From Melaminivora jejuensis (GTDB lineage Bacteria > Pseudomonadota > Gammaproteobacteria > Burkholderiales > Burkholderiaceae_C), in NCBI RefSeq assembly GCF_017811175.1, contig NZ_JACWIJ010000002.1:2728001-2792000 (forward strand): 64,000 nt of DNA, written 5' to 3'. Below are positions 1 to 64,000 of the stretch, in pieces. Position numbers and translations under genes: made by a program. The notes beneath the pieces are model-generated. The model saw only the letters and a program-made list of their open reading frames with translations. It was not told where the DNA came from and did not search any database. Position 1 is the stretch's first letter, and each line of letters begins with the position of its first letter.

Positions 1-1590
1 CACGCGCCGGCCCGTGCCGGCCTCGTTCACCGCGCGCAGGGCATTCCTGATGACTTCGACATGGCGCGGCTTGAAGCCCAGCGATTCACCCGGCGGCTGC
101 TCGACTTCGGTGGTGATGCCGGTGACCTGATCGCGCACGGCCTTGATCAGGTGCGGGCGATGCCGCGTGCCGCCGTTGGCCAGCGTCGCCTCGGCCACGG
201 CCAGTTGCAGCATGGTGAAGTTGTTGTAGCCCTGGCCGATGCCCAGCGACACCGTCTCGCCCGAGTACCAGCGCTTGGCCTCGGCTCGCTTGTAGGCGTT
301 TCGCTTCCACTCCTGGCTGGGCAGCACGCCGCGCACCTCGCCGCCCAGGTCGATGCCGGTGATCTGGCCAAAGCCCAGCGGCGCCATGAAGTCGTGGATC
401 ATGTCCACGCCCATCTCCACGGCCAGCGAATAGAAGTAGGTGTTGCTGGAAAACTGGATGGCGCGGTGCATGTCCACGCCGCCCAGGCCGCCCTCGTGGC
501 TGCGGAACGTCCGTCCGCCGTAGTTGTAGAAGCCCGGGTCGCTGACCACCACGCTGGCCGCGCGCTTGCCGGTCTCCAGCGCCGCCAGCGCCATGAAGGG
601 CTTGTAGGTCGAGCCGGGCGGGTAGGTGCCGCGCAGGGCGCGGTTCAGCAGCGGCTTGTTGATGGACTCGTTGAGCGCCTGCCAGTTTTCCTGGTCGATG
701 CCTTCGACGAACAAATTAGGGTCGAAGGTCGGCTTGGACACCAGCGCCAGCACCTCGCCATTCCTCGGGTCGAGCGCCACCAGCGCGCCCCGGCGCTCGC
801 CAAACAGGTCTTCCACCATCTTCTGCAGCCGGATGTCCAGCGACAGCATCACGGTGTTGCCGGGCGTGGCCGGGTGGCTTTCCAGCCGGCGCACGGCGTA
901 GCCGCCGGCGGACGTTTCCAGCAGTTCCACGCCGGTGTGGCCGTGCAGCGTTTCTTCAAAACTCTGCTCCACGCCCAGCTTGCCGATGTAGTCCGTGCCA
1001 CGGTAGTTGGCCGCGTTCTCGGAGTCCTCGATACGCTCTTTCTCGCGCTGGTTGATGCGCCCGATGTAGCCGATGGCATGGCTGGCCACCTCGCCGAACG
1101 GGTAGGTGCGAAACAGCCGCGCCTTGATCTCCACGCCCGGAAAGCGCCAGCGCTGGGCGGCAAAGCGCGCCACCTCCTCGTCCGACAGGCGCGTGCGGAT
1201 CGGCAGCGAGTCGAAGCGCCGCGACTCGTCCATCAGCCGCTTGAAGCGCCGGCGGTCGCGCTGCTGGATGTCCACGATCTCGGCCAGCGCGTTGATGGTG
1301 GCCTCCAGATCCATTGAGCGCGAGGGCGTGATCTCCAGCGTGTAGGCCGAGTAGTTGGTGGCCAGCACCACGCCGTTGCGATCCAGGATCTGGCCCCGGT
1401 TGGGCACGATGGGCACGACTGCCGTGCGGTTGTTCTCGGCCTGGTCGGCCAGACCTTCGTGGCGCACGACCTGCAGCACGTACAGGCGCGCGGCGATCAG
1501 GCCGAAGGCGGCCAGCACCACCAGCGCCACCACCACCACGCGCAGGCGAAAGCGCCACGCTTCGGCCTGGGCATTGCGCAGTTCCGTCAT
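1..1590 (-). CDS. mrdA: Penicillin-binding protein 2 (peptidoglycan D,D-transpeptidase), 3' end cut by window edge
   Basis: Cross-links peptidoglycan during cell elongation as part of the Rod complex with RodA and MreBCD; anchored in the inner membrane with its catalytic domain in the periplasm. The 530 visible codons run open through base 1. An N-terminal membrane helix (about residues 17-38) precedes the dimerisation domain and the transpeptidase domain. The active-site motif STYK places the catalytic Ser at 327 and Lys at 330, and the SSN motif (SSNTYFYS) follows. The KTG motif and C-terminus (about 100 residues, judging from family length) lie outside the window. The ATG at 1590 starts MTELRNAQAEAW, 13 bases after the mreD stop, so it is the last visible gene of an mreBCD-mrdA operon. 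rodA probably follows beyond the edge. Confidence 0.95.
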   Translation of the reverse strand, partial: MTELRNAQAEAWRFRLRVVVVALVVLAAFGLIAARLYVLQVVRHEGLADQAENNRTAVVPIVPNRGQILDRNGVVLATNYSAYTLEITPSRSMDLEATINALAEIVDIQQRDRRRFKRLMDESRRFDSLPIRTRLSDEEVARFAAQRWRFPGVEIKARLFRTYPFGEVASHAIGYIGRINQREKERIEDSENAANYRGTDYIGKLGVEQSFEETLHGHTGVELLETSAGGYAVRRLESHPATPGNTVMLSLDIRLQKMVEDLFGERRGALVALDPRNGEVLALVSKPTFDPNLFVEGIDQENWQALNESINKPLLNRALRGTYPPGSTYKPFMALAALETGKRAASVVVSDPGFYNYGGRTFRSHEGGLGGVDMHRAIQFSSNTYFYSLAVEMGVDMIHDFMAPLGFGQITGIDLGGEVRGVLPSQEWKRNAYKRAEAKRWYSGETVSLGIGQGYNNFTMLQLAVAEATLANGGTRHRPHLIKAVRDQVTGITTEVEQPPGESLGFKPRHVEVIRNALRAVNEAGTGRRV

Positions 1591-1603
1591 CGAGCCTCGT
1601 CCC

Positions 1604-2122
1604 TCACAGCGGGCGGTTGTCGTCCTGATCGGGCGGGCGGCGCTGCGGCGCCAGCAGCACCCAGCTGGCCAGCGGCCACAGCAGCGTCTCCAGCAGCGGG
1701 GCCAGCAGCACCGTCCAGTCCGGCACGATGCCGCCGGCGGCCACGCGCAGCAGCACCTGCAGGGCGTGCGCCAGCACGAACAGCGGCGCCAGCTGCAGCG
1801 CCTGCATCAGCGTGCCGAACCACAGCAGCCGCCGCGCCGCCGCCTGCACGCCGAACACCGCCAGCGCATAGACGATGGCGTGCTGGCCCAGCAGTGCCGA
1901 TTGCTGCACATCGATCACCAGGCCCAGCGCAAAGGCCACGCCCAGGCCCAGGCGCTGGGGCTGCTGCAGGCTCCAGAAGACCAGCAGCAGCAGCACCCAG
2001 TCGGGCGTCCACAGCACGCGCCCCAGGGGCAGCATGGTCAGCACCAAGGCAATGAGCAGGCTGAACGCAATGAAGGCCGGGCGCACTGGCATCAACAGCG
2101 GCTGGCCGCGCGGCATGATCAT
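1604..2122 (-). CDS. mreD: Rod shape-determining protein MreD
   Basis: Integral membrane partner of MreC in the elongation complex. The product of 172 residues is almost entirely hydrophobic (about five membrane segments) and has the usual length of the family. The first ATG, at 2122, overlaps the mreC stop in an ATGA arrangement, which suggests translational coupling; a second in-frame ATG lies two codons later. The order mreB-mreC-mreD-mrdA is the standard one. The reading frame also stays open far upstream through mreC, but that part has no MreD character. Confidence 0.92.
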   Translation of the reverse strand: MIMPRGQPLLMPVRPAFIAFSLLIALVLTMLPLGRVLWTPDWVLLLLVFWSLQQPQRLGLGVAFALGLVIDVQQSALLGQHAIVYALAVFGVQAAARRLLWFGTLMQALQLAPLFVLAHALQVLLRVAAGGIVPDWTVLLAPLLETLLWPLASWVLLAPQRRPPDQDDNRPL

Positions 2123-3081
2123 CGGCGTCCTCCTGCTGCTGCCCCGGCGGCCTCGGCAGCCGGGGTGGATTTGATGCGTTTTCTCTGCGGCGAGGCTTCC
2201 GGCTGAGGCAGCTCGGGCAGCGCCTGCGCCACCGGCGTCAGCACCATGACATGGCGCGCACCATGTACCTGGGCCAGCGGCTGGCAGTAGATGCGGGCAA
2301 AGGTGGAGTCGGCGCGCCGCTCGACGCGCACCACGCGCGCCACCGGCAGGCCGGGCGGATAGACGCCATCGATGCCGCTGGTGGACAGCAGGTCGCCCTC
2401 CTGCACGTCGGTGTTGCCCGGGGTGAAGCGCAGCTCCATGCCGCCGCCCTGCATGGCGGCCGGGTCGCCATAGGCGACGCTGCGCGCGCCGGTGCGCACG
2501 TTGAGCACGGGAATGACCTGGTCGCGGTCGATCAGCAGGGTGACTTCGCTCAGGCCGGCATGGACGCGCGTGACCTGGCCGAGCACGCCGTGCGCGTCCA
2601 GCACCGGCGAGCCGGGCTCGACGCCGGCCAGCTGGCCCTGGTCGATCATGACGCGGCGGGTATAGGGGTCGGGCGTGTCGTAGAGCACCTGCGCCGGGCG
2701 CGCCGGGGTCGTGAGGCGCTCGCGCAGGCCCAGCAGTTCGCGCAACTGGGCGTTCTCGCGCAGCAACTGCTCGTTCTGGCTGGCGCGCAGCGTCATCTGC
2801 GCCATGGCCTCGCGCGCCTGCTCCAGTTCGTGGCGGGCAGCATCGAGCTGCTGGACGTAATCCGCACCCTGGCTGGCCAGTTGCACCGGCTGCAGGGCCA
2901 GCCATTGCAGCGGATAGAGCGCTGCGGCCACGACGTTGCGCAGCGGCTCGGTGATGCGAAAGCGTGCGTCGGCCACCATCAGGAACAGCGCCAGCGCCAG
3001 ATACAGCAGCAACTGCGCGCGTGGCGATGGCCTCTGACGGAACATCGAGGGAGCGGCGCGTTCAAGCGTTCCCGGTGGCAT
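2119..3081 (-). CDS. mreC: Rod shape-determining protein MreC
   Basis: Bitopic periplasmic scaffold that links the MreB filament to the peptidoglycan synthases. The 320-residue product has one membrane helix (about residues 24-40, LLLYLALALFLMVADARF), a coiled coil (about 75-120), then the beta-rich MreC core (for example VMIDQGQLAGVEPGSPV). The C-terminal tail is rich in Ala, Gly and basic residues. I use the ATG at 3081 (MPPGTLERAAP) because that N-terminus looks like those of related MreC proteins as I remember them; the ATG at 3045 (MFRQ) is the alternative. A gap of about 97 bases separates it from mreB, and it overlaps mreD by 4 bases. Confidence 0.92.
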   Translation of the reverse strand: MPPGTLERAAPSMFRQRPSPRAQLLLYLALALFLMVADARFRITEPLRNVVAAALYPLQWLALQPVQLASQGADYVQQLDAARHELEQAREAMAQMTLRASQNEQLLRENAQLRELLGLRERLTTPARPAQVLYDTPDPYTRRVMIDQGQLAGVEPGSPVLDAHGVLGQVTRVHAGLSEVTLLIDRDQVIPVLNVRTGARSVAYGDPAAMQGGGMELRFTPGNTDVQEGDLLSTSGIDGVYPPGLPVARVVRVERRADSTFARIYCQPLAQVHGARHVMVLTPVAQALPELPQPEASPQRKRIKSTPAAEAAGAAAGGRR

Positions 3082-3178
3082 GGCTCAGGGTCAATGGGGC
3101 GCACCTGTCGCGCCAGGGCTGCGCGGACAGGCCAGAGGCACGACGCGCTGGGGTGGACGGGCGGGCAGCGCGCCGGCC

Positions 3179-4222
<1,044 letters not shown>

Positions 4223-4438
4223 TCAGGAATCCTCATGCGGCACGACATGCGCGTCGGCTTGCCGTCGCCGTCAAAATCTCAAGGGGTAGCAGGGGGAAGG
4301 CGCTTTTTTCGCACGATCACCGATGAGGCGGGAAGGCGTTGCGGCAAAGGCTGGATAATAACGCATCCCCTGTGAATAACTTTCACCGGCTGGCCGCCCG
4401 AGCGTCGAATTTACATCCGGTTGCCGCCGCCCCTATCT

Positions 4439-4738
4439 ATGGCACTGACCCCCCAGGACATCAGCCGCATCGCCCATCTGGCCCGGCTGGAGCTCACGCC
4501 CGCAGAGGGTGAGCGAATGCTCTCCACCATCAACGACTTCTTCGCCATCGTCGCGCGGATGCAGGCGGTGGACACCACCGGCGTGGAGCCGCTGGCCCAT
4601 CCGCTGGCCGCCGTGCAGCCGGTGCAGCTGCGCCTGCACGACGACGTGGCCAGCGAGCCCGACCGCCGTGCGCAATGCCAGGCCAACGCGCCCGCCGTCG
4701 AGCGCGGCCTGTTCCTGGTGCCCCGGGTCATCGAGTGA
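4439..4738 (+). CDS. gatC: Asp-tRNA(Asn)/Glu-tRNA(Gln) amidotransferase subunit C
   Basis: Small subunit that stabilises GatA on GatB in the GatCAB complex, which amidates Glu-tRNA(Gln) and/or Asp-tRNA(Asn) in organisms lacking the cognate synthetases. The 99-residue product has the family hallmarks: [17 protein letters not shown] at the N-terminus, a central helix containing [11 protein letters not shown], and the segment [13 protein letters not shown] start at the ATG at 4439; an upstream in-frame ATG would add six residues (MPPPLS) not found in the family. It is the first gene of gatCAB, with gatA 29 bases downstream. Confidence 0.95.
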
Positions 4739-4767
4739 ACGAAGCACAGCGACAACGACAAGCGAGC

Positions 4768-6270
4768 ATGAGCATGGACTCCAAGAACACCGCATGGCAC
4801 GACATGGGCGTGGTGGCGCTGGCGGCGCAGCTGCACAACCGCCAGGTCAGCGCCGTGGAGCTGGCGCAGCATTTTCTGGCCCGCATCCGCCAGCGCCAGG
4901 ACTTGGCCGCCTTCCTGGCCATCGACGAGGAGGTGACGCTGGCGCAGTCACGCGCGCAGGACAAGGCCCTGGCCGCCGGCAAGGCCGGCCCGCTGGCGGG
5001 CGTGCCGATCGCGCACAAGGACGTGTTCGTCACGCAGGACTTCCCGACCAGCGCCGCCAGCCAGATGCTGGCCGGCTACCGCTCGCCCTTTGACGCCACC
5101 ATCGTTGCCAACCTGGCGGCGGCGGGCAGCGTCAGCTTGGGCAAACTCAGCTGCGACGAATTCGCCATGGGCAGCGCCAACGAAAGCGCCGCCGTGCCCG
5201 CCATCGGCCTGGACGCGCCCCAGCCGGTGCGCAACCCCTGGGACACGGCGCGCGTGCCCGGCGGCTCCTCGGGCGGCAGCGCCGCCGCCGTGGCCGCCGG
5301 CCTGGCGCCGGGCGCCACGGCCAGCGACACGGGCGGCTCCATCCGCCAGCCGGCTGCGCTGTGCGGCATCACCGGCATCAAGCCGACCTATGGCCGCGCC
5401 AGCCGCTTTGGCATGATCGCCTACGCCTCCAGCCTGGATCAGGCCGGCGTCATGGCGCGCTCGGCCGCCGACTGCGCGTTGCTGCTGTCGTGCCTGTGCG
5501 GCCCGGACGTGGAGCGCGACTCGACCAGCCTGGACATGCCGGCAGAGGATTTCACGCGCGCGCTCTCGGGCAGCATCGAGTGCCTGCGCATCGGCGTGCC
5601 GCGCGAGTTCTTCGCCGACGGCCTGGCGCCGGACGTGCGCGCCGCCATCGAGGCAGCGCTCAAGGAATACGAAAAGCTCGGCGCCAGGCTGGTGGACATC
5701 TCGCTGCCGCGCACCGACCTGGCCGTGCCGGTGTACTACATCATCAGCCCGGCCGAGGCCAGCTCCAACCTGGCGCGGCTCGACGGCGTGCGCTACGGCC
5801 ACCGCGCCAGGGATTACACCGACCTGCTGGACATGTACAAGAAGTCGCGCTCCGAGGCCTTCGGCGAGGAGGTCAAGCGGCGCATCATGATCGGCACCTA
5901 TGTGCTGTCCGAGGGCTACTACGACGCCTACTACCTGCAGGCCCAGCGCCTGCGCCGCATGATCGCCGACGACCTGCAGCAGGCCTTCACGCAGTGCGAC
6001 GTGATTGCCGGCCCGGTCTCGCCCAGCGTGGCCTGGCCGATCGGCGCCAAGACCGACCCGCTGGCCACGTATCTGGCCGACATCTACACCCTGCCCGCGT
6101 CGCTGGCCGGCCTGCCGGCCATGAGCCTGCCGGCGGGCTTTGGCGCGCACGGCCTGCCCGTGGGCCTGCAGCTGATCGGCAACCACTTCGGCGAGGCACG
6201 CCTGCTCAATGTGGCGCACCGCCTGCAGCAGGCCACCGACTTCCATCTGCGCCGCCCGGCCACTGCCTGA
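4768..6270 (+). CDS. gatA: Asp-tRNA(Asn)/Glu-tRNA(Gln) amidotransferase subunit A
   Basis: Glutaminase subunit of GatCAB; releases ammonia from Gln or Asn and channels it to GatB. The 500-residue product is an amidase-signature enzyme with the Ser-cisSer-Lys triad visible: Lys84 in PIAHKDVF, Ser167/168 in the motif [14 protein letters not shown], and the nucleophile Ser191 in [15 protein letters not shown] chose the ATG at 4768 ([10 protein letters not shown]); the open frame extends 31 codons further upstream into gatC without amidase character. gatB follows after 24 bases. Confidence 0.96.
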
Positions 6271-6294
6271 ACCCGAGACACCTGCCCGCTTGCC

Positions 6295-7740
6295 ATGACA
6301 GCCAAACTCATCCAGGGCTACGAGGTCGTGATCGGCTTCGAGACGCACGCCCAGCTGGCCACCGCCAGCAAGATCTTCAGCCGCGCCAGCACCGCCTTCG
6401 GCGCACCGCCCAACACCCAGGCCAGCGCCATCGACCTGGCCCTGCCCGGCACGCTGCCGGTCATGAACAAGAAAGCCGTGGAGTACGCCATCAGGCTCGG
6501 CCTGGCGCTGGGCTCGGACATTGCCCACGAGAGCATCTTCGCGCGCAAGAACTACTTCTACCCCGACCTGCCGCACGGCTACCAGATCAGCCAGTTCGAC
6601 AAGCCCGTGGTGGCCGGCGGCGAGGTGTCGTTCTACCTGGAGGGCGAAAAGAAGACTGTGCGCCTGGTGCGCGCCCACCTGGAGGCCGACGCCGGCAAGT
6701 CGCTGCACGAGGACTTCATCGGCATGAGCGGCATCGACCTGAACCGCGCCGGCACGGCGCTGCTAGAGATCGTGACCGAGCCGGACATGCGCTCGACCGA
6801 GGAGGCCGTGGCCTATGCACGCGAGCTGCACAAGCTGGTGACCTGGATCGGCATCTGCGACGGCAACATGCAGGAAGGCAGTTTCCGCTGCGACGCCAAC
6901 GTCTCGGTGCGCAAACCCGGCCAACCGCTGGGCACGCGCCGCGAGATCAAGAACCTGAACTCGTTCAAGTCCATGCAGCAGGCCATCGACTACGAGATCC
7001 GCTGGCAGATCGAGCAGATCGAGGACGGGCACCAGATCGTGCAGGCCACCGTGCTGTTCGACCCCGACAGCGGCGAGACGCGCGCCATGCGTACCAAGGA
7101 AGACGCGGCTGACTACCGCTACTTCCCCGACCCCGATCTGCCGCCGCTGGTCATTGCACCCGAGTGGATCGAGCAGGTGCGCGCCCGGATGCCCGAGCTG
7201 CCGCGCGCCATGGCGGCGCGCTTCGTGCAGCAGTACGGCCTGCCCGAGTACGACGCCACCACGCTCACGCAAAGCCAGGCCATGGCGGCCTACTTCGAGG
7301 ACGTGGCGCGCGCCTGCGGCCAGCCCAAGCTGGCCAGCAACTGGGTCATGGGCGAGATCTCGCGCCGGCTGAACGCTGAGGAGATCGGCATGGAGGCGGC
7401 CAAGGTCAGCAGCGCCCAGCTCGCCGCGCTGATAGCGCGCATCCACGACGGCACCATCAGCAACAACGCCGCGCGCCAGGTGTTCGATGCCCTTTGGGCC
7501 GGCGAGGGCCAGGAGGTCGATGTGCTGATCGAGGCCAAGGGCCTGCGCCAGATGCAGGATACCGGCGCGCTGGAGGCCATCGTCGATGAGGTCATCGCCG
7601 CCAACCCGGGCAATGTCGAGCAGTACCGCGCCGGCAAGGACAAGGCCTTCAACGCCTTGGTCGGCCAGGTCATGAAGGCCAGCAAGGGCAAGGCCAATCC
7701 GCAGCAGGTCAATGCCCTGCTCAAGAGCCGGCTGGATTGA
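6295..7740 (+). CDS. gatB: Asp-tRNA(Asn)/Glu-tRNA(Gln) amidotransferase subunit B
   Basis: Kinase/transamidase subunit of GatCAB that phosphorylates the mischarged aminoacyl-tRNA and transfers ammonia to it. The 481-residue product starts [20 protein letters not shown], has the signatures [15 protein letters not shown] and [12 protein letters not shown] in the cradle domain, and ends with the helical and YqeY-like tRNA-binding tail ([13 protein letters not shown]). Its length is normal for the family. A copy of the dispersed repeat lies immediately downstream, between this gene and the convergent gene ending at 7842. Confidence 0.97.
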
Positions 7741-7744
7741 TTTT

Positions 7745-7796
7745 CAATGAAATCAGCCGCAAACCCAAGCCAGGCAAGCGCTGACAGCTATCAAAA
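7745..7796 (-). repeat. Dispersed Comamonadaceae-type intergenic repeat, copy 1
   Basis: A ~50-bp element whose minus strand reads GATAGCTGTCAGCGCTTGCC, then a variable spacer, then a G/T-rich part ending near GATTTCAT. Ten copies are recognisable in the window. It fills the space between two convergent genes, gatB and the gene ending at 7842. Confidence 0.8.
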
Positions 7797-7841
7797 TTGA
7801 AGGCCTCTGCGGAGACCTTCGCCGTGTCTGCGGCAGTGTCC

Positions 7842-8582
7842 TCAGGGCTGCTGGCGCTCGCCCCCGCCGCCACTACCGCCACCCCCAGGGGCCGTCCATT
7901 TTTCCGCAGCCGCGCGCTGCGCTGCCCACAGCTGGCGCAGCTGCACCAGCTCGGCGTCGAAGCGCTGGCCGATGCGGCGCTTCTCCTGCTCCTGCGCGGC
8001 AATGAAGCGCTGCTGCTCGCGCACCGCCTCGTCGTTCTCGTGCAGCTGGCGCTGCAGCGTGACCGGCGCCTTGCTCGCGTCGCCCTGGTAGAACTCCAGC
8101 TCGGTATTGAGGCGCTTGCGCTCGGCGCCGACATCGACGATGCGCTGGCGCGCCACGGCAATCACCTCATCGACCTGCGCCAGCGCATTGGCGCGCTCGG
8201 CCTGGTGCGTGGCCTCGTCGGGGTAGCGGGCCGTCAGGGCGCGCTCGCGCCGGCGCTCCTCGGCGACGCGGGCGCGCTCGTGCGCCTCGCGGCGGCGCTG
8301 CGCCTCCTGCTCGGCGCGCTCCAGCTCGGACAGCGCCGGGCCGATGCGCCGGCGCTCGGTGCCCGTGCCATCGAGCACGCGCTGCTCGCGATCGAGGCAC
8401 TCGGGTATCGGGCGGTCGGAGGTCAGCCGCCGGCCACTGGCGTCGATGCAGGTATAGACCTCGCGCGCTGCCCGGCTGTCCTGGGCCTGGACAGCGGCGG
8501 GGACAGCGGCAGCGGCCAGCAGGGCCAGCGCGGCAGTGGCGCCGGCCAGACGGTGAAGACGATGCAGCGTTGCGCTCAACAA
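7842..8582 (-). CDS. Exported DUF4124-domain coiled-coil protein
   Basis: The 246-residue product begins with a signal peptide (hydrophobic about residues 13-33, predicted cleavage after AVQAQ), so it is probably periplasmic. Residues about 40-70 (VYTCIDASGRRLTSDRPIPECL) look like a DUF4124 domain, a short Cys-containing segment common in beta-proteobacterial envelope proteins. The rest is a long charged coiled coil rich in Arg, Glu and Ala (about 80-225). The C-terminus is Gly-rich. Function is unknown. The gene is monocistronic, 83 bases upstream of the pyrE stop on the same strand. Confidence 0.75.
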   Translation of the reverse strand: MLSATLHRLHRLAGATAALALLAAAAVPAAVQAQDSRAAREVYTCIDASGRRLTSDRPIPECLDREQRVLDGTGTERRRIGPALSELERAEQEAQRRREAHERARVAEERRRERALTARYPDEATHQAERANALAQVDEVIAVARQRIVDVGAERKRLNTELEFYQGDASKAPVTLQRQLHENDEAVREQQRFIAAQEQEKRRIGQRFDAELVQLRQLWAAQRAAAEKWTAPGGGGSGGGGERQQP

Positions 8583-8665
8583 GCCAGCTCCTGTTCACGA
8601 AGGCCGACTGCGGCCGGTTTCACGTCTTGCGCCGCAGCGCTGCTGGCCCGGGACTCGGGTTCAGC

Positions 8666-9406
8666 TCATCGCAGTGCGTCCTCGACGCCATAGCGCTGGC
8701 GGTAGGCCAGCACACGCTCGCGGTGCGCGTGCATCTGCGCATCGCCACCGCTGGCCGAAAGATATAGCAACAAGTCTGCCAGCGTGGCAATGGCGCAGAC
8801 CTGCAGGCCCAGCACGTCGCGCACGTACTGCACGGCGCTGTGCTCGACATCGCGCCCATCCTCGGTGGCCTTTTCCTGGCGATCCAGTGCGATGGCCATG
8901 GCGTGCGGCACGGCGCCGGCGGCGCGGATCAGCGCGATCGACTCGCGCGCTGCCGTGCCGGCGCTCATCACGTCGTCGATGATCAGCACGCGCCCGGCTA
9001 GCGGCGCGCCGACCAGGCTGCCGCCCTCGCCGTGATCCTTGGCCTCCTTGCGGTTGTAGGCAAAGGGCACATTGCGGCCCAGCCGCGCCAGCTCCACGGC
9101 CACGCTGGCAGCCAGCGGGATGCCCTTGTAGGCCGGGCCGAAGACCATGTCGAACTCGATGCCGCTGGCCAGCAGGGCCTGTGCATAGAATTGCGCCAGG
9201 CGCCCCAGCCGGGCGCCGTCGTCAAACAGCCCGGCATTGAAGAAGTACGGGCTCAGGCGTCCGGCCTTGGTTTTGAATTCGCCAAAGCGCAGCACGCCGC
9301 AATCGACGGCAAAGCGCACGAAGTCCTGCGCCAGGGCTGCCGCCTGCGCTGCCGCCTCCTGTGTTTTCCCCTGCCCGCCCGTGGTGGCGGCGTCCTGATT
9401 CAGCAT
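8666..9406 (-). CDS. pyrE: Orotate phosphoribosyltransferase
   Basis: Converts orotate and PRPP to orotidine 5'-phosphate in pyrimidine synthesis. The 246-residue product has the PRPP-binding motif VLIIDDVMSAGTA, the substrate region GRLSPYFFNAG, and the loop segment YNRKEAKDHGEGG. The N-terminal ~25 residues (Gln/Ala-rich) are longer than in short PyrE proteins. The ATG at 9406 is the only plausible start before the conserved AQDFVRFAVDCGVL segment. It shares two bases with the start codon of the divergent exoA gene (CATG palindrome), so its promoter must lie inside exoA if this start is right. Confidence 0.95.
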   Translation of the reverse strand: MLNQDAATTGGQGKTQEAAAQAAALAQDFVRFAVDCGVLRFGEFKTKAGRLSPYFFNAGLFDDGARLGRLAQFYAQALLASGIEFDMVFGPAYKGIPLAASVAVELARLGRNVPFAYNRKEAKDHGEGGSLVGAPLAGRVLIIDDVMSAGTAARESIALIRAAGAVPHAMAIALDRQEKATEDGRDVEHSAVQYVRDVLGLQVCAIATLADLLLYLSASGGDAQMHAHRERVLAYRQRYGVEDALR

Positions 9407-10229
9407 GGATCCATCCCTGTTCAAACTCACCAGCCTCAACCTCAACGGCATTCGCTCCGCGACCTCCAAGGGCCTGGAAGCCTGGCTGGGCCAGCAGCGC
9501 CCGGATTGTATTTGCGTGCAGGAACTCAAGGCCCAGGCGCCCGATGTGGCCGGGCGCTTCGAGCAACTCGCCGGCCTCGCCGGGCACTTCCACTTTGCCG
9601 CCAAGAAGGGCTATTCGGGCGTCGGCATCTACAGCCGGCACGAGCCCAGCGACGTGCGCGTGGGCTACGGCTGCAGCGAGTTCGACCCCGAGGGGCGCTA
9701 TGTCGAGCTGCGCTTCGACACGCCGGCGCGCCGGCTGTCCATCATCAGCGCCTACTTTCCCAGCGGCTCGTCGGGCGAGGAGCGCCAGCAGGCGAAATGG
9801 CGCTTTCTGGCCGGCATCCACCCGCACCTGATGGCGCTCAAGGCCGAGCGCGAGTTCATCCTGTGCGGCGACATCAACATCGCCCACCGCCAGGCCGACC
9901 TGAAGAACTGGCGCAGCAACCAGAAAAACAGCGGCTTCCTGCCCGAGGAGCGCGAATGGATGACAAAACTGTTGCACCCGACGGAAAGCACGGGCGGCCT
10001 GGTGGACGTGTACCGTCATCTGCAGCCCCACACCACCGATGAGTGCTACACCTGGTGGAGCAATCGTGGCCAGGCCTACGCCAACAACGTCGGCTGGCGG
10101 CTGGACTACCACCTGGCCACGCCGGCGCTGGCACAGCTGGCGCGCAGCGAGCACATCTACCGCAGCGAGAAGTTCAGCGACCACGCGCCCATCACCGTGG
10201 GCTATGATTTTTCACTATTAAAACAATAG
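9405..10229 (+). CDS. exoA: Exodeoxyribonuclease III (AP endonuclease family)
   Basis: Mg-dependent nuclease of base excision repair (3'-5' exonuclease and AP endonuclease). The 274-residue product has the ordered family motifs: LTSLNLNGIRSA (metal-binding Asn), VQELKAQ (metal-binding Glu), GYSGVGIYSR, CGDINIAH (Asp/Asn), and the C-terminal SDHAPITVGY catalytic Asp-His. There is no other ATG near the start, and its ATG overlaps that of pyrE. The last residues and the TAG stop (SLLKQ-stop) come from the edge of a dispersed-repeat copy, so the C-terminus was probably redefined by that element. Confidence 0.94.
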   Translation: MDPSLFKLTSLNLNGIRSATSKGLEAWLGQQRPDCICVQELKAQAPDVAGRFEQLAGLAGHFHFAAKKGYSGVGIYSRHEPSDVRVGYGCSEFDPEGRYVELRFDTPARRLSIISAYFPSGSSGEERQQAKWRFLAGIHPHLMALKAEREFILCGDINIAHRQADLKNWRSNQKNSGFLPEEREWMTKLLHPTESTGGLVDVYRHLQPHTTDECYTWWSNRGQAYANNVGWRLDYHLATPALAQLARSEHIYRSEKFSDHAPITVGYDFSLLKQ

Positions 10230-10275
10230 CTATCAGCGCTTGCTGCAGGCCGCTTTCGAGCACTTTTTACTCATA
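10223..10275 (+). repeat. Dispersed intergenic repeat, copy 2
   Basis: Core ATAGCTATCAGCGCTTGCTG on the plus strand, followed by a degenerate right half ending near TTTTTACTCAT. Its first bases supply the TAG stop of exoA. Confidence 0.75.
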
Positions 10276-10285
10276 AACCACGACC

Positions 10286-10924
10286 ATGCTGCACTACCAG
10301 ACCATCCCCGTGACACCCTTCCAGCAGAACTGCTCGCTGGTCTGGTGCGACCAGACCCTGGAGGCCGCCGTGATTGATCCGGGCGGCGACCTGGATCGGC
10401 TGCTGGCCGCCGTCGAGCAACGCGGCCTGCAGCTCAAGGCCATCTGGCTGACGCACGCCCACATCGACCACGCCGGCGGTGCTGGCGAGCTGGCCGAGCG
10501 GCTGGCGCTGCCCATCATCGGCCCGCACGAAGGCGACCAGTTCTGGATCGACGGCCTGCCACAGCAAAGCGCCATGTTCGGCTTCGCCCCGGCCAGGCCC
10601 TTTGCGCCCACGCGCTGGCTGCACGATGGCGACACGGTGAGCATCGGCCAGGAAACCCTGAACGTGCGCCACACGCCCGGCCACACGCCCGGCCATGTGG
10701 TGTTCCACGCGCCTCAACTGAAGCGCGCCTTCGTCGGCGACGTGCTGTTTGCCGGCAGCATTGGCCGCACGGACTTTCCGCAGGGCAACCACCAGCAGCT
10801 GATCGACAGCATCACGCAGCGCCTGTGGCCCATGGGCGACGACACGGTCTTCATCCCCGGCCACGGCCCGGAGAGCACCTTCGGCGCCGAGCGGCGCAGC
10901 AATCCCTTCGTCGGCGGCACCTGA
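10286..10924 (+). CDS. Metallo-beta-lactamase-fold hydrolase, GloC/YcbL type (probable glyoxalase II)
   Basis: Probably hydrolyses S-lactoylglutathione or a similar thioester in the cytoplasm. The 212-residue product has the complete zinc-binding set of the fold: THAHIDHAGG (HxHxDH), HTPGHTPGH (His), FVGDVLFAGSIGRTD (Asp) and FIPGHGPES (His). It lacks the C-terminal helical domain of full-length GloB, which points to the short YcbL/GloC group. It follows the repeat copy by about 10 bases. It is convergent with the last gene of the phenol operon; the 49-base gap contains a CGGCC/GGCCG dyad but no T-tract. Confidence 0.88.
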   Translation: MLHYQTIPVTPFQQNCSLVWCDQTLEAAVIDPGGDLDRLLAAVEQRGLQLKAIWLTHAHIDHAGGAGELAERLALPIIGPHEGDQFWIDGLPQQSAMFGFAPARPFAPTRWLHDGDTVSIGQETLNVRHTPGHTPGHVVFHAPQLKRAFVGDVLFAGSIGRTDFPQGNHQQLIDSITQRLWPMGDDTVFIPGHGPESTFGAERRSNPFVGGT

Positions 10925-10973
10925 GCCGGCACCTGAGCCGGGCGGCCAGCAGCAGGGGCCGGACAGGGGCAGG

Positions 10974-11165
10974 TCAGCGCCCCAGCTCCTTGGCGCTGAC
11001 GCCGGCGATGCCCCAGTTCTCCTTGGGCACGTCGTGGATCCAGACGCGGACGTTGGCCTGCGGTGCGCCCACGGCGTCCACCAGGGCCTGGGTGACTTTC
11101 TCGATCACGGCTTTCTTTTGCTCTTCGGTGCGGCCTTCGAGCAGGTAGATCTGGGCAAAAGGCAT
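10974..11165 (-). CDS. dmpI: 4-oxalocrotonate tautomerase
   Basis: Isomerises 2-hydroxymuconate (4-oxalocrotonate enol) to the keto form in the dehydrogenase branch of catechol meta-cleavage. The 63-residue product has the exact size of the family. It begins MPFAQIYLLEGR, leaving the catalytic Pro-1 after Met removal, and carries the conserved Arg residues of the first helix and of VRVWIHDVPKENWGIAG. It is the last gene of the phenol operon, 25 bases after the Bug-family gene. In the Pseudomonas dmp operon it directly follows dmpH, so the Bug gene is an insertion. Confidence 0.93.
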   Translation of the reverse strand: MPFAQIYLLEGRTEEQKKAVIEKVTQALVDAVGAPQANVRVWIHDVPKENWGIAGVSAKELGR

Positions 11166-11190
11166 GTTGGTCGGCTCCTGGATGGGGTGG

Positions 11191-12168
11191 TCAGTCGAGG
11201 CGCAGCCCGAGGCCGCGAATCAGCGGGCTCCAGCGCTCGTTCTCGGCGCGGATGAACTGGGCGAACTGCTGCGGCGTGTTGCTGCGCAGGTTGGCGTGGA
11301 TGGACTGGAAGGCGGCCTGCACCTCGGGCGTCTGCGCCCCGGCTGCCCAGGCCTGCGCCAGTTGCTCGACCAGCGGCGCCGGCATGGCGGCCGGCGCCAC
11401 CAGCCCGAACCAGTTCTCCACGACGAAGCCGGCATAGCCGGACTCGGCCACCGTGGGCACGTCGGGCAGCGCCGGCGAGCGCTGCTCCGAGGTCAGGGCA
11501 ATGGCGCGCAGCTTGCCGGCCTTGATGTGCTGGAAGGTGGTCACCAGCGAGCTTTCCATGCTCATCATGACGTTGCCGGCAATCAGGTCGGGCACGATCT
11601 GGCTGGAGCCCTTGTAGGGCACGTGGGTCAGCTCGATCTGGGCGCGCTTTTGCAGCAGCTCGGCGGCCAGGTGGTTGCCCGTGCCGACGCCGGAGGTGGC
11701 ATACAGCAGCTTGCCCGGGTTGGCCTTGGCGTAGGCGATCAGGCCGGCCAGGTCGGTGAACGGGGCGCGCGGGTTGGCGACGATGACGTTGGGCGTGGTG
11801 CCGACCAGCGAGATGGCCTGCAAGTCCTTCTCGACATTGAAGGGCAGCTTGGCATAGAGATAGGGCGAGATCGCCAGGCTGCTGATGGCCGAGATGCCGA
11901 TGGTGTAGCCGTCCGGCGCGGCCTTGGCCACGGTGTCGGTGCCGATGTTGCCGCCGGCGCCGGCCTTGTTCTCGACCACAAACTGCTGGCCCAGCCGCTC
12001 GCCCATGGCCTTGGCCGCCGTGCGGCCCATGATGTCGGTCGGCCCGCCGGGCGGGAAGGGCACGATCAGGCGCACCGGCTTGGCCGGATAGGCGGCCTGC
12101 GCCCAGGCCGGGGTGGTGGCGCTGGCGGCCAGGGCGGCGGTGGCCGCCAGGAAGTCACGTCTTTGCAT
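11191..12168 (-). CDS. Bug-family (tripartite tricarboxylate transporter) periplasmic binding protein
   Basis: The 325-residue product has a twin-arginine-like signal (MQRRDFLAATAALAAS, cleavage near AWAQA) and the Bug signature YPAKPVRLIVPFPPGGPTD near the mature N-terminus. It also has the loop NKAGAGGNIGTDTVAKAAPD and the motif MSMESSLVTTFQHIKAGKLR. Bug proteins bind small carboxylates and are often orphans without TctAB, as here. Lying between dmpH and dmpI, it may bind a pathway-related acid; that is inference from position only. I start at the ATG at 12168; the frame is open 20 codons further upstream. It is separated from dmpH by 62 bases. Confidence 0.88.
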   Translation of the reverse strand: MQRRDFLAATAALAASATTPAWAQAAYPAKPVRLIVPFPPGGPTDIMGRTAAKAMGERLGQQFVVENKAGAGGNIGTDTVAKAAPDGYTIGISAISSLAISPYLYAKLPFNVEKDLQAISLVGTTPNVIVANPRAPFTDLAGLIAYAKANPGKLLYATSGVGTGNHLAAELLQKRAQIELTHVPYKGSSQIVPDLIAGNVMMSMESSLVTTFQHIKAGKLRAIALTSEQRSPALPDVPTVAESGYAGFVVENWFGLVAPAAMPAPLVEQLAQAWAAGAQTPEVQAAFQSIHANLRSNTPQQFAQFIRAENERWSPLIRGLGLRLD

Positions 12169-12230
12169 GGAGAAGTCTCGCGTCGCGGAGGGTGGTCGAT
12201 GGGGTTGGAGCAGCGCGGCTGGCGACACGC

Positions 12231-13019
12231 TCAGGCAAAGCGCAGCGACACGCTGCCCATGCCCTGCACGCGCAGGGTGACGCTGTCGCCGGCGGCCACG
12301 GCCACGGCCTCGGTCACGCCGCCCGACAGGATCAGGCTGCCAGCGGGGATTTCCTGGCCGCGCCGGCCCAGGTGGTTGGCCAGCGCCGCCACGGCTGCCG
12401 CCGGGTGGCCCAGCACGGCAGCGCCGGCGCCCAGGGCGACGGGCGCGCCGTTCTTCTCCAGCACCAGGCCGACGGTGCGCAGATCGACGGCATCCGGGCG
12501 CTGCGGCTGGCCGCCGACCACGAAGCGCGCCGCCGAGGTGTTGTCGGCCACCACGCTCTTGAGGTCGAACTTAAAGTCGCGGTAGCGGCTGTCGATGACT
12601 TCGATGCCGGGCATCACGAAATCGGTTGCCGCCAGTACCGTGCCGATGTGGCAGCCCGGGCCCTTGAGCGCGGTCTTGAGCACGAAGGCGATCTCCGGCT
12701 CGACCTTGGGGTGGATCAGCTCGCGCGTGGCCACTTCGCTGCCCTCGGCGACGCTGTAGTCATCGACCAGGAAGCCGAAGACCGGGTCGGTCACGCCCAT
12801 CTGGCGCATCTTGGCGTGCGAGGTCAGCCCGGCCTTGAGGCCGACGACGCGCGCGCCGCGCGCCAGCTTGCGCTGCAAGATGGTGTCCTGGATGGCGTAG
12901 GCATCGTCCCAGTCCATGTCCGGGTGGTCGTCGGTGATCTTGGGGGTGTCGCGCACCTGCAGCTGGCAGTTCTCCAGGTGCTCGGCAAGCTGGGCGATGG
13001 TGGCAGGGGACAAGGCCAT
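12231..13019 (-). CDS. dmpH: 2-oxo-3-hexenedioate decarboxylase (4-oxalocrotonate decarboxylase)
   Basis: Decarboxylates 2-oxo-3-hexenedioate to 2-hydroxypenta-2,4-dienoate, which passes to DmpE. The 262-residue product belongs to the hydratase/decarboxylase family and resembles DmpE in this window (both share YAIQ near the start, LGHPA, and the C-terminal G(G/S)..E motif). The metal-binding motif VEPEIAFVL is present, as are the substrate-loop residues of DSRYRDFKF. I start at MALSPATIAQL (13019); an in-frame ATG seven codons upstream is less likely. In other dmp operons it directly follows dmpG; here two extra genes intervene. Confidence 0.93.
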   Translation of the reverse strand: MALSPATIAQLAEHLENCQLQVRDTPKITDDHPDMDWDDAYAIQDTILQRKLARGARVVGLKAGLTSHAKMRQMGVTDPVFGFLVDDYSVAEGSEVATRELIHPKVEPEIAFVLKTALKGPGCHIGTVLAATDFVMPGIEVIDSRYRDFKFDLKSVVADNTSAARFVVGGQPQRPDAVDLRTVGLVLEKNGAPVALGAGAAVLGHPAAAVAALANHLGRRGQEIPAGSLILSGGVTEAVAVAAGDSVTLRVQGMGSVSLRFA

Positions 13020-13044
13020 GGTGGGTACTCCAGGAATCAAGGGA

Positions 13045-13081
13045 AAGAGACAGAAAAGACAAAAAGACGAAAAAGACAGGG
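13045..13081. repeat. Short purine-rich degenerate repeat (GAC plus A-tracts)
   Basis: In the 78-base gap between the chemoreceptor-like gene and dmpH, the plus strand carries five imperfect units of the form (A/G)GACA(G/A)AAA in a row. On the transcribed strand this is a C/T-rich run. No function can be assigned; an upstream pyrimidine tract of this kind could influence mRNA structure or Rho loading. Confidence 0.5.
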
Positions 13082-13097
13082 ACGGCCACCGTGCGGG

Positions 13098-14540
13098 CTA
13101 GCCCCGGCCCAGGCGCAATGCCGGCTTCGGAGACAAGGGCGAAGAGGACGAGGCGGACGAGGCGGACGGGGCCGGCGAAGGGGTGGCGCCAGCCGGCGGC
13201 GCCACGGTGGCCGCCACGGCCAGGCTGCGCTGGCCGGTCAGCGCCTCCAGCGTTTCCTTGACGCGGTCGTAGGCCGGGCGCACCTGCGCCGGCACCAGGC
13301 GGCGGATCTCGTCGAAGTTTTCCTGGCGCGCCAGCTCCAGCACCTGGGCGCGCACGCGGCGGTAATGCTGCAGGGCATCGGTAAAGGCCTGGGCGCCGGG
13401 CTGCGCACCCAGGCGCGGCGCACCGGCCCAGGCCTGGTCGAGCAGGGCGTCCAGCTCGGCGATGCGCGCCACCACGGCCTCGACCTCGCGCCAGGCGTCG
13501 GAATTCATGATCAGGATGTTGCAGGCACGCATTTCCTCCACGCAGTCGCCCATGACGACGCCGGCCTGGCGCCGGGGCTGCAGCGCCGCCGTCTCGCGCT
13601 TGAGCTGGCCGACCATGGCCTGCACCACGCGCACCTGGGTGTTGCTCTTGCCGACCCACTCGACCGCCTCCTGCGCCGCCTGCGCCAGCGTGCCGGTCTG
13701 CTGGTGCAGGCGCTGGCCCCAGTCGGTCTGCGCCTGCACGGCCTGCGCCATGGCATCGGTGGCCGCCAGCGCCCGACCCGAGCGCGCGCGGATGTCGGCC
13801 AGCGCGCTGCTGGACTGCTGGGTACGCGCCACGCCGCTGTCCATGCCCTGCAGCACGGTCTGCAGGAACTGGTCAGCCTCGCGCGTGCTGGTGGTGATGC
13901 CGGCGACCATCTGCTGAATCTGCTGCGTGGCCTCGCTGGTACGCGCGGCGAGTTTGCGCACCTCGTCGGCCACCACGGCAAAACCGCGCCCCTGCTCGCC
14001 GGCACGCGCCGCCTCGACGGCGGCGTTGAGCGACAGCAGGTGCGTCTGCATGGCGACGTTCCTGATCATGGCCAGGATGCCCTCGATGGAGCTGGTGTGC
14101 TGGCGCACCTCGTCAAAGCGCGCATCCAGGCCGTGCGCCGAACTGCCCAGCGCGGTGATCTGCTCGGCGGTCTCGCGCAGCAGGCGATCGCCCTCGGTGG
14201 CCAGCTCGTGCATGGACTGCACCTCGCTGCGCGAGACCTCGGCCGAGGTCACCACGGTGTCCACGCTGTCCGACAGGCCTTGCACCGCCTGGCGCAGCGC
14301 CTGCAGACTGGCCGACTGGGCGCGCGAAAAGCTCACCACCCGGGTGAAGGACGACAACATGCTGGCGTTGTTGACGATGACGTCCAGGGCGTGCCGATCG
14401 ACCTGCGCCAGCGCCGCCGCGCGCGATGAGCCACGGCGCCGGCGCGCGCGCCACAGCTGGAGCTGCCACAGCAGCGCCGCCAGCCCCACGCCGACCAGCA
14501 GGCCCAGGGCGAAGCAGGCGGCCTGGCTCCAGTCCGCCAT
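13098..14540 (-). CDS. Membrane-tethered methyl-accepting chemotaxis-type signalling protein without a sensor domain
   Basis: The 480-residue product has one N-terminal membrane helix (residues about 9-28) followed by RARRRR, so the rest should be cytoplasmic. There is no periplasmic domain and no recognisable HAMP domain. Residues about 50-325 form the long helical hairpin of an MCP, with the kinase-control tip at about 151-205 ([20 protein letters not shown] and [20 protein letters not shown]). Residues about 333-435 form a further helical segment resembling the second half of a four-helix-bundle sensor ([20 protein letters not shown]), which is unusual after the signalling domain. The tail is Ser/Pro/Ala-rich. 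Its ATG shares one base with the TGA of the binding-protein gene upstream, so the two are probably translationally coupled. It may signal ligand occupancy of that protein to CheA; this is inference. Confidence 0.85.
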
Positions 14541-15799
14541 CAGCCCAGCCCCTGCGGCAACCGGGTGGTCACCGGGATGAAGGACGAGCGGGCGTTGTCC
14601 ACCACCTCCAGCGTCCAGCGGCCCTGTGCATCGCGCTGCCACAGCCCGCCGACGGCCGGCACCGAGCACACGTTCAGGCTGGGGAAGCGCCCGCTGAAGT
14701 TCAACGGCCCCAGCACCGTCTTGGCCTTGATGCGGCGCAGCGTCTGCACCAGCGCCTGGCGGCTCAGGGTGGGCGTCTCCTGCACCAGCTGCACGGCCAG
14801 ATCGACCAGCGCGTGCGAGAAGCCCAAGGTCTGCACCCAGGGGCGCTTGGTGCGGCTTTCGTACTCCTGCACCACCTGCGCCGCCGAGGCATCCGTCCAG
14901 CCCGAGCGAAACGGCCAGGCCGGCGACCACCAGACCTCGTTGGCCAGCGCCATGCCGCTGCCCTGCAGCTCGGCCACGGTCTCGGGGAAGGGGAAGGCCT
15001 TGGCGATCGAGGCCATGCGCGGCTGGTAGCCGACCTTGCGCGCTGCGGCGAAGAACTCCAGCGCCACCGGCGGCGGCAGCACGCCGGTGACCATCTGCAC
15101 GCCGGCGTCGCGCAGCCGGGTGGCGATGCCGGTGTAGTCGGGCGCGGCCATCTGCAGGCGGCCCGGATCGACCAGGCGCAGGCCCTCCTGCGCCATGGCC
15201 TGCGGCATGACGCTCAGAAAGGCCTCGCCGTCGATGTCGTCAGGCCACAGGCCGCCGACCAGCTCGCCCAGCCTGGCGCGGGCAAACAGGCTGCTGTAGA
15301 TGCTGGCGAAGTCCTCCAGCCCGACAAAGAAATGGTATGTCCACTGGAAGCCCCGGTTGCGCTCGCCCTTGCGGCCATAGAACCAGGCCTGCCAGGGCAC
15401 CACCGTGGTCACGCAGGGCAGGCCCACGGCCTCGCACACGTCCGACACCGGGTTGCAGACCTCGGGCGTGGCGCTGGCCAGCACCAGATGCGCGCCCTGG
15501 TCGGCAGCGGCGCGGGCGGCAGCCGCCGCCTGGGTGGGCGTGGAGCCGGCGTCGTGCAGCTCCAGCAGCACCGGGCGCTGGCCCAGGCTGCGCGTCGGGA
15601 TGCCGGCGGCCAGGCGCTCGGCGAACAACTGGTGGACGTAGGTGTTGGTCACCCCGAATGCGGCCAGCGCCCCGGTGGTGGGCGAGATCAAGGCCACGCG
15701 CACCGGCTCGCTCTGAGCCTGCTGCTGGGCCAGCGCCGGCCCCGAGCCACCGGCGCTGGCCAGGGTCAGCCCGGCTGCCAGCAGCTCGCGGCGTCTCAT
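14540..15799 (-). CDS. Periplasmic amino acid/amide (LivK-type) binding protein, orphan, coupled to a chemoreceptor-like gene
   Basis: The 419-residue product has a signal peptide with a twin-arginine-like start ([17 protein letters not shown], cleavage near ALAQQ) and a type I periplasmic binding fold. The mature start [17 protein letters not shown] is typical of the family (Peripla_BP_6). The motif [19 protein letters not shown] replaces the usual 'vigg.SS' ligand loop, and [20 protein letters not shown] is the domain-2 ligand segment. There is no permease or ATPase nearby. Its ATG overlaps the dmpG stop (ATGA) and its stop overlaps the next start (TGATG), so dmpG, this gene and the MCP-like gene are tightly coupled. 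Co-transcription with the pathway suggests an aromatic compound or acid as ligand, but this is unproven. Confidence 0.85.
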
Positions 15800-16827
15800 G
15801 CCGCCACCTTGATTCCGCGCTCGCGCGCCATGGTCAGGGCCGTGTCCTCGATCATGTCCTCCTGCCCGCCGACCATGCCCCGGCGGCCGAGTTCGACCAG
15901 CAGGTCGCGCGCGGCGATGCCGTATTTCTTCTCGGCGCGCTTGGCAAACAGCAAAAAGCTGCCATACACGCCGGCGTAGCCCAGCGTCAGCGCGTCGCGG
16001 TCGATGCGGATGGGGAAGTCCATCAGCGGCACCACCAAGTCTTCGGCCACGTCCTGGATCTTCCACACGTCCACGCCGGTGGCTATGCCCATGCGGTCGA
16101 GCACCGCCACCAGCACCTCCATGGGCGTGTTGCCCGCACCCGCGCCCAGGCCGGCTGCGGCGGCGTCGATGCGGTTGGCGCCGGCCTGGATGGCGGCAAT
16201 GGAGTTGGCCACGCCCATGGCCAGGTTGTGGTGGCCGTGAAAGCCCAGCTCGGTCTCGGGCTTCAAGGCCTGGCGCACGGCGGTGATGCGCTCGGTCACA
16301 TGCTCGGGCAGCATGTAGCCGGCCGAGTCGGTCACGTAGATGCAGTTGGCGCCGTAGCCCTCCATCAGCCTGGCCTGCTTGACCAGGCCGGCGGCGTCGT
16401 TCATGTGCGCCATCATCAGAAAGCCCACGGTGTCCATGCCCAGCTTGCGCGCTTGTGTGATGTGCTGCTCGGACACGTCGCCCTCGGTGCAGTGCGTGGC
16501 CACGCGGATGGTATGCACGCCCAGCTCGTGCGCCATCTTCAGGTGATCGACGGTGCCGATGCCCGGCAGCAGCAGCGCCGAGACCTTGGCCTGCTTCATC
16601 AGCGGCACGACGGTGGACAGGTATTCCTCGTCGCTGTGCGCCGGAAAGCCATAGTTGACCGAGGCGCCGCCCAGGCCGTCGCCGTGGGTGACTTCGATCA
16701 GCGGGACGCCGGCATCATCCAGGCCCTGGGCGACGGTGCGCATCTGCTCCAGCGTCATCAGGTGGCGCTTGGGGTGCATCCCATCGCGCAGGGTCATGTC
16801 GTGCAGGGTGATCTTTTGCGTGCTCAT
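15796..16827 (-). CDS. dmpG: 4-hydroxy-2-oxovalerate aldolase
   Basis: Cleaves 4-hydroxy-2-oxovalerate to pyruvate and acetaldehyde, channelling the aldehyde to DmpF. The 343-residue product has the DmpG signatures: [14 protein letters not shown] (metal and substrate residues Arg-Asp and the catalytic His), [15 protein letters not shown] (metal-binding His-x-His), and the C-terminal communication domain. Length matches the family. It lies 20 bases after dmpF and overlaps the following binding-protein gene by 4 bases. Confidence 0.96.
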
Positions 16828-16847
16828 GGGGTGTCCTTGTGACCGGT

Positions 16848-17756
16848 TCAGGCGGCTTGCAGGCTCAGGGTGCCGGCCAGCATCTCCTGGGCAAACATCT
16901 CGGCAGTGCGGGCGGCGGCGGCCGTCATGATGTCCAGGTTGCCGGCGTACTTGGGCAGGTAGTCGCCCAGGCCCTCGACCTCCAGGAAGACGGTCACGCG
17001 CTGGCCGTCGAACACCGGGCCGTTGACCAGCTTGTAGCCCGGCACGTACTTTTGCACCTCGGCCATCATGTCGTGGATGCTTTGCGTGATGGCCGCCTGA
17101 TCGGGTTCGCCCTCGACCAGGCAGTGCACGGTGTCGCGCATGATCAGCGGCGGCTCGGCCGGGTTGATGACGATGATGGCCTTGCCCTTCTTGGCCCCGC
17201 CCACGCGCTCGATGGCGCCCGCCGTGGTGCGGGTGAACTCGTCGATGTTCTTCCTCGTGCCCGGGCCGGCCGATTTGCTGGACACGGTGGCGACGATCTC
17301 GGCGTAGCCCACCGGCTGCACCCGGCTCACCGCAGCCACCATGGGGATGGTGGCCTGACCGCCGCAGGTGACCATGTTGACGTTCATCTCGGCGCGGCCC
17401 ACGTGCTCCTTGAGGTTCACCGGCGGCACGCAGTACGGGCCGATGGCTGCGGGCGTCAGGTCAATCATCATCGCCCCCTGCTCGTTGACCTTGCGCGAGT
17501 TCTCGGCGTGGACGTAGGCGCTGGTGGCATCAAAAACGATTTGCACGCCGTCCGCCTTGATGTGCGGCACCAGGCCATCGACGCCCTCGGCCGTGGTCTT
17601 GATGCCCATCTCGCGGGCGCGCTTCAAGCCGTCGGACTCGGGGTCGATGCCGACCATCCACACCGGCTCCAGCACCGGGCTGCGCTGCAGCTTGGCCAGC
17701 AGGTCGGTGCCAATGTTGCCCGGGCCGATCAGGGCGCATTTGATCTTCTTGCTCAT
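16848..17756 (-). CDS. dmpF: Acetaldehyde dehydrogenase (acylating)
   Basis: Oxidises acetaldehyde to acetyl-CoA with NAD+ and CoA, in a complex with DmpG. The 302-residue product starts [20 protein letters not shown] with the NAD-binding GxGxxG variant. It contains the catalytic Cys in [19 protein letters not shown] and the conserved [20 protein letters not shown] segment. I chose the ATG at 17756; the frame is open 17 codons further upstream towards dmpE. The gap to dmpE is 13 bases. Confidence 0.96.
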
Positions 17757-17769
17757 GGGGTGGATCTCC

Positions 17770-18552
17770 TCAGATGAAGCGCACCGAGCAGCCGCCGATG
17801 CCGCCAATGGTCACGCGCAGGTTGTCGCCGGCCTGCACCGGCACCATGATGGCCAGCGAGCCCGACAGAATCACTTCGCCCGCCTCCAGGGCGATGCCCA
17901 GGCGGCCCAGGGTGTTGGCCAGCCAGGCCACGGCATTGGCCGGGTGGCCCAGGGCCGCGGCGCCGGCGCCGGTGGCGACGATCTCGCCGTTTTTTTCCAG
18001 CACCATGCCGCAGGTGGCCAGATCGACATCGCGCGGATCGACCAGCCGGTCGCCCAGCACGAAGACGCCGCACGAGGCGTTGTCGGCCACCGTGTCCTGG
18101 ATCTTGATCTTCCAGTCCTGGATGCGCGAATCGACGATCTCAAAGCACGCCATGACGCCCTCGGTCGCGGCCAGCACGTCGGCGGCGGTGACGCCTGGGC
18201 CTTTGAGGGTCTTTTTCAGCACGAAGGCGATCTCGCCCTCGGCCTTGGGCTGGATCAGCGAGTCGGCAGCAATCGCCTCGCCCTCGTTGAAGACCATGCC
18301 GTCGGTCAGCCAGCCGAAATCGGGCTGGAACACGCCCAGCATGTCCATGACGGCTTTGCTGGTCACGCCGATCTTCTTGCCGACCACGCGTTCGCCGGCG
18401 GCCAAGCGGCGCGCCAGCATCTTTTGCTGGATGGCGTAGGCGTCCTCGATGGTGATGTCCGGGTGGCGCTCGGTCAGCGGCGCGAGCGTCCTGCGCTCGG
18501 TCAGGGCGCCGTAGAGTTCGGCGCCCAGCTTGTCGTGCAATTCAGTGTCCAT
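17770..18552 (-). CDS. dmpE: 2-oxopent-4-enoate hydratase (2-hydroxypenta-2,4-dienoate hydratase)
   Basis: Adds water to 2-hydroxypenta-2,4-dienoate to give 4-hydroxy-2-oxovalerate. The 260-residue product belongs to the same family as DmpH, with the metal-binding motif [11 protein letters not shown] and the [20 protein letters not shown] segment. It starts [20 protein letters not shown] at 18552, inside the last 11 bases of dmpD, so the two are translationally coupled. Length matches DmpE/XylJ. Confidence 0.95.
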
Positions 18553-19438
18553 GGGTCTTGTTGGCAGGGGATGCTGTGGGAATGAGGGGGTGGGGCTCTT
18601 GAGGATCGGCCTCGGCCAGGAAGTCGCCCACCAGGCGGGCGAAGCGCGCGGCGTGCTCGATCTGCGTCCAGTGCCCGCACTGGCCATAGACGTGTAGCTG
18701 CACGCGCGGCAGCAGCTCGGTCAGGCGGTAGGCGTTGGCCAGCGGGATCACGCGATCCTCGCGGCCATGCACCACCAGCGTCTCGTGCGGGATACGGCGG
18801 ATGTCGGCCTCGGGGCTGGCCAGCGCATCCACCCAGCGCTGGCGCGGCGCCGGGAACATGGCGGCAAACGACTCCTGAAAGCCGGGCCGGATGCTGGCCT
18901 CGTAGCGCAGCCGGGCCAGCTCGTCGGTCACGCGCGAGCGGTCGAAGGCGAAGATGTCCAGCAGCGCGCGCATGGCGGCCAGCGACGGCTCATAGCCCCA
19001 GACCGCATCCAGCCCCGGCGTGAGCTCGAAGGGCACGCCGACACTGCCCATCAGCACCAGCCGGCGCACGCGCTCGGGGTGGCGAATGGCCAGCGCCAGC
19101 GCCAGGCCGCCGCCGAAGGAGTTGCCGACCAGGTCGGCGCGCGCTATGCCCAGCGCGTCCAGCAGGCCCACGGCCTGGCGCACCCAGGCGTCCATGCCGT
19201 AGGCAAACCCTGCGGGGCGCTCGCTGTAGCCAAAGCCCGCCATGTCCGGCGCGATCACGCGCGCACGCTCGGCCAGCGGCGCCATGAGCAGCCGCCAGTT
19301 GGCCCAGGCCGACACACCCGGGCCGGAGCCGTGGATCAGCAGCACCGGCGCACCGCTGCCCAGGTCGTGGTAGTTGGTGCGGATGCCGGCAGCAGTGATG
19401 CTGCGCGCCACTTCGGGGTTGTCGGAGACTGGGGACAT
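18542..19438 (-). CDS. dmpD: 2-hydroxymuconic semialdehyde hydrolase
   Basis: Alpha/beta hydrolase that splits the ring-cleavage product to 2-hydroxypentadienoate and formate (or another acid for alkylcatechols). The 298-residue product has the oxyanion motif LLIHGSGPGVSAW, the nucleophile elbow VGNSFGGGLAL (Ser), the Asp in HGREDRVIP and the catalytic His in YGQCGHWTQIEHA. I start at MSPVSDNPEVA (19438) because AAGGAAG lies about ten bases upstream. The ATG eight codons earlier (19462) lies at the edge of a dispersed-repeat copy and is less likely. Confidence 0.95.
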   Translation of the reverse strand: MSPVSDNPEVARSITAAGIRTNYHDLGSGAPVLLIHGSGPGVSAWANWRLLMAPLAERARVIAPDMAGFGYSERPAGFAYGMDAWVRQAVGLLDALGIARADLVGNSFGGGLALALAIRHPERVRRLVLMGSVGVPFELTPGLDAVWGYEPSLAAMRALLDIFAFDRSRVTDELARLRYEASIRPGFQESFAAMFPAPRQRWVDALASPEADIRRIPHETLVVHGREDRVIPLANAYRLTELLPRVQLHVYGQCGHWTQIEHAARFARLVGDFLAEADPQEPHPLIPTASPANKTHGH

Positions 19439-19456
19439 GGCTAGATTTGCTTCCTT

Positions 19457-19510
19457 TTTCATAGCTGTCAGCGCTTGCTAGACAAGGGTTTGAGGCATAT
19501 TTGACTCAAA
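19457..19510 (+). repeat. Dispersed intergenic repeat, copy 3 (inside the phenol operon)
   Basis: Plus strand reads ATAGCTGTCAGCGCTTGCTA, spacer, AAGGGTTTGAGGC, ending ATTTGACTCAAAA. It fills the whole dmpC-dmpD gap and overlaps the dmpC stop, which is provided by the element's right edge (TGA read on the minus strand). Confidence 0.8.
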
Positions 19511-20966
19511 ACTTGACCATGACGTTGCGCAGTTCGGTATAGAACTCCAACGAATGCACGCCGCCCTCGCGGCCAATGCCCGACTGCTTGGAGCCGCCGA
19601 ACGGCGTGCGCAAATCGCGCAGGAACCAGGCGTTGATCCAGCACAGGCCGACCTCGATCTGCTGCGCCAGGCGGTTGGCGCGGGCGATGTCCTGGGTGAA
19701 CACCGCCGTGGCCAGGCCGTAGCGGTTGTTGTTGACCTTGGCCAGCACCTCGTCCTCGCTGTCGAACGGGCTGATGTGGCAGCAGGGGCCGAAGATTTCC
19801 TCGGTGATGACGCTGGCGGTCTCGGGCAGGCCCGTCCAGATGGTGGGTTGCACCCAGGAGCCGCCCTTGAGCGCCTCGGGCATGTCGGGCACGCCGCCGC
19901 CGGTGACCACGGTGGCGCCCTCCTCGCGCGCCTTGTCGTAGTACGACAGGATCTTGGCCTGGTGCTCGCGGCTGATGGCCGGGCCGATCTTGGTGTCGGC
20001 AGCGTAGGGGTCGCCCGGCTTCATGGCCTCGGCGCGCTCCTTGAGCGCGGCCACGACCTTGTCGAAGATGGGGCGCTCGACATAGACGCGCTCTGTCCCT
20101 AAGCAGACCTGGCCGGTGTTCTCGAAGCACGAGCGCACCAGGGTGTCGATGGTGACCTGCAGGTCGCAGTCGGCAAAGACCACGGCGGCGTTCTTGCCGC
20201 CCATCTCCAGCGACACCGGGCGCACGCCCTCGGCGGCGGCCTTCATGATGGCTTCGCCGGTGCGCGTCTCGCCGGTGAAGGTGATGCCGTTGACATCCGG
20301 GTGGCGCGTGAGGAATTCACCTGCCGAATCCGGGCCGAAGCCATGCACCACGTTGTAGACACCCTTGGGCACGCCCACGGCGTTCATGACCTCGCCCAGC
20401 AGCGTGGCCGTGGCCGGGGTTTCCTCGGAGGGCTTGACCACCACCGTGTTGCCGCAGGCCAGCGCCGGCCCCACTTTCCAGGTCATGAGCAGCAGCGGCA
20501 GGTTCCACGGGCAGACCACGGCGATCACGCCGCGCGGCACGCGCACGCCATACGACAGCGCCGTCTTGCCGTCGGGCGTGCGCATGTTGAAGGCTTCGGT
20601 CGAGGCGCTCTTGATGGTGTCGATGAAGATCTGGAAATTGGCCGCGCCGCGCGGGATGTCCAGGTGCGAGGCCAGCGCGTGCGGCTTGCCGGTATCCAGA
20701 ATCTCGGCCTGCAGGAAGTCGTCGAAGCGCCGGTTGATCTCCAGCGCCAGCGCGTCCAGCAGCTTGCAGCGCTCGACCACGGAAAGACGTCCCCAATCGC
20801 CCTTGAGCGCAGCGCGGGCCGCCGCCACCGCCGCATCGACCTCGGCCCGGCCCGCCTCGTGCACGCGGCCAATCACCTGGCCATTGACCGGGTTGATGTT
20901 GTCGAAGGTTTTGCCGGCGGAGCTGGGCACGTACACGCCGTTGATGAAGTTGAGGAAGTCTTTCAT
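19506..20966 (-). CDS. dmpC: 2-hydroxymuconic semialdehyde dehydrogenase
   Basis: NAD-dependent oxidation of 2-hydroxymuconic semialdehyde to 2-hydroxymuconate, the entry to the DmpI-DmpH branch. The 486-residue aldehyde dehydrogenase has the cofactor motif VCPWNLPLLLMTWKVGPALA, FTGETRTGEAI, the general base Glu in SLEMGGKNAAVVFADCDL and the catalytic Cys in FENTGQVCLGTERVYVE. The start MKDFLNFINGVYVPSSAG is typical of the family. It is separated from the upstream GlcG-like gene by 32 bases. Confidence 0.96.
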   Translation of the reverse strand: MKDFLNFINGVYVPSSAGKTFDNINPVNGQVIGRVHEAGRAEVDAAVAAARAALKGDWGRLSVVERCKLLDALALEINRRFDDFLQAEILDTGKPHALASHLDIPRGAANFQIFIDTIKSASTEAFNMRTPDGKTALSYGVRVPRGVIAVVCPWNLPLLLMTWKVGPALACGNTVVVKPSEETPATATLLGEVMNAVGVPKGVYNVVHGFGPDSAGEFLTRHPDVNGITFTGETRTGEAIMKAAAEGVRPVSLEMGGKNAAVVFADCDLQVTIDTLVRSCFENTGQVCLGTERVYVERPIFDKVVAALKERAEAMKPGDPYAADTKIGPAISREHQAKILSYYDKAREEGATVVTGGGVPDMPEALKGGSWVQPTIWTGLPETASVITEEIFGPCCHISPFDSEDEVLAKVNNNRYGLATAVFTQDIARANRLAQQIEVGLCWINAWFLRDLRTPFGGSKQSGIGREGGVHSLEFYTELRNVMVKF

Positions 20967-20998
20967 GGTCTCGTTGCTTTGCTAAAAAAATGTCTGCC

Positions 20999-21442
20999 TC
21001 AGTCGCCGGCCAGGCCCAGCGCGGCCATGGCGGCGCGCGCGCAGTCCTCGTCCTGCTCGGCCGAGCCACCGGACACGCCGATGCCGCCGATCAGCACGCC
21101 GCCCTCGCGCAGCGGCAGGCCGCCGCCGAAGACGACGTTGCGCGCGCGCACCGGCATCCCCAGGCGCAGCGCCTCGTCGCCCTTGAGGATGCCGGCCCAT
21201 TGCGAGGTGGCAAAGCCGAAGCCGGCTGCCGTGTAGGCCTTGTCGATGGCGATGTCCACCGAGTGCAGGAAGGCCCCCGGCATCCGCAAAAAGGCCGCCA
21301 GGGTGCCGCCGGAGTCGACCGCCGCCACGTTGATGCGGATGCCCAGCTCCCCGGCGCGCGCCACCGCCGCCAGGACGGCCGCGTTGGCCGCCTCGGCAGA
21401 GATCACGCGCTGCTCGACGCTGTGGCTGCTGCTGCCGGCCAT
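20999..21442 (-). CDS. GlcG/HbpS-family (DUF336) protein in the phenol operon
   Basis: The 147-residue product has the typical family pattern: VDSGGTLAAFLRMPGAFLHS, then a DKAYTAAGFGFATSQWAG-type segment, then the Gly-rich GGGLPLREGGVLIGGIGVSGG and a C-terminal EDCARAAMAALG helix. Members have been linked to haem binding or to unknown roles beside glycolate and aromatic catabolic genes. Its ATG shares one base with the dmpB stop (TGATG), so it is coupled to the catechol dioxygenase; a role in protecting or helping an iron enzyme is a guess. It is absent from the Pseudomonas CF600 dmp operon as I remember it. Confidence 0.88.
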   Translation of the reverse strand: MAGSSSHSVEQRVISAEAANAAVLAAVARAGELGIRINVAAVDSGGTLAAFLRMPGAFLHSVDIAIDKAYTAAGFGFATSQWAGILKGDEALRLGMPVRARNVVFGGGLPLREGGVLIGGIGVSGGSAEQDEDCARAAMAALGLAGD

Positions 21443-22368
21443 CAGGTCACCACGCTCAGGAAGGCTTCGTTGAGCTTGCGGTCGTGGTAGAAGATGCCGG
21501 CGCCGACCTCGTCCCACGTCCAGGTGATGGGCTCCATGTCCGGGTAGTGGTCGTAGCCGCCGGCAAAGGTCTCCAGGCGGTTGCCACTGGGGTCGAAGAA
21601 GTAGATCGTCGTGCCGTTGGTGATGCCGTGGCGCGTCGGCCCCATGTCGATGGACACGCGGTTCTTGCTCATGATGTCGGCGGCGCGCAGCACCTGCTCC
21701 CAGCTGCCGAGTTGGAAGGACACGTGGTGCAGCTTGCCCGGCTCGCCGTGGCGCACCATGGCGATGTCGTGCGCCTTGGCGCTGCAGGTCAGCCACACGC
21801 CCAGGTCGGTCTGGCCGTCTTCGAGCTTGACGCGCTCGACCAGCGTGAAGCCCAGCACCTTGCAAAACAGCTCGGTCGCGCCGTCCAGGTCGGTGCCGTA
21901 CAGCAGCGCGTGATCCATGCGGATGGGGGTGATGCCGGGCTGGTCGATCACGTCCATGTCCGGGTTGACACAGCCCATGGCGCTGCCCACGGCGCTCTTT
22001 TCGGCGTACAGCTCGATGGTGTGGCCGGTGGGGATCTGGAAGCGCACGCGCTCGCCGGTCTCCAGCAGGTCGCCGGCGGGGATCCGCTCGGTCGTGACGC
22101 CGTGCTCGTTGAGCTTTTTCTCCAGCTCGTCCAGCGTGGCCGCATCCAGCACCTTGTAGCCGAAGAAATCCAGGCCGGCCTGGTCGGCCTGGCGCAGGAC
22201 GATGCTGTTGTGGTCGCGCTCGGCACGGGTCTTGAAGTAGGCGCGGCCCTGGTCGTCGCGGCCCTGGTACTTCAGGCCCATGACGTCGGTGTACCACTTG
22301 ACTGATTCCTCGATATCCAGCACACGGATCTGTGCGTGGCCGGGGCGCAAAACTCCTGTCATTGCCAT
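21442..22368 (-). CDS. dmpB: Catechol 2,3-dioxygenase (extradiol, type I)
   Basis: Fe(II) enzyme that opens catechol at the meta position to 2-hydroxymuconic semialdehyde. The 308-residue product has two vicinal-oxygen-chelate domains. Iron ligands are visible at His153 (MDHALLYG), in the pair His214/215 (KLHHVSFQLG), and Glu266 (DPSGNRLETFAGG). The start MAMTGVLRPGHAQIRVLD aligns with the family N-terminus. It is followed directly by the GlcG-like gene and preceded by the ferredoxin gene that reactivates this class of enzyme. Confidence 0.96.
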   Translation of the reverse strand: MAMTGVLRPGHAQIRVLDIEESVKWYTDVMGLKYQGRDDQGRAYFKTRAERDHNSIVLRQADQAGLDFFGYKVLDAATLDELEKKLNEHGVTTERIPAGDLLETGERVRFQIPTGHTIELYAEKSAVGSAMGCVNPDMDVIDQPGITPIRMDHALLYGTDLDGATELFCKVLGFTLVERVKLEDGQTDLGVWLTCSAKAHDIAMVRHGEPGKLHHVSFQLGSWEQVLRAADIMSKNRVSIDMGPTRHGITNGTTIYFFDPSGNRLETFAGGYDHYPDMEPITWTWDEVGAGIFYHDRKLNEAFLSVVT

Positions 22369-22391
22369 GATGGGTCTCCTTGTCGTTGTCG

Positions 22392-22739
22392 CTAGGGGGT
22401 TGAAATGCTTGGGTGGGTGGGGTCTGCAGCCAGCGGGCGGCAGACGTTCTTCTTCATGGCGCCCAGCACGGCCACGCGCAGGTCGCTGGTGGGCTTGATG
22501 CGGCACGAGAGCACGCAGCCCTCGGCCTCCTCCTCGGCGCTGACGTGGGCGCGGCTCATGACGCGCTTGCTGTAGCTGCCCTCCAGCACGCGCACCTTGC
22601 ACACGCCGCAGCCGCCCTGGCGGCAGCCCACCGGGATGCCGCGCTTGCCCAGCGCTTCCATGCCCTGAAGCACGGAGCGCTCGTCCAGGCAGCGAAAGCT
22701 CTCCTGGGTGTCGGTGATGGTGATGGTGTAGTGGCCCAT
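22392..22739 (-). CDS. dmpQ: Chloroplast-type [2Fe-2S] ferredoxin that reactivates catechol 2,3-dioxygenase
   Basis: XylT/DmpQ-type ferredoxin; family members re-reduce the oxidised iron of catechol 2,3-dioxygenase. The 115-residue product has three cluster cysteines in GCRQGGCGVCKVRV and the fourth in GCVLSCRIKP. It lies between dmpP and dmpB, the usual place. The start MGHYTITITDTQ at 22739 is 24 bases downstream of the dmpP stop. Confidence 0.92.
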   Translation of the reverse strand: MGHYTITITDTQESFRCLDERSVLQGMEALGKRGIPVGCRQGGCGVCKVRVLEGSYSKRVMSRAHVSAEEEAEGCVLSCRIKPTSDLRVAVLGAMKKNVCRPLAADPTHPSISTP

Positions 22740-22763
22740 GGCGCCGTGTCCTCGCGTGCGCGC

Positions 22764-23831
22764 TCAGATCTTGCGAAACAGCGGGCTGCGCACCTGCTGC
22801 GCGTCTGCCGCCGAAATGAACTTCTCGGTGTAGATGTCGCGCTCGAACAGCCGGCCCTGCATCAGCGTGGTGATGCAGGCGTCGATCATCAGGGGCGGGC
22901 CGCACAGGTAGGCCTTGTGGCCACGGAAGTCGTTGCCGAAATGGGCCTTGGCCGCGTCATGGACGAAGCCGCGCGCGCCGCTCCAGTCGCTGTCCGCAGG
23001 CTCGTCCGATAGCGCCGCCACATAGGTGAAGTTGGCGTGCTGCGCGGCCAGCTGCTCGAACTGCTCGTGGTGATACAGCTCGCCCTGGCAGCGCGCGCCG
23101 TTGACCAGGGTGATGGGCCGCTGGCAGCCCTGCGCCAGCAAGTCCAGCACCATGGAGCGCGGACTGGACAGGCCCGAGCCACCGGCCAGGAACAGATAGC
23201 CCAGGTTGTCCTTTTCATGCCCGCTCTCGCGCACGAAAAAGCGCCCGTACGGGCCGGCCAGCTGCACGCGGTCGCCGGCCTTGAGCTGCTGGTGTACCCA
23301 GCCGGTGCCGCGCCCGCCAGGCACGTGGCGGATGTTCAGCTCGATCTCGCCGCCGTCGCTGGGGCAGCTGGCAATCGAGAACGCCCGCGCCGTGCCCTCG
23401 CCGGGGATGCTCAGGTTGACGTACTGCCCGGCCTGGAAGGCGATGGGCGAGTCCAGGCGCACCCACACGCCCTTGATGGTCGGCGTCAGGCTCTCGATGC
23501 GCGTGACGGTGCCGGGGTAGTCCAGCACCGGCAGGTTGCGCGCATCGGGCTCCTCGTCGATCTCGGCCTCGATGACCACGTCGGATTCCAGCGTCGCGCA
23601 GCACGCCAGACACATGCCCTCCTCGCGCTCGTAGTCCATGAGCGCGAAGCCGCTGGCCTCGCCCTGGTCGATCTCGCCGTCGGTGACCTGGATCTTGCAG
23701 GTCGCGCACAGGCCGTGGCAGCAGGCGTGCGGCAGGTAGATGCCGGCGCGCAGTGCGGCGTCCAGGATGGTCTGGCCTTCCTCGACTTCGATGGTCTGGC
23801 CCAGTGGCTCGATGGTGAGCTGGTGGCTCAT
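22764..23831 (-). CDS. dmpP: Phenol hydroxylase P5: FAD/[2Fe-2S] NADH reductase
   Basis: Passes electrons from NADH to the di-iron oxygenase. The 355-residue product has an N-terminal plant-type ferredoxin domain with cysteines in HACCHGLCATCKIQV and CLACCATL. The FAD-binding motif RAFSIAS and the NAD-binding region follow (FLAGGSGLSSPRSM, then YLCGPPLMID). I start at MSHQLTIEPLGQ (23831); the frame is open 23 codons further upstream, but that part is dispersed-repeat sequence. Confidence 0.96.
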   Translation of the reverse strand: MSHQLTIEPLGQTIEVEEGQTILDAALRAGIYLPHACCHGLCATCKIQVTDGEIDQGEASGFALMDYEREEGMCLACCATLESDVVIEAEIDEEPDARNLPVLDYPGTVTRIESLTPTIKGVWVRLDSPIAFQAGQYVNLSIPGEGTARAFSIASCPSDGGEIELNIRHVPGGRGTGWVHQQLKAGDRVQLAGPYGRFFVRESGHEKDNLGYLFLAGGSGLSSPRSMVLDLLAQGCQRPITLVNGARCQGELYHHEQFEQLAAQHANFTYVAALSDEPADSDWSGARGFVHDAAKAHFGNDFRGHKAYLCGPPLMIDACITTLMQGRLFERDIYTEKFISAADAQQVRSPLFRKI

Positions 23832-23847
23832 GCCTGAATACTCCAAT

Positions 23848-23900
23848 ATTGATAGCTGCTTACGCTTGCCCAGCAAGGGCTGGAGCCGAATTCGATGCAA
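23848..23900 (+). repeat. Dispersed intergenic repeat, copy 4 (inside the phenol operon)
   Basis: Plus strand GATAGCTGCTTACGCTTGCC, then AGCAAGGGCTGGAGCCGAAT. It lies in the dmpO-dmpP gap (127 bases), the largest internal gap of the phenol hydroxylase part. A small hairpin CTTGC/GCAAG is visible in it. Confidence 0.8.
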
Positions 23901-23958
23901 ATTTCTGCCCTTCCTCGCCCGGCGGCGGGCGGGAAGGGGTGGGGCTTTCGGAGCGTCG

Positions 23959-24315
23959 TCAGAAAGCCGAGCCGGACAGGCCGTTCAGGCCGGGCGTGCG
24001 AAAGCGCAGCACGCTCTTGTGGCCCAGGCCGTTTTCGGCCACGGTCTTGTCCATGTCGGGCGCAAAGGGCTTGCCCGAGTCGAACCACTGCACTTCGTCC
24101 CAGTTGATCTGGGCAAAGTCCGGGTGGGCGCTGTACATGCCGGGCAGCACGTTGGCCACCAGGTCACCGAAGCGGGTGCCGGGCGGCATGGGCACGCAAA
24201 ACGGCGCGCAGAGCATCTTGTGCGCATCCCAGCCGATGTACAGCAGCGGCGCGGGGAACTTGTCCACCGTGTCCTTGGGCGCGAAGTCATAGGTGCCGAG
24301 GGCTTTGACGGCCAT
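23959..24315 (-). CDS. dmpO: Phenol hydroxylase P4 component
   Basis: Small subunit of the (P1P3P4)2 oxygenase complex. The 118-residue product starts MAVKALGTYDFAPKDTVDKF and has the family pattern FCVPMPPGTRFGDLVANVLP and INWDEVQWFDSGKPF. It has a good ribosome-binding site (AGGAGAG) about 7 bases before the ATG. It follows dmpN by 27 bases. Confidence 0.94.
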   Translation of the reverse strand: MAVKALGTYDFAPKDTVDKFPAPLLYIGWDAHKMLCAPFCVPMPPGTRFGDLVANVLPGMYSAHPDFAQINWDEVQWFDSGKPFAPDMDKTVAENGLGHKSVLRFRTPGLNGLSGSAF

Positions 24316-24342
24316 GGGGGTCTCTCCTTGTCTGTGCGTTGC

Positions 24343-25890
24343 TCAGTTGGTCGTCGCCTGCGCGCGCCAGGCCTCGAAGTTCTTCTTGTCCGGCGAGTCG
24401 GCGTAGTCCAGGTTGTCGCGGCCGAACTCCATGCGATACCAGCGCAGCACCTCGGCCAGCGGGTTGAAGTCGGGCTTGGTCGGATCGGCGTCCTCGGGGA
24501 AGCAGTTGCCCTGGTAGATCTGGTGTACCGGCAGCCAGGCCTGGGAGATCTTCTCCGGCTCCTGGTCGAACACATGCTTGCAGCCGTCCGAGCAGAAGTG
24601 GTACTTCATGCCCTGGTATTCGCTCTCGCGGTAGGCGACTTGCGTGGGATCGTCCGGCTCGGTGAAGAACATCGGGATCTGGCAGGTCTGGCACAGCATG
24701 GGCAGCGTCTGGTTGTAGAAGCGCCGGCCCTCGCTTTGCTCCTTGGCGTAGTGCGTCCACAGCGGGCGGTAGTACTTGTCGAAGGTGTCGGGGTACTTGC
24801 TCGACAGCCACTTCATGTCTTCCTCGCTGGGTGCCCAGGTGTGGAAGGGGGCGGCGGCGCCGTAGTTGTAGAACACGTTCCAGGCCTGGTGCGACAGGTG
24901 ATCCTTTTCCTTGCAGGCCTGCTCCCAGCCCAGCGGCGGGCGGATGCCGTAGCGCGCCAGGTCGGCAAACAGCGCGCCGCCGTTTTGCTCGCCGTAGATC
25001 TCCCAGGCTTCCTTCCAGCTCATGACGCGCTTGGGCAGCATGTAGTCCATCATCATGGCCACCAGCGTCAGCACGCGGTAGCCGCGCCAGAACCACTTGT
25101 CGATCCAGCCCTGGATGATGGGCAGGTTGTCCGGATCCTGCTCCAGCATGAACTTGATGACTTCCAGGCCCAGCGTCATGTGGCGCGCCTCGTCGGACTG
25201 CGCCGAGAAGCCGAACGCCATCGCGCCCATGTCGCCGTTGTAGGCCGCGCCCGAGATGAAGGGCACGAACAGCAAGTTGGTGAGCACGTATTCGAAGGCG
25301 AAGCTGATGGCCACGATGAACTCGAACGGGCCGGCGCTCACGGCGTCGTCGAAGAACGACTTGGGCACGCTCAGGTACCACACGCGGTCATGCTGGTGGC
25401 GCCAGTTCTCGAAGCCGTTGTAGTGCTTGTTGTAGTTGGACAGCGCGTGCAGCTGCGTCTGGCAGTGGCGGATCTCGTCGAGCGACTGCATCTGGCAGGC
25501 CACCTTGGGGCCGGCGCCGGGGAACTGGCGGCCAATGTGGGCAAAGCCCCGGTGCGCCATGTACTCCAGCGGCGACACACCCGTCAGGAACAGCTTGAGC
25601 GTGTTGATGTAGCGCGCGTCCGTGACGCTCAGGTGGCCGTTGTTCTGCGTGAAGGCGTCGATGATGGCGTAGAGCTTGCGCTCCTTTTCTGCCTGGTACT
25701 TCCAGTAGGAATCCATCGTCATGCGGAACGGATCCTCGAACTTGTTCCAGTCGTGGATCTTGATGCCTTCGTACTCGATGTAAGGAAAGACATCGCGCAC
25801 GGCCTGGTAGGTGGGCGTCCAGTCCAGGTCGCGCGTCATCAGGTTGTAGCGCTCCTTGAGGCCCAGCTTCTTGGTGACTTTCATGTCCAT
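24343..25890 (-). CDS. dmpN: Phenol hydroxylase P3: large di-iron oxygenase subunit
   Basis: Catalytic subunit that hydroxylates phenol to catechol. The 515-residue product has the complete carboxylate-bridged di-iron ligand set: Glu109 (SPLEYMAH), Glu139 and His142 (LDEIRH), Glu200 (FAFEYV), and Glu234 and His237 (SDEARH). A C-terminal zinc-like Cys region is visible (CQTCQIPMFFTE and HFCSDGCKHVF). A second in-frame ATG two codons in (25884) could also be the start. Length is that of DmpN. Confidence 0.97.
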   Translation of the reverse strand: MDMKVTKKLGLKERYNLMTRDLDWTPTYQAVRDVFPYIEYEGIKIHDWNKFEDPFRMTMDSYWKYQAEKERKLYAIIDAFTQNNGHLSVTDARYINTLKLFLTGVSPLEYMAHRGFAHIGRQFPGAGPKVACQMQSLDEIRHCQTQLHALSNYNKHYNGFENWRHQHDRVWYLSVPKSFFDDAVSAGPFEFIVAISFAFEYVLTNLLFVPFISGAAYNGDMGAMAFGFSAQSDEARHMTLGLEVIKFMLEQDPDNLPIIQGWIDKWFWRGYRVLTLVAMMMDYMLPKRVMSWKEAWEIYGEQNGGALFADLARYGIRPPLGWEQACKEKDHLSHQAWNVFYNYGAAAPFHTWAPSEEDMKWLSSKYPDTFDKYYRPLWTHYAKEQSEGRRFYNQTLPMLCQTCQIPMFFTEPDDPTQVAYRESEYQGMKYHFCSDGCKHVFDQEPEKISQAWLPVHQIYQGNCFPEDADPTKPDFNPLAEVLRWYRMEFGRDNLDYADSPDKKNFEAWRAQATTN

Positions 25891-25934
25891 GGGGTCGGTC
25901 TCCTGTTCGTCCTGTGGGGTGCTGCGGCGGGCCT

Positions 25935-26204
25935 TCAGTGGCTCCAGCTCAGGGTGAATTCGTCTTCGGTCTCGTCGATGTTGCCGGTCAGGGTGATGAG
26001 GTTGATGTGCATCTCCTGCAGGTCGAACTCGCGGCCCATTTCTTCCTCGATGGTGCTTTTGCGCACCACCAGGCGGCCCGGGGCGTCGATCTTGACCATG
26101 GCCGGCTGGTCGTTGGCCACGGCATGGGGGTTGTCGGCGAGGATGGCGGCGACGATGGCGCGCGTCTCCTCGTTCTTCTGGAAGGCAATGAATACGTTGG
26201 ACAT
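25935..26204 (-). CDS. dmpM: Phenol hydroxylase P2: coupling/effector protein
   Basis: Small cofactor-free regulatory protein that binds the oxygenase and couples electron transfer to hydroxylation. The 89-residue product starts MSNVFIAFQKNEETRAIVAA and has the family segment IDAPGRLVVRKSTIEEEMGR. CAGGAG lies upstream of the start at a suitable distance. The gaps to dmpL and dmpN are 29 and 44 bases. Confidence 0.95.
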   Translation of the reverse strand: MSNVFIAFQKNEETRAIVAAILADNPHAVANDQPAMVKIDAPGRLVVRKSTIEEEMGREFDLQEMHINLITLTGNIDETEDEFTLSWSH

Positions 26205-26233
26205 GGCTGCGTGTCTCCTGGTGTGGGCGCGGC

Positions 26234-27223
26234 TCAGACGGCCAGGCCGGCTTTCTTCATGCGTGCGTCGAGCTGCGCCTGCACGCGCTCCAGCGCCGTT
26301 TCAGCGCCCTCGCCCAGGGCCAGCTGCGCCACCGGCAGCAGCGCTTCGTGGGCGCGGCCACGCCAGCGGGCGTACCAGCCCGACAGCAGCAGCTGGTTGT
26401 CCTCGCTCTCGGCGGCAGCCACCTTGATGACGGCATCGACCCACTTGCAGGCGTCCTGGAACCACTCGGCCTGGAAGCGCGTGAGCATGGACACCGTGGG
26501 GCCGGCGCGCTCGCGCAGCGCCACGTCCACCTCGCGGTACGCCAGGCCGAACAGCAGGCCGTCCAGCGCCACGTTCTGCGCCACGAACAGCTCGAACCAG
26601 TCCTTGACCACCCAGGTGTCTTCGACCAGGCGGCGCAGCGGCTGCCACACGGGTGCCTCCAGCCAGGCGTGCTTGCCGGCCTCCAGGTCGCCGGGCGTGC
26701 CCAGCAGCAGGCCCAGGCGCGTCAGGTACTGGGCGATGCCCAGCTGATCCATGCCGGCGTACAGGCAGGTCTGGGTGATGGCCGTGCCGTAGCCGTAGGC
26801 GCACTGGTAGGCGCCATTCATGTTGGCGCCCCAGGCGACGTGGCGCAGCGGCACATAGAAGTCCAGCGCCGTGCGGCGTGCGGCATCGTCGTAGCCGCTG
26901 GCCAGATCGCGCGTCTCCACGAAGTCGAAGTCGGCTTCGGCAGTCTCCTGCATCCGGGCGCGCGCCAGGGCGTAGGCGCCGTAGTAGAGCTGGCGCGGAT
27001 CCTTCAGCGCGTACCAGTCGCGCATCTGCACGGCCGTGCGCCCGGTGTCGAACAGCTCGTGCTCGCTGTCCCAGGTCGGGCGGTAGTGGAAGTTGGCATC
27101 CGGCTGCACGTCCATGGTGCCTTCCAGATAGCGCGAAGCCGGCTTGTCGCCCTGGCGGGCGGCGATGTTGGCGTAGGTCTGGCGCAGCGGCGTGATGCTG
27201 ACGGTGCGCAGGTCGATCTGCAT
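26234..27223 (-). CDS. dmpL: Phenol hydroxylase P1: small oxygenase subunit
   Basis: Structural beta-type subunit paired with DmpN; it has the same fold but no metal ligands. The 329-residue product starts MQIDLRTVSITPLRQTYANI and contains RPTWDSEHELFD and NMNGAYQCAYGYGTAITQT, typical of the family. I chose the ATG at 27223; the frame is open 44 codons upstream but that part is low-quality Arg/Pro-rich translation. It lies 77 bases after dmpK. Confidence 0.95.
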   Translation of the reverse strand: MQIDLRTVSITPLRQTYANIAARQGDKPASRYLEGTMDVQPDANFHYRPTWDSEHELFDTGRTAVQMRDWYALKDPRQLYYGAYALARARMQETAEADFDFVETRDLASGYDDAARRTALDFYVPLRHVAWGANMNGAYQCAYGYGTAITQTCLYAGMDQLGIAQYLTRLGLLLGTPGDLEAGKHAWLEAPVWQPLRRLVEDTWVVKDWFELFVAQNVALDGLLFGLAYREVDVALRERAGPTVSMLTRFQAEWFQDACKWVDAVIKVAAAESEDNQLLLSGWYARWRGRAHEALLPVAQLALGEGAETALERVQAQLDARMKKAGLAV

Positions 27224-27300
27224 GGGGCTTGTCTCCTGGGGTTGTCGGTGAAGGGGAAGGCCAGTGCGCCGCGCACAGGCTGGCCGGACTCGGTCAGGCC

Positions 27301-27597
27301 TCAGTCGGGGGCGCGAAAGTGCTGCTCGCGCGCATCGCGCAGGCTCCAGTCCCACTCGCCCTGGGCGCTGCCATCGGCGGCGGCGGGCAGCGCGCCGTGG
27401 GTCGGCTGCACACCCTGCGTGCGGCAGAAGTCCTCGAACTCGGCACGCGGCAGGATCATCTCGGCGAACATGCCGGGCTCGCCCACGGCGAACTCGAACT
27501 CCACCATGCCGTTGGCGTGCTCATGCACGATGCGGATGAAGCGGCGCTGGACATCCCAGCGCTCGTCGTCGGGAGAGGGGACGGGTGTGCGGGTCAT
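27301..27597 (-). CDS. dmpK: Phenol hydroxylase P0: assembly/activation protein
   Basis: Small protein thought to help load iron into the oxygenase; not needed for the mature reaction. The 98-residue product contains RRFIRIVHEHANGMVEFEFA and MFAEMILPRAEFEDFCRTQG, conserved in DmpK/PhhK. It is the first gene of the operon. I start at MTRTPVPSPDDE (27597), but there is no clear ribosome-binding site. The predicted sigma-54 transcription start falls at about base 27598, directly at this codon. Either the mRNA is leaderless or one of the two assignments is off. Confidence 0.9.
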   Translation of the reverse strand: MTRTPVPSPDDERWDVQRRFIRIVHEHANGMVEFEFAVGEPGMFAEMILPRAEFEDFCRTQGVQPTHGALPAAADGSAQGEWDWSLRDAREQHFRAPD

Positions 27598-27608
27598 GCC
27601 CAGGGTCT

Positions 27609-27623
27609 TGCACAAGCCGTGCC
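27609..27623 (-). promoter_or_regulatory. Sigma-54 (-24/-12) promoter of the phenol operon
   Basis: The minus strand reads GGCAC-GGCTT-GTGCA. The GG and GC dinucleotides are exactly ten bases apart, as in the consensus TGGCAC-N5-TTGC; only two positions of the core differ. No better match exists between here and dmpR. The promoter class is what a DmpR-type activator needs. Confidence 0.75.
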
Positions 27624-27745
27624 GGCTTTGGCCCAATTCGGAAAATTCTCGATAATTTCCGGGTAAACCCCTAACCGCCTTGCCACATCACTGGCCTCAG
27701 CCTTGTCAGCCAGCACCGGTTTCCACATTTTCTTGCAGTGCAACA

Positions 27746-27795
27746 TGATGTTTTGCAGTACATCAAACGCAGGAAAGTGATGATTTGATCAAATC
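27746..27795. promoter_or_regulatory. Probable upstream activator sites for DmpR (and possibly the GntR repressor)
   Basis: Two palindromes lie about 135-185 bases upstream of the -12 element, the normal distance for enhancer sites. The first, 27782-27795, is the perfect 14-bp palindrome GATTTGATCAAATC, which contains the TTGATCAA core I remember for XylR/DmpR sites. The second, 27746-27765, has 6-bp arms TGATGT/ACATCA with an 8-base spacer. One of them may instead be bound by the GntR regulator encoded next to dmpR. The same region must hold the dmpR promoter. Confidence 0.6.
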
Positions 27796-27844
27796 CTGTG
27801 CCAAGACGCTTGCCGCACACAAAATGTTTTATCGATAATCAATC

Positions 27845-29563
27845 ATGTCCATGCTGCCTGCCCTGCCCGCTGATGCCGACCTGCGCCGCCAGGTGCAGTT
27901 CTCCTCGACCGATGGCCGCATCTGGTTGGCCGGCCAGCGCATGGTGCTGATGCACGCGGCCTCGCTGGGCATACTGCGCCGCGAGCTGATCCAGACCCTG
28001 GGGCACGCCGGCGCGCGGCGCATGTTGCTGCGCGTGGGCTATGCCTCAGGCGAGCGCGACGCGGCCCTGGCGCACCATTTGCGCGCCGGCGCGGACGACT
28101 TCGCGCGCTTTGCCGTCGGCCCGCAGCTGCACATGCTGGAGGGCGCGGTGCAGGTCACGCCCGAGCTGCTGGAGCTCGATGCCGTCAGCGGCCACTTTCA
28201 CGGCATCTTCCGCTGGGATCACTCCTGGGAGGTGGAGACGCACCTGCGCGACTTCGGCGCCCAGCGCGATCCGGTGTGTTGGACGCTGCTGGGCTACGCC
28301 TCGGGCTATACCAGCGCCTTCATGGGCCGGCAGATCTTCTACAAGGAAGTCGCCTGCCACGCCTGCGGCGCGGCGCACTGCCGCATAGAGGGCCGGCCCG
28401 TAGGCGACTGGCCCGACGGCGCGCAACTGGCCACCGACTACGCGCCGGGCGCCGTCAGCGCCCCACCCGGGCGCGAGGAGGCCGGGGCCGACGGCGCAGC
28501 GCCCCACATTTCGGCCCCGGCCCCCGCCGAAGACCAGCCGGCCACCAGCGCCGACGCCCTGGGCCAGCTGATTGGCCGCTCGGCCGCCTTCACGGTGGCC
28601 ACGCAGCTACTGCGCAAGGCCGCCGGCACGCAGGTCACGGTGCTGCTGGGCGGCGAGACCGGCGTGGGCAAGGAACGCTTCGCCCGCGCCCTGCACGCCC
28701 TGAGCCCGCGCGCAGCCAAGCCCTTCGTCGCCGTCAACTGCGCCGCCCTGCCCGGCGAGCTGATCGAGTCCGAGCTGTTCGGCACGGAAAAAGGCGCCTA
28801 CACCGGCGCCGACGCGGCCCGCCCCGGGCGTTTCGAGCGCGCGCACGGCGGCACGCTGTTCCTGGACGAGCTGGGCGAGCTGTCGCTGCCGGCGCAGGCC
28901 AAGCTGCTGCGCGTGCTGCAGGAGGGCGAGGTCGAGCGCCTGGGTGCCACGCACACGCGCCAGGTCGATGTGCGCCTGGTCGGCGCCACGCACGTGGACT
29001 TGGCCGAGGCGGTGCGCGCCGGGCGCTTCCGCCAGGACTTGTACTACCGGCTGAACGTCTATCCCATCCGCATCCCGCCGCTGCGCGAGCGGCTCGAAGA
29101 CATCGAGCCTTTTGCCCGGCACCTGCTGGAGCGCTTTGCCCGGCTGCACGACAAGCACGTCGCCGGCTTCACCGACCGCGCCCTGGACGCGCTGCGCCAG
29201 CACGGCTGGCCGGGCAACGTGCGCGAGATGGAAAACCTGATCGAGCGCGGCGTGATCCTGGCCGACATCGGCCAGCCGCTGGATCTGGGCCAGCTCTTTC
29301 CCGAGCAGGCCGCCGGCGTCGGCGCCGCGCCCACGCACACGCTGCAAGCCTCGGGCCGGCTGCGCGCCGAGCAGCCGCCGGCACTGGGCGCGGCGCTGGT
29401 CGGGCAACTGCTGGCCCAGCCGCTGGACTTGCAGCGCCTGGAAACCCAGCTCATCGAAGAAGCGGTGGCGCGCAGCCAGGGCAACCTGGCCGCCGCCGCG
29501 CGGCTGCTGGGCCTGACGCGGCCCCAGCTGAGCTACCGCCTGAACAAGATCCGCAGCGATTGA
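27845..29563 (+). CDS. dmpR: DmpR/XylR-type sigma-54-dependent activator of phenol catabolism
   Basis: Senses phenols directly and activates the divergent sigma-54 promoter. The 572-residue product has an N-terminal XylR_N/V4R sensor (about 1-190) ending in the Cys cluster [15 protein letters not shown] linker precedes the AAA+ domain, which has Walker [10 protein letters not shown], the sigma-54 contact motif GAYTGA (Tyr instead of the usual Phe), Walker [11 protein letters not shown] and the R-finger region. A Fis-type helix-turn-helix ends the protein ([20 protein letters not shown]). The ATG at 27845 is the only sensible start. It is divergent from dmpK across a 247-base regulatory region. 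Confidence 0.95.
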
Positions 29564-29599
29564 CGCATCGACCCGCACCGCACTGAAAGACCCCCGCAC

Positions 29600-30352
29600 A
29601 TGGCCAAGCGCAGCATCCTCAACGATCCGGGCGGGCGGGCCGAGGCCGCCGCCGGCAGTCCCACCACCTCGCGCACGCTGATCGAGCGCGCCTACGAGCA
29701 CCTGCGCGGCGACATCATCGAAGGCCGGCTGGCGCCGGGCGAGAAGCTGCGCGTGGAGCACCTCAAGGAGCGCTACGGCGTGAGCGCCGGCACGCTGCGC
29801 GAGGCCATCACCCGGCTGGCCAGCGACGCGCTGGTCAGCGCCCAGGGCCAGCGCGGCTTTCGCGTGGCGCCGATCGCGCTGGAGGAGCTGGAAGACCTGA
29901 CGCGGCTGCGCGTGCAGCTGGAGACCGAAGCATTGCGCCAATCCATGCGCAACGGCGGCCCAGACTGGCGCACCGCCGTGGACGAGGCCTTCGAGGCACT
30001 GTCGGCCGAGGAACCCATCCAGCCCGAGCGCCGGCCTCTGTGGGAGGCGCTGAACCTGCGCTTTCACGAGGCGCTGCTGTCGGGCCACGACTCGCAATGG
30101 ACGCTGCGCGTGCTGCGCCTGCTGTCGCGCCACAGCGAGCGCTACCGCTCGTATGCCATGGCGCTGCCGGGCAGCCGGCGCGACGTACACGCCGAGCACG
30201 AGGAGATCACCCGCTACGCCCTGGCCGGCCAGGAGGCGCGCGCCGCGCTGGCGCTGGAGGCGCACATCCGCGCCACGCCCGACCTGCTGATCCAGGCGCT
30301 GCGCGAGGGACGGGTGGTGCTGCCGCAGCACGCGGCGGAGGCCGGAGGGTAG
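29600..30352 (+). CDS. GntR-family (FadR/FCD) regulator next to dmpR, AphS-like
   Basis: The 250-residue product has a winged helix (YEHLRGDIIEGRLAPGEKLR, then YGVSAGTLREAITRLASDAL) and an all-helical FCD ligand-binding domain with likely metal-binding residues (Asp/His in NLRFHEALLSGHDS and HAEHEEI). In Comamonas testosteroni a GntR repressor, AphS, silences the phenol operon, and this gene sits where such a repressor would be expected, 36 bases behind dmpR. Direct evidence for its operator is limited to the palindromes upstream of dmpK. It is convergent with the M48 gene. Confidence 0.85.
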   Translation: MAKRSILNDPGGRAEAAAGSPTTSRTLIERAYEHLRGDIIEGRLAPGEKLRVEHLKERYGVSAGTLREAITRLASDALVSAQGQRGFRVAPIALEELEDLTRLRVQLETEALRQSMRNGGPDWRTAVDEAFEALSAEEPIQPERRPLWEALNLRFHEALLSGHDSQWTLRVLRLLSRHSERYRSYAMALPGSRRDVHAEHEEITRYALAGQEARAALALEAHIRATPDLLIQALREGRVVLPQHAAEAGG

Positions 30353-30396
30353 GGGCGTTGTGCATCTGGCGTTGCGCGGGCTGTTCACGCACAACC

Positions 30397-31289
30397 TCAG
30401 CGCCGGCGCGCCTGCTCGTACAGCCCCTCGACGCGCGGCACGTTGCTTTGCAGCTCGCGGATGCGCTCCGGGCCGCTGGGGTGGGTGGACAGGAAGGCGA
30501 TGCCGCCCTGGCCCGTGGCCTCGCCCATCTTGCGCCACAGGCTGACGGCGGCCTGCGGGTCGTAGCCGGCGCGCGCCGCCAGCTCCAGGCCAACCAGATC
30601 GGCCTCGGTCTCGTCGGAGCGGCTGAACTTCAGCGTCAGCAGCTGCGTGCCCAGGTTGGCCGCCATGTTGCCCAGATCGCCCAGGCCCAGCAGCTGCGCG
30701 CCCAGCGACAGGCCGATGCCCGTGGCCTGCGTCTTGGCGATGCGCGCGCGGGCGTGCTCGCGCAGGGCGTGCGCCATCTCGTGGCCCATGACCATGGCGA
30801 TCTCGTCATCCGTCAGGCGCAGTTGATCCAGGATGCCGGTGTAGAAGGCGATCTTGCCGCCGGGCATACAGAAGGCGTTGATCTGCTGGCTGCCGATCAA
30901 GTTGACCTCCCAGCGCCAGTCGCGTGCGCGCGGGTTCCACTGCACGGCAAAGGGGATCAGCCGCGTGGCGATGGCGCGCAGCTTGACCAGTTGCGGATGG
31001 CCATCGGGGCCAGGGCGCGCTTGGCGCGGGCCTGCTCCAGCATCTGCTGGTATTGCTGCGTGGCCGAGCTCTCCAGCGTCTCGGCGGGCACCAGGCTGCG
31101 CATCCGCGAGGCGCCGCCGACATCGACCTGGGCCGCCGCCGGCAGCGCCGCGCCAGCGCCAGCGACGGCAGCGGCCAGCACGAAGGCCCGGCGTGCGCTC
31201 CAGACGCGGCAGCAGTCGCAGACAGGAGCGGCAGAGACCGCAGAGGCAGCAGGAGCGGCGGGCGGGCGGGAGGAATTCGGGCGGTGCAT
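30397..31289 (-). pseudogene. M48-family metalloprotease, interrupted by a 1-base frameshift (or sequencing indel)
   Basis: Periplasmic or membrane-associated zinc protease of the BepA/YggG type. The N-terminal part (from MHRPNSS at 31289) has a signal peptide (AFVLAAAVAGAGAALPAAAQ) and reads to ARAKRALAP. The downstream part, in another frame, contains IPFAVQWNPRARDW, the zinc motif MVMGHEMAHALREHA and the third ligand in RSDETEADLVGLEL. The frames join if one C is added at the C4 run 31006-31009 (minus strand), giving an uninterrupted product of 297 residues, a normal family length. Because the repair is so clean, a sequencing error is as likely as a real pseudogene. Confidence 0.82.
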
Positions 31290-31373
31290 GGTGGGCGCAA
31301 GTCTATGTCTGCAGCAGCCCGGCGCTGCAGGACGAGGCCGGCTGGCGCTGCCGGCAATGGGCGTTTTCAAACA

Positions 31374-31430
31374 TTTTGATAGCTGCCGGCGCTTGCCAGT
31401 ATTGGCTTTGGAGCTGATTTGACTGTATTT
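31374..31430 (+). repeat. Dispersed intergenic repeat, copy 5
   Basis: Plus strand TTTGATAGCTGCCGGCGCTT, then GCTTTGGAGCTGATTTGACT. It is one arm of an inverted pair with copy 6, with about 85 bases between. The ~300 bases between the M48 gene and the EamA gene (31290-31588) hold these two copies and no gene that I can support. Confidence 0.8.
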
Positions 31431-31515
31431 TCAAGAAATCATGCGCCCAGGCGGCAGCTACGGGCCGGCAACCGCCTGAAAAACCGTCCAGAAACGCCAA
31501 AACATCACTGGAATA

Positions 31516-31570
31516 ATCATGAAATCAGGCTCAAACCCTTGCCTGGAAAGCGCTGACAGCTATCAAAAAA
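31516..31570 (-). repeat. Dispersed intergenic repeat, copy 6 (inverted relative to copy 5)
   Basis: Plus strand ATGAAATCAGGCTCAAACCC, then AAAGCGCTGACAGCTATCAA, the reverse complement of the consensus. It ends about 20 bases before the EamA stop codon. Confidence 0.8.
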
Positions 31571-31588
31571 TGTTCCCTGAAACCGCTT

Positions 31589-32485
31589 TCAGGCCTGCCT
31601 TTGCCCACGCAGCTCGGCCACGATGACCAGCAGCAGCCCGGCCAGCACCGCTGCCAGGCCGCCGAAAGCCAGGGCGCCGGGGCGCTCGCCGACGATGGCA
31701 ATGGCCAGCGCGAAGGCGGTAACCGGCTCGGCCAATGCCAGCGTCACCGCCGTGGCGCCGCTGATGCGCCGCAGCGCCGTGCTGAACAGCAGGTAGGCCA
31801 GGCCCGTGGCCACCAGCCCCAGGTAAATGACCACGGCCCAGGTGCCAGGCTGCGGCGCCGGCACGCCGCCCAGCATCAGCGCCAGCGGCAGCGCCAGCAC
31901 GGCGGCCCCGCCAAAGGCTGCCAGGTTGGCCCGCGCCGCGCCAACCTGCGCGACCAGCTGCTGGTTGACCAGGGCATAGCCGGCATAGGACAGGCCGGCC
32001 AGCAGGCACAAGGCGATGCCTGCCACCGATACGCCGGCAGCGCCGCCGCCCTGCCCGTCCAGCACCAGGGCCGCGCCGCCGGCCACGCCCAGCAGCGTGC
32101 CCAGCCACCACAGCGCCGGCGGCAGGCGACGCAGCAGCGCAGTCTGCAGCACCCCGGCCCAGATCGGCCCGCTGCCGATGGCCAGCGCCGTGCCCAGGGC
32201 GACGCCGGCGGCCTTGACGCCGGCAAAAAAGCTCAGGTTGTAGGCCGCCACGCAAATGGCCGCCAGCAGCGCTGCGCCGCGTGGCAAGGGTGCGGGGCCG
32301 GCGTCCTGGCGCCGTGCCAGCCGGGCCAGCAGGGCGAAGAAGACGCTGGCCACGGCCAGGCGCAGCGCGCCGATCCAGTAGGGCGAGAGCTGATCGGGCG
32401 CCAGGCTTTGCGCCGTGCCGGTCGTGCCCCACAGCATGGCGGCCAGCAGCACCAGCGCAATGCCGGGCAGGGAGGATGCGGTCAT
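31589..32485 (-). CDS. EamA-family (DMT) inner-membrane transporter
   Basis: The 298-residue product is highly hydrophobic, with about ten membrane helices arranged as two EamA repeats. The first begins IALVLLAAMLWGTTGTAQSL and the second SVAGIALCLLAGLSYAGYAL. The Trp-Gly-Thr motif near the start and the Pro in the fourth helix (LAEPVTAFALAI) are typical. Substrate unknown; relatives export amino acids or metabolites. Divergent from ampG. Confidence 0.85.
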   Translation of the reverse strand: MTASSLPGIALVLLAAMLWGTTGTAQSLAPDQLSPYWIGALRLAVASVFFALLARLARRQDAGPAPLPRGAALLAAICVAAYNLSFFAGVKAAGVALGTALAIGSGPIWAGVLQTALLRRLPPALWWLGTLLGVAGGAALVLDGQGGGAAGVSVAGIALCLLAGLSYAGYALVNQQLVAQVGAARANLAAFGGAAVLALPLALMLGGVPAPQPGTWAVVIYLGLVATGLAYLLFSTALRRISGATAVTLALAEPVTAFALAIAIVGERPGALAFGGLAAVLAGLLLVIVAELRGQRQA

Positions 32486-32602
32486 GGGCGGCGATCATGC
32501 CAGCGGCACACCCCCTGCAAGCAGCCTGCAGGCGCCGGGGGCTGCGGATAATGACCCGCCCGCCCCGCACCTTGCCTGTCCTCCAGCCACGCTGCCAGCC
32601 CC

Positions 32603-33955
32603 ATGCCCGCCCCTTTGCCAGCCCCCGCGCCCGCCACCCCCACCCGCCGCTCCTGGCGCCAGGCGCTGCGCGTCTATCTGGAGCCGGCCAGCCTACGGAT
32701 GCTGGCGCTGGGTTTTTCTGCCGGGCTGCCGCTGCTGCTGGTGCTGGGCACGCTGTCGTTCTGGCTGCGCGAGGCCGGGGTGGATCGCACCACCATCGGC
32801 TACCTGTCCTGGGTCGGGCTGGCCTACGCCTTCAAGTGGGTCTGGTCGCCGCTGGTCGATCGGATGCCGCTGCCACTGCTCACGCGCTGGCTGGGCCGGC
32901 GGCGCAGCTGGCTGCTGCTGGCGCAGGCGCTGGTGATGGCCGGCCTGGCCGGCATGGCCTGGCAAGACCCGCGCGCCGATCTGGCGGCGCTGGTGTGGTG
33001 CGCGCTGGCCGTGGCCTTCGGCTCGGCCACGCAGGACATCGCACTGGACGCCTTTCGCATCGAGTCCGCCGACGCCGACCGCCAGGCCGCGCTGGCCGCC
33101 ACCTACCAGACCGGCTACCGCCTGGCCATGATCTGGGCCGGTGCCGGCGTGCTGTGGCTGGCCGCGCGTGCCGAGGCCGGCGGCATCGCCGGCTACCAGC
33201 CGCTGGCCTGGCGCACGGCCTATCTGGCCATGGCCGCGTCCATGCTGGTGGGCGTGTTCACGGTGCTGCTGTCGCCCGAGCCGGAGCCGCGCCCGCTGCC
33301 TGCGGCACGCAGCGCTGCCGAGTGGCTGCGCGGCGCGCTGGTCGCGCCGTTTGCCGACTTCATCCGCCGCTACCGCTGGCAGGCGGCGCTGGTGCTGGCC
33401 TTGATTGCCGTCTATCGCATCGCCGACGTGGTCATGGGCATCATGGCCAACCCCTTTTATGTGGACATGGGTTTTTCCAAGGACGAAGTGGCTGCGGTGA
33501 CCAAGGTCTATGGCGTGGCCATGACGCTGGCCGGCGCCTTCGTCGGCGGCGCCATGGCGATGCGCTGGGGCGTGATGCGCGTGCTGATGCTGGGAGCAGT
33601 GCTATCAGCGGCCAGCAACCTGCTGTTTGCCTGGCTGGCCACGCGCGGGCACGACGTGGCCGGGCTGGTCTTCGTGGTGTCGGCGGACAACCTGGCCGGC
33701 GGCATCGCCTCGGCGGCCTTCATCGCCTATTTGTCGGGCCTGACCAATGTGCAGTACTCGGCCACGCAGTACGCGCTGTTCAGCTCCATGATGCTGCTGC
33801 TGCCCAAATGGCTGGCGGGCTTTTCCGGCGCCTTCGTCGATGCCCACGGCTACGCCACATTTTTTGTCGGCACGGCGCTGCTGGGCGCGCCGGTGCTGCT
33901 GCTGGTGGCGCTGGCCGCCAGGGTAAAAACCACAGAAACCGCCGCAAACCCTTGA
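32603..33955 (+). CDS. ampG: AmpG-type MFS transporter (muropeptide permease family)
   Basis: Proton-driven importer of GlcNAc-anhydroMurNAc peptides in wall recycling, by homology. The 450-residue product has about 12-14 membrane segments. AmpG features are GFSAGLPLLLVLGTLSFWLR, VGLAYAFKWVWSPLVDRMPL and the DAFRIE motif in TQDIALDAFRIESAD. The last residues (AANP-stop) come from a dispersed-repeat copy, which supplies the TGA. It precedes a two-component pair on the same strand. Confidence 0.88.
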   Translation: MPAPLPAPAPATPTRRSWRQALRVYLEPASLRMLALGFSAGLPLLLVLGTLSFWLREAGVDRTTIGYLSWVGLAYAFKWVWSPLVDRMPLPLLTRWLGRRRSWLLLAQALVMAGLAGMAWQDPRADLAALVWCALAVAFGSATQDIALDAFRIESADADRQAALAATYQTGYRLAMIWAGAGVLWLAARAEAGGIAGYQPLAWRTAYLAMAASMLVGVFTVLLSPEPEPRPLPAARSAAEWLRGALVAPFADFIRRYRWQAALVLALIAVYRIADVVMGIMANPFYVDMGFSKDEVAAVTKVYGVAMTLAGAFVGGAMAMRWGVMRVLMLGAVLSAASNLLFAWLATRGHDVAGLVFVVSADNLAGGIASAAFIAYLSGLTNVQYSATQYALFSSMMLLLPKWLAGFSGAFVDAHGYATFFVGTALLGAPVLLLVALAARVKTTETAANP

Positions 33956-33985
33956 TGGGCAAGCGCTAGCAGCTATCAAAAAAGC
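33935..33985 (-). repeat. Dispersed intergenic repeat, copy 7
   Basis: Plus strand GCCGCAAACCCTTGATGGGC, then AAGCGCTAGCAGCTATCAAA. It overlaps the last codons and stop of ampG. Confidence 0.8.
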
Positions 33986-34054
33986 ATTTCATCTTTACCG
34001 CTGCTTTACCCGCAGGACAAACCTGTGCCACAGCCCGCACCCAGGATACGTGCC

Positions 34055-34771
34055 ATGAGTTCCCAGCTGCTGATGATCGAAGACGACGCGCGCCTGGCGC
34101 ACATGGTCAGCGACTACCTGGCCCAATCGGGCCTGCAAGTGCTGCACCGTGGCGATGGCGAGGGCGGCCTGGAGCTGCTGCAAAACCCCGCCGGCGCGCC
34201 ACTGCCCGAGTTGGTCATCCTCGACCTGATGCTGCCTGGCATGGACGGCCTGGAGGTCTGCCGGCGCATCCGCGCGCTGCCGGGCAGCGCGGCGCGCCTG
34301 CCCATCCTGATGCTCACCGCCAAGGGCGACGCCATGGATCGCGTCATCGGCCTGGAAATCGGCGCCGACGACTACCTGCCCAAGCCCTTCGAGCCGCGCG
34401 AGTTGCTGGCGCGCATCCGGGCGCTCCTGCGCCGGCGCGAGGCCGGCAGCCAGCCCGCGGCCAACGTGCTGCGCTTTGGCAGCCTGGAGATCGACCGCGA
34501 CGCGCGCACCGTGAGCGTGGCCGGACAGCCGGCGGAGCTGACCTCCTACCAGTTCGACCTGCTGGTGACCATGGCCGAGCGCGCCGGGCGCGTGCTCACG
34601 CGCGAACAGATCATGGAGGCCGTGCGCGGGCGCGAGCTGGAGGCGTTCGACCGCTCCATCGACGTCCACATGGGCCGCATCCGCGCCGCCATCGAGGCCG
34701 ACCCCAAAACGCCCCGGCGCATCCTCACGGTGCGCGGCGTAGGCTATGTCTTTGCGCGCCAGCAGGACTGA
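34055..34771 (+). CDS. OmpR-family response regulator
   Basis: The 238-residue product has a receiver domain (acidic pair in MIEDDARL, phospho-acceptor Asp in VILDLMLPGMDGLEV, Lys in YLPKPFEPREL) and a C-terminal winged helix (TSYQFDLLVTMAERAGRVLT, then RTVRGVGYVF-like end). I start at MSSQLLMIEDD (34055), ten codons inside the longer open frame. The kinase gene starts 26 bases downstream. The stimulus is unknown; AmpG upstream raises a cell-wall connection but does not prove it. Confidence 0.9.
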   Translation: MSSQLLMIEDDARLAHMVSDYLAQSGLQVLHRGDGEGGLELLQNPAGAPLPELVILDLMLPGMDGLEVCRRIRALPGSAARLPILMLTAKGDAMDRVIGLEIGADDYLPKPFEPRELLARIRALLRRREAGSQPAANVLRFGSLEIDRDARTVSVAGQPAELTSYQFDLLVTMAERAGRVLTREQIMEAVRGRELEAFDRSIDVHMGRIRAAIEADPKTPRRILTVRGVGYVFARQQD

Positions 34772-34796
34772 CGGCGCCGGTCGAAGGAGTGCGGCC

Positions 34797-36247
34797 ATGG
34801 CCCTGATGAGCCCCACCAGCCCCCTGGCGCGGCGCCTGTACCTGCGCATCTGGCTGGCTGTGGCCGCCAGCCTGGCGGTGTTCGCGCTGATCGTCGGCTA
34901 CGCCTGGCGCGTGGCTGCCGAGCACAACGCCCAGCGCCTGGAGGCCCAGCCCGGGCGCGAGCTGCAATTGCTGGCGCCCGATGGCCGCGTGCTGCTGCAG
35001 GGCCTGTCCACACGCGTCACGGGCGAGCCGGAAGCCGGCCTGCAACTGCGCATCGAGGCCGAGGACGGCCAGTCCTACCGCCTGCGCCTGGCGCCGCGCG
35101 AGCGAGCGCCAGGCCACGAGCGCCGCGGCGCAGCCTTCTGGCTGCGCCCGCCCTATGGCTTCGCCTGGACGCTGGCGCTGGCCGGACTGGCCGTGAGCGT
35201 GGCCCTGTTCCCCATCATCCGGCGCCTGCTGCAGCGCCTGGAGCAGCTCGAACGCAGCGTGCAGCGCTTTGGCGAGGGCGACCTGTCGGCGCGCGTACAC
35301 GAACAGGGACACGACGAGGTGGCACGCCTGGCGCAGCGCTTCAACGCCTCGGCAGCGCGCATTGAGGCGCTGGTGGCATCGCACAAGTCGCTGCTGGCCA
35401 ATGCCTCGCACGAGCTGCGCTCGCCGCTGACGCGCATCCGCATGGGCCTGGAGCTGCTGCACGGCAGCACCGACCTGGGCGCCGCGCGCGCCGAGATCGA
35501 GCGCAACATCGCCGAGCTCGATCAGCTGGTCGATGAAATCCTGCTGGCCAGCCGGCTGGACGCCGGCGCCTTTGCCGGCGACAGCTTCGAGAGCGTCGAT
35601 CTGCTGGGCCTGGCCGCCGAGGAGTGCGCCCGCGTCGATGCCGAACTGAGTGCCGGCAGTGCCGGCAGCAGCGGGAGCGACGACGGCGCGCAGGACATGG
35701 ACGGCGCAGGCGGCCCGCTGGAAGTCCACGGCGACGCCCGGCTGCTGCGCCGCGCCCTGCGCAACCTGCTGGAGAACGCGCGCCGCTACAGCCAGGGCGA
35801 GGTCACGCTGCACATCGCGCGGGTCGCGGACACGCATGGCCCTGGCAGCGCTGACGGCGCCGGCAACGCTGCTGGCGACGTCGGCCCGACACCCGGGCGG
35901 CTACCGCAGCGCCCGCCGCTGGCGCGGTCTGCGTGCTGCAGGTCTGCGACCACGGCCCTGGCGTGCCGCCGGCGCAGCGCGAGCGCATCTTCGAGCCGTT
36001 TTACCGCCTACCCGGCGCCAGCGAGCGCGCCGGCGGCGTCGGCCTGGGGCTGGCGCTGGTGCGCTCCATCGCCCAGCGCCACGGCGGCAGCGTGCAATGC
36101 ACGGCACGCCCGGACGGGCAGACGGGCGCATGCTTCGTGCTGCGCCTGCCGGTGCAGGCCGGGCCGGCGCCTGCCTTTGCCCCGGGCGCCCCGGGCGACC
36201 CGGCCAGCGCTGGCGGCATGGGCGCTGCGGCATCATCGCGGGCATGA
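34797..36247 (+). pseudogene. Sensor histidine kinase, with a 1-base frameshift before the ATP-binding core
   Basis: Partner of the response regulator just upstream; a good GAAGGAG precedes its ATG. The first frame encodes two membrane helices (about residues 14-35 and 121-140) around a short periplasmic loop, a HAMP segment, the H-box ASHELRSPLTRIRMG and the N-box LRNLLENARRYS. The G1 (CDHGPGV), F (FEPFYRL) and G2 (GVGLGLALV) boxes are in another frame. One added base in the Ala/Gly-rich linker, for example at the C3 run 35885-35887, joins them into 483 residues. It is either a real frameshift or a sequencing indel. The stop overlaps the next gene's ATG (ATGA). Confidence 0.82.
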
Positions 36248-37050
36248 CCCGCCCAGCCAAACCCACCTGCGCCCTTCCCTGCACCACCACCCCTGCACCC
36301 ATCCCAGGTGCCCCACTCGCCGCAGCACCGGCACCAGCCACGGCCCCCGTCATCGGCACGCTAGCCAGCGTGCTGACCGGCAAGGCCCGGCCCTATACCC
36401 GCCCCGGCAGCCTGAGCGCCATCGCCAAGCAGCCGCGCAGCGGGCCGGTAGCTACTCACGTGCAGGGCCTGGAGGGCGACGAGCAGGGCGATCTGCGCGT
36501 CCACGGCGGCCCGCTCAAGGCCGTGCATTGCTACGCCTGGGAGCAATACGCCCCCTGGCGCGCCGAGCTGGCCGGATACCCGCAGGCGCTGGCCCTGCTG
36601 GAGCAGCCGGGCGCCTTTGGCGAGAACTTCAGCCTACAGGGCATTGCCGAGGCCAGCGTCTGCCTGGGCGACCAGTGGCAAGTGGGCAGCGCCGTCTTTG
36701 AAGTCAGCCAGGGCCGCCAGCCGTGCTGGAAGCTGAGCGATCGTTTTGCCGTGCCCGGCATGGCGCTGCGCGTGCAGACCAGTCTGCGCACCGGCTGGTA
36801 TCTGCGCGTGCTGCAAGGCGGCCAGGTGCAGGCGGGCGACGCCGTGCGCCTGCTGTCGCGGCCCCACCCGGACTGGCCGCTGGCGCGCATCATGCAGACC
36901 ATCGCCACGGGCGAGTGCGCGCCGCCGCTCATGCGCCAGCTGCTGACCCTGCCGCTGCCGCCCAACTGGGAGCGGCTGTTTGCGCGCCGGCTGGACAGCG
37001 GCCAGGTCGAGGACTGGCGCTCGCGCCTCGATGGGGTGAAGCCGGGCTGA
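36244..37050 (+). CDS. MOSC-domain protein, YiiM type
   Basis: The 268-residue product resembles YiiM, a molybdenum-cofactor-dependent protein involved in detoxifying N-hydroxylated bases. It has a MOSC domain with GDEQGDLRVHGGPLKAVHCY and the conserved Cys in VSQGRQPCWKLSDRF. The first ~40 residues are Ala/Pro/Thr-rich and not part of the domain, so the true start might be further in. It overlaps the kinase stop by 4 bases and is followed by a clear terminator. Confidence 0.85.
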   Translation: MTRPAKPTCALPCTTTPAPIPGAPLAAAPAPATAPVIGTLASVLTGKARPYTRPGSLSAIAKQPRSGPVATHVQGLEGDEQGDLRVHGGPLKAVHCYAWEQYAPWRAELAGYPQALALLEQPGAFGENFSLQGIAEASVCLGDQWQVGSAVFEVSQGRQPCWKLSDRFAVPGMALRVQTSLRTGWYLRVLQGGQVQAGDAVRLLSRPHPDWPLARIMQTIATGECAPPLMRQLLTLPLPPNWERLFARRLDSGQVEDWRSRLDGVKPG

Positions 37051-37084
37051 GGCCTGCGTCCCCTTGGGTGCAGGCCGGTTTTTT
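37051..37084 (+). terminator. Rho-independent terminator after the MOSC gene
   Basis: Stem GGCCTGC (37051-37057) pairs with GCAGGCC (37070-37076), and six T residues follow at 37079-37084. It closes the response regulator-kinase-MOSC unit and begins at the base after the stop codon. Confidence 0.85.
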
Positions 37085-37132
37085 GAGGCAGTCAGGCGCT
37101 GCGGCATGATGCCGCCCGGAGGAGGAAAACCC

Positions 37133-37645
37133 ATGCTGATGACCCGCTGCGCCAAGGCCGTCATGGTGGCCTGCCTGGCCTTGTTTGCCGCCCTGGTGGC
37201 CTTCAACAACCTGGTGGACTACCGCGCCAACCTTGCCTTCGTCCAGCACGTGCTGGCCATGGATGACATCTTCGACGGCAGCCGGCACCTGATCCGCTGG
37301 CGGGCGATTCAAAGCCCGCTGCTGTGGCACACGCTGTATGGATTGATCATCGCCGGCGAGATCGCCACGGCGCTCCTTCTGGGCCGGGGCGCCTGGGCCT
37401 TGTGGCAGGCGCGGCACGCATCGGCGGCGCAATTCGCCCGCGCCAAGCACTGGGCCATGGCGGGCGTGCTGGCGGGCTTCGTGCTGTGGTTCCTGGGCTT
37501 CATGGTCATCGGCGGCGAGTGGTTTTTGATGTGGCAGTCACCGACCTGGAATGGGCAGGCGGGGGCGTTTCGGTTCTATATGACGCTGCTGGGGGTGGGG
37601 ATTTTTGTGAATCAGGGGGATGGGGAGGTGGCTCCCGTGGCCTGA
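37133..37645 (+). CDS. DUF2165-family small integral membrane protein
   Basis: The 170-residue product has four membrane helices (for example VMVACLALFAALVAFNNLVD and WAMAGVLAGFVLWFLGFMV) and the family motif HLIRWRAIQSPLLWH. Function unknown. GGAGGAAAACCC precedes the ATG at 37133 and fixes the start; upstream in-frame codons are terminator sequence. No partner gene is evident. Confidence 0.8.
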   Translation: MLMTRCAKAVMVACLALFAALVAFNNLVDYRANLAFVQHVLAMDDIFDGSRHLIRWRAIQSPLLWHTLYGLIIAGEIATALLLGRGAWALWQARHASAAQFARAKHWAMAGVLAGFVLWFLGFMVIGGEWFLMWQSPTWNGQAGAFRFYMTLLGVGIFVNQGDGEVAPVA

Positions 37646-37790
37646 GCCCGAGCCTGCTGCGTAGGGTGAGGGCGGGAGCTGATGCGGTGCGCTTCCAGGC
37701 ATCCTGCGGCAAACCCAAAGGCGGCAGGTATTCGATGACGAGTGACAGTCCGATCCAGCCTGATCGGCAGTGACTCCTCTTGCGTCCAGC

Positions 37791-37818
37791 TTGACACCAC
37801 CCCGGAAATAAATACCAT
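37791..37818 (+). promoter_or_regulatory. Likely sigma-70 promoter of brnTA
   Basis: A perfect -35 box TTGACA (37791-37796) is followed after 16 bases by TACCAT (37813-37818), a 4/6 match to the -10 box. Transcription would start at about base 37825, the first base of brnT, so the toxin mRNA may be leaderless. The palindromic ATGCAT just after the -10 box may be part of an autoregulatory operator. Confidence 0.55.
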
Positions 37819-37824
37819 GCATTT

Positions 37825-38106
37825 ATGGTTACTTTCGAGTGGGATCCTCAAAAAGCGGCTGCGAATTTGAAAAAGCACCAAGTGTCTTTTGATGAGGCCC
37901 AGTCTGTCTTTTTCGATGAATATGCGGTCTAGTTTTTTGATGAAGAACATTCCGCGGAGGAAGAGCGATTCCTAATGCTGGGGTACAGCTCAGAGGCTCG
38001 ACTGTTGATTTTCTGTCACTGCGAGCGTGATTACGGAAATGTCATTCGCATTATTTCCGCTCGCAAGGCAACCAAGCGTGAGAGCGCGTTTTATCAAGGT
38101 GATTGA
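37825..38106 (+). pseudogene. brnT: BrnT-family ribonuclease toxin with an in-frame amber stop at codon 36
   Basis: The 94-codon frame encodes a normal-length BrnT: MVTFEWDPQKAAANLKKHQV at the start, then SFDEAQSVFFDEYAV, stop TAG (37930-37932), then FFDEEHSAEEERFLMLGYSS, a CHCERD segment and VIRIISARKATKRESAFYQG. In other BrnT proteins a residue such as Gln stands where the TAG is, so a single CAG-to-TAG change explains it. All other codons are intact, so the mutation looks recent. It was not in the supplied long frames because of the stop. The locus is clearly lower in GC than its neighbours, suggesting acquisition. Confidence 0.88.
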
Positions 38107-38107
38107 C

Positions 38108-38329
38108 ATGAAATCCGAGTACGATCTTTCCAAGATGCGGTCGCGCAAGAATCCTTATGCATCGATGTTGAAAAAGCCGGTGACCATGCGCCTTTCTGGG
38201 GATGTCGTGGATTATTTCAAAAATATGGCGGAGGAAGCAGGCGTCCCTTACCAAAGCCTCATTAATTTATACCTGCGTGACTGCATTGCCCAGAACCGCA
38301 AGGTGCAAATAAATTGGCCAAGTTCATAG
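38108..38329 (+). CDS. brnA: BrnA-family antitoxin
   Basis: DNA-binding antitoxin that neutralises BrnT and represses the operon. The 73-residue product has the BrnA pattern KKPVTMRLSGDVVDYFKNMA and VPYQSLINLYLRDCI, a ribbon-helix-helix type. I start at MKSEYDLSKMRSRKNPYA (38108), one base after the brnT stop codon; the open frame extends upstream through brnT in another phase. The antitoxin is intact although its toxin is interrupted. It ends 9 bases before the stop of the convergent MFS gene. Confidence 0.88.
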   Translation: MKSEYDLSKMRSRKNPYASMLKKPVTMRLSGDVVDYFKNMAEEAGVPYQSLINLYLRDCIAQNRKVQINWPSS

Positions 38330-38338
38330 ATAAATGTC

Positions 38339-39613
38339 TCATCCTATCGTCGGCGGCCTCTCAGCCGGCAGCCGGCGACCGCCACCGCACCGCCGCCCCC
38401 ACATAAATCCCTGCCCCAGCACCAACGCCCCCGCCGCCACACTTAGCGCCCGGCTGAAGCCCGCAGCCTCGCCCCCCGCCGCCACTAGCGCCGCCGCCAC
38501 TGGCGGCCCGGCGATCTGCCCCAGGCCGTACATGGCGGTGACCAGGCTGGCAAAGCTGTCCGCCGACGCCGGCCACAGGCGGCGCGCCTCCTGCAGGCCA
38601 AAGAAGGTGATGGCGGTGAACGGCAGGCCCAGCAGCACGCTGCCCAGCGCAAAGCCCGCTGGCGTCGGCCACCACAGGCCGGCGGCGATGCCCAGGGCCT
38701 GCAGCACGTAGCAGCCCACCAGCAGCCAACGCCGATCCCAGGCGGCGCTGGCGCGTGAGCTCAGCGCCGCGCCCACGGCCACGGCCACGCCAAAGATGGG
38801 CCAGAACAGATCGGGCCAGGCCGAGCCGGCAGGCAGCGCGCCGCGCGCGATCACCGGCAGAAAAGTCGCCGTGATGATGTAGCCCAGGCCCGCCAGGCCA
38901 TAGGCCAGCGCGTGCAGCGCCCGCGCCAGGGCGCTGGCCGGCGGCGGCGCCGGCGCGTGCGCCGCAGCGCCGGGTGCGGCAGCCCGCCCAGGCTCGGCGG
39001 CGCGGCCCTGCAGCACCGGCCAGACCAGCACGCACAGCAGCAGCGCCAGCACGCCGAACGCCGCCCAGCCGCTGGCCGCACGCCAGTGCAGAGCCACCAT
39101 GGCGCTGGTCATGAAGCCGGTCAGCGCAATGCCCACGCCCGGCCCGCAAAAGATCAGCGCGCCCAGCGCCGGCTGCCCCAGCACGGTGAGGCGCACCATG
39201 CACCACGACGCCACGTTCAGCAGCACGAAGGCGCTGGCCACGCCGGCGGCAAAGCGCAGGGCGGGCCATGTATCGGCCAGGGGCAGCGCCATGGCCAGCG
39301 TCAGCACCACGGTGGCCACCAGCCCGACGCGCGCCAGCCGCGCCGGGTGCCAGCGCGCATACCACGCCGCCGCCACCCAGGGCAGGGCCATGCAGGCCAG
39401 CGCGCCCAGCAGATAGCCGATGTAGTTGACAGTGGCCAGCCAGCTGCCGCCGGCCAGGTTGACCACACCATCGGCCAGCATCATGGGCAGCAGCGGCGTG
39501 AAGGCAAAGCGCCCCACGCCCATGGCGACGGCCAGCGACAGCAGCCCGGCCAGCACCACGGCGCGGGGCTGGTCGCGCAGGGCGGACGGGGTATCCACGT
39601 TTGCACTATACAT
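38339..39613 (-). CDS. YbfB/YjiJ-family MFS transporter
   Basis: The 424-residue product has about 12 membrane helices and the YbfB/YjiJ signatures GVGRFAFTPLLPMML and GGSWLATVNYIGYLLGALA near the N-terminus. Substrate unknown. It is divergent from the LysR gene across only 53 AT-rich bases, so that regulator probably controls it. The C-terminus is Gly/Arg-rich. Confidence 0.87.
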   Translation of the reverse strand: MYSANVDTPSALRDQPRAVVLAGLLSLAVAMGVGRFAFTPLLPMMLADGVVNLAGGSWLATVNYIGYLLGALACMALPWVAAAWYARWHPARLARVGLVATVVLTLAMALPLADTWPALRFAAGVASAFVLLNVASWCMVRLTVLGQPALGALIFCGPGVGIALTGFMTSAMVALHWRAASGWAAFGVLALLLCVLVWPVLQGRAAEPGRAAAPGAAAHAPAPPPASALARALHALAYGLAGLGYIITATFLPVIARGALPAGSAWPDLFWPIFGVAVAVGAALSSRASAAWDRRWLLVGCYVLQALGIAAGLWWPTPAGFALGSVLLGLPFTAITFFGLQEARRLWPASADSFASLVTAMYGLGQIAGPPVAAALVAAGGEAAGFSRALSVAAGALVLGQGFMWGRRCGGGRRLPAERPPTIG

Positions 39614-39666
39614 ATTGTTTTAAGATGGATTTTTTCCGAATCATCCCATAAAAGGATTGCTTGCCC

Positions 39667-40584
39667 ATGGACTTGGTGGCGCTGGAGATCTTTCTGACCG
39701 TGGCGCGCGAGGGCAGCGTGACCCGCGCCGCCGAGCGGCTGGCGCGCGCCCAGTCCAACGTGACCACGCGGGTACAGCAACTCGAAGAATCGCTGGGCTG
39801 CCCGCTGTTCGTGCGCGAGGGCCGGGGCATGGCGCTGACGCCGGCTGGCCAGCGCCTGGTGCCGCACGCCGAGCGCCTGCTGGCCCTGGCCGAGCAGGCG
39901 CGCCAGGAGGTCTGCGCCGACACGCCCAGCGGCTGCTTGCGCCTGGGCGCCATGGAGAGCACCGCCGCCGCCCGCCTGCCCGGCCCGCTGGCGCAACTAC
40001 ACGAGCGCTGGCCGCAGTTGCGCCTGGAGCTGCGCACCGGCTCCTCGCGCCCGCTCACGGACGAGGTGCTGACGCACCGGCTGGATTGCGCCCTGGTGGC
40101 CTGGCCGCCGCCGGGCCTGGAGGACGGGGCCGAACTGCCGCTGCAGCGCACTCCCGTCTTCACCGAGCGCCTGCTGCTGGCCCTGCCGGCCAGCCATCCG
40201 CCGCTGGCCCGGCCCGCCGATCTGCAGCTCGACACCCTGGCCGCCTTTGCCCACGGCTGCAGCTACCGGCGCATCGGCGAGGACTGGATGCGCGCCGCCC
40301 TGGGCCGTGCGCCGCGCGTGCTGGAGCTGGCCTCCTACGCCACCATCCTGGCCTGCGTGGCGTCGGGGCGCTGCGCCGGCGTGCTGCCGGCCTCGGTGCT
40401 GGAGCTGCTGCGCGCACCGCCGCCGCTGACCTGGCTGGAGTTGGGCGAATGCCCCACGGTGCTGGTGCAGCGCACGGGCTATGCGACGCCGGCGCTGGCG
40501 GCGCTGCTGCAGGCGCTGCGCGGAGAGCTGACGCCCGCGTCTGCTGTGGCCCCTGCGACTGCCCGCGCTGCGGCGCCGGACTGA
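39667..40584 (+). CDS. LysR-family transcriptional regulator
   Basis: The 305-residue product has an N-terminal winged helix (LEIFLTVAREGSVTRAAERL, then QSNVTTRVQQLEESLG) and a LysR substrate-binding domain. I start at the ATG at 39667 (MDLVALEIF); a TTG two codons earlier is unlikely. It is divergent from the YbfB-type transporter and upstream of the nitronate monooxygenase gene (66-base gap). Relatives control the adjacent transporter. The effector is unknown. Confidence 0.9.
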   Translation: MDLVALEIFLTVAREGSVTRAAERLARAQSNVTTRVQQLEESLGCPLFVREGRGMALTPAGQRLVPHAERLLALAEQARQEVCADTPSGCLRLGAMESTAAARLPGPLAQLHERWPQLRLELRTGSSRPLTDEVLTHRLDCALVAWPPPGLEDGAELPLQRTPVFTERLLLALPASHPPLARPADLQLDTLAAFAHGCSYRRIGEDWMRAALGRAPRVLELASYATILACVASGRCAGVLPASVLELLRAPPPLTWLELGECPTVLVQRTGYATPALAALLQALRGELTPASAVAPATARAAAPD

Positions 40585-40650
40585 CGGCCTGCCGCACCCC
40601 CGCACCTGTCAGCTGAACCGATTTTTTCATCCCGGACTGGAGAACCCGTC

Positions 40651-41760
40651 ATGGCCACCGCTCCCGCTACCCTCGCCGCCCCCGCCACCCGCACCGACCT
40701 GCTCGACCGCCTGCAGCTTGCTCTGCCCATCATCCAGGGCCCCATGACCGGATCGGACACGCCGGCGCTGGCCGCCGCCGTGTCCGCCGCCGGTGGCCTG
40801 GGCATGTTGGGCTGCGGGATGCGTGCGCCCGCCGCCATGGCCGAGGCCGCCGCTGCCGTGCGCGCCGCCACCGATCGGCCCTTTGGCATGAACCTGTTCG
40901 TGCTGGCCACGCCCTCACCCGAGCCGGCCCTGGTGCAGGCCGCCATCGAGCGGCTCACCCCGCTGTATGCTGATCTGGGCCTGCCCGCACCCACCGTGCC
41001 CACACGCTGGTGCGAGGATTTCGACGCGCAGCTCGACGCCCTGATCGCGGCGCGCCCGGCGGTGGCCAGCTTCACCTTCGGCATCCTGACGCGCGCGCAG
41101 GTGCAGCGCATCCAGCACGAGGCGGGTAGCCTGGTCATCGGTACCGCCACCACCGTGGCCGAGGCGCTGGCCTGGCAGGACGTGGGGGCGGACGCCGTAT
41201 GCGCCTCGGGCATGGAGGCCGGCGGGCACCGGGGCAGTTTTCTGGATCTGTCCTCCAGCAGCCAGATCGGCACGCTGGCGCTGGTGCCGGCGTGTGTCGA
41301 TGCGCTGGCCATCCCGGTCATTGCCGCCGGCGGCGTCATGGACGGGCGCGGCATCGCGGCGGCGCTGGCCCTGGGCGCGCAGGCGGTGCAGATGGGCACG
41401 GCCTTCCTGGCCTGCCCGGAGTCGGCCATCGGGGCGGCGCAGCGCGCGGCCATGGCCCAGGCCAGGGGCAGCGACACGCGCATCACCCGCGCCTACTCGG
41501 GCCGGCCGGCGCGCGGCATCGTCAACGCCCTGATGCAGCGGCTGGACGCCTGCGAGGCCGAGCTGCCGCCCTACCCCATCCAGAACGCCCTGACCGGGCC
41601 GCTGCGCCGGGCGGCGGCGCAGCAGGGCCGGGCCGACTATCTGTCGCTGTGGGCCGGCCAGGGCGTGGCGCTGGCGCGGGCGCTGCCGGCAGGGGAGCTG
41701 GTTCGGGTGCTGGCGCGGGAGTTGGCGCAGGTGCTGCCCGGCGAGGCGGCGCGCGGGTGA
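40651..41760 (+). CDS. Nitronate monooxygenase (2-nitropropane dioxygenase-like)
   Basis: FMN-dependent TIM-barrel enzyme oxidising nitronates, by family. The 369-residue product has the pattern LPIIQGPMTGSDTPALAAAV, GGLGMLGCGMRAP, PFGMNLFV, and the active-site region CASGMEAGGHRGSF with the catalytic His. IPVIAAGGVMDGRGIAAALA and the phosphate-binding ALGAQAVQMGTAFL follow. The C-terminal ~40 residues are Ala/Arg-rich. It could form a unit with the LysR gene. Confidence 0.88.
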   Translation: MATAPATLAAPATRTDLLDRLQLALPIIQGPMTGSDTPALAAAVSAAGGLGMLGCGMRAPAAMAEAAAAVRAATDRPFGMNLFVLATPSPEPALVQAAIERLTPLYADLGLPAPTVPTRWCEDFDAQLDALIAARPAVASFTFGILTRAQVQRIQHEAGSLVIGTATTVAEALAWQDVGADAVCASGMEAGGHRGSFLDLSSSSQIGTLALVPACVDALAIPVIAAGGVMDGRGIAAALALGAQAVQMGTAFLACPESAIGAAQRAAMAQARGSDTRITRAYSGRPARGIVNALMQRLDACEAELPPYPIQNALTGPLRRAAAQQGRADYLSLWAGQGVALARALPAGELVRVLARELAQVLPGEAARG

Positions 41761-41799
41761 TGCGAGGCCATGCACGAGGGCACTGCAGGAAATTATTTT

Positions 41800-41855
41800 T
41801 TTGATAGCTGCCAGCGCTTGTCCCATAAGGCTTTGCGGTCGATTTGACTCATGAA
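41800..41855 (+). repeat. Dispersed intergenic repeat, copy 8
   Basis: Plus strand TTGATAGCTGCCAGCGCTTG, then AGGCTTTGCGGTCGATTTGA. It lies in the 148-base gap between the convergent nitronate monooxygenase and glycosyltransferase genes. Confidence 0.8.
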
Positions 41856-41863
41856 ATGACCAC

Positions 41864-41883
41864 AAAACAAGCCTGAAACAGGC
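41864..41883 (-). terminator. Weak terminator-like hairpin after the lipopolysaccharide genes
   Basis: On the minus strand, GCCTG pairs with CAGGC around a 3-base loop and is followed by TTGTTTT. The stem is only 5 bp, so confidence is low. It is 25 bases downstream of the glycosyltransferase stop. Confidence 0.4.
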
Positions 41884-41908
41884 CTGAAAGACCCCGGGCG
41901 CCCCGCCA

Positions 41909-42883
41909 TCAGCGCCGCCAGGGCAGCTCGCGCGCCGGGCCCTGGATGACGGGCGGCTGGGCGTTGATCAGCTCGCCCGCCAGCACGCGCTCGTACATCT
42001 GCAGGTAGCCGCTGGCCATGCGCTGCACGCCGAAGTTCTCCAGCGCGTGGGCGTGGCAGGCGCGGGGGTCGAAGGCGTTGGCGCGCACGGCCTCGGCCAA
42101 GGCGCTGGCGCTGTCGGCCAGCACGCCGCAGTGCGCCGGCACCAGCTCGGGCAGCGCGCCGTAGGGCGTGGCAAAGACCGGGCAGCCGAAGTACAGGCTC
42201 TCGATGACGGCCAGGCCGAAGGGCTCGTGCCAGCGCACCGGAAAGATCAGCCCGCGCGAGGCGCCCAGCAGGCCGGTTTTTTGCTGCCCGCCGACCATGC
42301 CGTGGAAGTGGATGCGCCGCGAGAAGGTGTAGCGAAAGCCGCGCTTCCAGTTCAGCCGGTCGCCGCCCAGCACGTCCAGCTCGACACCGGCGCGCAGCGC
42401 TACGCGGATGGCGCCGCGCACGTTCTTGACGCCCCAGGCGGCCTTGCCCAGGAAGTGGTAGTGCTGGCGCGCGCGCTCGAAGTCCACCGGGCCGTAGCTG
42501 GCCCAGTCCAGGCCGTTGTGGACGTATTCGCGCGAGCCATAGCGCGCCGCGTGGTCGTGCGACAGAAAGACCGTGTTGCGCGGCAGGGGCTTGGGCTTGC
42601 GTGCGTTGCCGTGCTCGGTGACCAGATAGGGCCGCGCCAGCTCGCAGCGCGGGTTGAACTGGAAGTGGGCGATGTCCACGTCCGCCGGGATCTGGCCCTC
42701 CCAGGGTGCGTCGGGGCGGATCGGCAGCACGGCGGCGAAGTCGCAGCGCGAGCCTTCGGGCACTAGGTAGCTGACGCGGTGGCCACGGCGCACCAGTTCG
42801 CGGCCCAAGTCCCAGATGACGCGCTCGGTGCCGCCGTAGGCATAGACCGGGATCGGCGAGTTGTTGATCAGCAGGACGTGCAT
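41909..42883 (-). CDS. Family 4 glycosyltransferase (lipopolysaccharide or capsule assembly)
   Basis: The 324-residue product has the GT-B fold. The N-terminal domain starts MHVLLINNSPIPVYAYGGTE with the acceptor-site motif, and the C-terminal sugar-nucleotide region reads FPVRWHEPFGLAVIESLYFG (the E-x7-E motif), followed by CPVFATPYGALPEL. Acceptor and sugar are unknown. It overlaps the upstream ligase gene by 16 bases, so it is co-translated with it. It is last of three lipopolysaccharide genes. Confidence 0.88.
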   Translation of the reverse strand: MHVLLINNSPIPVYAYGGTERVIWDLGRELVRRGHRVSYLVPEGSRCDFAAVLPIRPDAPWEGQIPADVDIAHFQFNPRCELARPYLVTEHGNARKPKPLPRNTVFLSHDHAARYGSREYVHNGLDWASYGPVDFERARQHYHFLGKAAWGVKNVRGAIRVALRAGVELDVLGGDRLNWKRGFRYTFSRRIHFHGMVGGQQKTGLLGASRGLIFPVRWHEPFGLAVIESLYFGCPVFATPYGALPELVPAHCGVLADSASALAEAVRANAFDPRACHAHALENFGVQRMASGYLQMYERVLAGELINAQPPVIQGPARELPWRR

Positions 42884-44226
42884 GGCGGTGGTGCCTTCGG
42901 TGCAGCGGGTGCAGCCGGAGCCGGTGCGGCAGGGGCCAGCGGGGCCGCCCGGCTGGCCAGGCGGGCGTGCAGCGCAGCCAGCACCAGCGGGCACATGAAC
43001 AGGTAGAACAGGTTGCCGCTGTTGTGCGCCAGAAAGACTTGGGTCAGGCCGAAGGCGGCATACGACAGCGGCAGCATGGAGCCGATCAGGCACAGCGTCA
43101 GCGCCGCGCGGTCGAGCTGGCCCCGGGCATCGTGGATGCGCGCGCGCGTCGGCCACAGCAGGGCCAGCGGCACGCCATAGAACAGCCCCAGCAGCGCCAC
43201 GCCCAGCGCGCCATGCTTGGCCCACAGATCCAGCGCCTCGTTGTGCGCATGGCCAAAGACCAGCACCACGGGCGGCGCCTCGCCGGCTGCCACGCGCCGG
43301 GCTTTTTCGGCTTCGTAGCCCTGCTTACCCCAGCCGGCCAGGGGCTTGTCCAGGCCCATCTGCCAGGCCAGGCGCCAATGCGCCAGGCGGTGGCCGACCG
43401 AGCTGTCGCCAGCGCCGCTGTCCAGGTAGCCCTGCACTTCCTGCTGCGCCAGCTCGACGCGCTCCTGCAACAGCGGCACCTGCGTCAGCAGGGCGCCCGC
43501 CGCCAGCAGGGCGCCCAGGCCCAGGCCCAGGCGGCGGCCGCGCTGGCCGGTCGCATGGGCCAGCAAGGTGGCGGCAAGCGGCGCCAGCAGCGCCAGCGCC
43601 AGCCAGCCGCCGCGTGCCTGCGACAGCACAGAGGCCAGCAGGCCCAGCAAGGCACCGGCCAGCAGCACCAGGCACTGCCAGCGCCGCAGGCCGCGCCCGA
43701 GCACGGCCAGCGCCAGCGCGCCCTGCAGCGCCAGCAGCGCCGCCAGGTCGCCGTACTGGATGGCGTTGGTGAAGCCGCTGGCGCGCGGCAGGCCCTGCAC
43801 CAGCGTCTGGTACAGGCCCACGCCGCCGGCGCCGATACCGCCAGCGGCAATGCCCGCCACCAGCCACGGCAGGCGTGGCGGCCAGCGCATCAGGAAGAAC
43901 ACGCACGGCAAGGCCAGCAGGTACTTGGAAGGCCTGTCCAGGCTGCCCCAGCCCGGGCCAGCGGCCTCGTCGGCAAGCCACAGTAGCGCCATGGCGGCAA
44001 ACAGCGCCACCAGGGCCCAGCCCGGGCGCGGCAGCGGCTGGCGCAGCCAGTGCGGGCTGCTGGCCAGCGCCGCCAGCAGCAGCAGCACCGCGCCATAGGA
44101 GTAGCCCGAGGGCAGAGCCAGCGACAGGCCCGGCACCATGAAGGCGCCCAGGCAGGCCCAGCGCTGCCACAGCGGCATGACCGCCTGCGCGCCTGCCCCA
44201 GCGCCAGAAGCCGGATACCGCGCCAT
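42868..44226 (-). CDS. O-antigen ligase family protein (WaaL/Wzy type)
   Basis: The 452-residue membrane protein has about 10-12 helices. A large periplasmic loop (about residues 265-330) contains GWGKQGYEAEKARRVAAGEA and HAHNEALDLWAKHGALG, the conserved His-containing motif of O-antigen ligases. I start at [14 protein letters not shown] (44226), which shares one base with the stop of the upstream glycosyltransferase gene (TGATG). It probably joins O-antigen to lipid A-core at the inner membrane. Confidence 0.86.
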   Translation of the reverse strand: MARYPASGAGAGAQAVMPLWQRWACLGAFMVPGLSLALPSGYSYGAVLLLLAALASSPHWLRQPLPRPGWALVALFAAMALLWLADEAAGPGWGSLDRPSKYLLALPCVFFLMRWPPRLPWLVAGIAAGGIGAGGVGLYQTLVQGLPRASGFTNAIQYGDLAALLALQGALALAVLGRGLRRWQCLVLLAGALLGLLASVLSQARGGWLALALLAPLAATLLAHATGQRGRRLGLGLGALLAAGALLTQVPLLQERVELAQQEVQGYLDSGAGDSSVGHRLAHWRLAWQMGLDKPLAGWGKQGYEAEKARRVAAGEAPPVVLVFGHAHNEALDLWAKHGALGVALLGLFYGVPLALLWPTRARIHDARGQLDRAALTLCLIGSMLPLSYAAFGLTQVFLAHNSGNLFYLFMCPLVLAALHARLASRAAPLAPAAPAPAAPAAPKAPPPCTSC

Positions 44227-45041
44227 CAGCGGATCACCCGTTCGGTCAGGCTGTCCCTGTCGTAGTGCAGCGCCGCGTAGCGGAAAAAGCCCTCCAGCGC
44301 GACGAACAGGCAGTACAGAAAGCCCGCCCCGCCGCACAGAAAGCCCAGCTGCAGCACATACAGCCGCACGAACATGGAGGTGCCCGAGGCCAGGCCGCGC
44401 AGCACCCCGCCGCGCTTGCCGCGCTCGCTCCTCTTGGCGGCGCCCAGCATCACGTACTGGGTCAGCTTTTGCAGGCTGCCGCGCACGGTGTTGCGCGAGT
44501 AGTGCAGCAGCCGCGCGCGCATGTGCCGGCGCGGCGGCGGCGTGCCGTCCGCCAGAGGCAGCAGCTCGGCCTGCTCATGCACGGCGCCGGAAAAGCGGCT
44601 GACCAGCCGGCGCACGAACAGCCGCTCGATGCGCGTCTGCGCGCGAAACCAGCGCAACTCGCTGCCAAAAGCCACCATGCGCCAGCGGATCGTCCACACG
44701 CCCTGGGCGCCTGATTGCACGATGGCACGCAGCTCCTGGGCAAAGGCCGGCGTCATGACCTCGTCGGCATCGAGAAAGAAGATGTAGTCGCCGCGCGCGT
44801 GCTGCAGCAGGCGGTTGCGCTGCACGGCAAAGCCCTGCCAGTCGGGGTGGCTGTGGACTTCGGCACCCAGGCGGCGCGCGATGGCCACGGTGTCATCGTC
44901 GCTGCCGCTGTCCACCACCAGCAGCTGATCGGCAAAGGCGGCGCTGGCCAGGCACTCGCCGATGCGCTGTGCCTCGTTATAGGTCAGCACGGCCACGGTC
45001 AGCGTGGGCGGCGCTGCTGCGCCCCCTGCAGCCTGCTCCAT
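44226..45041 (-). CDS. Family 2 glycosyltransferase, WaaE/KdtX-like
   Basis: The 271-residue product has the GT-A start LTVAVLTYNEAQRIGECLAS, the nucleotide-binding VVDSGSDDDTVAIAR, the DxD-type motif FFLDADEVMTP and the conserved QTRIERLFVR and GAVHEQAE segments of core beta-glucosyltransferases. It ends with two predicted membrane-associated helices. It starts the three-gene lipopolysaccharide unit, 18 bases after a small zinc-finger gene. Confidence 0.88.
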   Translation of the reverse strand: MEQAAGGAAAPPTLTVAVLTYNEAQRIGECLASAAFADQLLVVDSGSDDDTVAIARRLGAEVHSHPDWQGFAVQRNRLLQHARGDYIFFLDADEVMTPAFAQELRAIVQSGAQGVWTIRWRMVAFGSELRWFRAQTRIERLFVRRLVSRFSGAVHEQAELLPLADGTPPPRRHMRARLLHYSRNTVRGSLQKLTQYVMLGAAKRSERGKRGGVLRGLASGTSMFVRLYVLQLGFLCGGAGFLYCLFVALEGFFRYAALHYDRDSLTERVIR

Positions 45042-45059
45042 GACCTGCCTTTCTGTGTC

Positions 45060-45269
45060 TCAGTGCCCGCCAGCGACCACTTCACCGGCCTTGAGCCGAT
45101 AGACCGTGCCGCAGTACGGGCACTTGGTCTCGCCGGCGTGGCCCAGCTCCAGATAGATGCGCGGATGGGTGTTCCACAGCTTCATGTCGGCCTGGGGGTT
45201 GGGGCAATGCACGCCATTGCCGCGTAGCAGATCGCGCGCCAGCAGTTCGACGACAGTTTCTTGGCTCAT
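45060..45269 (-). CDS. Small zf-CHCC zinc-finger protein
   Basis: The 69-residue product has a C-terminal CHCC-type zinc site: Cys in GVHCPNPQAD, His in NTHPRIYLELGHAG, then the Cys pair CPYCGTVYRL. Homologues include a mitochondrial complex I accessory subunit, but the bacterial role is unknown. It lies 5 bases after ilvE, and this linkage is common in beta-proteobacteria as I remember. Confidence 0.85.
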   Translation of the reverse strand: MSQETVVELLARDLLRGNGVHCPNPQADMKLWNTHPRIYLELGHAGETKCPYCGTVYRLKAGEVVAGGH

Positions 45270-45274
45270 GGCAT

Positions 45275-46213
45275 TCAGACCTTGGTCAGCCAGTGGGCGT
45301 ATTTCGGGTTGCGGCCGTTCACGATATCGAAGAAGGCGGCCTGCACCTTTTCCGTGATCGGGCCGCGCTGGCCGGCCCCGATCTGCACCCGGTCGAGTTC
45401 GCGGATCGGCGTGACCTCGGCAGCCGTGCCGGTGAAAAACGCCTCGTCGGCGATGTAGACCTCATCGCGCGTGATGCGCTTTTGCACGATCTCCAGGCCC
45501 AGATCCTCGGCAATGTGAAACACCGTATTGCGCGTGATGCCGTTGAGCGCGCCAGCCGACAGGTCGGGCGTGTAGATGCGCCCGTCCTTGACGACGAAGA
45601 TGTTCTCGCCCGCGCCCTCGGAGACAAAGCCCGAGGCGTCCAGCAAGAGCGCCTCGTCGTAGCCGTCGTCCAGCGCTTCCATGTTGGCCAGGATGGAGTT
45701 GCTGTAGTTGGACACTGCCTTGGCCTGCGTCATGGTGATGTTGACGTGGTGGCGCGTGTAGCTGCTGGTCTTGACGCGGATGCCGCGCTTCATGCCCTCT
45801 TCGCCCAGGTAGGCGCCCCAGGCCCAGGCGGCCACCATGACGTGGATGCGGTTGCCCTTGGGCGAGACGCCGAGCTTTTCCGAGCCGATCCACACCAGCG
45901 GACGCAAATAGCACGACTGCAGGTTGTTGGCGCGCACCACGGCCTTTTGCGCCTCGTTGACCTCGTCCTTGGAGAACGGCATCTGCATACGCAGGATCTT
46001 GGCGCTGTTGAACAGCCGGTCGGTGTGCTCTTGCAGGCGGAAGATGGCCGTGCCATCGACGGTGTCGTAGGCGCGCACGCCCTCGAAGGCGCCGCAGCCG
46101 TAGTGCAGCGTGTGGGTCAGCACATGGATCTTGGCATCGCGCCAGTCCACCAACTGGCCATCCATCCAGATCTTGCCGTCACGGTCGGCCAGCGAAGGAA
46201 CAACAGGGCTCAT
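45275..46213 (-). CDS. ilvE: Branched-chain amino acid aminotransferase
   Basis: PLP enzyme for the last step of Leu, Ile and Val synthesis and the first of their breakdown. The 312-residue class IV aminotransferase has the N-terminal GKIWMDGQLVDWRDAKIHVL and HYGCGAFEGVRAYDT. The catalytic Lys is in TMTQAKAVSNYSNSI, and the phosphate-binding region is NGITRNTVFHIAED. Cofactor residues (EGAGENIFVVKDG) are intact. Confidence 0.95.
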   Translation of the reverse strand: MSPVVPSLADRDGKIWMDGQLVDWRDAKIHVLTHTLHYGCGAFEGVRAYDTVDGTAIFRLQEHTDRLFNSAKILRMQMPFSKDEVNEAQKAVVRANNLQSCYLRPLVWIGSEKLGVSPKGNRIHVMVAAWAWGAYLGEEGMKRGIRVKTSSYTRHHVNITMTQAKAVSNYSNSILANMEALDDGYDEALLLDASGFVSEGAGENIFVVKDGRIYTPDLSAGALNGITRNTVFHIAEDLGLEIVQKRITRDEVYIADEAFFTGTAAEVTPIRELDRVQIGAGQRGPITEKVQAAFFDIVNGRNPKYAHWLTKV

Positions 46214-46276
46214 GGGAATCCTTTGACACTCGGGGATGAGGTAAACAATGCGGGCCGGGCCGCGAAACCGGCGATT

Positions 46277-46687
46277 TTACGTTCCGGCTGCAGCACTGGG
46301 CCGCTCAAGCTGCCAGCGCACCAGCCGGCCCTGCACGAACTCGCAGCACACCTGCGCGCCGCCCGCATCCGTCCAGGCGTAGATTTCCGGCTCCTGCCCT
46401 TCGGCGGACAGCTGCCGGCCCAGCGCGCGCGTCAGCGCCACGACGTGCATCAGATTGACGCCGGGCCGCAGCCGGGCATTGAGCATGACGGCGCTGCCGA
46501 CGTGGCCGATGGGGTTGCGGGCGGCCTTGTGCATCACGTTCATCAGGCGCGTGAAGTGCAGCAACGCCCACAGCAGCAGGCCGCCGCCGACTGCCAGCAC
46601 ACCCTGCCAGCGCATGGACTGCCAGCCGGCCAGCAGCAGGGCGATGATGACGACAGGGATGGCGAGGTTGCGCAATCGGGTGCTCAT
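46277..46687 (-). CDS. Conserved hypothetical membrane protein
   Basis: I do not recognise a family. The 136-residue product has two membrane helices (about residues 8-22 and 28-46; IPVVIIALLLAGWQ and GVLAVGGGLLLWALLHF). A soluble part follows, with HVVALTRALGRQLSAEGQEP and a Cys pair in GGAQVCCEFVQGRL. The ATG at 46687 (MSTRLRNLAIPV) is the only good start. It lies between radA and ilvE on the same strand; the 62-base gap to radA suggests co-transcription. Confidence 0.7.
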   Translation of the reverse strand: MSTRLRNLAIPVVIIALLLAGWQSMRWQGVLAVGGGLLLWALLHFTRLMNVMHKAARNPIGHVGSAVMLNARLRPGVNLMHVVALTRALGRQLSAEGQEPEIYAWTDAGGAQVCCEFVQGRLVRWQLERPSAAAGT

Positions 46688-46749
46688 GGCGCCGATTGTC
46701 CGGGCAGCCGCCGGTCGGCAGGACTGCGGATGTTGCGTAGAGCCGGGCG

Positions 46750-48132
46750 TCATTCCAGCCCGCGCACCACCTGCATGGCCTCCTCGACGCGCTCCACGGC
46801 ATGGATGGCCAGGCCGGCGATGGGTTTTTTCGGGGCATTGGCCTTGGGCACGACGGCGACGGTGAAGCCCAGCTTGGCGGCTTCCTTCAGGCGCTCCTGG
46901 CCGCGCGGCGCGGGCCGCACTTCGCCGGCCAGGCCGACCTCGCCAAAGGCGATGAAGCCCTTGGGCAGGGCGCGCGCGCGCAGGCTGCTGGTGATGGCCA
47001 GCAGCACCGCCAAATCGGCTGCCGGCTCGCTGATGCGCACGCCGCCGACGGCGTTGACGAACACATCCTGATCTGCCGAGGCGATGCCGGCATGGCGGTG
47101 CAGCACCGCCAGCAGCATGGCCAGGCGGTCGCGCTCCAGGCCCACCGACAGGCGCCGGGGACTGGGGCCGCCGCTGTCCACCAGCGCCTGGATCTCCACC
47201 AGCATGGGCCGCGTGCCCTCCAGCGTGACCAGCACGCACGAGCCGGGCACCGGCTCGCTGTGCTGGGACAGGAAGATGGCGCTGGGGTTGGACACGCCGC
47301 GCAGGCCACGCTCGGTCATGGCGAAGACGCCGATCTCGTTGACGGCGCCAAAACGGTTCTTGATGGCGCGCACCAGGCGAAAGCTGCTATGCGTGTCGCC
47401 CTCGAAGTACAGCACCGTATCGACCATGTGCTCCAGTACGCGCGGGCCGGCAATGGCGCCTTCCTTGGTCACATGGCCGACCAGGATCACGGCAATGCCG
47501 GTGGCCTTGGCCAGGCGCGTCAGGTGCGCCGCGCACTCGCGCACCTGGGCCACGCTGCCGGGGGCGCTGGTCAGCTGATCCGAGTACATGGTCTGGATGG
47601 AGTCGATCACGCACACCGCCGGCTGCGTGGCCTGCACCGTGGCCAGGATCTTTTCCAGCTGGATCTCGGCCAGCACGTTGACGGCGCTGGCCTCCAGCCC
47701 CAGCCGGCGCGAGCGCAGCGCCACCTGCGCGCCACTTTCCTCGCCGGTGACGTACAGCGTCGGCAGGCCAGCGCGCTGCAGCGCGTCCATGGCCTGCAGC
47801 AGCAAGGTGGACTTGCCAATGCCCGGATCGCCGCCGATCAGCACCACGCCGCCCTCGACCACACCGCCGCCCAGCACGCGGTCGAGCTCCTCGATGCCGC
47901 TGGCCGTGCGCGCCACTTCGGTGGCCTCGATGCTGGAGAGCGGCATCACGGCCTGCGCCTGCGCCAGACCGGCGTATTGCGGCGTGCTCAGGCGGTTCCT
48001 GCCGCCGCCCGGGCTGTCGGCGACGGTCTCGATCAGGGTGTTCCAGGCGCCGCAGCCAGGGCACTTGCCCAGCCAGCGCGGACTGGTGGCGGCGCACTCG
48101 GTGCAGGTGTAGAGGGTTTTTTCCTTGGCCAT
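46750..48132 (-). CDS. radA: DNA repair protein RadA (Sms)
   Basis: RecA-like helicase that drives branch migration in recombination. The 460-residue product has a C4 zinc finger (CTECAATSPRWLGKCPGCGA), Walker A GGDPGIGKSTLLL, the RadA motif KNRFGAVNEIG and a C-terminal Lon-protease-like domain (RRLSVGLERDRLAMLLAVLH). I start at MAKEKTLYTCTEC (48132), 25 codons into the longer open frame. Divergent from the liv cluster. Confidence 0.96.
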   Translation of the reverse strand: MAKEKTLYTCTECAATSPRWLGKCPGCGAWNTLIETVADSPGGGRNRLSTPQYAGLAQAQAVMPLSSIEATEVARTASGIEELDRVLGGGVVEGGVVLIGGDPGIGKSTLLLQAMDALQRAGLPTLYVTGEESGAQVALRSRRLGLEASAVNVLAEIQLEKILATVQATQPAVCVIDSIQTMYSDQLTSAPGSVAQVRECAAHLTRLAKATGIAVILVGHVTKEGAIAGPRVLEHMVDTVLYFEGDTHSSFRLVRAIKNRFGAVNEIGVFAMTERGLRGVSNPSAIFLSQHSEPVPGSCVLVTLEGTRPMLVEIQALVDSGGPSPRRLSVGLERDRLAMLLAVLHRHAGIASADQDVFVNAVGGVRISEPAADLAVLLAITSSLRARALPKGFIAFGEVGLAGEVRPAPRGQERLKEAAKLGFTVAVVPKANAPKKPIAGLAIHAVERVEEAMQVVRGLE

Positions 48133-48380
48133 CGCCTGCTGACTATAGCGAGGCACGTGCCGGCCCCGCGCCAGGGTGGGCGCCCTGTCATCTAGGTAAC
48201 TCGGCACCCCCGTTTTTCCGCAGGGTTTCCCCTAAGTGTTCCGCTGTGCAGAACTTGCAGCTTGTCGCTGGTGTTTGCCGCCATAAGCTGAAAGCGCTGA
48301 CGGAAATCTGACATGAGCCTGACAAACACCCGACAGGCCCGGGCCAGACCGGCAGCAGCCAACTGCAAGGAGACTTCGCA

Positions 48381-48437
48381 ATGAAATACGGCTCGACGGC
48401 CAGCAGCGCGCTGCGGCCCCACAGGACGGGGGCGTGA
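48381..48437 (+). CDS. Possible 18-residue leader peptide upstream of livH
   Basis: Too short for usual gene calling. AAGGAGA lies 7 bases before an ATG, and the frame encodes MKYGSTASSALRPHRTGA, ending in TGA that shares one base with the livH ATG (TGATG). livH itself has only a weak site, so this ORF could feed ribosomes into livH. The peptide has no run of regulatory codons that would suggest attenuation. It could also be a non-functional remnant of a signal-peptide start. No homology can be claimed. Confidence 0.45.
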   Translation: MKYGSTASSALRPHRTGA

Positions 48438-49300
48438 TGGACGTTTTCTTCCAGCAACTGCTCAACGGCCTGACCCTGGGCGGCATCTACGGCCTGGTGG
48501 CGCTGGGCCTGACCCTGGTGTACGGCATCCTGCACGTGCCCAACTTCGCCCACGGGGGCTTCTACATGATCGGCGCCTTTGTCGCCTTCCAGGCCATGGT
48601 GGCCTGGAGCTGGGGCTACTGGGCGGCCATGCTGCTGGCGGCGGTGGCGGTGGCGGTGCTGGGCCTGCTCAGCGAGCGGCTGGTCTTCAACCCGCTGCGC
48701 AACGCCTCGCCGCTGCACCCCAAGATCGCCTCCATCGGCCTGCTGCTGTTCCTGGAGGCCGGCGCCCAGGCGCTGTGGGGCGCGGACTTCCAGCGCATGC
48801 CCACGCCCTACACCAGCCTGGTGGAGCTCGGCTCGGTCACCGTGCCGGCGCAGCGCCTGCTGATCATCGCTGCCGCCTTTGCGCTGATGGTGGCGCTGCA
48901 CCTGTTCCTGACGCGCACCATCACCGGCTCGACCATCGTCGCCATGGCGCAAAACCGCGAGGGTGCCTCGCTGGTGGGCATCGACGCCAACCGGGTGGCG
49001 ATGATGACGTTTGCCATCTCCGGCGCGCTGGCCGCCGTGGCCGCCGCGCTGTATGCGCCCATCAACCTGGTCTATCCGGCCATGGGGCACCTGGTCATCA
49101 CCAAGGCCTTCGTGATCATCATCCTGGGCGGCATGGGCAGCATCCCCGGCGCGGTGCTGGGCGGGCTGATCATCGGCTTTGCCGAGAGCTTCGGCGCCTA
49201 CTACATCTCCACCGACTACAAGGACATCATTGCCTTCGTGCTGCTGGTGGTCATCCTGTCCATGCGCCCCGAGGGCCTGTTTGCCAAGAGGGGGCGCTGA
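48437..49300 (+). CDS. livH: Branched-chain amino acid ABC transporter permease (LivH type)
   Basis: The 287-residue inner-membrane permease has about eight helices and starts MDVFFQQLLNGLTLGGIYGL, typical of LivH. The conserved GRSMRAVAQNREAA-like loop appears as IVAMAQNREGASLVGIDANR, and the C-terminal FVIIILGGMGSIPGAVLGGL is the permease signature. I start at 48437; a GTG one codon earlier is also in frame. First of five co-directional transporter genes. The substrate could be an amino acid or an aromatic/carboxylic acid. Confidence 0.92.
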   Translation: MDVFFQQLLNGLTLGGIYGLVALGLTLVYGILHVPNFAHGGFYMIGAFVAFQAMVAWSWGYWAAMLLAAVAVAVLGLLSERLVFNPLRNASPLHPKIASIGLLLFLEAGAQALWGADFQRMPTPYTSLVELGSVTVPAQRLLIIAAAFALMVALHLFLTRTITGSTIVAMAQNREGASLVGIDANRVAMMTFAISGALAAVAAALYAPINLVYPAMGHLVITKAFVIIILGGMGSIPGAVLGGLIIGFAESFGAYYISTDYKDIIAFVLLVVILSMRPEGLFAKRGR

Positions 49301-49301
49301 C

Positions 49302-50276
49302 ATGAACGCATTCCTGGACAGCCGCCTGGCCTGGGGGCTACTGCTGGCGGCGGCCATCGCCTTCCCCTGGGTGGCCGGCAACGACTACCACCTGACGGTG
49401 ATGAGCACGGCCTACATCTTCGCCATCGCCACGCTGGGGCTGAACCTGATCACCGGCTACACCGGCCAGCTCAACCTGGCGCACGCCGGCTTCATGGCCA
49501 CCGGTGCCTACACCGTGGGCATCCTGACCGTCGATCACGGCTGGACGTTCTGGGCAGCGCTGCCCATGTCCGGCCTGGTGTGCGTGGTGCTGGGCTACGG
49601 CATCGGCCTGGTGTCGCTGCGCCTGAAGGGCCACTACTTCTCGATCTTCACACTGTGCGTGGGCTACATCATGTTCCTGGTGATCGAGAAGTGGGACAGC
49701 CTGACCCACGGCACGGTAGGCATCATGGGCATCCCCGAGCCCGAGGCCATCGGCAGCCTCACCTTCGACACGCCGCTGCGCCTGTACTACTTCGTGCTGT
49801 GCTTTCTGGTGGTGCTGGTGTGGGCCATGCGGCGCATCGTCAAGTCGCTGCTGGGGCGCACCTTCATCGCCATCCGCAACAGCGACGAGCTGGCCGAAGC
49901 GCTGGGCATCAACCTGATGCGCAACAAGGTGCTGGCCTTCATGCTCAGCGTGTTCTACGCCGGCATCGCCGGCGGCCTGTACGCCGGCTTCGTGCGCTTC
50001 ATCGGCCCGGACATGGCCGGCGTACACCACACCTTCGACATGATGATCTTCGCCATGGTCGGCGGCTTGGGCACGGTGCTGGGGCCGCTGCTGGGCTCCA
50101 TCGGGATGCCGTGGATCACGCAGTCGCTGCAGTTCCTGCAGGAGTACCGCTTCATCGTCTTCGGCCCCATCCTGGTGGCGCTGGTGATCTTCCTGCCCTA
50201 TGGCGTGGTCGGCAGCTTCCTGCAGTGGCGCGCGCGCCAGGACGCCCTCAAGGGAGGCTCCCATGCTGAAAATTGA
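49302..50276 (+). CDS. livM: Branched-chain amino acid ABC transporter permease (LivM type)
   Basis: The 324-residue second permease starts MNAFLDSRLAWGLLLAAAIA, one base after the livH stop. It contains LNLITGYTGQLNLAHAGFMA, the LivM N-terminal signature, and the loop LLGRTFIAIRNSDELAEALG, which contacts the ATPase. It overlaps livG by 14 bases. Confidence 0.92.
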   Translation: MNAFLDSRLAWGLLLAAAIAFPWVAGNDYHLTVMSTAYIFAIATLGLNLITGYTGQLNLAHAGFMATGAYTVGILTVDHGWTFWAALPMSGLVCVVLGYGIGLVSLRLKGHYFSIFTLCVGYIMFLVIEKWDSLTHGTVGIMGIPEPEAIGSLTFDTPLRLYYFVLCFLVVLVWAMRRIVKSLLGRTFIAIRNSDELAEALGINLMRNKVLAFMLSVFYAGIAGGLYAGFVRFIGPDMAGVHHTFDMMIFAMVGGLGTVLGPLLGSIGMPWITQSLQFLQEYRFIVFGPILVALVIFLPYGVVGSFLQWRARQDALKGGSHAEN

Positions 50277-51027
50277 CCGCCTGACCAAGAAATTCGGCGG
50301 CCTGGCCGCCGTCAACGACGTCTCCACCGTCATCGAAGAGGGCAAGATCAACGCCATCATCGGCCCCAACGGCGCCGGCAAGACGACGTTCTTCAACCTC
50401 ATCAGCTCCACGCACCGGCCCACCAGCGGCACCATCACCTTCAACGGGCAGGACGTGACCTCGCTGCGCCCCGACCAGGTGGCGCGCCTGGGCATCGCCC
50501 GCACCTTCCAGACCACGGCGCTGTTCGATCGCTCCAGCGTGCTGGACAACCTGATCGTCGGCCACCGGCTGCGCACGCACTCGGGCCTGTGGGACGTGCT
50601 GCGCGGCTCCAGCCGGCTGCGCGAGGAAGAGCGGGTGTGCCGCGAGAAGGCGCGCGAGGCGCTGGACTTCGTGGGCCTGTCGCACGTCGCCCAGCGCATG
50701 GCCGGCGACATCAGCCAGGAAGAGCGCAAGCGCGTGGCCTTCGCCCTGGCGCTGGCCACCCAGCCCAAGCTGCTGCTGCTCGACGAGCCCGCCGGCGGCG
50801 TCAACCCCGAGGAGACCGACGGCCTGGCCGAGCTGATCCGCAAGATGGTGCGCCACGGCCTGACGGTGGCGCTGATCGAACACAAGATGGGCATGATCAT
50901 GAGCCTGGCCGACAAGATCCTGGTGCTCAGCTACGGCGAGAAGATCGCCGAGGGCACGCCGGCACAGATCCAGCGCAACCCGGCGGTGATCGACGCCTAC
51001 CTGGGGAGCGACCATGCTGAAATTTGA
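50263..51027 (+). CDS. livG: Branched-chain amino acid ABC transporter ATPase (LivG type)
   Basis: The 254-residue ATPase has Walker [13 protein letters not shown], the signature [17 protein letters not shown] (a variant of LSGGQ), Walker [16 protein letters not shown] and the switch His in [10 protein letters not shown] start at [13 protein letters not shown] (50263), preceded by AAGGGAGG. It overlaps livM and livF by 14 bases each. Confidence 0.93.
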
Positions 51028-51721
51028 CAAGGTGTCGCTGCGCTACGGCAGCTTTCTGGCGCTCGACGAGGTCAGCCTGCACGCCCAGCAGGGCGAGCTG
51101 GTGGTGCTGCTGGGCGCCAACGGCGCGGGCAAGAGCTCGCTGTTTCTCACGGCCAGCGGCATCCACCGCGCCGCCGGCGGCTCCATCGCCTGGCAGGGCC
51201 AGGAGCTGATCGGCAAGAAGCCCTCGGCCATCGTGCAGGCCGGCATGGTGCAGTGCCCCGAGGGGCGCAAGCTATTCCCGCAGATGAGCGTGCGCAAGAA
51301 CCTGGAGCTGGGCGCCTATGCCCACCGGCGCGACCCTGGCCCCAGCCAGCAGATCCTGGAGGAGGTGCTGGAGCTGTTTCCCATCCTGCGCCAGAAGCAG
51401 CACGACCCCGCCGGCTCGCTGTCGGGCGGGCAGCAGCAGATGGTGGCCATAGGCCGCGCCATGATGGGCCGGCCCCGGGCGCTGCTGCTCGACGAGCCCT
51501 CGCTGGGCCTGGCGCCGCTGGTCATCAAGCAGATGTTCGAGGTCATCCAGCGCATCAACCAGGGCGGCACCACCGTGCTGCTGGCCGAGCAAAACGCCTA
51601 TGCCGCGCTGAAGATCGCCCACCGCGCCTATGTGCTGGAGAGTGGCCGCATCGTGCGCGAGGGAACACCCGCCGAGCTGCTGGCCGACGACTCCATCCGC
51701 CGCGCCTACATCGGCGCCTGA
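51014..51721 (+). CDS. livF: Branched-chain amino acid ABC transporter ATPase (LivF type)
   Basis: The 235-residue second ATPase starts [20 protein letters not shown], has Walker [14 protein letters not shown], the signature [18 protein letters not shown] and Walker [15 protein letters not shown], and ends with the LivF-type RRAYIGA. Its start region near-duplicates that of livG (CCATGCTGAAA). Confidence 0.94.
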
Positions 51722-51770
51722 CCCCCCTTTTTTTCCCTTTCCTCTTTCGCCCATCCACAAGGAGACTTTC

Positions 51771-52937
51771 ATGCACGCCCTTTCCCGCCTCAGCCGCCGC
51801 CAGTTGAATGCCCTGGCCCTGGCCAGCGCCACCCTGATGGCCGGGCCGGCCCTGGCCCAGGAAGTGGTCAAGATCGGCTACTCCGGCCCGCTGTCGGGCG
51901 GCGCTGCGCAATACGGCAAGAACGTCCTGGACGGCATGCAGATGGCCGTGGCCGAGATCAACGCCGCCAGCCCCGAGGTGGCCGGCAAGAAGGTCAAGTT
52001 CGAGATCGTCGCCCTGGACGACAAATACAACCCGTCCGAGACCGCCATCAACGCCCAGCGCCTGGTGCAGCAGCACAAGACGGCAGCCATCTTGGTGCCG
52101 CACTCGGGCGGCATCTTTGCGCTGCAGACCACCAACGAGCGCAGCAACTTCATCGTGCTGGCCTACAGCTCGGTGCCGCAGATCACCGCCAAGGGCAACA
52201 AGCTGACGCTGCGCATCCCGCCCGAGTACACCGGCTACATCGAGCCGTTCTCCAAATACGAGATCGAGCGCTTCGGCAAGAAGGTGGCCATGGTGGGCGC
52301 CGACCACGACTACGCCAAGGCCTGGGCCGCAGCCTTCAAGCCCGGCTGGGAAAAGCTCGGCGGCAGCGTGGTTGCGGAAAATCCCATGAGCTACAACCGC
52401 GCCACGGACTTCTACAGCGGCGTGAGCAAGGCGCTGGCCGACAAGCCCGACGTGATGTTCATCGGCGGCGCCTCCGAGCCCACGGCCCTGGTGGTCAAGC
52501 AGGCGCGCGAGCTGGGTTTCAAGGGCGGCTTCATCATCATGGATCAGGCCAAGCTCGATGAGATGGCGCGCGTGCTGGGCGGCTACGCCATGCTGGAAGG
52601 CGCCATGGGCGTGATGCCGGTGATCGAGGACGCGCGCCCGGAGATGAAGGCCTTCGTCGAGCGCTTCGGCAAGATCTATCCAGGCCGCACGCCGGGTTCG
52701 GAAGCGCAGTGGAACTACACCACCATCCACGCCACCATCAAGGCCATGCAGCTGGCCGGCACGACCAGCGACGCTGCAGCCATCCAGGCCAAGCTGGACG
52801 CGGCCTTCAAGTCCCTGACGCCGGCAGCCAACCCAGGCGAGATCAAGGGCGTGGACGAGCGCGGCGGCACCATCACCCAGGTGCGCGGCGCAGCCGTCAA
52901 GGACGGCAAGATCCTGGCCATCGAAACGGCCCAGTGA
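51771..52937 (+). CDS. ABC transporter periplasmic binding protein (LivK type)
   Basis: The 388-residue product has a signal peptide (MHALSRLSRRQLNALALASA, cleavage near ALAQE) and the family start VVKIGYSGPLSGGAAQYGKN. The ligand loop PHSGGIFALQTTNERSNFIV and the domain-2 segment FIGGASEPTALVVKQARELG are visible. AAGGAGA fixes the ATG at 51771. The 49-base gap after livF has a pyrimidine-rich stretch (CCCCCCTTTTTTTTCCC) but no hairpin. It is different in sequence from the orphan binding protein of the phenol operon. Confidence 0.92.
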   Translation: MHALSRLSRRQLNALALASATLMAGPALAQEVVKIGYSGPLSGGAAQYGKNVLDGMQMAVAEINAASPEVAGKKVKFEIVALDDKYNPSETAINAQRLVQQHKTAAILVPHSGGIFALQTTNERSNFIVLAYSSVPQITAKGNKLTLRIPPEYTGYIEPFSKYEIERFGKKVAMVGADHDYAKAWAAAFKPGWEKLGGSVVAENPMSYNRATDFYSGVSKALADKPDVMFIGGASEPTALVVKQARELGFKGGFIIMDQAKLDEMARVLGGYAMLEGAMGVMPVIEDARPEMKAFVERFGKIYPGRTPGSEAQWNYTTIHATIKAMQLAGTTSDAAAIQAKLDAAFKSLTPAANPGEIKGVDERGGTITQVRGAAVKDGKILAIETAQ

Positions 52938-53010
52938 GGGAGACGTTGTGCGTGATGCGCGGTGCGCCGAGCGCACGGCGCACCGCGCCCAACCACCCGG
53001 GGCCAGCCCC

Positions 53011-53874
53011 TCAGGCGCGCTGGATGAGCTGCTGCAGCCGGCGCACCAGCCGCTCCAGCTCGGGCCGACCCCGGCGCAGCAGCAGTTCTGCAGACACCAG
53101 CCGGCTCGGGCCGCCGCAGCTGATGGCCATGAGCGGCAGGCCGCGCCCAGGCGCAAATGCCAGGGCGATGGCATTGACATCGCTTTGCCACGCGCCAAAG
53201 GAGTGGCATATCCAGGGGCGCACCCCGCCGACCGTCGTCGGCCAGTGCGCCAGCTCCGGCTGCACGGCCTGCCACTGCTCGGGGGCGTGGCGACGCAGAT
53301 AGTCCAGCGCCTGCTGGCGCTCATGCGCCGGGCTGGCGGCCAGCCAGGCGCGGCCAATGGCCGTGGTGGCCAGCGGCAGGCGCACGCCAATGCCCAGGTT
53401 GGAGACGATGGGCTGCGGGCACGGGCTGTGCTCGATATAGACCATGTTGTGCCGGTCGCGCGTGGCCAGCGCCACCTCGCACTGCAGCAGTGCCGACAAC
53501 TTCGCCATCAGGGGCCGGGCCAGCCGGCGCACATCCAGACCCGACAGCATGGCGCTGCCCAGCGCCAGGGTGGCCGTGCCCAGGCGGTATTTGCCCTCCT
53601 CGGGCAGGTGGTGCAGATAGCCCAGCGCGGTGAGGGTGAAGGTCAGCCGGGATACGGTGGACTTGGGCAGGCCGCAGCGCGCCGCGATCTCCTGATTGCC
53701 CAGCAGCTTTTCGCCAGAGCGAAAGCACGACAGCACTTCCAGCCCGCGCGCCAGGGCGGTGACGAAGCGGCGGTCGTCAGCTTCGGCCACGTTGAAGGGC
53801 GGGGCCGCAGGGTGGCCGGGGCGGCACTTCGGGTCAGAGGCGAGGGCAGAGACAGAGGCGGGGGCAGGCTTCAC
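53011..53874 (-). CDS. IclR-family transcriptional regulator
   Basis: The 287-residue product has an N-terminal winged helix (NQEIAARCGLPKSTVSRLTF) and an IclR effector domain (LPLATTAIGRAWLAASPAHE, then GLPLMAISCGGPS). It is convergent with the transporter operon and is a candidate controller of it or of the acyl-CoA genes beyond. The first ~30 residues are unstructured and the true start could be inside. Confidence 0.9.
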   Translation of the reverse strand: MKPAPASVSALASDPKCRPGHPAAPPFNVAEADDRRFVTALARGLEVLSCFRSGEKLLGNQEIAARCGLPKSTVSRLTFTLTALGYLHHLPEEGKYRLGTATLALGSAMLSGLDVRRLARPLMAKLSALLQCEVALATRDRHNMVYIEHSPCPQPIVSNLGIGVRLPLATTAIGRAWLAASPAHERQQALDYLRRHAPEQWQAVQPELAHWPTTVGGVRPWICHSFGAWQSDVNAIALAFAPGRGLPLMAISCGGPSRLVSAELLLRRGRPELERLVRRLQQLIQRA

Positions 53875-53925
53875 GCCAGCCAGCGTACCACGCCCGCAAC
53901 CCGCCCCTGAACCGCCTGTAATTTA

Positions 53926-53979
53926 GGTCAAATCGACCCAAAACCCTTGCCCATCAAGCGATGTCAGCTATTAATAAAG
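53926..53979 (-). repeat. Dispersed intergenic repeat, copy 9
   Basis: Plus strand AAATCGACCCAAAACCCTTG, then ATCAAGCGATGTCAGCTATT. More diverged than the others (GCGATG instead of GCGCTG). It lies between the IclR gene start and the enoyl-CoA hydratase stop. Confidence 0.7.
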
Positions 53980-54032
53980 AAGCGATTCAGGAAGCATGAT
54001 GCTCCTGTCTTCGCCTCCCTCTCCCTGCCCGT

Positions 54033-54803
54033 TCAGCGCCCCGTCCAGGCCGGCGGGCGTTTTTCGCGGAAAGCCGCCTGGCCCTCGCGCGCGTCCTCGG
54101 TCTGGGCGAACAGGCCGATCTGGCTCTCGGTGAAGGCCATGGCCGGCTCGAAGCCCAGGCCCTGGGCGTGCTTGAGCGTGTACAGGCCGCGCCGCTGCGC
54201 CGTGCCCGAAACGGCCTGCAGCTCGGCCAGCAGCCGCTGCAACGCCTGGCCGTCGTGGTCGATCTCGTTGATGAGGTTGAGCGCCAGCGCGCGCTCGGCA
54301 TCGATGTGGCGCCCGGTCAGGCACAGATCGTTCAGCACACGCGGCGGCAGCAGTGGCTGCAGCACCGCCAGCACCTGCGCCGGGAACACGCCCACGCGCA
54401 CCTCGGGCAGGCCAAAGCGCGCGTGCGGCACGGCAATGGCCAGGTCGCACATGGCCAGGATGCCCATGCCGCCGGCCATGCAGGCACCGTTGACATAGGC
54501 CACCAGCGGCACATGGCAGGCCCGCGCGGCGCGCAGCAGATCGGCAAAGGCCAGCTGCGGCTGGGAAAAGTCGAACTGGAAGGACTTGCCGGTCTGCAAG
54601 TCGGCGCCGGCGCAGAACGCCGCTTCGCCCGCGCCCCGGATGACGATGGCACGCAGCTGGCGATCCGCGCGTGCGCCCTGGATAGCCTGGGCCAGGCCCT
54701 CGACAACGGCGGCGCTCATGGCGTTGCGCCGCTCGGGCCGGTTGATGTGCAGGTGCAGCACGTTGCCTTCGCGCTGCTGCAGCAGTTCCTGATCTTGCTC
54801 CAC
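54033..54803 (-). CDS. Enoyl-CoA hydratase/isomerase family protein (AtuE/LiuC-like)
   Basis: The 256-residue crotonase has the oxyanion-hole segments AAFCAGADLQTGKSF and NGACMAGGMGILAMCDLAIA and the catalytic-region LPEVRVGVFPAQVLAVLQPL. I use a GTG start at 54803 (VEQDQELLQQREGNVL), preceded by GGAGAAAGAGG; no ATG fits. It is the last gene of the acyl-CoA cluster, 67 bases after the biotin carboxylase. In the Pseudomonas atu pathway the matching enzyme hydrates isohexenylglutaconyl-CoA; in the leucine pathway, methylglutaconyl-CoA. The sequence alone does not decide. Confidence 0.85.
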   Translation of the reverse strand: MEQDQELLQQREGNVLHLHINRPERRNAMSAAVVEGLAQAIQGARADRQLRAIVIRGAGEAAFCAGADLQTGKSFQFDFSQPQLAFADLLRAARACHVPLVAYVNGACMAGGMGILAMCDLAIAVPHARFGLPEVRVGVFPAQVLAVLQPLLPPRVLNDLCLTGRHIDAERALALNLINEIDHDGQALQRLLAELQAVSGTAQRRGLYTLKHAQGLGFEPAMAFTESQIGLFAQTEDAREGQAAFREKRPPAWTGR

Positions 54804-54870
54804 GGTGCCTCTTTCTCCAACACAAAACGCACAACGCAAACCGCAGGGCGCAAAGCACCCAGCCTTCCCC

Positions 54871-56858
54871 TCAGCCGTCGCTGGCCGGCGCCAGGCGCAG
54901 CAGCAACTGGCCGCGCGCCACCTGCTGGCCTGGCTCGGCCAGCACTTCCTCGACACGCACCCGCGCGCCGGTGCTCAAGCTGTGCTCCAGCTTCATGGAG
55001 TCGATGACCACGGCCGTGTCGTCGGCGGCCAGCACCTGGCCAGCCTCGGCGGCCACGCGGATGACGCGGCCATTGAAGGGCGCGCGCAGCTCAGTGGCGG
55101 CCTGAGCGGCGCCACGGCCCTGCGCCGGGCGGATGCTGGTGTCCTCCAGCCACAGCTCGGCGCCGCTGCCGGTCTGCACATGCCACTGGTCGGCCACCTC
55201 GCCGGGTGCGGCGCGCACGCTCAGCTCGGCACCGTCCTGGCGCAGGCGCACCACGCCCTGGCTGGCGGCCCGCCGCTCCAGGCCCAGTCCTGCAGGCCGT
55301 CGCCATCGCGCACGCACAGCTGCTGCCCGGCACCCAAGGCCAGGCCCAGCAGCCGCTCGGCGCCCCGGTGGCGCACGCGCAGCGGGCGCTCCAGCGGGCA
55401 CGCCAGCAGGGCGCGCGCATCCAGTCCCTGCAGCTGCGTAGCCAGCACTGCCGGCACCAGGGCCGCGCCCTCGGCCTCGGCCAGCCCCTCGCGGATGGGG
55501 TCGGCAGCGGTCTGCAGGAAGGGCACCAGCGCAGCGCCGGCGCGGAAAACGGGGTGCTCCAGGCAGGCTGCCAGAAAGGCCCGGTTGGTCGGCAGGCCCA
55601 GCACATAGACCTCGCGCAGCGCCCGTGCCAGGGCGTCGATGGCGCTGGCGCGGTCGGCTGCGTGCACGATCAGCTTGCCCAGCATGGAGTCGTAGTACGG
55701 CGTCACCGCCATGCCGGCCTGCAGCGCATGGTCGAAGCGCAGCACCGGCCCGGCACCCAGCGGCCTGGTGCAAAACTGGCTGGCCGCCGGCGCGGCAAAC
55801 AGCGCCACGCTGCCGGCGCAGGGCACGAAGTTCTCGTCCTCGGCGCACAGGCGCACCTCGATGGCGTGGCCGTGCAGGCGCACCTCACCCTGCGCGAGCG
55901 GCAGCGGCTCGCCGCGCGCCACGCGGATCTGCCACTCGACCAGATCCAGGCCAGTGAGCGCCTCGGTCACCGGGTGCTCGACCTGCAGCCGGGTGTTCAT
56001 CTCCATCAGGAAGAACTCGCCGCCCTCGACCAGAAACTCCACCGTGCCGGCGCCCTGGTAGCCCGCCGCCTGGGCCAGTTGCACGGCGCACTGGCCCATG
56101 CGCGCGCGCATGGCCGCGTCAACCGCCGGGCTGGGCGCCTCCTCGATGATCTTCTGGTTGCGCCGCTGCACCGAGCAGTCGCGCTCGCCCAGGTGGATGC
56201 AGTGGCCGTGCTGGTCGGCAAAGACCTGCACCTCGACGTGGCGCGGCGCCGTCAGGGCGCGCTCCAGCAGCACACGATCCGAGCCGAAGGCCGCCAGCGC
56301 TTCGGACTTGGCGCTGCGCACGGCCTCGATCAACTGCCCCGGCTGGCTGACCAGGCGCATACCGCGCCCGCCGCCGCCAGCCACGGCCTTGACCATGACC
56401 GGGTAGCCGATCTGCTGCGCCTGGCGCACCAGCAGTTCTTCGGACTGATCCTCGCCGTCGTAGCCGCTCAGGCAGGGCACGCCCGCCTGCCGCGCCAGCG
56501 CCTTGGCGCCGGCCTTGTCGCCCAGGGCCCGGATGGCATCCGGCGGCGGGCCGATCCAGGCCAGGCCGGCCTGCTGCACGGCCTGGGCGAATTCGGCGTT
56601 CTCGCTCAGAAAACCATAGCCCGGATGCACCGCGTCGGCCCCGGTGGCGCGCGCCGCCGCCAGCAGCCGCTCGATGCGCAGATAGCTCTCGGCGGAGGTG
56701 GTGCCGCCCAGGGCAAACGAGGTCGTCGCCTCGCGCACGTGCAGCGCCTCCCGATCCGGGTCGGAATAGACCGCGACGGTCTCTATGCCCATGGCGTGGG
56801 CAGTGTGGATGATCCGGCGGGCGATCTCGCCGCGATTGGCAATCAGAATTTTTTTCAT
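54871..56858 (-). pseudogene. Acyl-CoA carboxylase biotin carboxylase/biotin carrier subunit (AtuF/LiuD type), with a 1-base frameshift
   Basis: The alpha subunit carboxylates its own biotin and hands CO2 to the carboxyltransferase subunit. It starts MKKILIANRGEIARRIIHTA, then shows the ATP-grasp loop KAVAGGGGRGMRLVS and the catalytic MNTRLQVEHPVTE. The end of the first frame (DGLQDW) joins the second (GLERRAASQGVV) if one base is added to the C3 run at 55283-55285. The biotin-attachment Lys is in VVIDSMKLEHS. The repaired product has 662 residues, normal for the family, so a sequencing indel is likely. The region upstream of the start is a tandem repeat array. Confidence 0.84.
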
Positions 56859-57196
56859 ACGGTGTGCCCTCGCGGCTCGATCGCCCGCCCGCACGCTGCG
56901 CGTGCTCGGGCAATCTGCTTCGCCATGCCTGCGGCATGAACGCCGCGATTGGCAATCAGAATTTTTTCATGCGGTGTGCCCTCGCGGCTCGATCGCCCGC
57001 CCGCACGCTGCGCGTGCTCGGGCAATCTGCTTCGCCATGCCTGCGGCATGAACGCCGCGATTGGCAATCAGAATTTTTTTCATGCGGTGTGCCCTCGCGG
57101 CTCGATCGCCCGCCCGCACGCTGCGCGTGCTCGGGCAATCTGCTTCGCCATGCCTGCGGCATGAACGCCGCGATTGGCAATAAGGATGCGTTTCAT
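56828..57196 (-). repeat. Tandem array of ~113-bp units, each recreating the biotin carboxylase start
   Basis: Starts at 57196, 57083, 56970 and 56858 (minus strand) all read ATGAA(A/A-C)... with the same first ten codons, MK(R/K)ILIANRG. Units are 113, 113 and 112 bases long. In units 1 and 2 a 38-residue ORF (MKRILIANRGVHAAGMAKQI..., ending EPRGHTA) has a stop overlapping the next start (ATGA). In unit 3 the A-run is one shorter, giving MKKF-stop. Each unit ends with GAGGGC about 10 bases before the next ATG, a possible ribosome-binding site. The 82-base filler contains two hairpins with the same GCA loop (ATGCC/GGCAT and GCACGC/GCGTGC). The array lies exactly between the acyl-CoA dehydrogenase stop and the real gene. 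Confidence 0.93.
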
Positions 57197-58364
57197 GGCT
57201 TGCGTGCGATGCCCATGGTCTTGGCCAGGATGCCCAGCATGACTTCGTCGGCGCCGCCGCCGATCGAGCCCAGCCGGCCATCGCGGTAGGCGCGCGAGAT
57301 GCGGTTGTCCCAGGTAAAGCCCATGCCCCCCAGAACTGCAGGCAGGTGTCGGCTACCACGCGGCTGGTGCGCCCGGCCTTGAGCTTGGCCATGGTGGCCA
57401 GCTCCAGCACATCCTTGCCGGCCACGTAGCGCTCGCAGGCGCGGTACAGCATGGCGCGCAGGGCCTCCACCTCGGTGGCGAGTTCGCCCATCTTGAACTG
57501 GAACCACTGCATGTCCGACAGGTAGCCACCGAACATCTGGCGCTGCTGGGCGTATTCGATGGTCTGGTCGATCAGCGAGCGCAGATCGGGCCAGGCGGAG
57601 GCCGCCGCCCACAGGCGCTCCTCCTGAAACTGCTGCATCTGGTAGATGAAGCCCTTGCCCTCCTGGCCGATCAGGTTGCGCTGCGGCACGCGCACGTCGT
57701 CGAAGAACAGGTGGCCGGTGTCGCTCGCGTGCATCCCGATCTTCTCGATCTTGTGCGCCGTGATGCCAGGCAGCAGGCGTCCGTTCTCGCGCAGGCGCAC
57801 CATGATCAGGCTCTTGTTGTGGTGCATGTTGCCGCCCACCGGCTCGCTGGTGTTGGCCAACATGCACATCCAGTCGGCCTGCAGGCTGTTGGTGATCCAC
57901 ATCTTCTCGCCGCGGATGACGTAGTCGCCGCCCTCCTTTCTGGCAAAGGTGCGCACCGAGGACACGTCACTGCCCGAGCCTGGCTCGGACACGCCGATGC
58001 AGCCCACCATGTCGCCGGCAATGGCCGGGGCCAGGAATTCATGGCGCAACTCATCGCTGCCAAAGCGCGCCAGCGCCGGCGTACACATGTCGGTCTGCAC
58101 GCCAATCGCCATGGGGATGCCGCCGCAGGGGATGTGGTGCAGCGCCTCGGCCATGGCCACGCCGTAGGAGTAGTCCAGGCCGGCGCCGCCAAAGGCTTCG
58201 GGCTTGGTCAGGCCCAGCAGGCCCAGATTGCCCAGGCCCTTGAAGACCTCATGCGCCGGGAAGATGCCGGCGCGCTCCCACTCGTCCACATGCGGATTGA
58301 TGTGGTCTTCGACGTAGCGCTTGAGGGTGCGCTGGATTTCCAGGTGTTCGTGGCTCCATTCCAT
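57193..58364 (-). pseudogene. Acyl-CoA dehydrogenase (citronellyl-CoA dehydrogenase AtuD-like), with a 1-base frameshift
   Basis: FAD enzyme introducing a 2,3-double bond into an acyl-CoA. From the ATG at 58364 (MEWSHEHLEIQRTLKRYVED) it has IGVSEPGSGSDVSSV, KMWITNSLQADWMC and FQEERLWAAAS. The frame breaks in a run of six G (minus strand; 57326-57331) within LQFWG; adding one G continues it as GGMGFTWDNRISRAYRDGRL and SIGGGADEVMLGILAK. The repaired length is 390 residues, normal for the family. The phrase GVPMAIGVQTDM-like (here GGIPMAIGVQTDMCTPALARF) is what I remember of AtuD. The stop overlaps the first ATG of the tandem array (ATGA). A sequencing indel is likely. Confidence 0.84.
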
Positions 58365-58428
58365 GAGGGTCTCCTGCGGTCTTGTCCGGTTCGGGTGAGG
58401 GAAGAAAATTGGGGTTGTGGCGCCGGCG

Positions 58429-60087
58429 TCACATGCGCGGCAGGCCGAATTGCAGCGGGCGCACCTGGCGCGCATCGCCATCGGTGCAGACCGCCAGGCA
58501 CTGCGCCAGCACGGCGCGCGTGTCGCGCGGGTCGATCACGCCGTCGTCGAGCATCTGGCCGCTGGTGTAGAACACATCGGCCTGGCGCTCGAAGTTGTCC
58601 ACGATGGCCGCCGCCTGGGCGTCGAGCTGGGCGCGCATGGCATCGGTGATTGCCACGCCCTTGCGCGCCAGGCCGCCCTCGGCCACGGTGCGCATGGTCT
58701 GCGCGGCCTGCTCGCCGCCCATGACCGCCGTGCGCGCGTTCGGCCAAGCGAACAGGAAGCGCGGCTCGAAGGCGCGCCCGCACATGCCGTAGTTGCCAGC
58801 GCCGAAACTGGCGCCGCACTGGATGGTGATCTGCGGGATCAGGCGCGCGGCATTGGTCACCGCCTGGATCATCTTGGAGCCGTGCTTGATCATGCCGGCC
58901 TGCTCGCTGTCCTTGCCGACCATGTAGCCCGTGGTGTTCTGCAGGTAGATCAGCGGCTGGCCGAGCTTGCACATCCACTGGATGAAGTGCGTGGCCTTGT
59001 TGGCGCCGGCCACGTCGATGGGGCCGTTGTTGCTGATGAAACCCACCACCCGGCCATGGATGCGCGCCTGCACGCACAGCGTGGCAGCGCCGTAGTCGGG
59101 CTTGAATTCGAGCAGCTCGGAGCGATCGGCCAGCCGGGCCATGACCTCGCGCATGTCCACCGGCTGGCGCAAGTCCTGTGCGAACAGGCCCAGCAGCTCG
59201 TCCTGGCTGTAGCGCGGCGGGGCTGGGTCGGTGTCGGCGGCTGCGCTCTCGCTCCAGCCCAGCGCGGCCACCGCCTGGCGGGCGATGCCGATGGCGTCGC
59301 GGTCGCCCTCGGCCAGGTATTCGCCCAGGCCGCTGACCTGGCAATGCATCTCGGCGCCGCCGAGTTCTTCCTCGGTGGCGATCTCGCCGGTAGCGGCCTT
59401 GAGCAGCGGCGGCCCGGCCAGGAAAGCGCGCGAGCGGCCCTTGACCATGATGACCACGTCCGACAGGCCAGGCATGTAGGCGCCGCCCGCCGTGCCCGAG
59501 CCGTGCTGGATGGTCACGATGGGGTTGCCCGCCGCCGACAGCCGCGCCAGGTTGCGAAACAGCGCCCCGCCCAGCACGAAGCCCTCGACGCGGTAGCGCA
59601 TCAGGTCAGCACCGGCGCTCTCGACCAGGAAGACGAAAGGCAACCTGTTTTGCAGGGCGATCTCCTGCGCGCGCAGGATTTTTTCGCCGCCCATGGCCTG
59701 GATGGCACCGGCGTTGATGCCCGAGTCGTTGGCCACCACCATGCAGCGCACGCCGCTGATCCAGCCTATGCCGGCCAGCACGCCGCCGCCGGGCACGGAT
59801 TTATCCAGGTCGTCGGTGTCGGCGCCGTAGCCGGCCAGGGCCGACAGCTCCAGCCAGGGCCGGCCTGCATCGAGCAGCAGAGCGATGCGCTGGCGCGGCA
59901 GCAGCTGGCCGCGCCGCTCGAAGGCCGGCAGCGAGCGCAGCGAGGCCTGGGCAGCGCGCTCCTGCAGGGCGCGCCACTCGTCCAGGCGTGCCAGCATGGC
60001 GGCCCGGCGCTCCAGGGCCTGGGTGGACTGGCCATTCCAGCGCGACTCGAACAGCGGGAAGGGAGAGACGGGAAGGGAGGCGGTCAT
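58429..60087 (-). CDS. Acyl-CoA carboxylase carboxyltransferase subunit (AtuC/LiuB type)
   Basis: Transfers CO2 from carboxybiotin to a branched acyl-CoA. The 552-residue product has the two crotonase-like halves. The N-terminal half contains GGVLAGIGWISGVRCMVVAN and GSGTAGGAYMPGLSDVVIMV. The C-terminal half contains ISNNGPIDVAGANKATHFIQ, LQNTTGYMVGKDSEQAGMIK and CGASFGAGNYGMCGRAFEP. The family splits into methylcrotonyl-CoA (leucine) and geranyl-CoA (terpene) enzymes, which cannot be told apart here by eye. The gene order with the dehydrogenase, alpha subunit and hydratase fits atuCDEF better than liu. It lies 12 bases after the TetR gene. Confidence 0.88.
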   Translation of the reverse strand: MTASLPVSPFPLFESRWNGQSTQALERRAAMLARLDEWRALQERAAQASLRSLPAFERRGQLLPRQRIALLLDAGRPWLELSALAGYGADTDDLDKSVPGGGVLAGIGWISGVRCMVVANDSGINAGAIQAMGGEKILRAQEIALQNRLPFVFLVESAGADLMRYRVEGFVLGGALFRNLARLSAAGNPIVTIQHGSGTAGGAYMPGLSDVVIMVKGRSRAFLAGPPLLKAATGEIATEEELGGAEMHCQVSGLGEYLAEGDRDAIGIARQAVAALGWSESAAADTDPAPPRYSQDELLGLFAQDLRQPVDMREVMARLADRSELLEFKPDYGAATLCVQARIHGRVVGFISNNGPIDVAGANKATHFIQWMCKLGQPLIYLQNTTGYMVGKDSEQAGMIKHGSKMIQAVTNAARLIPQITIQCGASFGAGNYGMCGRAFEPRFLFAWPNARTAVMGGEQAAQTMRTVAEGGLARKGVAITDAMRAQLDAQAAAIVDNFERQADVFYTSGQMLDDGVIDPRDTRAVLAQCLAVCTDGDARQVRPLQFGLPRM

Positions 60088-60098
60088 GGACAAAAGGG

Positions 60099-60878
60099 TC
60101 AGGTGCGCTTGCGCGGGGTGCGGCCAGCCGGGGCTGGCGCGCAGGCTGGGCCGGTGGTTGGGGAAGGGATCGGGTTGGCCGTGCCAGCCGGGGGCACGAA
60201 CACGGCAGTGAACTGCGCGGCCAGCTCGGGCAGCGACAGCGTCTGCGCCGGGTCGTACCAGGTCAGCGTGCCATGCAGCGCGCCAAAGAACATCAGCCGC
60301 ACCAACGAGGCCGGCGCGCGCAGCCGGCCCTGCTCGGCCAGCTCCTGCAAGGCCTGCGCCCAGGCGCGCTCGTAGTCGTTCTTGAGGTCGTCGATGCGCC
60401 GGCGCTCGTGCGCGCTCAGGGCGCGCTGCTCGTACAGCATCACGGCAATGAAATCGTTGCCCGGCGTCAGCAGCACGTGCAAATGGTGCAGCGCCAGGGC
60501 GTGGATGCGCTGCTCGGCAGAAGCCGGCTGCGCCAGCGCATCCAGCGCCTGCTGCTGGCTGGCCAGGGCGGCCAACATGCCCTCTTCCATCACGGCGAAC
60601 AGCAGTTCACCCTTGCTCTTGAAGTGATAGAAGGGCGAGCCGCTTTGCATACCGCTGGCGCTGGCGATGTCGCGCGTGGTGGTGGCATCGAAGCCCTTGA
60701 CGCGGAAGCTGCGCGCGGCAATGGCAATCAGCTCGGAGCGCCGGCTGCTGCCTTCGCTGCTGCGTGCGGAGCGGCTGCGCCGCTGCGGCGCTGGGGCGCC
60801 GTGCCCGGGGTGGGCGGCGGCGTCATCGCCGCCGGCGCTGGCCGGAGGCGGTGCTGGCTGGGGTCGTGCTGCTGGCAT
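60099..60878 (-). CDS. TetR-family regulator of the acyl-CoA cluster
   Basis: The 259-residue product has a typical TetR helix-turn-helix (SFRVKGFDATTTRDIASASG, then GSPFYHFKSKGELLFAVMEE) about 55 residues from the start, after a Pro/Ala/Ser-rich tail. The C-terminal domain is helical; the last ~25 residues are Pro/Ala-rich. I start at the ATG at 60878; a TTG eight codons earlier is also in frame. As first gene of the unit it probably represses the carboxylase genes, like AtuR. Confidence 0.85.
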   Translation of the reverse strand: MPAARPQPAPPPASAGGDDAAAHPGHGAPAPQRRSRSARSSEGSSRRSELIAIAARSFRVKGFDATTTRDIASASGMQSGSPFYHFKSKGELLFAVMEEGMLAALASQQQALDALAQPASAEQRIHALALHHLHVLLTPGNDFIAVMLYEQRALSAHERRRIDDLKNDYERAWAQALQELAEQGRLRAPASLVRLMFFGALHGTLTWYDPAQTLSLPELAAQFTAVFVPPAGTANPIPSPTTGPACAPAPAGRTPRKRT

Positions 60879-60910
60879 AGCCGGCAGTGTCACCCAGGCC
60901 AATCAATCAA

Positions 60911-60926
60911 TCAAGCGGTTGCTTGA
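60911..60926. promoter_or_regulatory. Perfect inverted repeat upstream of the TetR gene, candidate operator
   Basis: TCAAGC-GGTT-GCTTGA: 6-bp arms around a 4-base centre, about 35 bases upstream of the TetR start. Next to it lie four copies of CAAT in tandem (60899-60911). It is placed as an autoregulatory TetR site would be. Confidence 0.5.
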
Positions 60927-60997
60927 ATTATTGGGGTAAACCAGTATATCGGCAGGGCGGTGCGCACCACAGCCCTGGCGTCACCGGCGCAGCCGCT

Positions 60998-61771
60998 TCA
61001 CAGCAGGCTGGCGCCGCCATCCAGCACCAGCGCCTGCCCGGTCATGTGGCGCGAGGCATCCGAGGCCAGATAGACCACGGCGCCCTTGAGATCGTCCGCG
61101 CCGCCGATGCGCCGCAGCGGTGCGCGGGCGATGACGGCTTCGCCGATCTTGCCGATCAGGCCGTCGGCCATCTTGCTGGGGAAAAAGCCCGGGCAAATGG
61201 CGTTGACGCGGATGCCGTAAGGCCCCCATTCCGAGGCCAGGGTGCGCGCCAGATGCACTGCTGCGGCCTTGGAGGTGTTGTAGGCCACCGTGTGCATCCC
61301 CGGCGGCGTGCCCTTGAAGGCGGCCACCGAGGCGGTGATGATGACCTTGCCCTGGCCACGCGGGATCATCACCCGGCGGGCGACCTCGCGCGTCAGGAAA
61401 AACGGCGCCGAGACGTTCAGGTTCATGACCTTGTGCCAGGCCTCGTCGGGGTAGTCCTCGGCCTTGGCGCCCCAGGTGGCGCCGGCGTTGTTGAGCAGGA
61501 TGTCGATGGTGCCGAACCTCGCCAGCACGCCGTCCACCAGGGCGGGGATGGCATCGAAGTGCTGCAGATCGGCCACGAAGGCCTCGACCTCATGGCCCAG
61601 GCCCTGCAGGTGCTGGCGCGCCTGCTCCAGCTCATCGGCCTTGCGCGCCACGATGGCCAGGCGCGCGCCCATCTCGCCCAAGGCCTCGGCCATCTGCAGG
61701 CCCAGGCCACGCGAGCCTCCGGTGATCAGGGCCACTTGGCCGGTCAGGTCGAACAATGCTTTCACGCTCAT
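60998..61771 (-). CDS. Short-chain dehydrogenase/reductase
   Basis: The 257-residue SDR has the NAD(P)-binding LITGGSRGLGLQMA, NNAGATWG, the catalytic Ser in ITASVAAFKG and Tyr/Lys in AYNTSKAAAVHLA, followed by NAICPGFFPSK. I start at MSVKALFDLTGQ (61771), preceded by AAGGAGA. It lies 119 bases upstream of the TetR gene on the same strand. SDR genes (atuB, atuG) accompany the terpene pathway; its substrate is unknown. Confidence 0.88.
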   Translation of the reverse strand: MSVKALFDLTGQVALITGGSRGLGLQMAEALGEMGARLAIVARKADELEQARQHLQGLGHEVEAFVADLQHFDAIPALVDGVLARFGTIDILLNNAGATWGAKAEDYPDEAWHKVMNLNVSAPFFLTREVARRVMIPRGQGKVIITASVAAFKGTPPGMHTVAYNTSKAAAVHLARTLASEWGPYGIRVNAICPGFFPSKMADGLIGKIGEAVIARAPLRRIGGADDLKGAVVYLASDASRHMTGQALVLDGGASLL

Positions 61772-61956
61772 GGGTGCTGTCTCCTTGCGGGGTTTGGGAA
61801 AGTGCAGCGCCCAAGGTAGCGGCTTGCGCACGGCGGCGCTGTCATGTCGGCAACTGGGGCCGCCTGGTGCGCCGCCCTCCTACCCACGCAGCGCCGGGTG
61901 CGTCCTAGCATGGGCGGCGCCCGCCCTGCCACCCTGCCCTTTGCGCCCTGCCGTCC

Positions 61957-62235
61957 ATGCCTGCAACCACCGCTCCACCACCTGCCCGCCGTGCCCTCGC
62001 CGCCTGCTTGCTGCTGTGCGCGGCGCTGGCGGCCTGCGATCCGCGCCCGGCGGACAAGCCGCTGCAGCCCACGGCGCCGCCCGTGCCCAGCCCTTCGGCC
62101 ACGGCGGCACCAGCACCAGCACCAGCACCAGCGCAGGCCAGACTCGGTATTTATACGAAAAGTGCCTCAAACCCTTTACCAGCAAGCGCTGACAGCTACT
62201 ACAAATATAGCAACAGGTTGATTCTCTGCGGCTGA
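61957..62235 (+). CDS. Small predicted lipoprotein whose C-terminus is encoded by a dispersed repeat
   Basis: The 92-residue product has a lipoprotein signal (ARRALAACLLLCAALAACDP, lipobox LAAC) and a Pro/Ala/Thr/Ser-rich stretch with Ala-Pro repeats (about 40-60). From residue about 66 (TKSASNPLPASADSYYKYSN) the sequence is read straight through dispersed-repeat copy 10 and its flank, ending in an arbitrary stop. The original C-terminus was probably lost when the element arrived, so the gene may be a remnant. No family is recognised. Confidence 0.6.
   Translation: MPATTAPPPARRALAACLLLCAALAACDPRPADKPLQPTAPPVPSPSATAAPAPAPAPAQARLGIYTKSASNPLPASADSYYKYSNRLILCG
62155..62210 (-). repeat. Dispersed intergenic repeat, copy 10, inside a reading frame
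   Basis: Plus strand AAGTGCCTCAAACCCTTTAC, then AGCAAGCGCTGACAGCTACT. It lies within the last 27 codons of the small lipoprotein gene. Confidence 0.78.
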
Positions 62236-62244
62236 TGCACCCAC

Positions 62245-62277
62245 GAAAAAAGCCGGCGCCCGCAGCAGGCCCGGCCT
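62245..62277 (-). terminator. Rho-independent terminator of the cytochrome c peroxidase gene
   Basis: On the minus strand a GC-rich hairpin (62275 to 62252, GCCGG...CCGGC) is followed by seven T residues (62251-62245). It begins about 48 bases after the peroxidase stop. Confidence 0.8.
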
Positions 62278-62322
62278 TCATGGTGCAGCGCGGCGGCAGC
62301 TGCGCCGCTCAGCCCTTGTGCC

Positions 62323-63342
62323 TCAGTCGAACGGCTGGGGGCGCTTGGTCTTGTCGCTGGACGGCGGCAGGATGGGCAGCACGATCTGGGGCTGCTCGCC
62401 GGTCAGCGTCTTCAGGAAGGCCACGATGTCAGCGTTTTCCTGCTCGCTGAACTTGCGCCCGAGCTGGATGCGGCCCATGGTGTCCACGGCCTGGGCCAGC
62501 GTATCGGCGGCGCCGTCGTGGAAGTAGGGGTAGGTCAGCTCGACGTTGCGCAGCGTCGGCACCTTGAAGTTGAAGCGCTCGGCGTCGTTCTTGGTCACGG
62601 CGTAGCGGCCTTCCGCCGGGTTGTCGGTCTGGTAAGGCTCGACCAGGCCCATCTTCTGGAACGAGGTACCGCCCAGGTTGGGGCCGTTGTGGCAGGCCAC
62701 GCAGCCCGAGCCCTTGAACAGCTCGTAGCCGCGCAGCTCCTGCGCGTTGATGGCCTGCTTGTCGCCCTTGAGCCATTTGTCGAAGCGCGCATTGGGCGTG
62801 ACCAGGGTTTCCTCGAAAGCGGCGATGGCCGTGGTCACTTCGTTGATGGTCAGCTTGTCGTGGCCGAAGACCTGCTTGAACTCGGCCACGTACTGCGGGA
62901 TGGAGCGCAGCATGTCCAGCGCCAGGTCATGGGTGAAGGCCATCTCGCCCGGGTTGGCGATCGGCCCGCCGGCCTGCTCGCGCAAATCCTTGGCGCGGCC
63001 GTCCCAGAACTGCGCCATGTTCAGGCTGGAGTTGAGCACCGTGGGCGAGTTGATCGGCCCTTTTTGCCAGTTGTGGCCGATGGAGGTCTTGAGGTTGTCC
63101 GAGCCGCCCATGCTCAGGTTGTGGCAGGAGTTGCACGAGATGAAGCCCGAGCGCGACAGGCGCGGGTCGAACCACAGCTTCTTGCCCAGCTCGGCCTGGG
63201 CAGCGTTGACGTTTCGGGCCGGCTCGATGGGCTGCACCGGCTCGGCAGCGCGCGCCGGGGCCAAGGCCAGCATGGCGGCGGCGGACACGGCGCCCAGCAC
63301 CAAGCGCAGGACGGGGGACTTGAACAGGGGTTTATCTCGCAT
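62323..63342 (-). CDS. ccpA: Di-haem cytochrome c peroxidase
   Basis: Periplasmic enzyme that reduces hydrogen peroxide with electrons from cytochrome c. The 339-residue product has a signal peptide (LRLVLGAVSAAAMLALAPAR, cleavage near ARAAE) and two CxxCH haem sites, CNSCH in the peroxidatic domain and CVACH in the electron-transfer domain. The conserved AFTHDLALDMLRS (with the haem-linked region) and RNVELTYPYFHDG segments are present. I start at MRDKPLFKSPVL (63342); upstream in-frame codons are not signal-like. The upstream 151 bases hold its promoter, not identified. Confidence 0.92.
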   Translation of the reverse strand: MRDKPLFKSPVLRLVLGAVSAAAMLALAPARAAEPVQPIEPARNVNAAQAELGKKLWFDPRLSRSGFISCNSCHNLSMGGSDNLKTSIGHNWQKGPINSPTVLNSSLNMAQFWDGRAKDLREQAGGPIANPGEMAFTHDLALDMLRSIPQYVAEFKQVFGHDKLTINEVTTAIAAFEETLVTPNARFDKWLKGDKQAINAQELRGYELFKGSGCVACHNGPNLGGTSFQKMGLVEPYQTDNPAEGRYAVTKNDAERFNFKVPTLRNVELTYPYFHDGAADTLAQAVDTMGRIQLGRKFSEQENADIVAFLKTLTGEQPQIVLPILPPSSDKTKRPQPFD

Positions 63343-63493
63343 GGGGCACTCCACTCGTATCGTTGTATGGGTGCAGGGCAACGAGGCCGCTGCAACCCCA
63401 TTCTTCGGGAATACCCTGGGCTGCACTTTGACTTGAGGCAAAGCAAGACTATTTTTTCAACAGGGTCTTTGCCGCCCTTCGGCCCTGCCTTTT

Positions 63494-64000
63494 TCAGCGC
63501 CCGCGCAGCAGGCGCACGGCGTGCGGCAGGGACTGCGCCTCGGGCAGGAAGTGCTGCAGCGCCGCGCCCAGCACGGCGGCGCACAGGGTGGCGCCCAGCA
63601 GCGGCTTCCAGGTCAGGCGCACGGCGGCGCCCAGCCAGCCGGCGCGCTCGGCGCCCATGGCGGCGCGCGCCGCCGCCACCGAGAACGCCAGCTCCACGGC
63701 CACCGCCAGCAGCACCTCGGAGCTGAAATACAGCCAGGCCAGGGTGCCGGCGCCCGTCAGCAGCGCTGCGCCCAGCAGGAAGATGGCCAGCACCGGCACG
63801 ATGACCACCGCGCCCTCGTCCACGCCGGACACCGCCTCCAGCGCCCCGCCGGCGGCATCGCCCAGGCTGCCGCCACCCGCCTCCAGGCCACTGCCGCCGT
63901 CGAACAGACCGACCTGCGCTGCCCCGGCGCTGTCGAACTGCCCGCTGGCCCCGCCGCCGGCAAAGCGTCCGCCGCCACCGCTGCCCCAGGAGCCGCTCCC
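63494..64000 (-). CDS. Gly-rich membrane protein, 5' end cut by window edge
   Basis: Only the C-terminal 168 residues are visible; the frame is open to the last base. The first ~55 are Gly/Ala/Ser-rich (GSGSWGSGGGGRFAGGGASG). Two or three membrane helices follow (VVIVPVLAIFLLGAALLTGA, VLLAVAVELAFSVAA, LLGATLCAAVLGAAL) with RAAMGAERAGWLGAAVRLTW between. I do not recognise the family; a Gly-rich stretch of this kind is found in some TPM-domain or cell-envelope proteins, but nothing here confirms it. It is 151 bases upstream of the peroxidase start on the same strand. Confidence 0.6.
   Translation of the reverse strand, partial: GSGSWGSGGGGRFAGGGASGQFDSAGAAQVGLFDGGSGLEAGGGSLGDAAGGALEAVSGVDEGAVVIVPVLAIFLLGAALLTGAGTLAWLYFSSEVLLAVAVELAFSVAAARAAMGAERAGWLGAAVRLTWKPLLGATLCAAVLGAALQHFLPEAQSLPHAVRLLRGR

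Follow-up and report, generated by a model that had tools for sequence, protein, structure and literature searches.

A start-duplicating cassette of biotin carboxylase genes in Burkholderiales, a putative translational-coupling lock

Why should a gene be preceded by several copies of its own beginning? The question is raised by a stretch of 64,000 nucleotides from Melaminivora jejuensis (contig NZ_JACWIJ010000002.1, positions 2,728,001 to 2,792,000; hereafter the window), in which, on the minus strand, the end of an acyl-CoA dehydrogenase gene and its ATGA are followed by units of 113, 113 and 112 bp and then by a biotin carboxylase (BC) gene. The original prediction of three units of about 113 bp between the dehydrogenase stop and the BC gene was borne out when both strands were read and by Tandem Repeats Finder, which reports 3.1 copies of period 113 over 56828-57181 with 98% matches (score 694; none of the window's 13 other rows exceeds 71), and the copies of the gene start lie where it had placed them, at 57196, 57083, 56970 and 56858 (Table 1). 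In the first two mini-ORFs the TGA overlaps the following ATG, as ATGA, and a GAGG stands 10-13 nt 5' of each new ATG. We take the BC gene to encode the alpha-subunit of a geranyl/methylcrotonyl-CoA carboxylase, and its neighbourhood (carboxyltransferase, acyl-CoA dehydrogenase, BC, enoyl-CoA hydratase and a TetR regulator) presumably has the make-up of a branched acyl-CoA carboxylase cluster of the atu/liu-like kind.

Table 1. Features of the array and its flanking genes in the window (positions of the 64,000-nucleotide stretch)
Feature	Position	Strand	Remarks
Acyl-CoA dehydrogenase gene	57193..58361	-	start 58361 inferred; Pfam PF02771/PF02770/PF00441
Dehydrogenase stop TGA overlapping first start copy (ATGA)	57196-57193	-	sequence
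Original start copy, MKRILIANRG	57167..57196	-	opens mini-ORF 1 (57196-57080, 38 aa)
Filler 1, 83 nt	57084..57166	-	hairpin 1 57163-57149, hairpin 2 57130-57116
M arm of filler 1	57114-57096	-	GAGG ribosome site 57096-57093
Start copy 2, MKKILIANRG	57054..57083	-	opens mini-ORF 2 (57083-56967, 38 aa)
Filler 2, same sequence as filler 1	56971..57053	-	M arm 57001-56983
Start copy 3, one A fewer	56942..56970	-	mini-ORF of 4 codons
Filler 3, last base differs (...ACCGT)	56859..56941	-	hairpin 1 56938-56924, hairpin 2 56905-56891
M arm of filler 3	56889-56871	-	GAGG 56871-56868
Start of BC gene proper (fourth start copy), MKKILIANRG	56829..56858	-
T2, the BC gene's own codons 9-15	56816..56834	-	complementary to M arm
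BC gene, first reading frame	55221..56858	-	Pfam PF00289/PF02786/PF02785
Biotinyl domain, other frame	3' of BC first frame to ~54871	-	Pfam PF00364

Each unit joins a copy of the gene start to a filler. The filler had been described as a constant 82 bp; it measures 83 nt in the window, and across loci the unit ranges from 97 to 151 bp, most commonly 109, 113 or 118. Its last ~20 nt before the second ribosome site, the M arm, are approximately the reverse complement of codons 8-16 of the gene, a segment that is intact in the gene itself (T2) and present once more in the upstream copy (T1). By the measure common to all loci, which takes the 42 nt before the start, the predicted M:T2 duplex of the window reaches -43.1 kcal/mol. 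This complementarity to the gene's own codons 8-16 had been missed when the array was first read as a possible translation device; the mini-ORF frame, the stop-start overlap and the hairpin arm matching the gene's codons proved to be conserved.

The window array itself is imperfect. Its third start copy has six A's where copies 2 and 4 have seven, so that its mini-ORF stops after MKKF, and the predicted chain of 38-residue mini-ORFs holds for the first two of three links while the last is frame-broken; a real deletion and a homopolymer error are indistinguishable here. Compared with the intact genes of the relative G003, both genes that flank the array are also frame-broken, the dehydrogenase near 57327 and the BC gene in its C-terminal part (55279-55260), and here too indel errors would look no different from real decay. 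The idea that sequencing error had introduced a stop into accC of the same genome was wrong: accC is intact and encodes 449 aa.

How far does the arrangement extend? The tandem array is real, and the cassette recurs in dozens of other Burkholderiales genomes. Within its own 3.75-Mb genome the filler has no notable match elsewhere (43 matches at E up to 10, with 40 of the 60 first-look candidates scored; outside the array the best of them spans 21 bp, E 0.012); a dispersed genome repeat was rejected, since the filler is confined to the array there. Among 60 relatives, related fillers with a duplicated start came to light at BC genes of five (G001, G002, G004, G019 and G027), one of them of the window's type and the rest accC or pcc-like. 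Other gene starts, where the original prediction proposed to look, gave no instance: in all that was read the cassette was found at BC starts only. Nor is the filler ordinary intergenic sequence, because in G003, the nearest relative by BC tree, the same junction has no insert and the BC start directly adjoins the dehydrogenase end (L091). Conversion from another BC gene of the window genome was also discarded, three of its eight BC matches (L094-L096) having been read and found to be without a cassette.

A covariance model built from eight fillers, with the gene start left out and with filters that lose weak matches, gave 45 matches, spread over 30 of the 399 family genomes. Reading of every one showed that 44 lead into a BC start and that one lies at a contig edge in G089 (L252), another contig of which (L253) carries an array and the BC gene. 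A filler-only pattern, run over 84,980 GTDB species genomes, produced 29 matches in 24 stretches, comprising 26 BC starts, two matches in an array cut by a contig end in a Rubrivivax metagenome-assembled genome (MAG; L135) and one chance match in Ruminococcus coding sequence. The BC-start matches come from Acidovorax, Paracidovorax, Comamonas, Melaminivora, Ramlibacter, Extensimonas, Brachymonas, the Rubrivivax MAG and MAGs labelled only Proteobacteria or Gammaproteobacteria. Assembly breaks fall inside cassette arrays in G089 (contigs C119 and C135; L252, L253) and in the Rubrivivax MAG (L134/L135), and draft genomes may therefore hide longer arrays.

A second pattern, blind to the filler, sought a duplicated BC start. 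It was found in at least 36 of 399 family genomes and at least 6 of 399 order genomes (families f3, f5, f21, f28 twice, and f48), counts that are lower bounds because the pattern misses the window itself and gives no match in the genomes of the window, G001 and G004, all of which carry true cassettes; a reversed control pattern had no match among those listed. The same pattern returned none in the 303 genomes of the class search and two in the 329 of the phylum search, of which one (L247, in G1130) is a cassette with an M:T2 value of -44.5 and the other (L248), at -10.0, is not. L247 belongs to the same class and lies outside Burkholderiales; its M:T2 match is long and its BC gene starts MFKTVLIANRGEIAVRAIRT. 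Lateral transfer may account for it. Among 91 BC genes fetched irrespective of the cassette, a sample that leaves out accC of the five known genomes and L066, whose start was not found, four carry it. Presence is clear-cut, with 0-4 mismatches in the 28-31 bases of the duplicated start where there is a cassette and at least 11 where there is none, and the insertion point lies as a rule after codon 10 or 11 of the BC gene. Unit number, which the original prediction proposed to compare among strains, does differ between genomes, from one to three, with three units in G357 and two each in G019, G027, G072 and G248, among others.

An improved finder yielded 77 loci with distinct last units, which N-terminal motifs assign to accC (36), pcc-like (26), atu-like (11) and other BC genes (4), and 91 distinct units in all; L119, which has no clean upstream copy, and the arrays cut by contig ends (L134, L135 and L252) stand outside this set. 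In 89 of the 91 units the upstream ORF ends at or near the downstream start, its first stop falling within -20 to +8 nt of the next start, compared with 21 and 7 of 91 when either of the other frames is read. Only two units depart from this: the third of the window, whose frame is broken, and one in L118, an accC locus (G216) with a two-unit array, the upstream unit of which has decayed strongly (it reads MFTPILVAPRG and meets no near stop). The commonest stop offsets are 5, as a rule ATGTTTAA or ATGTTTGA, in 54 units and 1 (ATGA) in 14. Among genes that start with MF, offset 5 holds a stop in 54 of 66 copies downstream, as against 24 of 60 upstream and 25 of 72 genes without a cassette. Between upstream and downstream start copies, 135 changes fall in synonymous and 63 in non-synonymous codon pairs. 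None of five ribosome-site 4-mers sought was present at 9 of 77 second starts. An earlier finder, with 64 records that miss known cassettes such as L106, L113 and the window and include a chance record (L077) and a chance "unit" (L174), had given 71 of 72 units with a stop near the start and z -8.5 for M:T2.

Both the start copies and the M arm are fitted to the gene in which they reside. In permutations within class, which are inflated because loci of one class are related, the two start copies of a locus differ by 2.81 mismatches when its own are paired and by 5.23 when permuted (z -13.3, 73 loci), and the M:T2 duplex has -32.98 kcal/mol with its own gene as against -30.66 (z -10.0, 0 of 20,000 permutations, 77 loci), while T1 with M gives -25.26 as against -24.27 (z -3.7, 77 loci). 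Median duplex values are -32.1 for 63 cassette genes, -14.1 for 87 cassette-free genes and -17.4 when the stretch 5' of the first start is taken in those 63 genes. The M arm tracks the synonymous codons of its own gene: in L182 the gene's CGTGGCG faces CGCCACG in the filler, and in L175 CGAGGGG faces CCCCTCG, the upstream copy there having CGCGGCG. At the 26 positions where the start copies differ, M agrees with the downstream copy at 22, with the upstream copy at 2 and with neither at 2, a count drawn from the 35 of 63 loci that align without gaps (28 were dropped) and owing 12 of its positions to four related Acidovorax loci. Eight loci fetched later (L253-L260) all have a stop at +5 and M:T2 values between -27.1 and -38.4; L261, also fetched, duplicates one already known. 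M and T1 also explain the resemblance that had suggested a coding-homologous copy of codons 12-36 in the filler, a reading that was dropped.

Minimum-energy folds of the last unit with the gene start predict pairing of M with T2, by 8 bp or more, in 73 of 77 loci; the window is among the 73, and L155, L156, L174 and L181 are the exceptions. The downstream start would thus be held in a structure shared with the upstream ORF. In these predicted folds the second start sits in the hairpin loop, outside the stem, so any hindrance would be steric, and blocking is a guess. Hairpins 1 and 2 have a median perfect stem of 6 bp, compared with means of 3.75 and 3.51 in shuffled sequences (63 loci), and an alignment of eight fillers has two hairpin 1 pairs in which both partners change, with one filler breaking them. 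Of eight fillers folded alone, most gain little over shuffled versions (z +0.13 to -4.08 across the eight); because such single-locus scores are weak, the structure claim rests on comparison and not on folding energy.

What could such an arrangement do? On balance we favor a cis-acting cassette of BC genes that duplicates the start, makes the gene's translation contingent on that of the copy and spreads by recombination between BC genes. Its order is the native ribosome site, the start copy (A), T1 as codons 8-16 split by hairpin 1, hairpin 2 and the M arm, followed by a further ribosome site, the start (A), the intact codons 8-16 (T2) and the gene. In the mRNA, M and T2 can form a stem of ~13-20 bp that encloses the second start codon with its ribosome site and in many cases contains a small internal loop. 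Ribosomes entering at the native start would translate the mini-ORF, melt M:T2 in passing, terminate at a stop codon overlapping the second start or lying just before it, and there begin anew. The cassette would then most likely work as a translational-coupling lock. We infer both the coupling and the blocking of initiation by M:T2 in the cell from conserved layout and predicted pairing, and the effect may be regulatory or neutral; a weak lock combined with plain reinitiation would give the same conservation of stops. Because ribosomes on the mini-ORF would open the hairpin and restart, the insertion would be tolerated and nearly transparent to expression from the native site, and the cassette could for that reason sit in genes as important as accC.

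How would it spread and multiply? Units could be gained or lost through recombination between start copies. The cassette begins and ends in conserved BC sequence, and short homologous tracts would therefore suffice to carry it from one BC paralogue or species to another. In a tree that joins 64 cassette-bearing with 26 cassette-free BC proteins, the cassette label needs 14 changes, at least 11 of them forced by supported branches. The window BC groups with that of cassette-free G003 (93% protein and 87% DNA identity), and its filler is 94% identical to an Acidovorax filler whose gene is 76% identical. Over nucleotides 31-60 the window gene agrees with A. facilis at 28 of 30 positions and with G003 at 24 of 30, and from about nucleotide 90 G003 is the closer; the same comparison gives 24 for another Acidovorax (L114) and 27 for G004, so a short imported tract is only suggested. 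Two BC genes of Melaminivora alkalimesophila are 66% identical and their fillers 92%, which points to transfer between paralogues. We conclude that the cassette probably passes from one BC gene or species to another by recombination over short tracts, which the conserved gene starts would provide, and vertical inheritance with many losses may explain part of its distribution. Homologous recombination, the vehicle that we infer, would need no further agent and would fit the BC-only location, with the origin of the filler left unexplained.

Other readings share some of this evidence. An assembly or sequencing artefact has hardly any probability left: the one-base homopolymer difference in the window array, the frame breaks in both flanking genes and the arrays split across contigs in two other assemblies are what it would produce, yet independent isolates, MAGs and single-contig genomes show the same structure with different sequences, so that an artefact is refuted for the cassette as such and doubt is confined to the copy number in the window. 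Could recurrent template switching have built the cassette? The coding stretch GGCGAAATCGCC is a quasi-palindrome, which would yield a tandem duplication of the start with an inverted spacer; the start copy and M arm are indeed local, and the local complementarity could stem from switching between inverted repeats in place of selection on the RNA. Hairpin 1, the GGCGAAGC linker and hairpin 2 are, however, common to classes and genera and absent from the gene, and this homology of fillers between classes makes the process improbable. Somewhat less remote, though still unlikely, is a regulatory leader or attenuator, old, vertically inherited and often lost, in which M would switch between T1 and T2 and slow translation of the mini-ORF would set the BC level. 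The mutually exclusive T1, M and T2 segments, the conserved leader ORF and the occurrence in a number of families within the order and in a single genome beyond it would suit such a device; against it stand the patchy occurrence in 4 of 91 otherwise unselected BC genes, the gains or losses (at least 11) forced on the tree, and a T1 that hairpin 1 interrupts and whose pairing is weaker (-25.3 vs -33.0).

A selfish element, for which we see perhaps a minor chance, would have an enzyme acting in trans insert a hairpin unit at conserved BC codons with M as the guide to its target T; duplication of the start would be the price of survival in an essential gene, and the RNA coupling would be secondary. 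The insertion point does fall inside the stretch complementary to M, one exact target is used in several paralogues, the nearest relative has an empty site, copies stand in tandem, and fillers are more alike than the surrounding genes. Units of 97-151 bp leave no room for an enzyme gene, however, and no copy was found outside BC genes in the own-genome search, the family model search or the GTDB pattern search, nor any match to a plasmid or phage, so a plasmid- or phage-borne repeat was dropped. A RAYT/HUH (Y1) transposase as general driver was likewise rejected: at E 0.001 the Y1 family was not found in 4 of the 15 cassette-bearing genomes searched (G002, G122, G222 and G357), one of them a single contig with a three-unit array, and the window genome has fragments only (three partial matches). 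A trans-acting, target-guided mover is possible. We hold it tentative, and rather doubtful, that the cassette is a new kind of mobile sequence, a gene-less homing cassette specific to one gene family that reconstructs the beginning of the host gene and lies concealed in essential genes; equally tentative is the corollary that its target-complementary arm re-adapts to the codons of each new host, whose translation comes to depend on the cassette. The term element, used in the original prediction, is apt insofar as related fillers with a locally duplicated start recur in many genomes, the nearest relative has an empty site and unit number varies; autonomous mobility would go beyond this.

Comparison with known systems sharpens what is peculiar here. 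Some integrative elements target a conserved gene end and re-supply it; the cassette resembles them in its target and differs in having no integrase gene, only 97-151 bp per unit and a position internal to the mRNA. Translational attenuators of the erm type combine a leader ORF with alternative pairings and an enclosed start region, and the cassette has all three; unlike them, it has no known inducer, its leader is a copy of the gene start, and it occurs in several BC classes. Rfam 15, run on ten loci, offered no known structured RNA; up to E 1 there was one match, below the gathering score and outside the cassette. In one type of translational coupling, a downstream start paired with the upstream ORF bars 30S subunits until that ORF is translated, and termination-reinitiation takes place at overlapping stop-start pairs (in the parts consulted of PMC6728339). 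As these systems (UTNI and termination-reinitiation) are presented there, the cassette has parts of both: a structure with the upstream ORF would shut the downstream start, translation would open it, and stop and start overlap. Unlike the systems treated in those parts, its upstream ORF duplicates the start of the very gene that follows, its lock arm is approximately the reverse complement of the gene's codons, and it recurs in one protein family.

Short mobile repeats offer a second comparison. From the portions consulted, MITEs can occur inside genes (PMC10969869), as can Rickettsia palindromic elements (PMC2229807), and MITEs, REPs and the Rickettsia elements are, like the cassette, short, palindromic and non-autonomous. 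Unlike them, as far as these portions go, the cassette has one target family in place of many sites, regenerates a gene start, shows no terminal inverted repeats by eye and has no copies elsewhere in its own genome. It lacks the dispersal of a MITE, since its own genome contains the array only and 26 of 29 pattern matches lie at BC starts; the direct repeat of ~30-33 bp that flanks the fillers, in which no terminal inverted repeats were noticed by eye, is a functional gene start. The word biotin is absent from the main text of the MITE review (PMC10969869). The kind of mechanism is thus known, and its form here, a lock and leader made from the gene's own start in one protein family, was not found in the open-access literature searched, as judged by titles and the beginnings of abstracts of the papers listed, a scope that subscription papers and preprints fall outside; the statement in the original prediction that no such element had been described stands within that scope.

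If the coupling-lock reading is right, the cassette suggests how a non-coding insertion can settle in an essential, highly conserved gene, by bringing a second start and a lock that translation opens. Translational coupling could be tested on dozens of natural replicates that differ in sequence, and genomes with or without the cassette, or with one to three units, form a phylogenetic system for following a gene-less sequence as it spreads through one protein family. Annotation of accC and related genes may also be affected where gene callers pick the wrong start or miss the leader ORF. Degraded forms are perhaps to be found as well. In the second BC gene of Melaminivora alkalimesophila (L099/L140), GCGATGAGCCGAGAGATAGCC stands 5' of the first start copy and looks like the decayed tail of one more unit. 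In L020 (G021) the BC start is preceded by a hairpin that resembles a diverged filler and by a tandem repeat peculiar to this locus, with no clean start copy; this is possibly a degenerate cassette.
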